Below, one piece after another: positions 1 to 36,252 of a stretch of DNA of 36,252 bases; positions within the stretch are counted from its first letter, which is position 1, and each line of letters begins with the position of its first letter. The notes beneath the pieces are model-generated. The model searched no databases and had not been told where the DNA came from. It saw only the letters and a program-made list of their open reading frames with translations. The position numbers and the translations under genes are program-made. Source of the stretch: Methanomassiliicoccales archaeon (GTDB taxonomy: Archaea > Thermoplasmatota > Thermoplasmata > SG8-5); contig JAUWNU010000010.1 in NCBI GenBank assembly GCA_030612505.1, forward strand, positions 1 to 36,252, written 5' to 3'.

Positions 1-1
1 A

Positions 2-106
2 AAACACGTTTCGGATACAGAATTCGATGCCGTTCAAAAATTGGTCGAAAAAATGAAGTACAATCCAAAATCAATGCTCATAACATTAGGATGCTGGCTT
101 GGTTAG
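2..106 (+). CDS. C-terminal end of a truncated upstream CDS (hypothetical)
   Basis: Frame 2 reads KHVSDTEFDAVQKLVEKMKYNPKSMLITLGCWLG* from the window edge to TAG at 104-106; amphipathic composition looks coding. Confidence 0.35.
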   Translation, partial: KHVSDTEFDAVQKLVEKMKYNPKSMLITLGCWLG

Positions 107-160
107 ATTTCCAGTGGAGTGATTAGTTTTGCATCAAGGCCTAACGCTAATAAAGGGGCT

Positions 161-243
161 GTGTTTAGTTAATGTTAGAAGAGGGTCTATGCTTAATTAA
201 CGTTAAGAAAGGGTATATGCATGGTTATCGTTAATGAGGGTCT
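161..243 (+). repeat. Degenerate 27-28-nt tandem repeat, 3 units (copy A)
   Basis: Units gtgtttagttaatgttagaagagggtct / atgcttaattaacgttaagaaagggtat / atgcatggttatcgttaatgagggtct; reverse complement matches the array at 8591-8705. Confidence 0.75.
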
Positions 244-326
244 AGAAAGCTGGCTTTTGAAAAGCCAGCATCTTTCTATTTTCCAAGCCCTTTGGACCCA
301 AACATAATCCAAGCATATTTCAAACA

Positions 327-389
327 CCCTAGACCCAAGCCCCTTCTGCTTTCGAGCCGACTCGGAAGCAGCGTACCCTAGGCCCTGTA
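327..389 (+). repeat. Hairpin block paired with the 27-nt repeat array (copy A)
   Basis: ccctagacccaagccccttCTGCTTTCGAGccgaCTCGGAAGCAGcgtaccctag; a homologous block lies in inverted orientation at ~8484-8560. Confidence 0.65.
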
Positions 390-416
390 GCAATAGACAA
401 CTTGAAATAACCCCTT

Positions 417-1976
417 ATGATTCGGCGTCTTGTGAAAAAGCCAAGAATGAGAAGGTTCGGCATAGGCACCGGAACAAAGATTCAGCAGGCTAATTTGAGG
501 AAGCTGGCCAATAAGATGGCTAATGACCCTAAGATGCTGATTCCCAAATGCGAGAGCGAATGTTCCAAATGTGCCTTTGATAAGATACTGATAAAACTTC
601 AGAAGATAAACTCCATGAAATCCAATCCCATCGCCCTTAAAAAATTGGCAGGAAGCGGAAAGCAATTTGAAAGAGGTTATGCCTCAATGCTGATACTGGC
701 CTCCGAGACCACTCCTATAATGTTTGCTTCTGCCAAGCTTCCCAGTGGCGATGTCAGCTACACCGTGCGAGGTAAAGTGAAAAAAGAGACACTGATAGGG
801 TTTCAGCATTTTGATGATCCAATTCTGCGGCTTCTGGCTTACTCGGAAATTGCCCTGAAAAAAGGCATTCACCTATATTCATCTTCAGAGGGAATTACAT
901 GTTCTGGCCGAAACCCCAAATACCCGATAAAGTTACTTTCTGAAATCTTCAGAATCAGCGGATACTCCCTGAGAAAAAGCAAGGGAGATTATCAATGCGA
1001 ACACATGAACGAGCATGAAGGCCAAAGCCTGAATGTTCAAATATTATCCCTTGACCAGTCAGTAAAATTATGCAAATCATGCACTTCCAGAAAGGCAAAT
1101 CTCTATACCGAGCTAACAGGCAGGGTGCTGGCAAAGGATCCTGGTGCAGACATCAATATCATATTGGAGCATGATTTGAAATGTAAATCTGACGAATGTT
1201 CTTTATCTGGCTCAAATGTTAATACAAGAGAATTGCTTGGCCAGTACAAGGTTGGAACCATATCTGATAAGGAATTATTGGACAAGTATTCACAATTAGT
1301 GCGGGATTCACTGGCTAATCTTGGAAAGCCTATTTTTGTCCTGGGCAATGTATGCTATGAGGATGATTATCAGGCTTTTATCGATGCTTTAAATCCCTCG
1401 GAAATTGAGGAGCTGGCTCTCAAGCGAGTGCTGAAAGCGGCTTCTGAACCAATAGTTCTGGACACCGCAACACCAAATGCGGTGCTTTCCATATTCTGGG
1501 ATAAAATCGGAGCTAGTGCGATTTATGCAGTAATTGGCGACAAAGAACTAGCCAGGAAGATTTATCAAGAAAGCAGAGACTCTGGAAAAAAACCGGCCCA
1601 GATACTCCGGGACGCGAAAATTCAGGTAAAGAGCAAGAATGTGCTTGATGCCCTGCCAGATTTGAAGAATCTTGGAAAGCTGGGAAAGCATATTGATGAG
1701 GTTGCCAGGACCTACAAGGCCATGGGCAAGGAAGAAACTATTCGGCTAATTGATAAGACTGGCAAAGAGACTAAAATAAAAAGTATAAACTGCGGGTTTT
1801 TCAAGGCACTGGGTGCAATAAAAGGAAAAGAATGGCAGTTCAGCAAAGAGGAACTGGATTATGGAAATTATCTGTCTGACTTTGCAAAGGCCTTGCTGGA
1901 TTCCAAACCAGAAGATTATATAGATGCTGTTCAGAATTTGCTGACGGCATCTGGCTCTGATGAAAGTATATCTTGA
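417..1976 (+). CDS. Conserved-looking hypothetical protein with Cys-rich motifs (CESECSKC; CKSCTSRK; CKSDEC)
   Basis: 519-aa ORF with no competing frame of comparable quality; paired cysteines suggest metal binding; family not recognised. Confidence 0.65.
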   Translation: MIRRLVKKPRMRRFGIGTGTKIQQANLRKLANKMANDPKMLIPKCESECSKCAFDKILIKLQKINSMKSNPIALKKLAGSGKQFERGYASMLILASETTPIMFASAKLPSGDVSYTVRGKVKKETLIGFQHFDDPILRLLAYSEIALKKGIHLYSSSEGITCSGRNPKYPIKLLSEIFRISGYSLRKSKGDYQCEHMNEHEGQSLNVQILSLDQSVKLCKSCTSRKANLYTELTGRVLAKDPGADINIILEHDLKCKSDECSLSGSNVNTRELLGQYKVGTISDKELLDKYSQLVRDSLANLGKPIFVLGNVCYEDDYQAFIDALNPSEIEELALKRVLKAASEPIVLDTATPNAVLSIFWDKIGASAIYAVIGDKELARKIYQESRDSGKKPAQILRDAKIQVKSKNVLDALPDLKNLGKLGKHIDEVARTYKAMGKEETIRLIDKTGKETKIKSINCGFFKALGAIKGKEWQFSKEELDYGNYLSDFAKALLDSKPEDYIDAVQNLLTASGSDESIS

Positions 1977-2047
1977 AAACCAATCAATCAGTTAGCAGTA
2001 AACTTAATTAGTAGTATAATAATATATGAAATCAAGAGGTTAGTAAT

Positions 2048-2275
2048 ATGAAAGCTTACAATTACAAAGTAATACTGGAACCAGATGAAGATGGGGGTTA
2101 TGTAGTAATGTGCCCATCAATACCTGGCTGTTACAGCCAAGGTGAATCGGTTCAGGAAGCATTGGATAATATCAAAGAAGCCATTGAATTATGCTTGGAA
2201 GATATTATGGCTGATGGTGAAGAGATTCCAGACCCATCCAATTCACTAGTTGGCACCGTAATGGTGTCTGTATGA
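2048..2275 (+). CDS. hicB: HicB-family antitoxin
   Basis: MKAYNYKVILEPDEDGGYVVMCPSIPGCYSQGESVQEALDNIKEAIELCLED is a typical HicB partial RNase H fold sequence; overlaps a HicA gene. Confidence 0.9.
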   Translation: MKAYNYKVILEPDEDGGYVVMCPSIPGCYSQGESVQEALDNIKEAIELCLEDIMADGEEIPDPSNSLVGTVMVSV

Positions 2276-2502
2276 GCATTAAATTACCTGTAATTTCTGG
2301 TAAAGATGTAATTAAGGCACTCAATAAAGTTGGATATGAAGTTGTTCGCCAGAAAGGGAGCCATGTACGATTGAAAGCGATTTATGAACCTGGCCGTAAA
2401 CCACTAACAGTTCCGTTACATAACCCGATTAAGCGAGGACTATTAAGACATATCATTAAAGATGCAAATTTATCCGTTGAAGAGTTTGTGAAACTTCTGT
2501 AG
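2272..2502 (+). CDS. hicA: HicA-family mRNA interferase toxin
   Basis: GKDVIKALNKVGYEVVRQKGSHVRLK...LTVPLHNPIKRGLLRHIIKDANLSVEEF; HicA dsRBD-like fold with the GSH catalytic motif; ATGA overlap with hicB. Confidence 0.92.
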   Translation: MSIKLPVISGKDVIKALNKVGYEVVRQKGSHVRLKAIYEPGRKPLTVPLHNPIKRGLLRHIIKDANLSVEEFVKLL

Positions 2503-2531
2503 TCCAGATTTCTTACTGCCACACATAGCTG

Positions 2532-2562
2532 AACGCCAGGTTCTTTAGGGCCTGGTAGTTTA
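2532..2562 (+). repeat. IS200/IS605-end-like hairpin remnant
   Basis: aacgccaggttctttagggcctggtagttta, near-identical to aacgccagttcctttaggggctggtagttta at 23764; resembles IS200/IS605 terminal hairpins. Confidence 0.5.
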
Positions 2563-2571
2563 CTGCTAATA

Positions 2572-2943
2572 TTAACATTCATCCTTTTCTTCTGGAGAAT
2601 CTTCAACCTCAAACACTGAAATCAATTTTCGAATATCCATCTCAATAGCCTGGATATCGTCTATATTTGGCTGCGTTTCCTGGGATATGTCCAGCTCATC
2701 GAATATCAGATTTTTCGGGTACAGATGTTTGGCTATCTGGACCAGCCGCCAGTATTCCTTAAAAATTGGATGAACATGAGAATGTTTTTCCCGTTTGCCA
2801 GACCAGTAATCGTCGCATTCGAAGAGAAGGGCAACAAACCGCGCATGCAATTTTTTCCTCTCCTGGTCCTTGTTGCGGCTCCGGCGCTTGACGCAGGGTA
2901 TTTTTGGCGCAATGTCTGGCTGTGGTTTCTTTTTGGGTGGCAT
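2572..2943 (-). CDS. Hypothetical protein
   Basis: 123-aa ORF with a charged N-terminus and conserved-looking DDYWSGKREKHSHVHPIFKEYWRLVQIAKHLYP. Confidence 0.5.
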   Translation of the reverse strand: MPPKKKPQPDIAPKIPCVKRRSRNKDQERKKLHARFVALLFECDDYWSGKREKHSHVHPIFKEYWRLVQIAKHLYPKNLIFDELDISQETQPNIDDIQAIEMDIRKLISVFEVEDSPEEKDEC

Positions 2944-2978
2944 AGACCTGAATAGATTTTCGGGATTAAGAATGTTTC

Positions 2979-4013
2979 CTATCCCAACTTATACCGCAAA
3001 ATCGCCCCAATACTTCCCAATGCATCCAGCTGTTTTCCTGCATCATGATGTTCGCTAACTACCACGAGATTTGCGCCGAGCTTGCTGGCCTCTTCCATAA
3101 TTTTCTCAAAAATTCGTTCTCTAGCTGAGTTACTGGTCACCAAAAGAGTCTCAACAGCATTGGCATTTATGGCGTTCTGCACATCTGCCTTTCCGTATGC
3201 GAATAATCCATTTTTGCCAATCTCGGCCAGCAATTGCTCCACAAGCCGGGTTTCCAGGCCCACCCGGGAATCCTCCAAAATCTTCGAGCCTATTCCCATC
3301 TTTAAAATTTCTTGCACGCCAGCCATTCCTGTCTGGCCGCTGGAAACTACCTGTGCTTCATCGAAGAATTTTGAATACTTATCCCGACCATATTTGGATA
3401 ACCCTTCCTTGGCGAATCCCGGTCCTAAAATTATCAGCGGTCCCGGGGCACTGGCCTTGAATATTCCGATAATTTCTTCAAAGTATTCATCAGGCCTTTT
3501 CGCCTTTGTTGAATAGAATTTTCCTGACTTGCCGGAAACAACGCTGGCTATGAATTTTATTCCGTACTCCCGGAGCTGGGCAACTATTGCCTCTTCATCA
3601 TCAATGGCAATAAAAGTTACTAAAGGCCGTTCCATGGTTTTCTCGGCGCGGTCCAGAACATCCATCTGATGTGCTGACCAGACCTTCTGGATTGTCATAT
3701 TTTCATCAACAGTTATGTTCAAAGTGTGATACGAACCAATATCCTGCGGGCCGTCCTCGATTGTCCCGTGTACCCTGAGCCAGTCAGCAAATTCATGAAA
3801 TTCCACTTTCTCCACACGAATGCTAAGCCGCATCTTTTTCTTCTCTCCGCGCTCGGCCCGGACAGCGTCGGCTCTGGCTTCCTCTCTACGAGTGGTTAAT
3901 GCGAAAACCAGGTCACCTGGCTCAATGATATTGTACAAGTGCCATAGATCATCAAGAGTTTGCACTCTAAGTTTAATCTGGCCAGTCTTGTAGTCCTTGT
4001 GGTTTATTCTCAC
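2979..4013 (-). CDS. pelA: Pelota (Dom34) mRNA surveillance / ribosome rescue factor
   Basis: MRINHKDYKTGQIKLRVQTLDDLWHLYNIIEPGDLVFALTTRREE and the following eRF1-like domains are typical of archaeal Pelota. Confidence 0.93.
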   Translation of the reverse strand: MRINHKDYKTGQIKLRVQTLDDLWHLYNIIEPGDLVFALTTRREEARADAVRAERGEKKKMRLSIRVEKVEFHEFADWLRVHGTIEDGPQDIGSYHTLNITVDENMTIQKVWSAHQMDVLDRAEKTMERPLVTFIAIDDEEAIVAQLREYGIKFIASVVSGKSGKFYSTKAKRPDEYFEEIIGIFKASAPGPLIILGPGFAKEGLSKYGRDKYSKFFDEAQVVSSGQTGMAGVQEILKMGIGSKILEDSRVGLETRLVEQLLAEIGKNGLFAYGKADVQNAINANAVETLLVTSNSARERIFEKIMEEASKLGANLVVVSEHHDAGKQLDALGSIGAILRYKLG

Positions 4014-4065
4014 GAGAGTACCTCAACTCTACCAATTGCATGACGTATATGGTTTTATCTATTGT

Positions 4066-4185
4066 TCAGCCCATAACGATCCCATAGAGAATAAACAGAG
4101 CTATTGATGCAGCCAGAGAAAAATATTTCACCGCACTCATCCTTTTCTGGTTCTCAGTTATATCGGATTCTATCCAGTCATTCAT
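4066..4185 (-). CDS. Small single-TM protein
   Basis: MNDWIESDITENQKRMSAVKYFSLAASIALFILYGIVMG; start moved to the internal ATG. Confidence 0.4.
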   Translation of the reverse strand: MNDWIESDITENQKRMSAVKYFSLAASIALFILYGIVMG

Positions 4186-4291
4186 TTTATCCCATCCTAG
4201 ACACAAACCCGTAGCTTGAGCTTGTGTCCCATCCAAGGAGGTATATATATTCATTTATATAAAAACATTTTGTATAGATAGCCAGAGAAAA

Positions 4292-4347
4292 TGAGGGCTC
4301 CCCAAAACTAAAGCATTGGGGTATCCTATCAGATACCTAGGAGCCCT
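4292..4347. repeat. Palindromic element (nested hairpins), IS200/IS605-end-like or ncRNA
   Basis: AGGGCTCC...GGAGCCCT outer stem enclosing CCCCAA..TTGGGG and GTATCctatcaGATAC hairpins; the 14-mer TGAGGGCTCCCCAA recurs inverted at 6517-6530. Confidence 0.5.
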
Positions 4348-4387
4348 TATAAGATAAAATTCAATTAGTTAATTAAATAGAATATAC

Positions 4388-4460
4388 GCCCGGACCGAGA
4401 TTCGAACTCGGGTCAAAAGCTCCGCAAGCTCTCAGGATATCCTAGCTACCCTATCCGGGC
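4388..4460 (-). tRNA. tRNA-Arg (anticodon GCG)
   Basis: Minus strand GCCCGGATAGGGTAGC...AGAGC-TTGCGGA-GCTTT...CCGAGTTCGAATCTCGGTCCGGGC; cloverleaf with 7-bp acceptor and canonical T-loop TTCGAAT. Confidence 0.9.
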
Positions 4461-4483
4461 ATATGGGGGCTCCACACGCTAAA

Positions 4484-4612
4484 GCATGAAGGAGTCCTTA
4501 TTAAACACGCGTGTTGAGGAAACTTGTTTCCCGATATTAGACTGAGTCACGTTAGTGATTCAGGCGTGGCGCTTGTTTAATAAACTAAGCCTGGATAGGT
4601 TCCTTCATTTAA
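4484..4612 (+). ncRNA. Candidate structured RNA (three-way junction), unknown family
   Basis: Outer ATGAAGGA(4486-4493)/TCCTTCAT(4601-4608), middle TTATTAAACA(4498-4507)/TGTTTAATAA(4574-4583), two inner hairpins GGAAACttGTTTCC and CTGAGTCACgttaGTGATTCAG (one G-U). Confidence 0.4.
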
Positions 4613-4710
4613 GATTTTTGGGTTTTAAATTATCTCTATTTAATCCTTATTACCCCCCATATATAACTATTTGGTAAAGTATATAAGAAGCTGGCACTTT
4701 ACAGTATATT

Positions 4711-6420
4711 GTGGCCGGGATGGATAAATGTCCTGTTTGCGGAAGCAAAATAGGCGAAGGCGCAGAAGCTTGCAGTGTTTGTGGAACAGCATTTGATGAG
4801 ATTCCGTCAAAATGTCCTTTATGTGATGCTGAAGTGGATGAATCAGTTACAGAATGTCCTAAATGTGGGGCTGAAATGAATGAAAGCCAAAAATCGGTAC
4901 CAGACACAGACATTGATGAGGTCGAGATTGCTGAAATGCCAAGTGAGGAAGACAAGGAAACTGCCGAACTCATAGCAACCGATGTTTTTGTAGATGTTGA
5001 GCTGGAGGAGCTTGTGAAACTATCTGATGTTGGTCCTCTGAAGGCAAAAATACTCTATGATGCTGGATTCAAAGACCTTCGAACGCTCAAGCGGGCCAGT
5101 GTTGTGGAATTGATGAATATCCGCGGCATTGGAAGAAAAGCTGCTGGCGAGATCAAGACAGCTCTTAGGGAATCAAGTCTCGAGGAAATTAGAGAGACAG
5201 AAATAACCAAGGAAACTGTGGAATCTGAATACCAGTGCCCGCTTTGCGGGACCATTGTGAGTGCATATGAAACCTCATGTTATGAATGCGGTTGCATTTT
5301 CGAACCTGGTGGTGTTGATGATGAGGATTCTGATAGACTGGCACTTTCATATTATGATAGCAAACTTTTGCGAAGTCCTGATAACAAGGACTTATGGTAT
5401 GCCAGAGGAGCTACATTGGTCAAGATTGAAGAATATGAACAAGCATTGAATTCATTTAACCGGGCACTGGAGCTGGACAAGACATTTCAGGCAGCCTGGA
5501 TGTCCAAGGCAGAGGTATACAATAAGCTTGGCGACTCAACTAAGGCTGCGGAATGTTATAGTCACATTATTACAAGCACTTCTGCTGGATTAGCAATTGG
5601 CGGTGAAGATGAGGATGATGAGTTTGAGGATGAACTGAAATTGGATAAGCCAGCTGAAGAACATGAGCCAGAACCAGCAGAGGAACTGGAAGAAGAGGAA
5701 CCAGATTCGGTTGAGGAAGAGATTATTGTTGAAGAGCCGAAACCAGAACCAGAGGATTCACCAGAAGATGAATTGCCAGAACTTACAACTCAGCCTGAAG
5801 TCCCAGACACTGAGGCCGAGTTGGTTGAAGAGCCAGTGATTGAACAAGATACGGAAATTGTTGAAGAACCAGAGCCAGAACCAATTGAAGAGCCGGAGCC
5901 AGAGCCTGAGATTGATGGCCCCGAAGTAACGAAGCCCCACTCATTTGATGAAATATCTCCCAGCGGTATTAGTATTGATATGGATTATACCAGACCGGAA
6001 CCTGAGAAGCCGGACCTGGAAAACATGACTGATACTGAGATGAAAAAGTATCTTTCCAAGAGAGCTTCACATGTTAAGCCATACCTGGCACTGGCAAGAG
6101 CACTTGATGTAGATATCAATCACGCTAAACGATTAATTGCAAAGGCTGTTGCAGAGAGCAAGAAAGGTAATTTGAAAATAGCAATCGAGATAATCAATGA
6201 GGGTATTGAGTTTGCTGAAACCGGATTCCACAAAAAGGTGGCTGAGGACATAGATAGCATGGCCATCCTCATAAGGGACCTGAAAATGACTGGCATTGAT
6301 GTGTCTGGTGCAGTTGAACTTATCACAGAAACAAAAAAGATGCTTGAGGATGGTAAAATCATCGAGGCTGTGGAGAGTCTGCAAAAGTGCCTGGAACATG
6401 TTGAATCTATTACGACGTAA
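4711..6420 (+). CDS. Zinc-ribbon / helix-hairpin-helix / TPR multidomain protein with acidic Pro-Glu linker
   Basis: Repeated CPxCG zinc-ribbon motifs, HhH segment (LSDVGPLKAKILYDAGFKDLRTLKRASVVELMNIRGIGRKAAGEIK), TPR-like helices, EPEPEP-rich linker; GTG 4711 or ATG 4720 start. Confidence 0.8.
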   Translation: MAGMDKCPVCGSKIGEGAEACSVCGTAFDEIPSKCPLCDAEVDESVTECPKCGAEMNESQKSVPDTDIDEVEIAEMPSEEDKETAELIATDVFVDVELEELVKLSDVGPLKAKILYDAGFKDLRTLKRASVVELMNIRGIGRKAAGEIKTALRESSLEEIRETEITKETVESEYQCPLCGTIVSAYETSCYECGCIFEPGGVDDEDSDRLALSYYDSKLLRSPDNKDLWYARGATLVKIEEYEQALNSFNRALELDKTFQAAWMSKAEVYNKLGDSTKAAECYSHIITSTSAGLAIGGEDEDDEFEDELKLDKPAEEHEPEPAEELEEEEPDSVEEEIIVEEPKPEPEDSPEDELPELTTQPEVPDTEAELVEEPVIEQDTEIVEEPEPEPIEEPEPEPEIDGPEVTKPHSFDEISPSGISIDMDYTRPEPEKPDLENMTDTEMKKYLSKRASHVKPYLALARALDVDINHAKRLIAKAVAESKKGNLKIAIEIINEGIEFAETGFHKKVAEDIDSMAILIRDLKMTGIDVSGAVELITETKKMLEDGKIIEAVESLQKCLEHVESITT

Positions 6421-6473
6421 ACTATCAGGCCATAAATGACCTATTTTCACTGAACATGTCCGAGCAGGATGCC

Positions 6474-6503
6474 ACTGCTTTCGGGCGTTAACCCGAAAGC
6501 AGT
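6474..6503. terminator. Bidirectional hairpin between convergent genes
   Basis: ACTGCTTTCGGG-cgttaa-CCCGAAAGCAGT perfect 12-bp stem between ORFs ending at 6420(+) and 6531(-). Confidence 0.5.
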
Positions 6504-6504
6504 C

Positions 6505-6530
6505 CACCCTTTAGGGTTGGGGAGCCCTCA
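6505..6530. repeat. IS200/IS605-end-like palindromic remnant
   Basis: ACCCTTTAGGGT hairpin followed by TTGGGGAGCCCTCA, the exact reverse complement of 4292-4305. Confidence 0.4.
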
Positions 6531-8438
6531 CTAAGGGGATTTTATTAGTCTTATATCACCTGGTGGCAGAATCCTATCAATTTCTTCGATGGGAACATTG
6601 TATTTATCTGATAGTTTTTTGGAAAAAGCATTTGATTTTTCATCGCCTGGTTCTATAATATAATATTCAGACGTCAGGGCTGCTAATGCGGATTCCGGGC
6701 CGCACATAATCTTCTCAGCACCCTGAATTAGAACCTTTCCAATGGCCAGTCTTAGATCTAATTTCTTAGAATAATTTCGCTTTCCCCGAATGACGAATGC
6801 TCCCCTGGCAAGAAATTCCCCTGGTTGAGGGGTTTTTGAAACCTGGTCTGGCTTCACCCAGTATGCGCTTCCTGAGGCAATCTTGCCTTTCCAGGCCTTT
6901 GAGAATGATACTGCGAAAATGCAGGCTTCATGAAGTGTCTGTTCATGATCCTGGCTTACTTCCTTGATAACTACACTTGGAGCGCCGCTCATGTCCGCAT
7001 GCGCATAGAAATCTCCATCTTTTAAATGTTTTTTAACAACATGGTCATTTGTCCTGGCATCCCTGCCTGCCACAACCATATGCCCCTGGCTGCTCTGAAA
7101 CCAGCGGAACTTGTCGAACCAGAATCTTTTGGTCTGCTTCTTATTGCCGGATTCATGCTTATCAGCACTTACTTTCTCTGCGCCTTTGAGTAGTTTTCTA
7201 GTATCCCCAACAGCAATGCTAGCTCCCTGAAGTTTATGCTTTGCCTTCTTTGATTTCTCATAGAATATAGAGGCATTGTCATTGAGGTTCAGCCTGACAT
7301 TTAAATTAGCTTCCACGCCATGAGCCAGTATAACAGTCAACATGCCTTCATCCGGGTTAAAATCAGCCACATCATCCATCTCCAAAATGCTGGTTCTTGC
7401 AGCCTGCCAGTTTCCGCCTTCTAATATTTTATTCACATTGTTCAGCAGGCCATCCAGAATTCCATAATTGGCGTAAATTAAATCACCAATTTCTTGAAAT
7501 TCCTTTGCCTGAATTTCCATTTTTCCAATGGCCTCCAGCTGATGTGCCAGCTGCCTTTCCAGCTGTAATTGCCGTTGGCTTTTCTGTGGCCCTTCCTCAA
7601 CCATGTTTTCTGGAAGGTTAGCAAAATACTCTTTTATTGCCAGGCTATAATGTTCATACTTCTTTTTATCAAGACCTGCATGCATTGAAAGCTCAAATGG
7701 TAAAACGTCAAATTGAATATTATCATCATCAAAAATTATCTGCGGTTGAGTATCGCCCAGCATATCCTTGAAGGTCTGGATTATCTCATGAATTTCTAGA
7801 TATTCCTCATGAGAAAGCTCTGTTGTTTTATCCTTTTTATCCCGGGCCAGGCTATGGCAAATCTCCTCTGCATATGCGCCGCCAAGGTTCAGGTCCATGG
7901 CCAAACATCTTACCAAATCCTTTTTTGAGTTTTTGAGGATATTGACTATTTCTTCCTGGCTAAAGGAGAAAGGGTTCGCACTTTCCGGGGGAAACTGATA
8001 ATCATAGCCCCTCTTGACCTCCCTTGCCCGCCATGACTTGGATGTAAGAGGCTGGATAATTTTATTTTTTTCAATCAATATTAAATTGCCGCCACCGAAC
8101 ATTTCAGCTATTAATTTCACATCATCCTGAAGCTCGAATACGACGATTCTATCAAATTCATGCTGGGTTATGGATTTGATAGCTTTTCCGGACATATACT
8201 TTCTCAGCAGCATGGCGAAAGTTGGCGGTACCACACTTTCTGAAGTTCGGAAGCTATGATCCAGCCACATTGACTGTCCCAGTCTGATGCTGATGGTCTT
8301 TTTCACTCCTATGCCAGTGAGTCTGATGAACAAATCATCATAACCCTTGAGGAATATCTTTTCAACCCTGAGGTCTAAGCATTGCTGAAACTCGCTGACC
8401 AAAGCGGCAATGTCAAAGCTGGATAGCTGGGATTTCAT
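6531..8438 (-). CDS. rqcH: Rqc2/NEMF/RqcH homolog (NFACT family) ribosome quality control protein
   Basis: NFACT-N-like N-terminus, coiled coil, and NFACT-R KRFWFDKFRWFQSSQGHMVVAGRDARTNDHVVKKHLKDGDFYAHADMSGAPSVVIK. Confidence 0.9.
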   Translation of the reverse strand: MKSQLSSFDIAALVSEFQQCLDLRVEKIFLKGYDDLFIRLTGIGVKKTISIRLGQSMWLDHSFRTSESVVPPTFAMLLRKYMSGKAIKSITQHEFDRIVVFELQDDVKLIAEMFGGGNLILIEKNKIIQPLTSKSWRAREVKRGYDYQFPPESANPFSFSQEEIVNILKNSKKDLVRCLAMDLNLGGAYAEEICHSLARDKKDKTTELSHEEYLEIHEIIQTFKDMLGDTQPQIIFDDDNIQFDVLPFELSMHAGLDKKKYEHYSLAIKEYFANLPENMVEEGPQKSQRQLQLERQLAHQLEAIGKMEIQAKEFQEIGDLIYANYGILDGLLNNVNKILEGGNWQAARTSILEMDDVADFNPDEGMLTVILAHGVEANLNVRLNLNDNASIFYEKSKKAKHKLQGASIAVGDTRKLLKGAEKVSADKHESGNKKQTKRFWFDKFRWFQSSQGHMVVAGRDARTNDHVVKKHLKDGDFYAHADMSGAPSVVIKEVSQDHEQTLHEACIFAVSFSKAWKGKIASGSAYWVKPDQVSKTPQPGEFLARGAFVIRGKRNYSKKLDLRLAIGKVLIQGAEKIMCGPESALAALTSEYYIIEPGDEKSNAFSKKLSDKYNVPIEEIDRILPPGDIRLIKSP

Positions 8439-8483
8439 GGATTGGCATTTAGCCTCTAGTAAATAAAAGTGATTATCGGCAGG

Positions 8484-8560
8484 GTCTAGGGTACTTAGAA
8501 TACGTTAGGGGCTAGGGTTCGCTACTTTCGAATTGCCTCGAAAGCAGAAGGGGCTAGGGA
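8484..8560 (-). repeat. Hairpin block paired with the 27-nt repeat array (copy B, inverted)
   Basis: Minus strand CCCTAGCCCCTTCTGCTTTCGAggcaatTCGAAAGTAGCGAACCCTAG, homologous to 327-389. Confidence 0.65.
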
Positions 8561-8590
8561 AAATTAATGAGGCCGGTGAGCCAAATAACT

Positions 8591-8705
8591 AGACCCTCTC
8601 TAACGATAACCAAACACAGACCCTTACTAACGATAACCAAACACAGACCCTTACTAACGATAACCAAACAAAGACCCTCAATAACAATAACCAAACACAG
8701 ACCCT
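8591..8705 (-). repeat. 27-nt tandem repeat, 4 units plus a partial (copy B)
   Basis: Consecutive units agacccttactaacgataaccaaacac at 8591, 8618, 8645, 8672, then agaccct; no spacers. Confidence 0.9.
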
Positions 8706-8741
8706 AGAAATCATTATTAGCTGGCTTGCTGATAATGATTC

Positions 8742-10286
8742 ATGATTTCAAGGACTGGCAAGAATTTTGACATTATTCTGATAAGCGCAGAATACTGGGA
8801 TGACCATCCCCTATCGCCAGTGGGAATGATAGCCCGTGTTCTTGACCATCATGGGTACAATGTGGGAATAATTGAAAAGCCAGAATCTAAAAGAGATTTT
8901 ACTAGACTTGGTAACCCGAAATTATTCTTCGGAGTAACTGCTGGCTCCATTGACAGCATGCTGAACAATTATACTCCGCTGAAGAAAGAGAGAAATAAGG
9001 ATTATACTCAGGACAATCTTCCAATGCCAGACCGTGCGATTATTGTTTATTGCAATGCTCTTCGGCGGCATTTCAAGGGCTGCCAGATAATTATTGGAGG
9101 AATCGAAGCATCACTCCGAAGATTTGCCCATTATGATTACTGGGACAATGACCTCAGGCGCAGCATAATGTACGATGCTAGAGCCAATGTACTGGTCTAT
9201 GGAAATGGAGAAATCCAGATTACCGAGCTTGCAGAAAGAGCTAAGCAAGGAAAAGAATTGGCAGGTGTGCCAGGAACCTGCGTGATTTCCAAGGAAGTTC
9301 CCGAAGATTTCCAAATTCTACCAAGCTGGCCAGAGGTACAGGACAGCATGGAAAAGTTCTGTGAAATGCAGGTTGGTTTTTCTGTTGATAAAAATCTGGC
9401 ACAGGAATATGATAATAATTTCCTATTGCAGTACAAATACCCGGAATATACCAGCAAATATCTTGACTGGCTGTATTCGCTGGATTTCAAAAGAAAGCTG
9501 CACAAGAACTCGCAATTATACATGGCTAAATTCTCTGTTGTGACCCATCGTGGATGTTTTGGGGACTGCAATTTTTGTTCAATCTCTCTGCATCAGGGCA
9601 GCAAAATAGTCTCCAGGTCCCAGGACAGCATAATTTCCGAGATTGAGAGAATAACCAGATATCCCAGTTTTCAAGGAAACATAGACGATCTGGGCGGACC
9701 TTCGGCAAACATGTACGGCATGGACTGCCAGGAAGATTGCGGAAGCAATTGTACAGAATGCCAGACCATCAACCATGACCGTTTAATCGCCTTAATGAAG
9801 AGGGCCAGGCAAGTTAAAGGCGTGAAAAAAATATTCGTGCGCAGCGGAATTCGATATGATATGGCACTGAGCAGCAAGGAGTATATTCGCCAGCTTTCGG
9901 AACACCACATTTCCGGCACCCTGAAAATTGCTCCGGAACATGTTTCTTCGGAAGTTCTGAAACTAATGAACAAGGGCAATGATAGACTTGATGAGTTTAT
10001 TGATTATTTTGATTCAATAAACATTGATACTGGTCAGGAATTAAGATATTACTTCATGGTGGGACATCCAGGTGATGGCGAGAATCAAATGAAGGCCCTT
10101 GTTAAAAGGGTTAAAAAGCTGGAAAATGTTGAGAACTTTCAACTGTTCACACCAACGCCAATGAGCGTCAGCACCTGCATGTACTGGACCGGTCTTAATC
10201 CCTGGACACTGGAGCCCATTGAGATTGTTCATGATTATAATACCAAGAAGAAGCTGAAGACCATGATGATGAAGGCCATAAAATAA
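8742..10286 (+). CDS. YgiQ-like (UPF0313) radical SAM protein
   Basis: VVTHRGCFGDCNFCSISLHQGSKIVSRSQDSIISEIERI contains CxxxCxxC; N-terminus FDIILISAEYWDDHPLSPVGMIARVLDHHGYNVGIIEKP. Confidence 0.92.
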   Translation: MISRTGKNFDIILISAEYWDDHPLSPVGMIARVLDHHGYNVGIIEKPESKRDFTRLGNPKLFFGVTAGSIDSMLNNYTPLKKERNKDYTQDNLPMPDRAIIVYCNALRRHFKGCQIIIGGIEASLRRFAHYDYWDNDLRRSIMYDARANVLVYGNGEIQITELAERAKQGKELAGVPGTCVISKEVPEDFQILPSWPEVQDSMEKFCEMQVGFSVDKNLAQEYDNNFLLQYKYPEYTSKYLDWLYSLDFKRKLHKNSQLYMAKFSVVTHRGCFGDCNFCSISLHQGSKIVSRSQDSIISEIERITRYPSFQGNIDDLGGPSANMYGMDCQEDCGSNCTECQTINHDRLIALMKRARQVKGVKKIFVRSGIRYDMALSSKEYIRQLSEHHISGTLKIAPEHVSSEVLKLMNKGNDRLDEFIDYFDSINIDTGQELRYYFMVGHPGDGENQMKALVKRVKKLENVENFQLFTPTPMSVSTCMYWTGLNPWTLEPIEIVHDYNTKKKLKTMMMKAIK

Positions 10287-10409
10287 AAGAGCCATCTGGA
10301 ACTATTATATCAAAGATATACGAGCCACTGCACAAAATTTAATTATAATAATAGAAGATGCCACCGGAGATCTCCGGCGTCTCGCCTTTACTTAGATATA
10401 AAATAAAGA

Positions 10410-10482
10410 GCCACCGGAGAGATTTGAACTCCCGACCTGCTGATTACAAATCAGCCGCTCAACCGGTCTAAGCTACGGTGGC
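10410..10482 (-). tRNA. tRNA-Thr (anticodon TGT)
   Basis: Minus strand GCCACCGTAGCTTAGACCGGTTGAGCGGCTGATTTGTAATCAGCAGGTCGGGAGTTCAAATCTCTCCGGTGGC; cloverleaf with loop TTTGTAA. Confidence 0.92.
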
Positions 10483-10532
10483 TTGTGTGGGCACGGGAAT
10501 TTCCTTGTTGCATTTAAAGTTTCGGGGCTGAT

Positions 10533-11687
10533 TCAGAGTCCTTCCCTCAACCTATCAATGGCCATTTTAATATCATCAATTGCAGTTGCATAGGACAATC
10601 TAACATAACCTTCGCCGCCAGGTCCGAATGCTGTGCCTGGCAATAGTGCGATTCCCAATTCCTCAAGTGCAAAATCTGCAAATTCCTGGCTTGTCATTCC
10701 TGTGCCAGCAATATTCGGGAACGCGTAGAACGCGCCTTCGGGCTTAACACAACTAAGTTTTGGAATACTATTGAAACCGTCAACCAGAACATCCCGCCTT
10801 TTCCTGAACTCTTTCATCCATTCATTAATGTTCTCTGGCCCTTTCAGCGCGGCAATTCCACCATGCTGGATGAATGATGGCGTACAACTGACGATTGTCT
10901 GAAGCAGAAGCCCCATCTTTTCTATTACCGGGGCAGGGCCAATAGCATATCCAAGCCGCCAGCCAGTCATTGCATATGCCTTGGAAAAACCATCAAGAAT
11001 AATAGTGCGCTCCTTGCACTGGTCCCGAACTGATGGACTGTAATGCTCAAGGTCGTAAGTCATTTTGCTGTATATCTCGTCGCTGAGCAAGTATAAATCC
11101 TTCTCCTCGGCAATCTCTGCAACCCGCTCAATTTCCGCCTTGGTCATTACTCCGCCAGTGGGGTTGGACGGCGAGTTCATGAGGATCATTCGCGTGTCCT
11201 GGTCAATTACATTCAAAAGGTCTTCAGGGTCCATGCGGAATTCGTTCTCTTCCTTCAGCTTAACCATATTTCCACGTATGCCAGTATAATTTAGAACTGA
11301 ATAATATGTCAGAAATCCCGGGTCCTGCAAGGCCATATTCTGGCCTGGATTAATCAGGCATGCAGCAGCAAAGAAGATAATAGGGTTTGCACCTGGGCAT
11401 ACCAGTATCTGATCCATGTCCGGTCTAAAGCCGCGGGTTTTCTCTATCTCGTCGCAAATAGCCTCCCGAAGCTCAGGAATACCGTATGAATTAACATAGT
11501 GGGTCTCGCCGGCCTCCAGTGCCTTTTCTGCAGCATCTTTAATATGCTGTGGCGTGTCAAAATCTGGCTCCCCTATCTCGAAATGAAGGATATGTTTTCC
11601 TTGTTTTTCCAAGTCCTTGGCCTTAGCTAGTACATTGAATGCAGCCTGCCCAACAAGTCTATCTGCCCCCTCACTGAGTTCTTTCAT
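10533..11687 (-). CDS. Class I/II pyridoxal-phosphate aminotransferase (aspartate aminotransferase-like)
   Basis: HFEIGEPDFDTPQHIKDAAEKALEAGETHY, NSPSNPTGG, DGFSKAYAMTGWRLGYA (PLP lysine). Confidence 0.92.
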   Translation of the reverse strand: MKELSEGADRLVGQAAFNVLAKAKDLEKQGKHILHFEIGEPDFDTPQHIKDAAEKALEAGETHYVNSYGIPELREAICDEIEKTRGFRPDMDQILVCPGANPIIFFAAACLINPGQNMALQDPGFLTYYSVLNYTGIRGNMVKLKEENEFRMDPEDLLNVIDQDTRMILMNSPSNPTGGVMTKAEIERVAEIAEEKDLYLLSDEIYSKMTYDLEHYSPSVRDQCKERTIILDGFSKAYAMTGWRLGYAIGPAPVIEKMGLLLQTIVSCTPSFIQHGGIAALKGPENINEWMKEFRKRRDVLVDGFNSIPKLSCVKPEGAFYAFPNIAGTGMTSQEFADFALEELGIALLPGTAFGPGGEGYVRLSYATAIDDIKMAIDRLREGL

Positions 11688-11793
11688 GATATCGATTCGG
11701 TATAGAAGGGTTGGATTAAATGTTTTTCATGCCTTTTTAAAGCTTTCTGAAAAAGGTTTAATAGCCCGGTGTTCATATTATCACTGGGATACC

Positions 11794-12348
11794 ATGAAAA
11801 CCGAAGTTCCAGTATTCGAGATAATGAACACGAAGATACCGCAATTGGAGCCATTTGAGTCTGTGGAAGATGCAGCCGCAAAGATGGTGGAGTTCGGTTC
11901 TGGCTGTGTAATTATCAGTGATGAGGGAAAACCGATTGGCATTGTCACTGAACGTGATATCGTCCGGAAGGTTGTCAGCGATCGGAAAAACCCGGCAGAA
12001 ACACAGGTTCGGGACATAATGAGCTCGCCAATAGTATGGGTACCCCGACATACCGGCATCATGAAGGCAGCCAAGCAAATGGCCAAGTTGAAATTGCGTA
12101 AACTTGTGGTAATGCATGATGGTCAGCTTGTAGGCGTGGTAAATGCCCGAGCTATTCTGAAAATAGCTCCGCAGATGATTGAGATAACTAAGGAACTTGC
12201 AGACATAGGCATGCACTCTGGTGAATATTCAATAAATTCCATTCAACAGGCATCTGGCTATTGTGAATCCTGCAAGGGCTATTCAAATATGCTGGAGTTT
12301 CTGGACGGCCAGTTGATATGCCCAGAGTGTAAAGAGAGCTTGGAGTAA
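11794..12348 (+). CDS. Tandem CBS-domain protein with C-terminal zinc ribbon
   Basis: Two CBS repeats (GCVIISDEGKPIGIVTERDIVRKV; KLVVMHDGQLVGVVNARAIL) and CESCKGY..CPECKE; start moved from 11617 to ATG 11794. Confidence 0.88.
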   Translation: MKTEVPVFEIMNTKIPQLEPFESVEDAAAKMVEFGSGCVIISDEGKPIGIVTERDIVRKVVSDRKNPAETQVRDIMSSPIVWVPRHTGIMKAAKQMAKLKLRKLVVMHDGQLVGVVNARAILKIAPQMIEITKELADIGMHSGEYSINSIQQASGYCESCKGYSNMLEFLDGQLICPECKESLE

Positions 12349-12380
12349 GTTTTTTATCACCCGGTGTTTTGGGTTTGACC

Positions 12381-13028
12381 ATGAAGCAGGAATCCCGATT
12401 AATTCTGGCACTTGATATTACCGATTTTGATAAAGCAATGGAGATTGTTAGCCAGACCGCTGAATTTATTGATGCAATTAAAGTAAATTATCCCTTTGTT
12501 CTGGCTTGCGGAATGGGCGCAGTGAAAGAACTAGCGCAAAAAACCAATGTCATCTGCGACTTCAAGGTTGCAGACATTCCAAACACCAACCGATTAATTG
12601 TTGAACAGGTGAAAAAGGCAGGTGCCAGTGGAGTAATTTGCCAGGCATTCCCAGGCAAGGATTCTGTTGAGGCCTGCGTTAAAGCCGCAGAGGGCATGGA
12701 TGTATTCGTGGTAACGGAAATGAGCCACCCTGGAGCAGACCGATACCTAATACCAGTTGCAGAGGACATGGCAGAGCTGGCTGTGGAAGTTGGAGCAACC
12801 GGAATAATCGCTCCAGCAACCAGGCCGGAGAAGGTAAAACAATTGCGGGAGATTGTCGGTAACCTGAAGATTTTATCGCCAGGCATTGGGGCCCAGGGCG
12901 GTTCAGCAGCCGATACCATCAGAGCTGGCGCAGATTACATAATCGTGGGAAGGGCAATCTACCAGGCTGAGGATCCAAGAGAGGCCGCAAGGAAGCTGGC
13001 TGAGGAAGTAAGTGGAGCAGTTCAATGA
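12381..13028 (+). CDS. pyrF: Orotidine 5'-phosphate decarboxylase
   Basis: RLILALDITDFDKAMEIV, CDFKVADIPNTNRL (active-site DxKxxDI), LSPGIGAQGG, ADYIIVGRAIYQAEDP. Confidence 0.93.
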   Translation: MKQESRLILALDITDFDKAMEIVSQTAEFIDAIKVNYPFVLACGMGAVKELAQKTNVICDFKVADIPNTNRLIVEQVKKAGASGVICQAFPGKDSVEACVKAAEGMDVFVVTEMSHPGADRYLIPVAEDMAELAVEVGATGIIAPATRPEKVKQLREIVGNLKILSPGIGAQGGSAADTIRAGADYIIVGRAIYQAEDPREAARKLAEEVSGAVQ

Positions 13029-13645
13029 ACCAGATACCCCAATCCATGCAGGCAGAATGCCCAGATTGCGACGATGAAACCCTTCACAAGACCCTGAAAG
13101 GCCGGTTCAAGGGAAAGAAACAGCTTGAGCTGGTGCTGAAATGTTCCAAGTGTGGCAAGATAAGTGAGGAAACTCTTGAAACCGTGAGCCAGATACCTGT
13201 GAGAATGATAATTAGCCGTGGTGAGGTTTCCCAGCGAATTGCCACAAAGTTTCCAGCAGACTGGGAACTGGCTGTTGGCGACGAGTTCATGCATGAGGAC
13301 GAGCGACTTCTAATCAAGGGAATAGAATCTGGCGGCCAGCGTGTGGAGAGCTGTTCTGTGAAACAAATTCAGACTCTCTGGACAATCAATTATGACATGG
13401 CAAAGATAAAGGTCTCAATCAATAGGAATGATGTAACTCGGTCATTGGAACTGGAAGTTGATTTGGACGAGGTATTTGAGGTTGAATCCGAAATCGAGAT
13501 AGACGGGGTTAAAGTTACCATTCACTCTATTAAGTTAAAGGACAAAAGAATCCGCAGAGGCACTGCTACCGCTAGGGATATCGTGCGTGTGTATTGCACA
13601 GACAAAAGGCCGTCTCGTCCAAAATATCGGAAGAAGAGCCGTTAA
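13025..13645 (+). CDS. HVO_0476-like zinc finger protein
   Basis: CPDCDDETLHKTLKGRFKGKKQLELVLKCSKCGKI N-terminal ribbon plus basic C-terminus; overlaps the pyrF stop. Confidence 0.75.
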   Translation: MNQIPQSMQAECPDCDDETLHKTLKGRFKGKKQLELVLKCSKCGKISEETLETVSQIPVRMIISRGEVSQRIATKFPADWELAVGDEFMHEDERLLIKGIESGGQRVESCSVKQIQTLWTINYDMAKIKVSINRNDVTRSLELEVDLDEVFEVESEIEIDGVKVTIHSIKLKDKRIRRGTATARDIVRVYCTDKRPSRPKYRKKSR

Positions 13646-14694
13646 TCTGTTTTTATTAATGCTACCACGGCAACACCCACGATGCCGATGGCAGCCAGTA
13701 ATGTGGCGAATCCATCAATTCCTATGTCGGTCTCCACACTTGCAATTGTTATCACGCTGTCTGAATATTCTGGAATGTAAACTACTATATCGAAGCCAGC
13801 ATCTGTTTTTGATGCGAAATAAACAGCTTCATCCCCACTCTCGGTGAGGGTCTCTGTCATGCCCATGCCCAGTGCTATTTCCTGGCCATCCAGATGCACT
13901 ACTATGTCATCTACTGAATCATAATTCAGATATGGCTGGTCAATATGGAGCACAATGGCTTTATTGTAGGCATTTCCAATTGCCTGGACCTGGACAACAT
14001 CCTCTCCTGCTGTTAATGTTTGCAGTTCCACATCATCAAATGAAACTACATCTTCTCCATCTTCGACTGTCCAGCCAATATCTGTGAGGTACATTTCTGC
14101 GGCTACATGACCGCCTGCTACTGCCCCACCTATTGCATAGTCCTGGCTCTGGTCTGCCCTGAATATGATCTTAGAGCCAGTAGGTATGTCGAACAGCACT
14201 TCGCCCTGACCGACTGTGGCAGTTGCAGTTCCTATCATAATGAACTCACCGCTGGCATCTTGGCTTCCCACTATTATTGCATCGCCGCTTCTTATTGCAC
14301 CAGTACCGTCAGCCAGTTCGAACCTCATGCCATTGTCCTGGTATGCCTCGAATTCCACAACTGTGCTGGGTGTTTCATGAATTTCAAAATAGCCAAATGA
14401 ATCAGTGTGACTGATATTTCTCAGGCCCTCATAAAACTCTATGCCAGACTCGAAATTTGCTATGCCTACCCTGTCAAAAAGCTCGATTATGGTATCCCCT
14501 CGAACCAAAGAATAGTTAGCCAGTGGGTAAACATAATCGCTTATTGGAGGATGAACTGCAATATCATAATCTGAATAATCGTTTGTCATTGTCACATACT
14601 GACCGCTTGTGAACATGAATGCAGAAAGCCCAAGAGAAAGTGCAATAATAATGACGACGAGTCCGCATGTTAATTCGACCCTTGATTTACTCAT
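13642..14694 (-). CDS. Membrane-anchored extracellular beta-rich hypothetical protein
   Basis: N-terminal TM (LTCGLVVIIIALSLGLSAFMFTSG) and C-terminal TM (GFATLLAAIGIVGVAVVALIKTD). Confidence 0.7.
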   Translation of the reverse strand: MSKSRVELTCGLVVIIIALSLGLSAFMFTSGQYVTMTNDYSDYDIAVHPPISDYVYPLANYSLVRGDTIIELFDRVGIANFESGIEFYEGLRNISHTDSFGYFEIHETPSTVVEFEAYQDNGMRFELADGTGAIRSGDAIIVGSQDASGEFIMIGTATATVGQGEVLFDIPTGSKIIFRADQSQDYAIGGAVAGGHVAAEMYLTDIGWTVEDGEDVVSFDDVELQTLTAGEDVVQVQAIGNAYNKAIVLHIDQPYLNYDSVDDIVVHLDGQEIALGMGMTETLTESGDEAVYFASKTDAGFDIVVYIPEYSDSVITIASVETDIGIDGFATLLAAIGIVGVAVVALIKTD

Positions 14695-14909
14695 AACAAC
14701 ACATCTGGGAAGAATGGAGGAGGCTACCCTCCCCGAGGGGAAGGCTCTATTACGTGGGCAGAATAATAGATATCAGCCTCTAAACTACACTATGTCTAGG
14801 GGTATTTATATACGGTTTGGTACAATTATCGAACGCAAGCTATTTTTTAGGCCTTACAGAGTAATTTCACATTTCTTGAAATTTCTCGCAGTTTTTGGAG
14901 CTAGTGGTT

Positions 14910-15551
14910 CTAAACTACAACTCCTCCGCCTAGGCCAATAGATACAAGCGTACACAGAATAGCCGTGCCCATGCCCACCATCAGCATCTTCACGCCTTGC
15001 ATAATCATGTTCTCATCGGTAATCTTGGCAAGGTACATCCCCAGAATTGCTAGTATGGAAAGGGTGAGTCCAACAGATGCGACGAAAGCAGTTCCCATAT
15101 CTAACATTCCAAAGTTCACCATGAAGTAAGGTGAAATAACAATCAGGGCGGCCATTGCCGGGCTCAATGCATCAACCAGTGCTGTAACTTGGATGGCGAA
15201 CTTGGCTGCCTCCTTTTGCATGGAGTCCTCCTCCATTGGTTTGCACATTGCCTTTTCCAGGGATTTTATTTCTTTAGTTCGCTCTGCGGTTTCAGCCATA
15301 TAGGCACCACTGTAGCCAGATACGCCCATTGCAAAGGAACCTGCAACACCTGCGGTTATGATGATTCTAGGGTCATTGGCATGGGACATTGCAGCGCCTA
15401 TGACAACACCCAGCATGGTCAATGCTCCATCAAATGCATTCATAACAAAATAACGTCTAGCTATTGCACCGAGATCCGAAATCTCGGCATATTTTTTCCA
15501 GCGCTCCAGGCGCGGGGATTTTTTTCGTTTATGTGGTTCTTCGTCGTCCAT
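14910..15551 (-). CDS. VIT1/CCC1-family transporter-like membrane protein
   Basis: RRYFVMNAFDGALTMLGVVIGAAMS..., multi-TM, matches VIT1/CCC1 organisation. Confidence 0.8.
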   Translation of the reverse strand: MDDEEPHKRKKSPRLERWKKYAEISDLGAIARRYFVMNAFDGALTMLGVVIGAAMSHANDPRIIITAGVAGSFAMGVSGYSGAYMAETAERTKEIKSLEKAMCKPMEEDSMQKEAAKFAIQVTALVDALSPAMAALIVISPYFMVNFGMLDMGTAFVASVGLTLSILAILGMYLAKITDENMIMQGVKMLMVGMGTAILCTLVSIGLGGGVVV

Positions 15552-15659
15552 TTTGGATTCCTATAGATTCAATAGTGGGAGGGTATTTAAATTTTCGCTT
15601 TATTTTTGTCCCTATTTTTGTCCCACCCCAAAGGGATTCCCCCCACCCAGCTCCTGCGC

Positions 15660-15870
15660 CGCCAATTACTTCTTTTTAGACCGAACTGCGCTGGGTCGCT
15701 CCTCCCGCGCCAAACTAAGGTTTGACAAAATAGATTCGCTCTAAAAAATATAGCCAGCGAATCTAAAAAAAGAAGTATAGGGCTAAACAAGAAAAACTCG
15801 GGCGACCATGCTCGCTCGGCCAACTGATGGCCAGATAACCATTGCTTATCGCCCCAACCCCCGCTCACCT
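15660..15870. ncRNA. Structured intergenic region, candidate ncRNA
   Basis: TACTTCTTTTTAGA pairs with TCTAAAAAAAGAAGTA; AGATTCGCT..AGCGAATCT, CAAACtaagGTTTG and GGCCAactgaTGGCC hairpins; no credible CDS. Confidence 0.3.
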
Positions 15871-16011
15871 GCTCGTCGCTGACTCGGAGCTGAGATTAAT
15901 GATAGGGCTTTGGACCTATCTAATATTGATTAAGATTATATATGAAAAGACATATCGGTGGCTACCTCACTGGTAGTAATATTACAGCCAGTGTACTTTC
16001 GAGGAATTGAA

Positions 16012-16470
16012 ATGGCAAGAATGCACGCACGCAGAAAGGGAAAGTCCGCATCCACAAAACCGTTCATGACAGAGAATCCTAAATGGGTTCCGCTGAACAA
16101 GGCCGAGATTGAAGATATAATAGTGAAACTGGCCACAGAGGGAAATTCCAGTGCATTAATTGGTCTAACTCTCAGAGACCAGCATGGCGTGCCAAGTGTC
16201 AAGCTGGCCACAGGAAAGACCATTACTGATATTATGAAGGAGAAGGGGGTTATGCAGAAGCTTCCTGAGGATCTCAGTGCGTTGCTGAAGAAGGTCACAA
16301 ACCTTGACCAGTATCTCAAGCAGAACCACAGGGACGTTCATAACAAGAGAAATCTCCAACTTATAGAAGCCAAGATAAGGCGTCTGGAGCGCTATTACAA
16401 GAAGAAAGGCGTTATACCAGAGACCTGGAAATACACTCTTGCAACTGCCGAGCTGGAGCTGAGCAGGTAA
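16012..16470 (+). CDS. rpsO: Ribosomal protein S15 (archaeal uS15)
   Basis: MARMHARRKGKSASTKPF...LRDQHGVPSVKLATGK...DLSALLKKVTNLDQYLKQNHRDVHNKRNLQLIEAKIRRLERYYK. Confidence 0.96.
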   Translation: MARMHARRKGKSASTKPFMTENPKWVPLNKAEIEDIIVKLATEGNSSALIGLTLRDQHGVPSVKLATGKTITDIMKEKGVMQKLPEDLSALLKKVTNLDQYLKQNHRDVHNKRNLQLIEAKIRRLERYYKKKGVIPETWKYTLATAELELSR

Positions 16471-17834
16471 TGTCAGAGGACTTGCCGACGATACCTTTCA
16501 CGGCGAGTCTGGCAAGACGTCTCGAAGAGGCTTCCGAAGTTCTCAAGAATCATAAAGGCCTAGTGCGTATCATATCTCATTATGACCCAGACGGAATATC
16601 TGCGGCAGCACTTGGCAGCCAGATGGTCAAACGTCTCGGCTTGAAATTTCATACAACCTTGGCCAAACAACTGGATGATGCAAAGATTAAGCAGATTCGC
16701 GAGTCCACACCAGAAGATCAGCTAATAATATTCTCTGATATGGGCAGCGCAAAAATTAGCCTGCTGGATGAATTTCCTCATAAAATCATAGTTGTGGACC
16801 ATCATGAGCCAGAGAAAGAGGGCGAGAATATCATTCATCTAAATCCACATTTTTTCAATATTGACGGCGCAAGGGAAGCATCAGGCTCAAGTTTTTACCT
16901 GGCACTGGCAATAACAGTTGATGAGGCAAACTGGGACCTTGCTGGACTGGCATTGGCAGGTGCCTGTGGCGATAGGCAAGGCTTGGGTGGCTACAAGGGC
17001 TATAATGAAGATCTGGTCCAGGCAGCAGCCGGGCGTGAGATAATGAAGATGGAAACCGTGCCAAATCTCAAGGGCCAGACAATTTATGATTCTCTAATTG
17101 AACACCCAGAACCATATTTCAAGGGCATAACCGGTCGAAAACGAGAGGCTTCCCGGCTCCTTAGATGGCTGGGACTGAACAAAGAAAGTTTGCTCAGTGA
17201 CCTGGATGATGAGAAAAAACGGTTCTTAACGTCAATATGTGCCTTGAGATTGCTCAGGCAGGGAGCCACGCCCGATGCTGTTGGCGACCTGGTGATTACC
17301 AGATACTGGCTCTATGATTGGGGACTTTATGCTGACGAGTTAAGTTCGCTTCTCAATAGCTGTGCAAGGCAGGGTGATTATGGTATTGGACTGGCACTTG
17401 CCCTGGGTGATGCCGGAGCAAGGGAAAAAGCAATCCAGCATAGTAAGAAACATCGAGAGTATATTATCACTAATCTACGGGAACTGGAAGCCAACCTGCC
17501 TGAGCCAATGAAAAATTTACAGCATTTCATGACCGAAGAAACAGCCTATGCAGGGGTGCTGGCCGGTCTAGGAACCCTTTATTTCTTTGACTCCACAAAG
17601 GCAACCTTCGGAATGTCTGATAAAGACGGCAAGCTCAGTATTTCTGCCAGGGCACCTAGAGGCATGGTTGATGCAGGTGTGAATCTGGGAATTGCATGCA
17701 GGGATGCTGGCAATGCTGTAGGTGGAAATGGCGGAGGCCATAATATCGCCGCCGGGGCAACGGTACCCAGCAAGGCCAAGAAGAAGTTTTTGAAGGAGCT
17801 AGATAGAATCATCGGCGAACAACTGGCAGCATAA
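16470..17834 (+). CDS. DHH-family RecJ-like phosphoesterase
   Basis: ISHYDPDGISAAAL, IIFSDMGS, VVDHHEPE motifs; immediately downstream of rpsO, a common archaeal arrangement. Confidence 0.9.
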   Translation: MSEDLPTIPFTASLARRLEEASEVLKNHKGLVRIISHYDPDGISAAALGSQMVKRLGLKFHTTLAKQLDDAKIKQIRESTPEDQLIIFSDMGSAKISLLDEFPHKIIVVDHHEPEKEGENIIHLNPHFFNIDGAREASGSSFYLALAITVDEANWDLAGLALAGACGDRQGLGGYKGYNEDLVQAAAGREIMKMETVPNLKGQTIYDSLIEHPEPYFKGITGRKREASRLLRWLGLNKESLLSDLDDEKKRFLTSICALRLLRQGATPDAVGDLVITRYWLYDWGLYADELSSLLNSCARQGDYGIGLALALGDAGAREKAIQHSKKHREYIITNLRELEANLPEPMKNLQHFMTEETAYAGVLAGLGTLYFFDSTKATFGMSDKDGKLSISARAPRGMVDAGVNLGIACRDAGNAVGGNGGGHNIAAGATVPSKAKKKFLKELDRIIGEQLAA

Positions 17835-17857
17835 TGAGAATGCCAGCTAGAAAAACC

Positions 17858-19144
17858 TCATCCTCCAAAGGTCCAGATAAGACTATTGATAATTAGACCC
17901 AATGCAATGGAACCAAGGAAGAATGCTGCGAACACTAGGATTGTCACCTTTTTCCCGAATGTAGCATTCAGCACCGGAACTGCGGTTATGCAGATTGCAT
18001 TGCCAGCTATTGCAAAGGCCACTGCATGTCCAAGCGGCAGTCCCATGGCAATAAGCGGCGCAAGAATTATTACGTCCTCGCCGGAGCAAATGAAGAGAGG
18101 AATGGCTATTAACACAATAAGCACAAGGCCAGGTATGCTCTGGAAGAAACCAGCATCGGCTCCTCCGAAAAGGGCTGCTAGATCTCCAGGCTCTATGAAT
18201 GTGGCAATTGCCGCGCCCATGATGATGCCGAACATGATGTACTTGAACAGGTAGAGGAATTGATCCCAGGCAGCCAACATTGCAGAGCTACGACCCCTGC
18301 TCATATGTGATGTCTTGCACCCCTCACATGAGGTGCATCCCCTATCGGGATTTTCTGCATCTTTCACGCCTGCCAAATGCTCTACGAATATTCCTGTTAT
18401 CATGGCCAGTGCAAAGACAGACACTATCAATGTAAGCAGGTATTCCCAACCTATCCGGCTAATTGCCAGAGAATACATTACCGGGCTGAGTACTGGTACA
18501 ACAATAAGGAAGGTGATGATTGCCCTTACCCTCATTTGACGGCCCATCATCATGCCGTGGGCCATTGGTACCGCGGCACAGGAGCAAATTGGTATAATGG
18601 ATGCAAATAACCCAGAACCAATCATGGTCTTTGGCAGCCTCAATTTTCCCAGACTGAGATATTTCATGACAAAACCGGCAACCACAGTGCCCCATACAAA
18701 CCATGGCAGGATTCCCAGAAGATCTCTCCATATCCAGTCAAAGAATAATCGGTCATCGCCAGGCCCGTCATATCCATATATTTTGCATACGGTACAATAT
18801 GTGTAAAGGAATATAGCACCAATGGCAAAACTAGCCATGAACCACCATTTTACCTTGTCAGGGACCCAGCGGTCTGGTGTTGCCATATTCGCCCATTCAT
18901 CCACTTTAATGGCCCATGCCCTGAATTTTCCTGTAGTCTTCTTTTTTATTGGTGGCTTTTTTCCTACTATTTCCCAAAAAGAATGCCTAGCATCTCTTAT
19001 CCATGGTTGTATTTTCTTTAAAGATTTTTTCTTTTCTTCTTTTGGCTTTTTTGTTGCCTGTTTTCTGATAAAATCTAGAATGAAAGCAAATATTACGTAA
19101 ATTATTACTAATGCGCCGACAAATTGGTGATATTCGAATGCCAT
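17858..19144 (-). CDS. SO_0444-family / DUF318 permease (metal efflux-like)
   Basis: Multi-TM, ASIIPICSCAAVPMAHGMM, CTSCEGCK metal-binding loop, ICSGEDVIILAPLIAMGLPLGHAVAFAIAGNAICITAVPVL. Confidence 0.8.
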   Translation of the reverse strand: MAFEYHQFVGALVIIYVIFAFILDFIRKQATKKPKEEKKKSLKKIQPWIRDARHSFWEIVGKKPPIKKKTTGKFRAWAIKVDEWANMATPDRWVPDKVKWWFMASFAIGAIFLYTYCTVCKIYGYDGPGDDRLFFDWIWRDLLGILPWFVWGTVVAGFVMKYLSLGKLRLPKTMIGSGLFASIIPICSCAAVPMAHGMMMGRQMRVRAIITFLIVVPVLSPVMYSLAISRIGWEYLLTLIVSVFALAMITGIFVEHLAGVKDAENPDRGCTSCEGCKTSHMSRGRSSAMLAAWDQFLYLFKYIMFGIIMGAAIATFIEPGDLAALFGGADAGFFQSIPGLVLIVLIAIPLFICSGEDVIILAPLIAMGLPLGHAVAFAIAGNAICITAVPVLNATFGKKVTILVFAAFFLGSIALGLIINSLIWTFGG

Positions 19145-19287
19145 GTATTACCTGATTCGTAGGATAAATCGGCAATATATAAGGGTATTTGCTAGGTGAT
19201 AAATCTATTTTTTAAAATATGAAATCACAAACATTATTAATGGGATAATCTTATTGAACATATAGAATAACATAATGGTGCATTGTA

Positions 19288-20724
19288 ATGAGTGGCAAAA
19301 TTATCCGACTAGGTAGTGTTTTCATCTTGGTCATGATATTACTATCTGTTTCTCTGGTCATTGTATCCGAATCTGCCCTGGCCTATTCCTGGAATGATGA
19401 ATTTTACGGTCCAGGCTTGAATCCAAGGTGGACAAGAGGTGGTATTGGCACGGTCAGTATAAACACAGAATCCAGTTGCCTATTTGCCAAATCTTACACT
19501 GGGGAATCTCCTGATGACTGGCACGGCCCCTTCATTAGGGCACAGATACCTGGGTCTGGGGATTTTGATATCAGTGCGGAGTTTCGATGCTTCGCCGAGG
19601 AACAGCAGATGAACCGTTTAATGATTCGTCTTTTTGATCAGTCTGGTGCCCAGTTGTTCTCTTTTGGATGGAGCGATGTCCACGCCGCTGACAGCAAGGC
19701 AGAAATAGGCCTTTATGGCTCATCTTTTTCAAGCCCCATATTCAAGACCGAGTCTTATTCTTACACAACTTTCTATGATAAGAATATCAGCTTGGCCAGG
19801 TCTGGCCAGAATCTTTCCTTCTATATCGAGGACTCACTGGTTTTCAGTGACACTTCCTCTCAAACGCCAGTGTATTCCCTTGCTGTGGCATTTCTGAAAT
19901 ACAGAAATATATGTACTTTAGATCTTTATATGAACAGGATATCAGTGACCACAGGAGATGCAGGTGGTACAGTATTGCCTGGAGCCCCTGAAAATCTGGA
20001 TATTAGCCCAGGGAACGAATACGCCTATCTGAGCTGGTCTCCTCCTGCGGATTCCGGTGGCCTTCCTATTACAAACTATAAGATATACCGGGGAAATGCC
20101 ACAGGAAATGAATCATATCTTACCACAATTGACAATATATTATACTATAATGATACTGGCCTGACAAATGACCAGGAATATTATTACAAGGTTTCAGCTG
20201 TGAACTCTTTGGGTGAAGGTCCAGCAGTCAGTGAATCTGCCACGCCATCATCAAACACCTCGGATGACCCACCTGATGACCCAATTGATGACCCGGCAGA
20301 TGACCCCATAGATACCGATGATGACGGAACCGGAGACGATACAGACGCCTTCCCTGACGACCCTGCAGCATCAGTTGATACGGATGATGATGGTATGCCA
20401 GATTATTGGAATGAAGGTTATACTGAAGAAGACTCCACTTCTGGCCTTGAAGTAGATGATGATGATGATAATGATGGAATTCCAGATACCGAGGATCCTG
20501 ATGATGACAATGATGGAATCCCAGATATCGAGGAGGATGACTTAACCAGCTGGAAAGACAATTTCACTATTAATTCATCAATCATAACTCTGATAGTTCT
20601 TCTAGTCGGCATTATAATTATGATTCTTTACATGAAAAGCGGAGATAATTCGGGATCATCCAAAGACCCGAAGGATGGCTCCAGCAAAGACAAGGACAAT
20701 AAATCCCGAAAAAGACGGACATAA
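19288..20724 (+). CDS. Secreted/surface-anchored protein with Fn3 and thrombospondin type 3-like calcium-binding repeats
   Basis: Signal sequence, concanavalin-like region, Fn3 (PGAPENLDISPGNEYAYLSWSPPADSGGLPITNYKIYRG), DxDxDGxxD repeats, C-terminal TM and basic tail. Confidence 0.82.
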   Translation: MSGKIIRLGSVFILVMILLSVSLVIVSESALAYSWNDEFYGPGLNPRWTRGGIGTVSINTESSCLFAKSYTGESPDDWHGPFIRAQIPGSGDFDISAEFRCFAEEQQMNRLMIRLFDQSGAQLFSFGWSDVHAADSKAEIGLYGSSFSSPIFKTESYSYTTFYDKNISLARSGQNLSFYIEDSLVFSDTSSQTPVYSLAVAFLKYRNICTLDLYMNRISVTTGDAGGTVLPGAPENLDISPGNEYAYLSWSPPADSGGLPITNYKIYRGNATGNESYLTTIDNILYYNDTGLTNDQEYYYKVSAVNSLGEGPAVSESATPSSNTSDDPPDDPIDDPADDPIDTDDDGTGDDTDAFPDDPAASVDTDDDGMPDYWNEGYTEEDSTSGLEVDDDDDNDGIPDTEDPDDDNDGIPDIEEDDLTSWKDNFTINSSIITLIVLLVGIIIMILYMKSGDNSGSSKDPKDGSSKDKDNKSRKRRT

Positions 20725-20805
20725 CGACGACCTATTTCCTGAACATGGTAATGTGCCCGTGCTGCTGCCATAGATGGCCATGAAGAAATGCCGTTTTAAA
20801 ACGTA

Positions 20806-21939
20806 TTAAATCAATTTTCCCCAGGAATGTTCGAAATTACTGGCAGTGAATCCTAAATCCTTCTTGCTAACCTCAAGGGAGCCATCTAATTTCCTGAATT
20901 TGAAATCTACAACTTCTGCAGGATATTCATTGTAATAGAGTATGGACTTGAGCCCCATCCTGCGTTTTTGTTGGAATCGCCAATATGCCCTGGTATAGGC
21001 CTTTAAGCGCAGGAAAAATTCTTTATCTTTATCCTTGCCAGTTATGTCAAACACAGGCAAACCATCAACCACCTTGTGCCTGATTGTGGTATTTTTAGTT
21101 CCCCATCGGTATTCTGTATCTGTGGGCTTGTGATAGAAATGAATTGATTTGTTCAGACGTATATCCAAAAAGTCCCAGCCAGATACGGGTTTTTCGGTGC
21201 TGCGGAATATCTGGGGCCCAATATATGGGTTGAAATAATCTATGTATGAACCATCTTCACAATGAACAAGGCCCCAGTACCATGGAGCTGCCGGCGCATT
21301 TACAGTAACACGTTGATGATATGCTGTTCCCTCAATTGGCTTTCCATCAATGGTGCCAGTCAATTTCTGACCGTATATTTTCATGATATTGTAGCTGTAC
21401 TTTTTGGTATATTGGTTCTCATTGAACCTGTGCTTCTGAAGATAATCGTTCCATGGCGTCATCTCGAAGTGAAAGTTATTCTTTTCATCCTTTATATTGA
21501 CTGTATATTTTTCCGGCCCTCCGAAAAACCTATAATCTGCGCCGTCAACTAATGGTTTCAACTCGCCATCATCACCATCATGAGTGACTTCGAAATCCAT
21601 TTTTTTGAGAACCAAGGGATCATACATTTTCTTGCCGTCATACCACCATGCCGCCACCATGCCATTGAACTTAAGGACACCGTTCTCATTGATTGGCAGC
21701 TTTTTCACTTTCCAGTCCATGTCCATGACCTTGATGCTGTCAGTGTATTTGGTTGACCACAGGATCATGAGCTGTTTTGTCTGGCCCGGATTATCCGGAT
21801 CCCTAATGAAAAAAATCCACCACCACCACCACCATGAAAGATTTTCAATCATGTCATCGGTTTTCAGGACCCACATGTTCTCGTAGGGTTTTTTCTCCTT
21901 TTTGCTAACTTTCTTGGGCATTGCGGCATTGGATGTCAC
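20806..21939 (-). CDS. Hypothetical protein, possibly CrtC/AttH lipocalin-like
   Basis: 377-aa ORF; GTAYHQRVTVNAPAAPWYWGLVHCEDGSYIDYFN reminiscent of CrtC/AttH; contains SWWWWWWIFF. Confidence 0.6.
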   Translation of the reverse strand: MTSNAAMPKKVSKKEKKPYENMWVLKTDDMIENLSWWWWWWIFFIRDPDNPGQTKQLMILWSTKYTDSIKVMDMDWKVKKLPINENGVLKFNGMVAAWWYDGKKMYDPLVLKKMDFEVTHDGDDGELKPLVDGADYRFFGGPEKYTVNIKDEKNNFHFEMTPWNDYLQKHRFNENQYTKKYSYNIMKIYGQKLTGTIDGKPIEGTAYHQRVTVNAPAAPWYWGLVHCEDGSYIDYFNPYIGPQIFRSTEKPVSGWDFLDIRLNKSIHFYHKPTDTEYRWGTKNTTIRHKVVDGLPVFDITGKDKDKEFFLRLKAYTRAYWRFQQKRRMGLKSILYYNEYPAEVVDFKFRKLDGSLEVSKKDLGFTASNFEHSWGKLI

Positions 21940-22015
21940 CCGAATACAAAAATCTGCCGAAGGGATTAATTTTAAGATATGAAGCTTGTTTCACCCTCTC
22001 ATAAGAGGAATTCAA

Positions 22016-23521
22016 ATGCAGGAAGCTTATAAAGAACTTAAATTCAGATTAGCAGAACTCAGCCACATAGGAGCCGCAACATCATTAATGGGATGGGACC
22101 AGCAGGTTAATATGCCCCCAGGCGGAGCAGAGGTCAGAGGAAAGCAAATGGCAACACTGGCCAAGATAGGCCATGAGAAATTTATCGACAAAAAGGTTGG
22201 AGAGCTTCTTGAGCAGCTAAAGCCCATGGAAGAGGAAAAGGGCTATGAATCTGTTGAAGGCAGCGTTATTCGACTGACCAGACGAAATTATAACAAGGCA
22301 GTTAAAGTTCCTCCGGAGTTTACTGCAAGGGCCCAAAAAGCAGAGTCAGAATCATTCGATGTGTGGATAAAGGCTAGGCCAGCGAATGATTTCAAGAGGG
22401 TCCAGCCATATCTGCAGACTAATTTTGACCTGTCCAAGGAATATGCAGATTTCTTTCCAGGCTATGAACATCCTCTGGACCCGCTGATTGATGGTTATGA
22501 ATATGGCATGAAAGCAGCCAAGATCCGCGAGATATTCTCAGAGCTCCGAAAGGAACTGGTGCCAGTTGTGGAATCCATACTCAGCCAGGAGCCGGAATAC
22601 TTCTCATTCATGAAAAAGATATTTCCTGGAGACCAGCAAATTGCCTTCGGTGAATCAATAATCAAGGAATTTGGATATGATTTTAACCGCGGAAGGCAGG
22701 ATATGGCACCACATCCCTTCACCCAGGGCACGTCCATCGGTGATGTAAGAATAACCACCAGAGTTCATGAGGATAACTTTTCATCGGCAATGTTCAGCAC
22801 ATTCCATGAAGGCGGCCATGCAATGTACGAGCAAGGCTGCGATACTGTATTCGAGGGCACGCCAGTCCGGGGCGGGACCTCATTGGGTGTACACGAGAGC
22901 CAGTCAAGATTATGGGAGAATGTTATTGGCCGGAGCATGCCATTCTGGAAACATAATTATCCAAGGCTGAAACAACACTTCCCGGAGCAGCTAGCTGATA
23001 TTTCTCTGGACAAGTTCTACAGGGGCATCAACCGTGTGGAAAGAAGCCTTATTCGTGTGGAGGCCGATGAAGTAACATACAATCTCCATGTGATGATGAG
23101 ATTTGCCTTTGAATGCGATGTTCTGGACGGTAAGCTGGCAGTGGAAGAACTTCCAGAAGCATGGAAAGACCGCATGGAATCTGATATAGGCATACGACCA
23201 GCAGATGACAAGGACGGAGTGCTTCAGGACATTCACTGGTACAGCGGCATAATCGGATACTTCCAGTGCTATACCCTTGGAAATATCATGTGCTCCCAGT
23301 TCTATGATGCAGCATTAAAGGCCCACCCGGAAATAACAGATGAGATAGGCCAGGGTAAGTATGATACATTACATAACTGGCTAAAGGAAAAAATCTATCA
23401 GCATGGCCATAGATACACAGCAAACGAGCTGCTGAAAAATATTACCGGCGATGAATTGACAATCAAACCATATATGAATTACATAAAAACCAAGTACGGC
23501 GAGCTTTATGATTTATTGTAG
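22016..23521 (+). CDS. M32-family (Taq) metallocarboxypeptidase
   Basis: TFHEGGHAMYEQG (HExxH), GVHESQSRLWENVIGRS, and SGIIGYFQCYTLGNIMCSQFY are M32 signatures; start moved to ATG 22016. Confidence 0.93.
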   Translation: MQEAYKELKFRLAELSHIGAATSLMGWDQQVNMPPGGAEVRGKQMATLAKIGHEKFIDKKVGELLEQLKPMEEEKGYESVEGSVIRLTRRNYNKAVKVPPEFTARAQKAESESFDVWIKARPANDFKRVQPYLQTNFDLSKEYADFFPGYEHPLDPLIDGYEYGMKAAKIREIFSELRKELVPVVESILSQEPEYFSFMKKIFPGDQQIAFGESIIKEFGYDFNRGRQDMAPHPFTQGTSIGDVRITTRVHEDNFSSAMFSTFHEGGHAMYEQGCDTVFEGTPVRGGTSLGVHESQSRLWENVIGRSMPFWKHNYPRLKQHFPEQLADISLDKFYRGINRVERSLIRVEADEVTYNLHVMMRFAFECDVLDGKLAVEELPEAWKDRMESDIGIRPADDKDGVLQDIHWYSGIIGYFQCYTLGNIMCSQFYDAALKAHPEITDEIGQGKYDTLHNWLKEKIYQHGHRYTANELLKNITGDELTIKPYMNYIKTKYGELYDLL

Positions 23522-23529
23522 CGGGTCAA

Positions 23530-23805
23530 GAACACTCTGGTCTTTAGGCCAGAGATGAATTGGCCAAAACTACGATAAACGAGGAATCCGCCGCATACCG
23601 TACATTTTCTAGCATATCAAATCAAAGCCGCCTGGCTTTGATAATTAGGTGTGTGAACAACGATACCTCGTTGTGAATTGAGTGAGCCGCAGGATTTCAG
23701 TCTGGGCTAATGTAGGTAAACATACAGTCACAAAGGAACTGGCATCTATATCATCAACCAGAAACGCCAGTTCCTTTAGGGGCTGGTAGTTTACAGGTAA
23801 AATTC
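23530..23805. repeat. Hairpin-rich IS200/IS605-remnant-like or ncRNA region
   Basis: CTCTGG..CCAGAG followed by gatgaattggcc; ATCAAAGCCgcctGGCTTTGAT; AAAGGAACTGGC/GCCAGTTCCTTT; shares a terminal segment with 2532-2562. Confidence 0.45.
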
Positions 23806-23857
23806 GTAATTTCAGGTAGATTTATAAGCCACACATCCATTTCCAATCGGGATTATT

Positions 23858-24361
23858 ATGGTTGGAAAGAAGCAGGATCCGGAGCAAGAAGCAGGAACTT
23901 ATGGTCAAAATAATGTAGATGTGACTCAAGACAATAATCAGGGATCTAAGATAGCTCAGCAACCCCCTCAACCCATCCCGCAAATGCAAGTTCCTTATCG
24001 GATCCAGCCGCTTCCGGCACCTGTCAACATAACCTCTGACAATAAGATAGGAGCAAGGTTCATGATGCGCTCCAAGATCGGAGACGGCCTATCTGTTGCT
24101 GCCTTGATTACAGGCATTATAGCAATAATTTATTCCAGTGCTTCCAGTATTAACTACTACTATAATCCAATAATGATGCCTATCCTGCCGCTCTCAATAG
24201 CTGCCATGACATTCGGTGTCATAGGCACCCGGCTGCAAAGATTGGTGACAAAATGGTTTGGCATTGGCGTGGCCGGAGCTGCACTGGGCCTTGTGAGCTT
24301 CCTGATATTAATATTCATGATTATGATGTACAGTTCAAATCCTTACGGTGGAGGATGGTGA
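23858..24361 (+). CDS. DUF4190-like membrane protein
   Basis: Gln/Pro-rich N-terminus then GDGLSVAALITGIIAIIYSS...MTFGVIGTRLQRLVTKWFGIGVAGAALGLVSFLILIF. Confidence 0.6.
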   Translation: MVGKKQDPEQEAGTYGQNNVDVTQDNNQGSKIAQQPPQPIPQMQVPYRIQPLPAPVNITSDNKIGARFMMRSKIGDGLSVAALITGIIAIIYSSASSINYYYNPIMMPILPLSIAAMTFGVIGTRLQRLVTKWFGIGVAGAALGLVSFLILIFMIMMYSSNPYGGGW

Positions 24362-24365
24362 AAAC

Positions 24366-24749
24366 ATGAACGGTGACAAATTGAAAAAACCAATGCCTTA
24401 TGTGTTCTCTGGAAATGACGAACTTGTATTTGTGGAGACCAATGCTGCCGAGGACTCACCCACGGCAATGCTTGCCATGACTTCTCTATTGTTTGGTGCA
24501 ATTGTATTATGCTTCCATTGGCTTTCTGTGTTGGATAATGGACTGTGGGTCATGATAATCACAATACTCATATCCATAGTTCCGATTATAACTGGTATGT
24601 TTTCCTCATTTGGCATGTTCAGACCAGAACATGTTCCAACACGATTCGGAAGGCATGTTGCTGGATTCTACGGTTTCCTGATGGGAATCACTGCCTGCAT
24701 ACTTTCTGTTGTCCTGTACATGCTTGGCCAGTTTGTGTTGTGGGGATGA
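24366..24749 (+). CDS. Multi-TM hypothetical membrane protein
   Basis: MNGDKLKKPMPYVFSGNDELVFVE... with four hydrophobic segments; tightly spaced with neighbours. Confidence 0.65.
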   Translation: MNGDKLKKPMPYVFSGNDELVFVETNAAEDSPTAMLAMTSLLFGAIVLCFHWLSVLDNGLWVMIITILISIVPIITGMFSSFGMFRPEHVPTRFGRHVAGFYGFLMGITACILSVVLYMLGQFVLWG

Positions 24750-24753
24750 AATC

Positions 24754-25419
24754 ATGGCCGAGGATAAGGTCATATTGAAGTCCATAATGAAGAAATGGAT
24801 GGTCTTCCTCATCATTGCACTTGTAATAGCCTCTGCTTGCGTATGGGCTTTGTCCAGGTCAGACCTCATAACTGGCACATTGAACGTCACCGTGGATGTC
24901 CATGTAGTTCAAGATACGGGTTCTTATGGTTATTATAGTTATAATTATTATCTTTATGTTGATGGAGAGATGATGGCCACTGGTTATTATTCTCCCTCAT
25001 ATTATTCATCATATTCCGAAGATTTATCCTTTTCAGTGCAAATTCCAGTCAACAGGCAACATGAAGTCTGGGTAGAGAATTCCCAGGGCGATGAATCAGA
25101 CAGGCAGTTAGTACAGGTTTCCTATGCTGAAGAGACAGATATGGAATTAGTGATAGGTAATGCCGCAAAAGTAACAGTGGAAATTACCCTGGATAATTAC
25201 ACATACGCGTCATATGGTAATTATGACTATGTCTCATTGGAGATTGATGGCTCTCTGGTTCAATCTGAAATTCCATATTCTTCATATATGACTTTCGAAA
25301 TCTATGTGGACATAGATGAAATACATAGTTTTATTGCAACATACAAAAATGAAACAGTATCTGAAAATATCATGATAGACGAATATGAAATGACTGTGGA
25401 GTTGACCATTGGGGATTGA
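24754..25419 (+). CDS. Single-TM protein with Tyr-rich extracellular beta domains
   Basis: TM MVFLIIALVIASACVWAL then GTLNVTVDVHVVQDTGSYGYYSYNYYLYVDGE; start at ATG 24754. Confidence 0.65.
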   Translation: MAEDKVILKSIMKKWMVFLIIALVIASACVWALSRSDLITGTLNVTVDVHVVQDTGSYGYYSYNYYLYVDGEMMATGYYSPSYYSSYSEDLSFSVQIPVNRQHEVWVENSQGDESDRQLVQVSYAEETDMELVIGNAAKVTVEITLDNYTYASYGNYDYVSLEIDGSLVQSEIPYSSYMTFEIYVDIDEIHSFIATYKNETVSENIMIDEYEMTVELTIGD

Positions 25420-25437
25420 TGAAGGTCTCTGAGAATC

Positions 25438-25692
25438 TTATCTATATTCTCTGCCTCGCAGAAAAGAATTATCTATCCAGATTATACTCTCATCAATAAA
25501 ATATTCAAACCTATGTTCGCCCACTCTCAGGCGATACATATCATGTTTTTTCCCTTTTAATTTCTTTATATCTGCCCCAATTCTGGAATTGTATGGGTTA
25601 TCTGCCAATTTTTGAATATGCTTAATCAACCTATCTTTTTCTCCAGTTTCATTGAGATATTTTTGAACGCGTGGGTGAATCATTATTTTCAT
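25438..25692 (-). CDS. RelE/ParE-family toxin
   Basis: MKIMIHPRVQKYLNETGEKDRLIKHIQKLADNPYNSRIGADIKKLKGKKHDMYRLRVGEHRFEYFIDESIIWIDNSFLRGREYR. Confidence 0.85.
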   Translation of the reverse strand: MKIMIHPRVQKYLNETGEKDRLIKHIQKLADNPYNSRIGADIKKLKGKKHDMYRLRVGEHRFEYFIDESIIWIDNSFLRGREYR

Positions 25693-25890
25693 CTAAATCT
25701 CGTCCAGGGAAATATATTTGTCTTTTTCTGTCTGAAGCTTTTTCCATCTTCTCTCGATAATTTCCTCTATATTCAGTTCTTCACAATAGTTCATCAATCT
25801 ATCAAGGAGGTCATCATAGGACTCTCCCTTATGCCCGAACATTTTCAATTTGTCTCTGGTTTCATTCTGTATCTGGATTGTTGTTGCCAT
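25693..25890 (-). CDS. Cognate antitoxin (ribbon-helix-helix-like)
   Basis: MATTIQIQNETRDKLKMFGHKGESYDDLLDRLMNYCEELN directly upstream of and abutting the toxin. Confidence 0.75.
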   Translation of the reverse strand: MATTIQIQNETRDKLKMFGHKGESYDDLLDRLMNYCEELNIEEIIERRWKKLQTEKDKYISLDEI

Positions 25891-25928
25891 ATTATCATTA
25901 TATAATAGTTATATGTACTATATAAAAA

Positions 25929-26432
25929 TTATGGCAGTGTCTTCAAGATATTCTCAATAAACTTCTCTTTATGTTTTATGTATATATCACCGTCGCCAAG
26001 GGCTTTTTTCACACCTTCTTTTTTGATTAAAATATATTGTTCAACTGCTTCTGGGTGTTTCAATAAATAATCACGGAAGCCAATCATTTCTTTCCAGTCT
26101 TGACCGTTGAATTTCGTTAGATGAACATGAACTCTTCTTTTTCTGTTTTTGTAAGGATAATCAATTCTGAAGAACAATTTTTCTGGATAACTTGCTTTTT
26201 CACGAAACTCATAACCAGCTTCTTCTAATTTCTTTTTTGATTCCCCAAACTTTGATTCTGGAATGCCAATAACAATATCAAGAATACCTTTGCCACCAAG
26301 ATTAGTAATGGCTGTTGAACCTATATGCTCAATTTTTGCTGTTGAGCCAAGGGCTATGACTATCTTTTTCTTTTCTGAAGTGAAAAAAGCCAGATATTCA
26401 GAATTGTATTCTCTGAAAACATATTTCTGCAT
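25929..26432 (-). CDS. GrpB-family (UPF0157) nucleotidyltransferase-fold protein
   Basis: IEHIGSTAITNLGGKGILDIVIGIPE ... RVHVHLTKFNGQDWKEMIGFRDYLLKHPEAVEQY. Confidence 0.9.
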   Translation of the reverse strand: MQKYVFREYNSEYLAFFTSEKKKIVIALGSTAKIEHIGSTAITNLGGKGILDIVIGIPESKFGESKKKLEEAGYEFREKASYPEKLFFRIDYPYKNRKRRVHVHLTKFNGQDWKEMIGFRDYLLKHPEAVEQYILIKKEGVKKALGDGDIYIKHKEKFIENILKTLP

Positions 26433-26467
26433 AAGATAAGAATATTTTGAGAATATAATAAACTTTT

Positions 26468-26630
26468 CTAGGGCGAGTGGTCGTGTTGAATGCCGGTGGC
26501 GACCACCTCCCTGGCCTAACAGCCAGGGCTTCCAAAGTTTGAAAGAAAAAGAATCGTGTCATATCTCCCGATTTAGATAATCGGGAGGTACAACCCCGCC
26601 CTCACAGACGGGGCATGATTGCCTAAGCCC
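26468..26630 (+). repeat. ~160-nt multi-hairpin element, copy 1
   Basis: ctagggcg...tgccggtggcgaccacctcc-CCTGGC/GCCAGG-ttccaaagtttgaaagaaaaagaat-CTCCCGAT/ATCGGGAG-acaaccccgccctcacagacggggcatgattg; matches 27008-27163. Confidence 0.75.
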
Positions 26631-26667
26631 CCGAGTCCAGCGGCTGCATTTTTTCTGGGCTCTGATT

Positions 26668-26973
26668 TCAGCGTTTATCTGTAACCTTAATTATATGATA
26701 ACCGAACTGTGTTTTCACCGGGCCAGATACCTCGCCCTTGCCGAGATTGAAGGCTACAGTTTCGAACTCTTTGACCATTTGATTATGGCTGAAATATCCC
26801 AGATCGCCGCCCTTCTTCCCAGATGGGCAATTGGAATGCTTTCTTGCCAGATCTTCAAATTTAGAACCGCCCTTGAGTTTGTCTGCCAATTTCTCTGCGT
26901 CTGTTAATTTGTCCACAAGGATGTGGCTGGCTTTTACCTGCTTAACCATGATATCACGATGGATAATTGGCAT
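26668..26973 (-). CDS. Parvulin-type peptidyl-prolyl isomerase (PpiC)
   Basis: KQVKASHILVDKLTDAEKLADKLKGGSKFEDLARKHSNCPSGKKGGDLGYFSHNQMVKEFETVAFNLGKGEVSGPVKTQFGYHIIKVTDKR. Confidence 0.95.
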   Translation of the reverse strand: MPIIHRDIMVKQVKASHILVDKLTDAEKLADKLKGGSKFEDLARKHSNCPSGKKGGDLGYFSHNQMVKEFETVAFNLGKGEVSGPVKTQFGYHIIKVTDKR

Positions 26974-27007
26974 TGTGATATAAATTATGTTTGAACCACC
27001 CGAGTCT

Positions 27008-27163
27008 CTAGGGCAGAATGATTGCCGGTGGCGACCACCTCCCCGCCCTTACGGACGGGGCATCCAAAGTTTGAAAGAAAAAGAATAACCTGTCACCAGG
27101 CCAGAATCATAAATTCTGGCCCACAACCCCGCCCTTACAGACGGGGCATGATTGGCTAGGCTC
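27008..27163 (+). repeat. ~160-nt multi-hairpin element, copy 2
   Basis: Same ordered blocks as 26468-26630, with different but still pairing stems (CCCCG..CGGGG; GGCCAGAAT/ATTCTGGCC). Confidence 0.75.
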
Positions 27164-27251
27164 CTTTGTTCTCGTGAATGGCCAGGTTGGCTGGGATTTA
27201 CAAAAGCTGTACCAATCTACTTAAATATTCAGAATAACATTTCTTATTAGG

Positions 27252-28349
27252 TTGGTTAAAGTGGATAAAATTGAAATCAAGAAATTACTCAAGCCAGACA
27301 AAATGAAAATTGGCTTCTTCATTGGCCTAATTTTGTTGATTCTTATTCTTCCAGTGTTTCCCTGCCAGGTTGATAGAACCGTACGTATTGGAACCCAGAG
27401 TCTGTATTATGGCTTTAACAATACAACCCAGGATTATTCGAGTTATTCGCTTGAATTTTTTTTGTCAGTCGCAAATGAAAATTATGAATGGGACGAATAT
27501 TACATAAAGTATAGCGGCTCCGTAGCAGTGAATAATGACAGGCAGACTATTGAAGTCTGGGAAGATTATACAAGTACTGACTATTCATTTGCTATTTTTG
27601 CCAGTTATTTTATCATAGCCTATGTGATTTCTTGCTCACTGGCTTTCTATGGTAGAGATGAATATCAAGGTGTATATCTAAGCAAGAAATTGAAAAAAGA
27701 AAATAGAGCAATTTCTTCCTCTAAATATAAGAATTGTATCGATTGCGGAGTACAAGTTCCAGTTCTATCAGATGGAAGTGGAATTTGTCCAGAATGCAAG
27801 AGAAGTTATATGGATGAAAATAGCTGGAAAACCAAGAGTGGCCATATTCCTTCTACCGCTGCTGTTGATAAATCGCTCCAGATGGATATTGATGTCAAAC
27901 ACTGGGATAAATATCAGGAAGATGTTGATGCTGCTTGTAATGATGAAAAGCTTTTCAGATTTTCACCCTTGCTAATTATTTTTACAATAGTTGTGTCCAT
28001 TTTATTCATGGCTTCCAGTATTATAATTACGTACAGTGAAATCAAATATAATTCAAGTGGAATTGCAGAGCTTCATATTACTGGTGCATTGGTTCTAAAT
28101 TGGGTAGTTTCAGCTTTATCTGGATTTTATTTAGGTAGACATATAAAAAGAGCAAACTTTGGTGTGCCAATAATTATCTTATGCACTTTAATCGCAATAT
28201 GCGCTGGTTTGATTTATGGAGAAACATTGTTCAGTGCAGTCCATCCCGATATATGGGTGCGTTTTGTAGTGGAGCTATTCAACACTACATTCATTTGCTT
28301 GGTTGCCAGCATGGTGTCATTTTCAAGATATCATTATGGCCAAGATTAA
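27252..28349 (+). CDS. Multi-TM membrane protein with cytoplasmic zinc ribbon
   Basis: N-terminal TM, KNCIDCGVQVPVLSDGSGICPECKRSY zinc ribbon, four C-terminal TM segments. Confidence 0.7.
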   Translation: MVKVDKIEIKKLLKPDKMKIGFFIGLILLILILPVFPCQVDRTVRIGTQSLYYGFNNTTQDYSSYSLEFFLSVANENYEWDEYYIKYSGSVAVNNDRQTIEVWEDYTSTDYSFAIFASYFIIAYVISCSLAFYGRDEYQGVYLSKKLKKENRAISSSKYKNCIDCGVQVPVLSDGSGICPECKRSYMDENSWKTKSGHIPSTAAVDKSLQMDIDVKHWDKYQEDVDAACNDEKLFRFSPLLIIFTIVVSILFMASSIIITYSEIKYNSSGIAELHITGALVLNWVVSALSGFYLGRHIKRANFGVPIIILCTLIAICAGLIYGETLFSAVHPDIWVRFVVELFNTTFICLVASMVSFSRYHYGQD

Positions 28350-28469
28350 GTATTTTCAATTCATAAATCGCACAGTCCGAAATTATTATACAAATTGCAT
28401 AGATTGAGGAATCGCAAAGCAAGTGATCGCCGTGCGCCGCAAATTTTACTTTATAAAATCTGCGTCTTT

Positions 28470-28496
28470 CCAAACTTTGACTTTGTCAAAATTTGG
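28470..28496. repeat. Hairpin
   Basis: CCAAACTTTGAC-ttt-GTCAAAATTTGG, 12-bp stem with one mismatch/wobble. Confidence 0.4.
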
Positions 28497-28629
28497 ATGC
28501 ACCGCCATTTTTCAACATGCTGGCTTCCCTATAGACAGCATAGAAAAATAGGTCGTACGGCTGCCATTGTTTTATCATACAGCCCGAAAATATATTACAA
28601 ATAACACAGATTGAGGGCTGGTTGATAAA

Positions 28630-28924
28630 ATGGAATGCAAAAAAGAAGAAAACCTGGAACACTGCAACTGCACCTATTCCTGTTCAAAAAAGGGCGTTTG
28701 CTGCGACTGTCTGAAATTCCATCTGGCTCCTAACTTTGATAATTACATTTAATATAAGACGTCAAAGTTAGGTTAAGCGTAAATTTGACAAACATGAATA
28801 TTGTTCAATTGTCAAATTTCCGCTGGCCATGCGGGAATTGCCTGCATGCTGCTTTCCAGATGATGTTGAGAAAACATACGATAGAAGTTTCGAGAAGTTT
28901 GCCGAAGCTTGGAATTTGAGATAG
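28630..28924 (+). pseudogene. DUF6485-like Cys-rich protein gene, interrupted by a 100-nt insertion
   Basis: [33 protein letters not shown] then stop at 28752; downstream frame continues MRELPACCFPDDVEKTYDRSFEKFAEAWNLR*. Intact-looking paralog begins at 36122. Confidence 0.75.
28728..28827. mobile_element. 100-nt double-hairpin insertion with 5-bp direct duplication (ctggc)
   Basis: CCTAACTTTGA(28729-28739)/TCAAAGTTAGG(28762-28772) and AAATTTGACAA(28781-28791)/TTGTCAAATTT(28809-28819); ctggc at 28723-28727 and 28823-28827, single in the paralog at 36122. Confidence 0.65.
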
Positions 28925-28988
28925 GCCATAGATATTAAATCTTCGACTATAAATGGCCCATAGTTCTATAAACAAATGAACCGAAGTC

Positions 28989-29489
28989 CTATTCCCATTC
29001 TTCAATTATTTTCTGTATCATACCTTGTGGTGAATCTTTTAGGATGCTCTTATCTGAAAAGACATAAACCTCTTTAATAGTTACATACTTGTTGAAGTTA
29101 GATTTTATCATATTGATGTGCTCATCGAATTCTTCCACGTCTCTAAAACCACATACAATCAAATGTGTGACCGTACTTCTTGGTATACTGTAAACTCTCA
29201 TTATATTTGGCATCGAAAGAAGTTCCTCCAGCGATTTTTTCTCTCTGCTATTGGTGAATTCTAACAGATTTACCTTGACGAAAACAATGGCAAAAGTTGT
29301 TATGCCCAGCTTCCCATAATCTATCTCCGCCCTGTAACCGGTTATGATGCCCTTTTCCTCGAGATTTTTCCTGATCTTCCCGACTCCAGCAGGACTTATT
29401 TTCAATTCAGATGCGATTTTCACATCTGATATGTCCCCATCATCCAGAATGGATTTCAAAAACTTTCGTTCGTTCTTGGACAGCTTCAT
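28989..29489 (-). CDS. Lrp/AsnC-like transcriptional regulator
   Basis: N-terminal HTH LSKNERKFLKSILDDGDISDVKIASELKISPAGVGKIRKNLEEKGIITGYRAEIDYGKLGI. Confidence 0.85.
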   Translation of the reverse strand: MKLSKNERKFLKSILDDGDISDVKIASELKISPAGVGKIRKNLEEKGIITGYRAEIDYGKLGITTFAIVFVKVNLLEFTNSREKKSLEELLSMPNIMRVYSIPRSTVTHLIVCGFRDVEEFDEHINMIKSNFNKYVTIKEVYVFSDKSILKDSPQGMIQKIIEEWE

Positions 29490-29934
29490 GACCCTACATA
29501 TTCAAAATGGTTTATAAAGTTAACTAATGATAATACTAAAATGTCGACCCCTATTATTGTCATGTCCTATTATGCATTAGATAACACGCAGTGATAACCA
29601 TCAAAGAGGTTCTATAATAATGATTTATATGCCGGCAAACTATGTTTTTGTCGCTTTATCCCGCCCCCGATAAAACATTATACTACTAATTAGCGATACT
29701 ACCAGTTTAAAAAAAGGGATTTATATTGAATTAGTGAATTTTTTTCAATTTTCAATTAATTAAATGAGCCTAAATTGAATTATTATTAAGCAAACAGTTT
29801 ATTTCATATACAATTACCATAATAAAGTACTATGTTTTATATCTTGAGATTTATTATTTATTAAGTAGGTGAGTTTGCTAATTGGTTAACAAAATAACAT
29901 CGCCTGTTTTTGTTTTTTGATAATTTAAACCGTG

Positions 29935-29946
29935 GGTATATATACC
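29935..29946. promoter_or_regulatory. Palindromic TATA-like motif upstream of the PHA operon
   Basis: GGTATATATACC, perfect 12-nt palindrome ~120 nt before the first gene start. Confidence 0.35.
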
Positions 29947-30068
29947 AAAAGTGACAATGATGGAAACCAACCTTCAGTATTGAGGGCGGGGGAGTTCCCA
30001 ACATAATTGGGTTTTCTCTTTGCGGCCTCACAAAAGTAAGAAGGGGGTAGCGAAGGAGGAAAGAAACC

Positions 30069-31016
30069 ATGAAGCGAAAGGAAATGAAGCAGGAACAAAA
30101 GAGCGGAACAAGAGAAAAGAAAATTTCAGATGGGGTAATCGGAGGCAATGAGATATATGAAGGACTCTTCGATTCCTTGAACGATTTCACAGACAAAATG
30201 GGAGATAAAATATCCCATAATGTCAAGGGTAACCTGAGCGAATCCCAGAAATTATATCAAACCTGGGTCGATTTTTCGACCAAGATGGGAGAGAAGATGA
30301 CAAGTGACCTTACAAAAGGTGACATGGGGCATCAGGAACTATACAATGTCTGGAAGAACTACTCTAACAAGTTCGGGAACAGGCTGACAAAAGTAGTGAA
30401 CGAGAGCAGCGTCGACTATAACAAGTTGTACGATACCTGGCAGAGCACCCTGCCCAATATAGGGAAACAAATAGGCATTAGCATGGAGGATGAGGATGCG
30501 GCAGAGGGCCTTTACACTGCCTGGATGGATTTCTCGGACAGAATGGGAGCACATCTCGAGGAGACCTTTACGACGAACGGCAAGGAATATAACGAGTTAT
30601 ACGGCACATGGACGGATTTCTCGAATAAGATGACAGAGGGCTTTTCAAGAATGCTCGAAGAGGATGGGCATAATTATGAGGAACTCTACAAAACATGGGT
30701 GAGTTTCTCAACGAACATAGGAGGGGGCCTTGAGAAGTTCATGAAGGAATATGAAGGTGACTACATAACTCTTCACGATGATTGGGTAGAGAAGGCGAGG
30801 AAAATCAATGAGAGGTTCGCAAAGGTCATGACAGAGGCAGGCACGGACTACGAGGACCTATACAAAAAACTCTTCGAAAGAACCGCAACGCTGCAAAGAA
30901 GCATGGGAATGTACCCATTCATGACATCACAGACCACACCAAAGGAGATAGGGGAACTCAAGTCGCGGATCAATGAACTGGAAAAGAGGATCGAAACCCT
31001 GAGCACAAAGGCCTAG
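30069..31016 (+). CDS. Phasin/PhaE-like protein built of ~29-aa tandem repeats
   Basis: About 8 repeats of LYxTWxDFSxKMGxx... plus C-terminal coiled coil EIGELKSRINELEKRIETL; strong SD aaggagg upstream. Confidence 0.7.
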   Translation: MKRKEMKQEQKSGTREKKISDGVIGGNEIYEGLFDSLNDFTDKMGDKISHNVKGNLSESQKLYQTWVDFSTKMGEKMTSDLTKGDMGHQELYNVWKNYSNKFGNRLTKVVNESSVDYNKLYDTWQSTLPNIGKQIGISMEDEDAAEGLYTAWMDFSDRMGAHLEETFTTNGKEYNELYGTWTDFSNKMTEGFSRMLEEDGHNYEELYKTWVSFSTNIGGGLEKFMKEYEGDYITLHDDWVEKARKINERFAKVMTEAGTDYEDLYKKLFERTATLQRSMGMYPFMTSQTTPKEIGELKSRINELEKRIETLSTKA

Positions 31017-31029
31017 TGTATCTGTCTGT

Positions 31030-31055
31030 TTGACCAAGGTAACGCTCTTGGTCAA
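31030..31055 (+). promoter_or_regulatory. Intra-operon hairpin (possible attenuator or processing site)
   Basis: TTGACCAAG-gtaacgct-CTTGGTCAA, perfect 9-bp stem between the first and second operon genes. Confidence 0.45.
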
Positions 31056-31136
31056 TTCACATCTTCATGGGAAAAGCCATGCAGACATAGATACTCGGTA
31101 CATTAAGTTAAAAGGGGTGAGAAAATCACAGAGAAA

Positions 31137-31880
31137 TTGATACTCAATGGAAGGAAGGCCTTGGTCACTGGCGCGTCGAGAGGTATTGGGAGAGCCATTG
31201 CCATAGCACTTGCCGAGGCCGGAGCAGATGTGGCGATCAATTACCGTTCGGGTGAGGAGAAAGCGGAGGAGGTCGCTAGATACATCGACGATCTCGGTGT
31301 GGATGTCTGGGTTTATCCTGCTGACGTAAGCGACATGGAGCAGGCCAGACAGATGAGGGAACAGATATCCAAGTACTTCGGTAGAGTCGATATACTGGTG
31401 AACAATGCCGGAATCAATATCGATAAATTCTTCACGAAGATGGACGAGGAGTCATGGAACAAGGTGATTTCCGTTAACCTCAATGGCGTGTTCAACTGTA
31501 CCAGTGTATTCATCGATGACCTCATTGAATCGGGGCATGGGAGGATAATAAACATCACGTCGATAGTGGGCCAGATGGGCAATATAGGCCAAGTTAACTA
31601 TGCCGCTTCCAAGGCTGGCGTCATCGGGATGACAAAGGCGTTGGCAAAGGAATTGGCAAGGAATAATGTGACGGTCAATGCCATCGCCCCGGGTTTCATA
31701 GAGACAGATATGGTCGCAGGTATACCCGAGAAGGTCAAGGAGAAGATAATCGCTCAGATACCCTTGCGGCGGTTTGGAAAGCCTGAGGAGGTTGCCAGGG
31801 CGGTACTATATCTCGCATCAGACCATGCAGATTATATCACGGGTCATGTGTTGAATGTCAATGGAGGCATGTATATATAG
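31137..31880 (+). CDS. SDR-family 3-oxoacyl-ACP/acetoacetyl-CoA reductase (FabG/PhaB-like)
   Basis: ALVTGASRGIGRAIA, NNAGINIDKFF, NYAASKAGVIGMTKALAKELA, APGFIETDM; probable TTG start. Confidence 0.92.
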   Translation: MILNGRKALVTGASRGIGRAIAIALAEAGADVAINYRSGEEKAEEVARYIDDLGVDVWVYPADVSDMEQARQMREQISKYFGRVDILVNNAGINIDKFFTKMDEESWNKVISVNLNGVFNCTSVFIDDLIESGHGRIINITSIVGQMGNIGQVNYAASKAGVIGMTKALAKELARNNVTVNAIAPGFIETDMVAGIPEKVKEKIIAQIPLRRFGKPEEVARAVLYLASDHADYITGHVLNVNGGMYI

Positions 31881-31935
31881 ATTATATCATAAAAATGAAT
31901 ATAACTAATATAAATGAAAATATGGAGGAAATAAA

Positions 31936-33108
31936 ATGCAAAAAAAAGAGAATAACAAAGAGGACATGATGCTTCTTTCGAAGAAGGGGCTGACTGCCAT
32001 TGCCGAGGAGCATGGGATAGTGGTGGACGATAAATGGACCAAATCAATGATTTCCGATGCTATCCTGGCATATGAAAGAAAGAATGAAAAAACAGAAGAT
32101 GAAACCGTGAAAGGAAATAAAAATGAGGGTGTAAAAATGCCAAGGAAACAGAAAAAGGAGCAGAGGTCAAGGGCTAGTAAAACCCAGACTGGAAAGAGAG
32201 AAGAGAACGATAATGTGTATAAGGATCTTTTTGAGACCTGGGACAACTTCTCGAATGAAATGGGTACGGAGATGGCTAACATTATTAAGGAAAGCCAGAC
32301 CAATTACAGTGTATTCACCAATCAGTGGATGCGGTTCTATGAGGACACCATGGCGAAATCCGTCCAGACCGAGCCGGTCGCAGATGTTCAAAAGGTGACC
32401 AATGTTTGGAATAATTACAGCGATAAGCTGATGAACAGGATGGAGAACTTGGTCACTGGTAGTAACAAATCATTCACGTCAATGGAGAATACTTGGAATG
32501 AGTATGTATCGAAGATAGGCAAGGAATTGCTCAAGGCGGCAAACGGAGATGGCGATGCCATGGAACCTAACGAGCTTCACAGGATGTGGGTCGAGTTTTC
32601 GGCTCAGGAGATGCAGGACTTATTCAAGTCGATGAACCCAACAACTGCGGACGCACAGGAGATACTTGGCATCTGGCATGAGCTCAATACCAATATGCAG
32701 GAGGTCATGAATGGCACCGTGAAGTCTAATCAGGCAGTGTACGAGGAACTTAACAAGAGGTGGACTGAATCCTCCGCTCAAATGAATAAGGAACTCACCA
32801 CATTTGTAGATGGATATATCAACGGATTTGCCAGACTCCAGGATACCTGGTCTGGCTCAGCATCGAATATGGGCGAACACTTTATGGGCATGATGAAGGC
32901 CGATGGTTTCAATATCGAGAGGATGTATGCTGATTACTTTGAGAGAACCAACGAATTCTTCAGGATGTTCAATCACCCATTCTTTGGAATGGGCAGAGGG
33001 TCCGATGACGAATTCAAAGAGATTAAGAGAAAGGTAGAGGAGATGGAGAGAAAGCTCGAGGAGATAGAATCCAATGAGCAGGTCTTGAGCAATAATGGAG
33101 GAATATAG
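31936..33108 (+). CDS. Phasin/PhaE-like repeat protein with putative N-terminal SAP/Rho_N-like DNA-binding segment
   Basis: LLSKKGLTAIAEEHGIVVDDKWTKSMISDAILAYE, then W..FS..M-type helical repeats, and C-terminal coiled coil EFKEIKRKVEEMERKLEEIES. Confidence 0.65.
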   Translation: MQKKENNKEDMMLLSKKGLTAIAEEHGIVVDDKWTKSMISDAILAYERKNEKTEDETVKGNKNEGVKMPRKQKKEQRSRASKTQTGKREENDNVYKDLFETWDNFSNEMGTEMANIIKESQTNYSVFTNQWMRFYEDTMAKSVQTEPVADVQKVTNVWNNYSDKLMNRMENLVTGSNKSFTSMENTWNEYVSKIGKELLKAANGDGDAMEPNELHRMWVEFSAQEMQDLFKSMNPTTADAQEILGIWHELNTNMQEVMNGTVKSNQAVYEELNKRWTESSAQMNKELTTFVDGYINGFARLQDTWSGSASNMGEHFMGMMKADGFNIERMYADYFERTNEFFRMFNHPFFGMGRGSDDEFKEIKRKVEEMERKLEEIESNEQVLSNNGGI

Positions 33109-33843
33109 ATGCCAGAAGATGGAGAAGACATAAAGGATATCTACGGTGAGTGGTTCCGATTATCAAATAACATAAGCAGACGATTCCAGAAAATTGCAGA
33201 GGAAGGCACGGTGGGATACGAGGAATTTCTGGGATTATGGTCTGAATACAGTAATACCATGAGCGAAGAGATGAAGCGATGCCTTACGGACGAGGAAAAG
33301 ACAAAAGACCTTGCTAACACCTGGAAGGAGTATACAAAGAGCATGGAGAAACATATTTATTCCTGTATGGAGGGACAAACAGACGTCTATGCTCTCTGGA
33401 TGGACGCGTTTGGCACATGGGCGAACAAAGGGGATGGTGAAGGTGATAATGGGCCAACTTCCCAATATCCTGACCCGATGTCGTTCTGGACACAATATCT
33501 TAAAGGAGCGGAAATGAAAATGCCCGGCGTACCTAATATGGGACCTGATGAGCTATTCACCAAGATGCAGGAGATGCAGGACGAGTGGTCCAAGCAGTAT
33601 TCCTCTGCGGTAAAGGATTTCATGAGAACACCTGCTTTTGCATCGTGGGCGGGCAACATGGTCAATCAGACAATGGACAGCAAGGAACAATTGAACAGCA
33701 TGACCACCGAGTACCTTCAATTCCTGGGCTTGCCCACCCAGAGTGACCTTGACAGCATCAGGCTCAGGTTCCATGAGATGGACAAGAAACTAACTGAACT
33801 ATGCAACATGAAAGAGGAACGGCAAAGCCCCGAGAAATCATAG
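33109..33843 (+). CDS. phaE: PhaE-like subunit of class III-type PHA synthase
   Basis: Immediately upstream of the synthase; C-terminus TEYLQFLGLPTQSDLDSIRLRFHEMDKKLTEL resembles PhaE C-termini; N-terminal part shares W..(Y/F)S..M repeats. Confidence 0.7.
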   Translation: MPEDGEDIKDIYGEWFRLSNNISRRFQKIAEEGTVGYEEFLGLWSEYSNTMSEEMKRCLTDEEKTKDLANTWKEYTKSMEKHIYSCMEGQTDVYALWMDAFGTWANKGDGEGDNGPTSQYPDPMSFWTQYLKGAEMKMPGVPNMGPDELFTKMQEMQDEWSKQYSSAVKDFMRTPAFASWAGNMVNQTMDSKEQLNSMTTEYLQFLGLPTQSDLDSIRLRFHEMDKKLTELCNMKEERQSPEKS

Positions 33844-33854
33844 GTGGTTGACTC

Positions 33855-35150
33855 ATGGATTCAGATAATCATAAGACCAGCACTGATATATTTGCATTTC
33901 AGAGGAGATTGATGGAGGAGACACTGGCGTTCAACAATAAGATGGCAAAGGCCACAGCCATCGCTATGAACCCGCCAGATATAGATCTCAAAGGCACGCC
34001 CCACGATATCGTTTACGAGGAAAATCAGGTGAAGATTCTGCACTACCATCCATTGGTTAAAGATGTGCATCCAGTCCCTCTCGTGCTCATATACGCTCTA
34101 GTAAATAAGCCCTACATTCTTGACATAAAGCCGGACAGGAGCGTGGTCCGTTCCCTGCTGTTGAAGGGGTTCGACGTGTATATGATTGATTGGGGTGAGC
34201 CGGGGCCAGAGGATAAGTACCTGACAGTGAACGATTATGTCAACGGTTATATCGATAGGACAATAGACATGATAAGAAAGCGCACAGATGTACCTCAGGT
34301 TTCCATTCTGGGATACTGCATGGGCGGAACGTTTTCCGCGATGTACACGGCTCTTCATCCCGAGAAGGTCAGGAATTTATTGCTCATGGCCGCGGGGATA
34401 GACTTTGAATCAGATAACGGCCCTCTTCGTTTATGGGCGGACAAGGAATATTTTGATGTGGACAAGGTCGTCGATGGATTTGGAAATGTTCCCGGCGAGT
34501 TCCTCAATATGGGCTTCCTTCTCCTGGATCCCTACAACAATCTGTATGGGAAGTACATTAAGATACTGGACAGTATAGATAACGATGATGTCATGGACCT
34601 TTTCCTCCGGATGGAAAGGTGGATCAATGATGGTGTGGCCGTCGCGGGCGAGACCTACAGGGAATTCATAAAAAATGGCTATCAGAACAATCTCCTGATC
34701 AAGAATGAATGGGTGCTGAATGGGCAAAAGGTCAATCTCTCCAAGATAGACATGCCTGTATGTGTCATCGTCGCGGATTATGACACGTTGGTTCCCAAGG
34801 AATCCACCCTTCCCTTTGTGGATGTCATATCGAGCAAGGATAAAGTGATCATGAGCTTTCCAAAGGGCCATATCGGACTCTCGGTCAGCAGCGGTGCGCA
34901 CAGGCATTTGTGGCCGAAAGTGGCGGAATGGCTGGCAGAAAGGTCTGGCGATGAAAAAGGGAAAAGGAAGAAACCGGAACACGGGAACCTCGATTCGATA
35001 AAAGGCATCGGTCCTTCTTACGTCAAAAGGTTGGGAAAGGCAGGCGTAAATAACCTGGACGAACTCATGACAGCAGACATGGACAAACTTTCATCGGCAA
35101 CCGGCATACCGAAAAAAACCCTGAACAAGTGGATCGATACTATCAAATAA
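33855..35150 (+). CDS. phaC: Class III-like polyhydroxyalkanoate synthase with C-terminal helix-hairpin-helix domain
   Basis: Lipase-like box GYCMGG (catalytic Cys), VADYDTLVPKE (Asp), PKGHIGLSV (His); C-terminal LDSIKGIGPSYVKRLGKAGVNNLDELMTADMDKLSSATGIPKKTLNKWIDTI. Confidence 0.92.
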   Translation: MDSDNHKTSTDIFAFQRRLMEETLAFNNKMAKATAIAMNPPDIDLKGTPHDIVYEENQVKILHYHPLVKDVHPVPLVLIYALVNKPYILDIKPDRSVVRSLLLKGFDVYMIDWGEPGPEDKYLTVNDYVNGYIDRTIDMIRKRTDVPQVSILGYCMGGTFSAMYTALHPEKVRNLLLMAAGIDFESDNGPLRLWADKEYFDVDKVVDGFGNVPGEFLNMGFLLLDPYNNLYGKYIKILDSIDNDDVMDLFLRMERWINDGVAVAGETYREFIKNGYQNNLLIKNEWVLNGQKVNLSKIDMPVCVIVADYDTLVPKESTLPFVDVISSKDKVIMSFPKGHIGLSVSSGAHRHLWPKVAEWLAERSGDEKGKRKKPEHGNLDSIKGIGPSYVKRLGKAGVNNLDELMTADMDKLSSATGIPKKTLNKWIDTIK

Positions 35151-35210
35151 TCTGTGTAGGTACATGAAGTTAAATACCCTTTGGCGTATATCCTCCACGT
35201 TACCGTAGAA

Positions 35211-36014
35211 ATGGTGTTCCCCATGCAGCAGCCAGAGTTGAATAATCTGCTCCTTGACATAGAAAATCACATTGCCACAGTTACTTTGAACAGGCCACAG
35301 TTCTTGAACGTCTTCAATGTCGAGACCCTGCATGAACTTGATGAATTGTTGGACTACTTGAATGACCATTCCGGCGTGAAGGTGATGGTGCTCAGGAGTA
35401 ATTCCAAGAAGGTCTTCACGGCAGGCGCTGATGTAAAAAAAATGAGTGAGCAGGATTCTTCCGGTGCTAGGAGATTTGCGGAACTCGGTCACAGAATAGC
35501 AAGAAAACTGGAAACCCTGAACCAACCGGTGATTGTTGCCCTGAACGGATACGTGCTCGGGGGCGGTGTGGAATTCTCCTGCGCCTGTGATATCAGGATA
35601 GCCTCGGAGGACGCTGTATTTTCACAACCGGAGATAGACATTGGCATAATCCCCGGTTGGGGCGGTACACAGCGGCTGATAAGGATTGTCGGCCCGGGCA
35701 AGGCGAAAGAGCTGATATACACCGGGCAGCGGATAGGTGCCCATGAGGCACTCGATATCGGTTTGGTGGACCATGTAGTACCTAATGACGAGCTGGAGAA
35801 TGCGGCGAATGCATTGGCAAGCATAATCGCACGCAAGAGCAGGGTGGCCTTGATAGCCGCGAAAAAGGCAATAAATAAGACCTTCGACACCAATCTGGAG
35901 AAAGGATTGGAGTATGAAATCCAGATATGGGCGGAGTTGTTCGACACCTATGACCAGAAGGAAGGAATGAACGCTTTCCTTGAAAAGAGGGAACCTAAAT
36001 TCGAGGATAAGTGA
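35211..36014 (+). CDS. Enoyl-CoA hydratase/crotonase family protein
   Basis: VTLNRPQFLNVFN, FTAGADVKKM, ALNGYVLGGGVEFSCACDIRIASEDAVFSQPEIDIGIIPGWGGTQRL; start uncertain (35211 or 35223). Confidence 0.92.
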   Translation: MVFPMQQPELNNLLLDIENHIATVTLNRPQFLNVFNVETLHELDELLDYLNDHSGVKVMVLRSNSKKVFTAGADVKKMSEQDSSGARRFAELGHRIARKLETLNQPVIVALNGYVLGGGVEFSCACDIRIASEDAVFSQPEIDIGIIPGWGGTQRLIRIVGPGKAKELIYTGQRIGAHEALDIGLVDHVVPNDELENAANALASIIARKSRVALIAAKKAINKTFDTNLEKGLEYEIQIWAELFDTYDQKEGMNAFLEKREPKFEDK

Positions 36015-36121
36015 CAATCTCATGGATTTGGAGGTTTTCTCAGTAGTCCTGACAATGTTGTTTCCTATATCTACCATGTATATTATTTAAGTATTCAAAC
36101 ACCCATCCATCAGATGATACA

Positions 36122-36252
36122 ATGGAATGCAAGAAAGAAGAAAATCTGGAAAAATGCAACTGCACCTACTCATGTTCAAAAAAGGGCGTGTGCTGCGACT
36201 GTCTGAAATTTCATCTGGCCATGAAACAGTTGCCTGCATGCTGTTTTCCTGA
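36122..36252 (+). CDS. DUF6485-like Cys-rich protein (runs off window)
   Basis: [43 protein letters not shown], near-identical to 28630 copy. Confidence 0.85.
   Translation, partial: MECKKEENLEKCNCTYSCSKKGVCCDCLKFHLAMKQLPACCFP

Follow-up and report, generated by a model that had tools for sequence, protein, structure and literature searches.

The window analyzed here is a stretch of 36,252 nucleotides from the metagenome-assembled genome (MAG, 85% complete) of an uncultured Thermoplasmata archaeon. Six consecutive genes on its forward strand, all of them open frames, occupy positions 30069 to 36014 in the very order that had been read from the DNA in the original prediction, and are preceded by a non-coding region:

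29935-30068, + strand: non-coding region upstream of repA, with a TATA-like stretch at about 29938-29946 and AAGGAGG before the first ATG (both read by eye)
30069-31016, + strand: repA, a 315 aa helical-repeat protein with Trp-anchored repeats of 29 residues and a C-terminal coiled coil
31137-31880, + strand: FabG/PhaB-type SDR reductase, 247 aa, TTG start
31936-33108, + strand: repB, 390 aa, paralogue of repA
33109-33843, + strand: PhaE-like synthase subunit, 244 aa, with N-terminal 29-residue repeats and a PHA_synth_III_E C-terminal part
33855-35150, + strand: PhaC, class III PHA synthase, 431 aa, triad C155/D310/H339
34989-35147, + strand: HHH_5 domain (PF14520), C-terminal residues 379-431 of PhaC
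35181-36014, + strand: open reading frame of a crotonase-family enoyl-CoA hydratase (PF00378)

The successive intergenic gaps measure 120, 55, 0, 11 and 30-72 nt, with in-frame ATGs at 35211 and 35223 as further possible true starts of the crotonase. The region upstream of repA may act as a promoter, its AAGGAGG resembling a ribosome-binding site. The Lrp-type regulator encoded at 28989-29489 was left out of the operon because it has no match in the pha neighbourhoods of relatives.

In the comparison with PHA synthase class profiles that had been proposed as a check, PhaC falls inside class III, reaching 408 bits against TIGR01836 in a profile search (curated cut-off 365.3 bits), whereas it stays far under the cut-offs of the class I and class II synthase models. 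Its best matches in the PDB are PHA synthases (top 9knj, E=1e-27), and the lipase-box-like GxCxGG motif reads GYCMGG at residues 153-158. The predicted C-D-H residues are indeed present as C155, D310 and H339, and are invariant in an alignment of ten relatives. By its sequence, PhaC is thus a class III PHA synthase and not a generic hydrolase, with a predicted polymerising activity.

Regarding PhaE, the gene adjoining phaC upstream, the corresponding profile check gave a divided answer. The protein matches PF09712 (4e-12, 46.5 bits, gathering cut-off 25.7) at profile positions 229-310 of 311 and carries the conserved C-terminal motif SPxFA...PTRxDxDEI, but with 40.7 bits it lies far under the TIGR01834 cut-off of 154.95, and it is for this reason called PhaE-like. 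Upstream of the PF09712 domain, it contains repeats of the repA/repB type (profile-profile probability 98%); repA in turn matches the PhaE repeats (2e-7), and repA and repB are homologous over their full length (E=7e-33), so that all three proteins are PhaE-related. That repA and repB are repeat proteins, as had been proposed, is borne out by the 29-residue spacing of their Trp residues, which none of 20,000 shuffled repA sequences attained, against 6 of 20,000 in the case of repB; in PhaE alone, the periodicity is weaker (328 of 20,000). In repB, an additional domain of three helices occupies the N-terminus at aa 2-54 (31939-32097), and a linker of basic character lies at aa 66-92; the AF2 model of this protein has a mean pLDDT of 76, with blocks of about 93-95 in the N-terminal domain. 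This domain has no match in Pfam or the PDB, and its likeness to SAP/Rho_N-like DNA-binding domains, noticed by eye, was consequently set aside. A fold search with the repB and PhaE models returned helical bundles only, none at E <= 0.001.

Of 300 Thermoplasmata genomes, about 25 have the operon, not always in the same form, and the FabG-rep-PhaE-PhaC-ECH neighbourhood is conserved across several families. Bacterial contamination is ruled out by this occurrence in other Thermoplasmata and by archaeal neighbours in the window, namely eRF1/pelota and an archaeal-type ribosomal protein S15; the lineage is Thermoplasmata and, as foreseen, not haloarchaeal. Across the 300 genomes, the rep family and PhaC occur together in 16, rep alone in 5, PhaC alone in 10 and neither in 269 (Fisher p=7e-16, uncorrected for kinship). 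Since repA, repB and PhaE are homologous and the rep family tracks PhaC, the original description of three PhaE/phasin-like proteins holds as far as PhaE homology and association with PhaC are concerned, but repA and repB match no Pfam or NCBIfam family over its cut-off, including any curated phasin family. Both are predicted, from sequence, to be phasin-like granule coat proteins.

Regarding monomer supply, the reductase exceeds the cut-offs of both TIGR01830 (FabG; 328.5 bits, cut-off 297.75) and TIGR01829 (acetoacetyl-CoA reductase; 303.9 bits, cut-off 302.1), with the higher score for the former, and does not reach that of the PhaB equivalog NF042966. It is predicted to be an acetoacetyl-CoA reductase, presumably (R)-specific. 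The crotonase matches PF00378 (1.3e-69) and stays below the cut-off of NF004475, the short-chain enoyl-CoA hydratase model (314.7 bits, cut-off 394). As had been remarked, the six-gene operon lacks a beta-ketothiolase; a genome-wide search, suggested at the same time, located a thiolase on another contig (C48), in a cluster that also encodes a second crotonase and a 3-hydroxybutyryl-CoA dehydrogenase, and a gap in the pathway is thereby ruled out. The genome also has three acyl-CoA dehydrogenase matches. No PhaJ-type MaoC protein and no PHA depolymerase, whether patatin-like or of the TIGR01849 type, was found in this 85% complete MAG, leaving the mobilisation of the polymer unexplained; a depolymerase may be encoded in absent contigs or be of another type.

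The original prediction made no mention of the HHH_5 domain that ends PhaC (E=4.9e-12, 46.6 bits, gathering cut-off 27). By profile search, HHH_5 is also present on PhaC in one further group of Thermoplasmata (family f9), one haloarchaeon and one related euryarchaeal MAG, while in the other haloarchaeal PhaCs the HHH was recognised by sequence. A C-terminal extension ending in HHH is characteristic of the haloarchaeal PhaC subtype, and the present PhaC has it. When HHH labels are placed on the PhaC tree, two changes are counted, and a single HHH clade is not rejected (p-AU 0.219), so that single origin and independent gain are both compatible with the tree.

The closest known counterpart is the haloarchaeal class III (archaeal subtype) PhaEC system, e.g., that of Haloferax mediterranei, with its PhaE-PhaC pair and a C-terminal HHH on PhaC (PMC12028471). 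Haloarchaeal PhaCs are about 38-52% identical to the one described here, in which the linker before the HHH is short and basic to neutral instead of long and acidic. Unlike haloarchaeal PhaE, PhaE carries here long 29-residue repeats, and the two large rep proteins have no counterpart in the haloarchaeal PhaC neighbourhoods searched. Hfx. mediterranei, with the HHH domain in common, is genetically tractable. Other Thermoplasmata operons (isolate CSMAG_1396, L035/L063; isolate bin33, L036/L064; 'Methanomassiliicoccales archaeon' E29_bin30, L041; Ca. Haladaptatiplasma, L049) contain the same FabG/rep/PhaE/PhaC/ECH set in shuffled order, with PhaCs at most 57% identical and mostly devoid of HHH, their tail being absent or Lys/Arg-rich; the number of rep proteins varies, with four adjoining PhaC in L047. 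Bacterial class III PhaC-PhaE systems (Allochromatium type, and Dadabacteria-like relatives) share the PhaC family and the PF09712-type C-terminal motif of PhaE, but the relatives examined have neither a C-terminal tail on PhaC nor adjoining rep proteins. While haloarchaea had been named as the best described archaeal PHA producers, pha genes are already reported in other non-halophilic archaea of different lineages, i.e., Nitrososphaeria and 'Ca. Methanoperedens', the latter with PhaC (TIGR01836) and PhaE (PF09712) (PMC8561730). For Thermoplasmata, we found no report of PHA operons in the open-access literature.

Long amphipathic helices are a usual design of phasins. This, together with PhaE homology and the close linkage to and co-occurrence with PhaC, speaks for repA and repB as coat proteins and makes it unlikely that they are structural or scaffolding helical proteins which have the repeat in common with PhaE and only happen to be co-transcribed, even if the lack of a match to named phasin families and the solitary repB-like proteins of family f9, located away from pha genes in genomes where no PhaC was found, would fit such a role. 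It is less likely still that PhaC is active towards different substrates (3HB oligomers, or a polyester with no storage role), or that the operon is a degenerate relic yielding no polymer: the PhaC frame is broken in one relative (G015) and no depolymerase was found, but the six genes are open, the triad is invariant and the operon is conserved in several families.

The function of the PhaC tail is less certain. In bacteria, granules are positioned by the DNA-binding granule proteins PhaH (Caulobacter; HHH) and PhaF (Pseudomonas) and PhaM (Cupriavidus; both histone-like) (PMC13052382), which makes a nucleoid tether borne by the synthase plausible; in these bacteria, the module sits on a separate granule-associated protein, whereas it is here on the synthase itself, where DNA binding would follow by analogy. 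The GIG hairpin is moreover retained in most HHH tails (WIG in L044), and Lys/Arg-rich C-tails stand at the same place in other families, being present on one in two Thermoplasmata PhaCs without HHH, as compared with 1-2% of background ORFs having a net charge >= +8. However, HHH_5 need not bind DNA, since it also occurs in a zinc-ribbon/TPR protein of the same window; haloarchaeal PhaC tails are highly acidic, their net charge having a median of -36.5, and two close relatives of the same family (L046, L048) retain the operon with a PhaC lacking any tail. It is hence a serious possibility that the operon works but that the HHH and basic tails are protein-interaction or folding modules, for instance for contacts with PhaE or rep proteins, granules being positioned by chance. 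DNA tethering by PhaC, the most speculative part of our model, is advanced tentatively.

Leaving this tether aside, the operon very likely supports PHA synthesis and granule formation, with a polymer that is probably short-chain and P3HB-like. Acetoacetyl-CoA would be supplied by the thiolase on the other contig, or be derived from short acyl-CoAs via crotonase and 3-hydroxybutyryl-CoA dehydrogenase. The FabG/PhaB-type enzyme would then reduce it to (R)-3-hydroxybutyryl-CoA, which the PhaC-PhaE synthase would polymerise on Cys155. repA and repB would then cover the granule as long amphipathic helices, in a phasin-like manner, while the HHH domain of PhaC, and possibly also the basic segments of repB, may anchor the nascent granule on the nucleoid, allowing granules to spread and segregate. 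A wider and rather doubtful proposal is that the archaeal PHA synthase is itself the granule-chromosome tether, HHH and histone-like Lys/Arg-rich tails being interchangeable DNA-binding solutions, and that a Thermoplasmata-specific family of 29-residue-repeat coat proteins has expanded from PhaE.

Complete PHA operons now extend over a wide range of families within the Thermoplasmata. With a polymerase whose terminal domain may bind DNA, and with two predicted coat proteins of unusual repeat architecture, the present operon carries a system of a known type over to this class. These large, PhaE-derived putative granule coat proteins would be useful for granule engineering. Finally, it becomes a testable question whether archaeal storage granules may be positioned by a DNA-binding tail on their polymerase.

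Judged from sequence and gene content, the six genes very probably form a real and conserved PHA operon of Thermoplasmata. They all lie on the + strand, separated by small gaps and at the positions originally predicted, in the order repA, FabG/PhaB-type reductase, repB, PhaE-like gene, PhaC and crotonase (ECH), with 30069 as the first coding base.
29935-30068, upstream sequence: TATA-like stretch and ribosome-binding-like site, read from the sequence
The same contig carries archaeal eRF1/pelota and S15 genes, and the assembly (2.25 Mb, 168 contigs) is 85% complete. A divergent Lrp/AsnC-like winged-helix regulator (28989-29489, - strand) precedes the operon by about 580 bp; a counterpart sought in the pha loci of relatives gave no match.

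Regarding the synthase, PhaC reaches 408 bits with TIGR01836 (cut-off 365.3) and scores far under the cut-offs of the class I and II models, its best PDB matches are solved PHA synthases, and C155, D310 and H339 are invariant among ten relatives. The TIGR01836 score, the PDB matches and these residues thus rule out a generic alpha/beta hydrolase and bear out the original assignment as a PHA synthase. The closest PhaCs are those of other Thermoplasmata (57%), followed by haloarchaea and Dadabacteria-like bacteria. Directly preceding PhaC, the gene predicted to be PhaE-like scores 46.5 bits with PF09712 (cut-off 25.7), the match covering its C-terminal third, but stays below the cut-off of the stricter TIGR01834; its conserved tail pattern, SPxFA...PTRxDxDEI...coiled-coil, is common to haloarchaeal and bacterial PhaE.

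The two repeat (rep) proteins can be aligned along the whole of the length they share (27% identity, E=7e-33). Trp residues recur in repA every 28-29 residues (66, 95, 124, 152, 181, 210 and 239), a periodicity reached in none of 20,000 shuffling trials for repA and in 6 for repB, and weaker for PhaE alone. The N-terminal half of PhaE matches the same repeats (E=2e-7), and profile-profile comparison of the rep and PhaE families gives a match probability of 98%. The AlphaFold model of repB (mean pLDDT 76) combines a confident N-terminal three-helix domain with four helices that are about 51-58 residues long, or roughly two repeats apiece; a fold search with the repB and PhaE models found no significant resemblance to solved structures.

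Among 300 sampled Thermoplasmata genomes, PhaC occurs in 26 (one broken), rep proteins in 21 and both in 16 (Fisher p = 7e-16, kinship ignored), and FabG, rep, PhaE, PhaC and ECH are found again in relatives in shuffled order. Rep alone is present in five genomes, four of family f9 and G202, where runs of N adjoin the rep gene, so that a neighboring PhaC could be hidden. Family f9 has solitary repB-like helical proteins of about 370-400 aa, away from pha genes, whose N-terminal domain is of the same kind as that of repB (L177, L178, L179, L180, L181). In a same-order genome, the putative coat proteins have expanded, with four rep paralogues and PhaE standing in a row before PhaC (L047:3545-8150). 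In genome G015, the PhaC frame stops after about 80 matched residues (L173:6072-6449) with FabG, rep and PhaE intact; this stretch also holds 100 N, and mutation, masking or assembly error are possible causes. A phylum-wide sample returned rep only in the window's own genome, hence none outside the class. Around the PhaC genes of haloarchaea and bacteria, the rep model matched PhaE alone, weakly.

The reductase exceeds the cut-offs of FabG (TIGR01830) and, narrowly, acetoacetyl-CoA reductase (TIGR01829). As predicted, the operon lacks a thiolase; one is encoded elsewhere in the genome.
L060:2323-5193 (contig C48): compact cluster of thiolase, 3-hydroxybutyryl-CoA dehydrogenase and second crotonase
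The thiolase of this cluster, an acetyl-CoA C-acyltransferase by its 446 bits with TIGR01930 (cut-off 240.55), adjoins the dehydrogenase (453 bits, cut-off 408); the cluster is a likely supplier of acetoacetyl-CoA. A second thiolase, grouped with HMG-CoA synthase, probably serves isoprenoid synthesis. Since crotonases normally yield the (S)-isomer, supplying acetoacetyl-CoA is a likelier role for the operon crotonase than supplying the synthase directly. Neither MaoC/PhaJ nor patatin or TIGR01849 depolymerases were found in the 85% complete genome.

An HHH_5 domain, overlooked in the original prediction, occupies PhaC residues 379-431. The PhaCs of three family-f9 Thermoplasmata and the haloarchaeal PhaCs end in the same domain, which is absent from PhaC in two sister-genus genomes (L046, L048) and in the bacterial relatives. 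Lys/Arg-rich tails (net charge +5 to +13) end 11 of the 22 HHH-less Thermoplasmata PhaCs, whereas only 1-2% of ORFs in those loci have a net charge of at least +8 in their last 25 residues. The HHH domain of Hfx. mediterranei PhaC was noted in 2025 and likened to Caulobacter PhaH (PMC12028471), and bacterial granules are positioned on the nucleoid by PhaH (HHH) and by histone-like PhaF/PhaM (PMC13052382). By analogy, we infer that both kinds of tail may tether PhaC and its granule to DNA. Against such a tether count the acidic tails of haloarchaeal PhaCs, close relatives that do without a tail, and the HHH_5 (aa 99-154) of a zinc-ribbon and TPR protein in the window (4711-6420), by which this domain is here not confined to DNA enzymes.

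Corrected for the HHH_5 domain and the thiolase lying elsewhere, the original interpretation of a PHA operon in this lineage is supported. Literature searches limited to an open-access library found no prior report of a Thermoplasmata PHA operon, which does not prove priority. This kind of system is already known; the lineage, the putative coat family built of repeats and the variation of the PhaC tail distinguish the present case.
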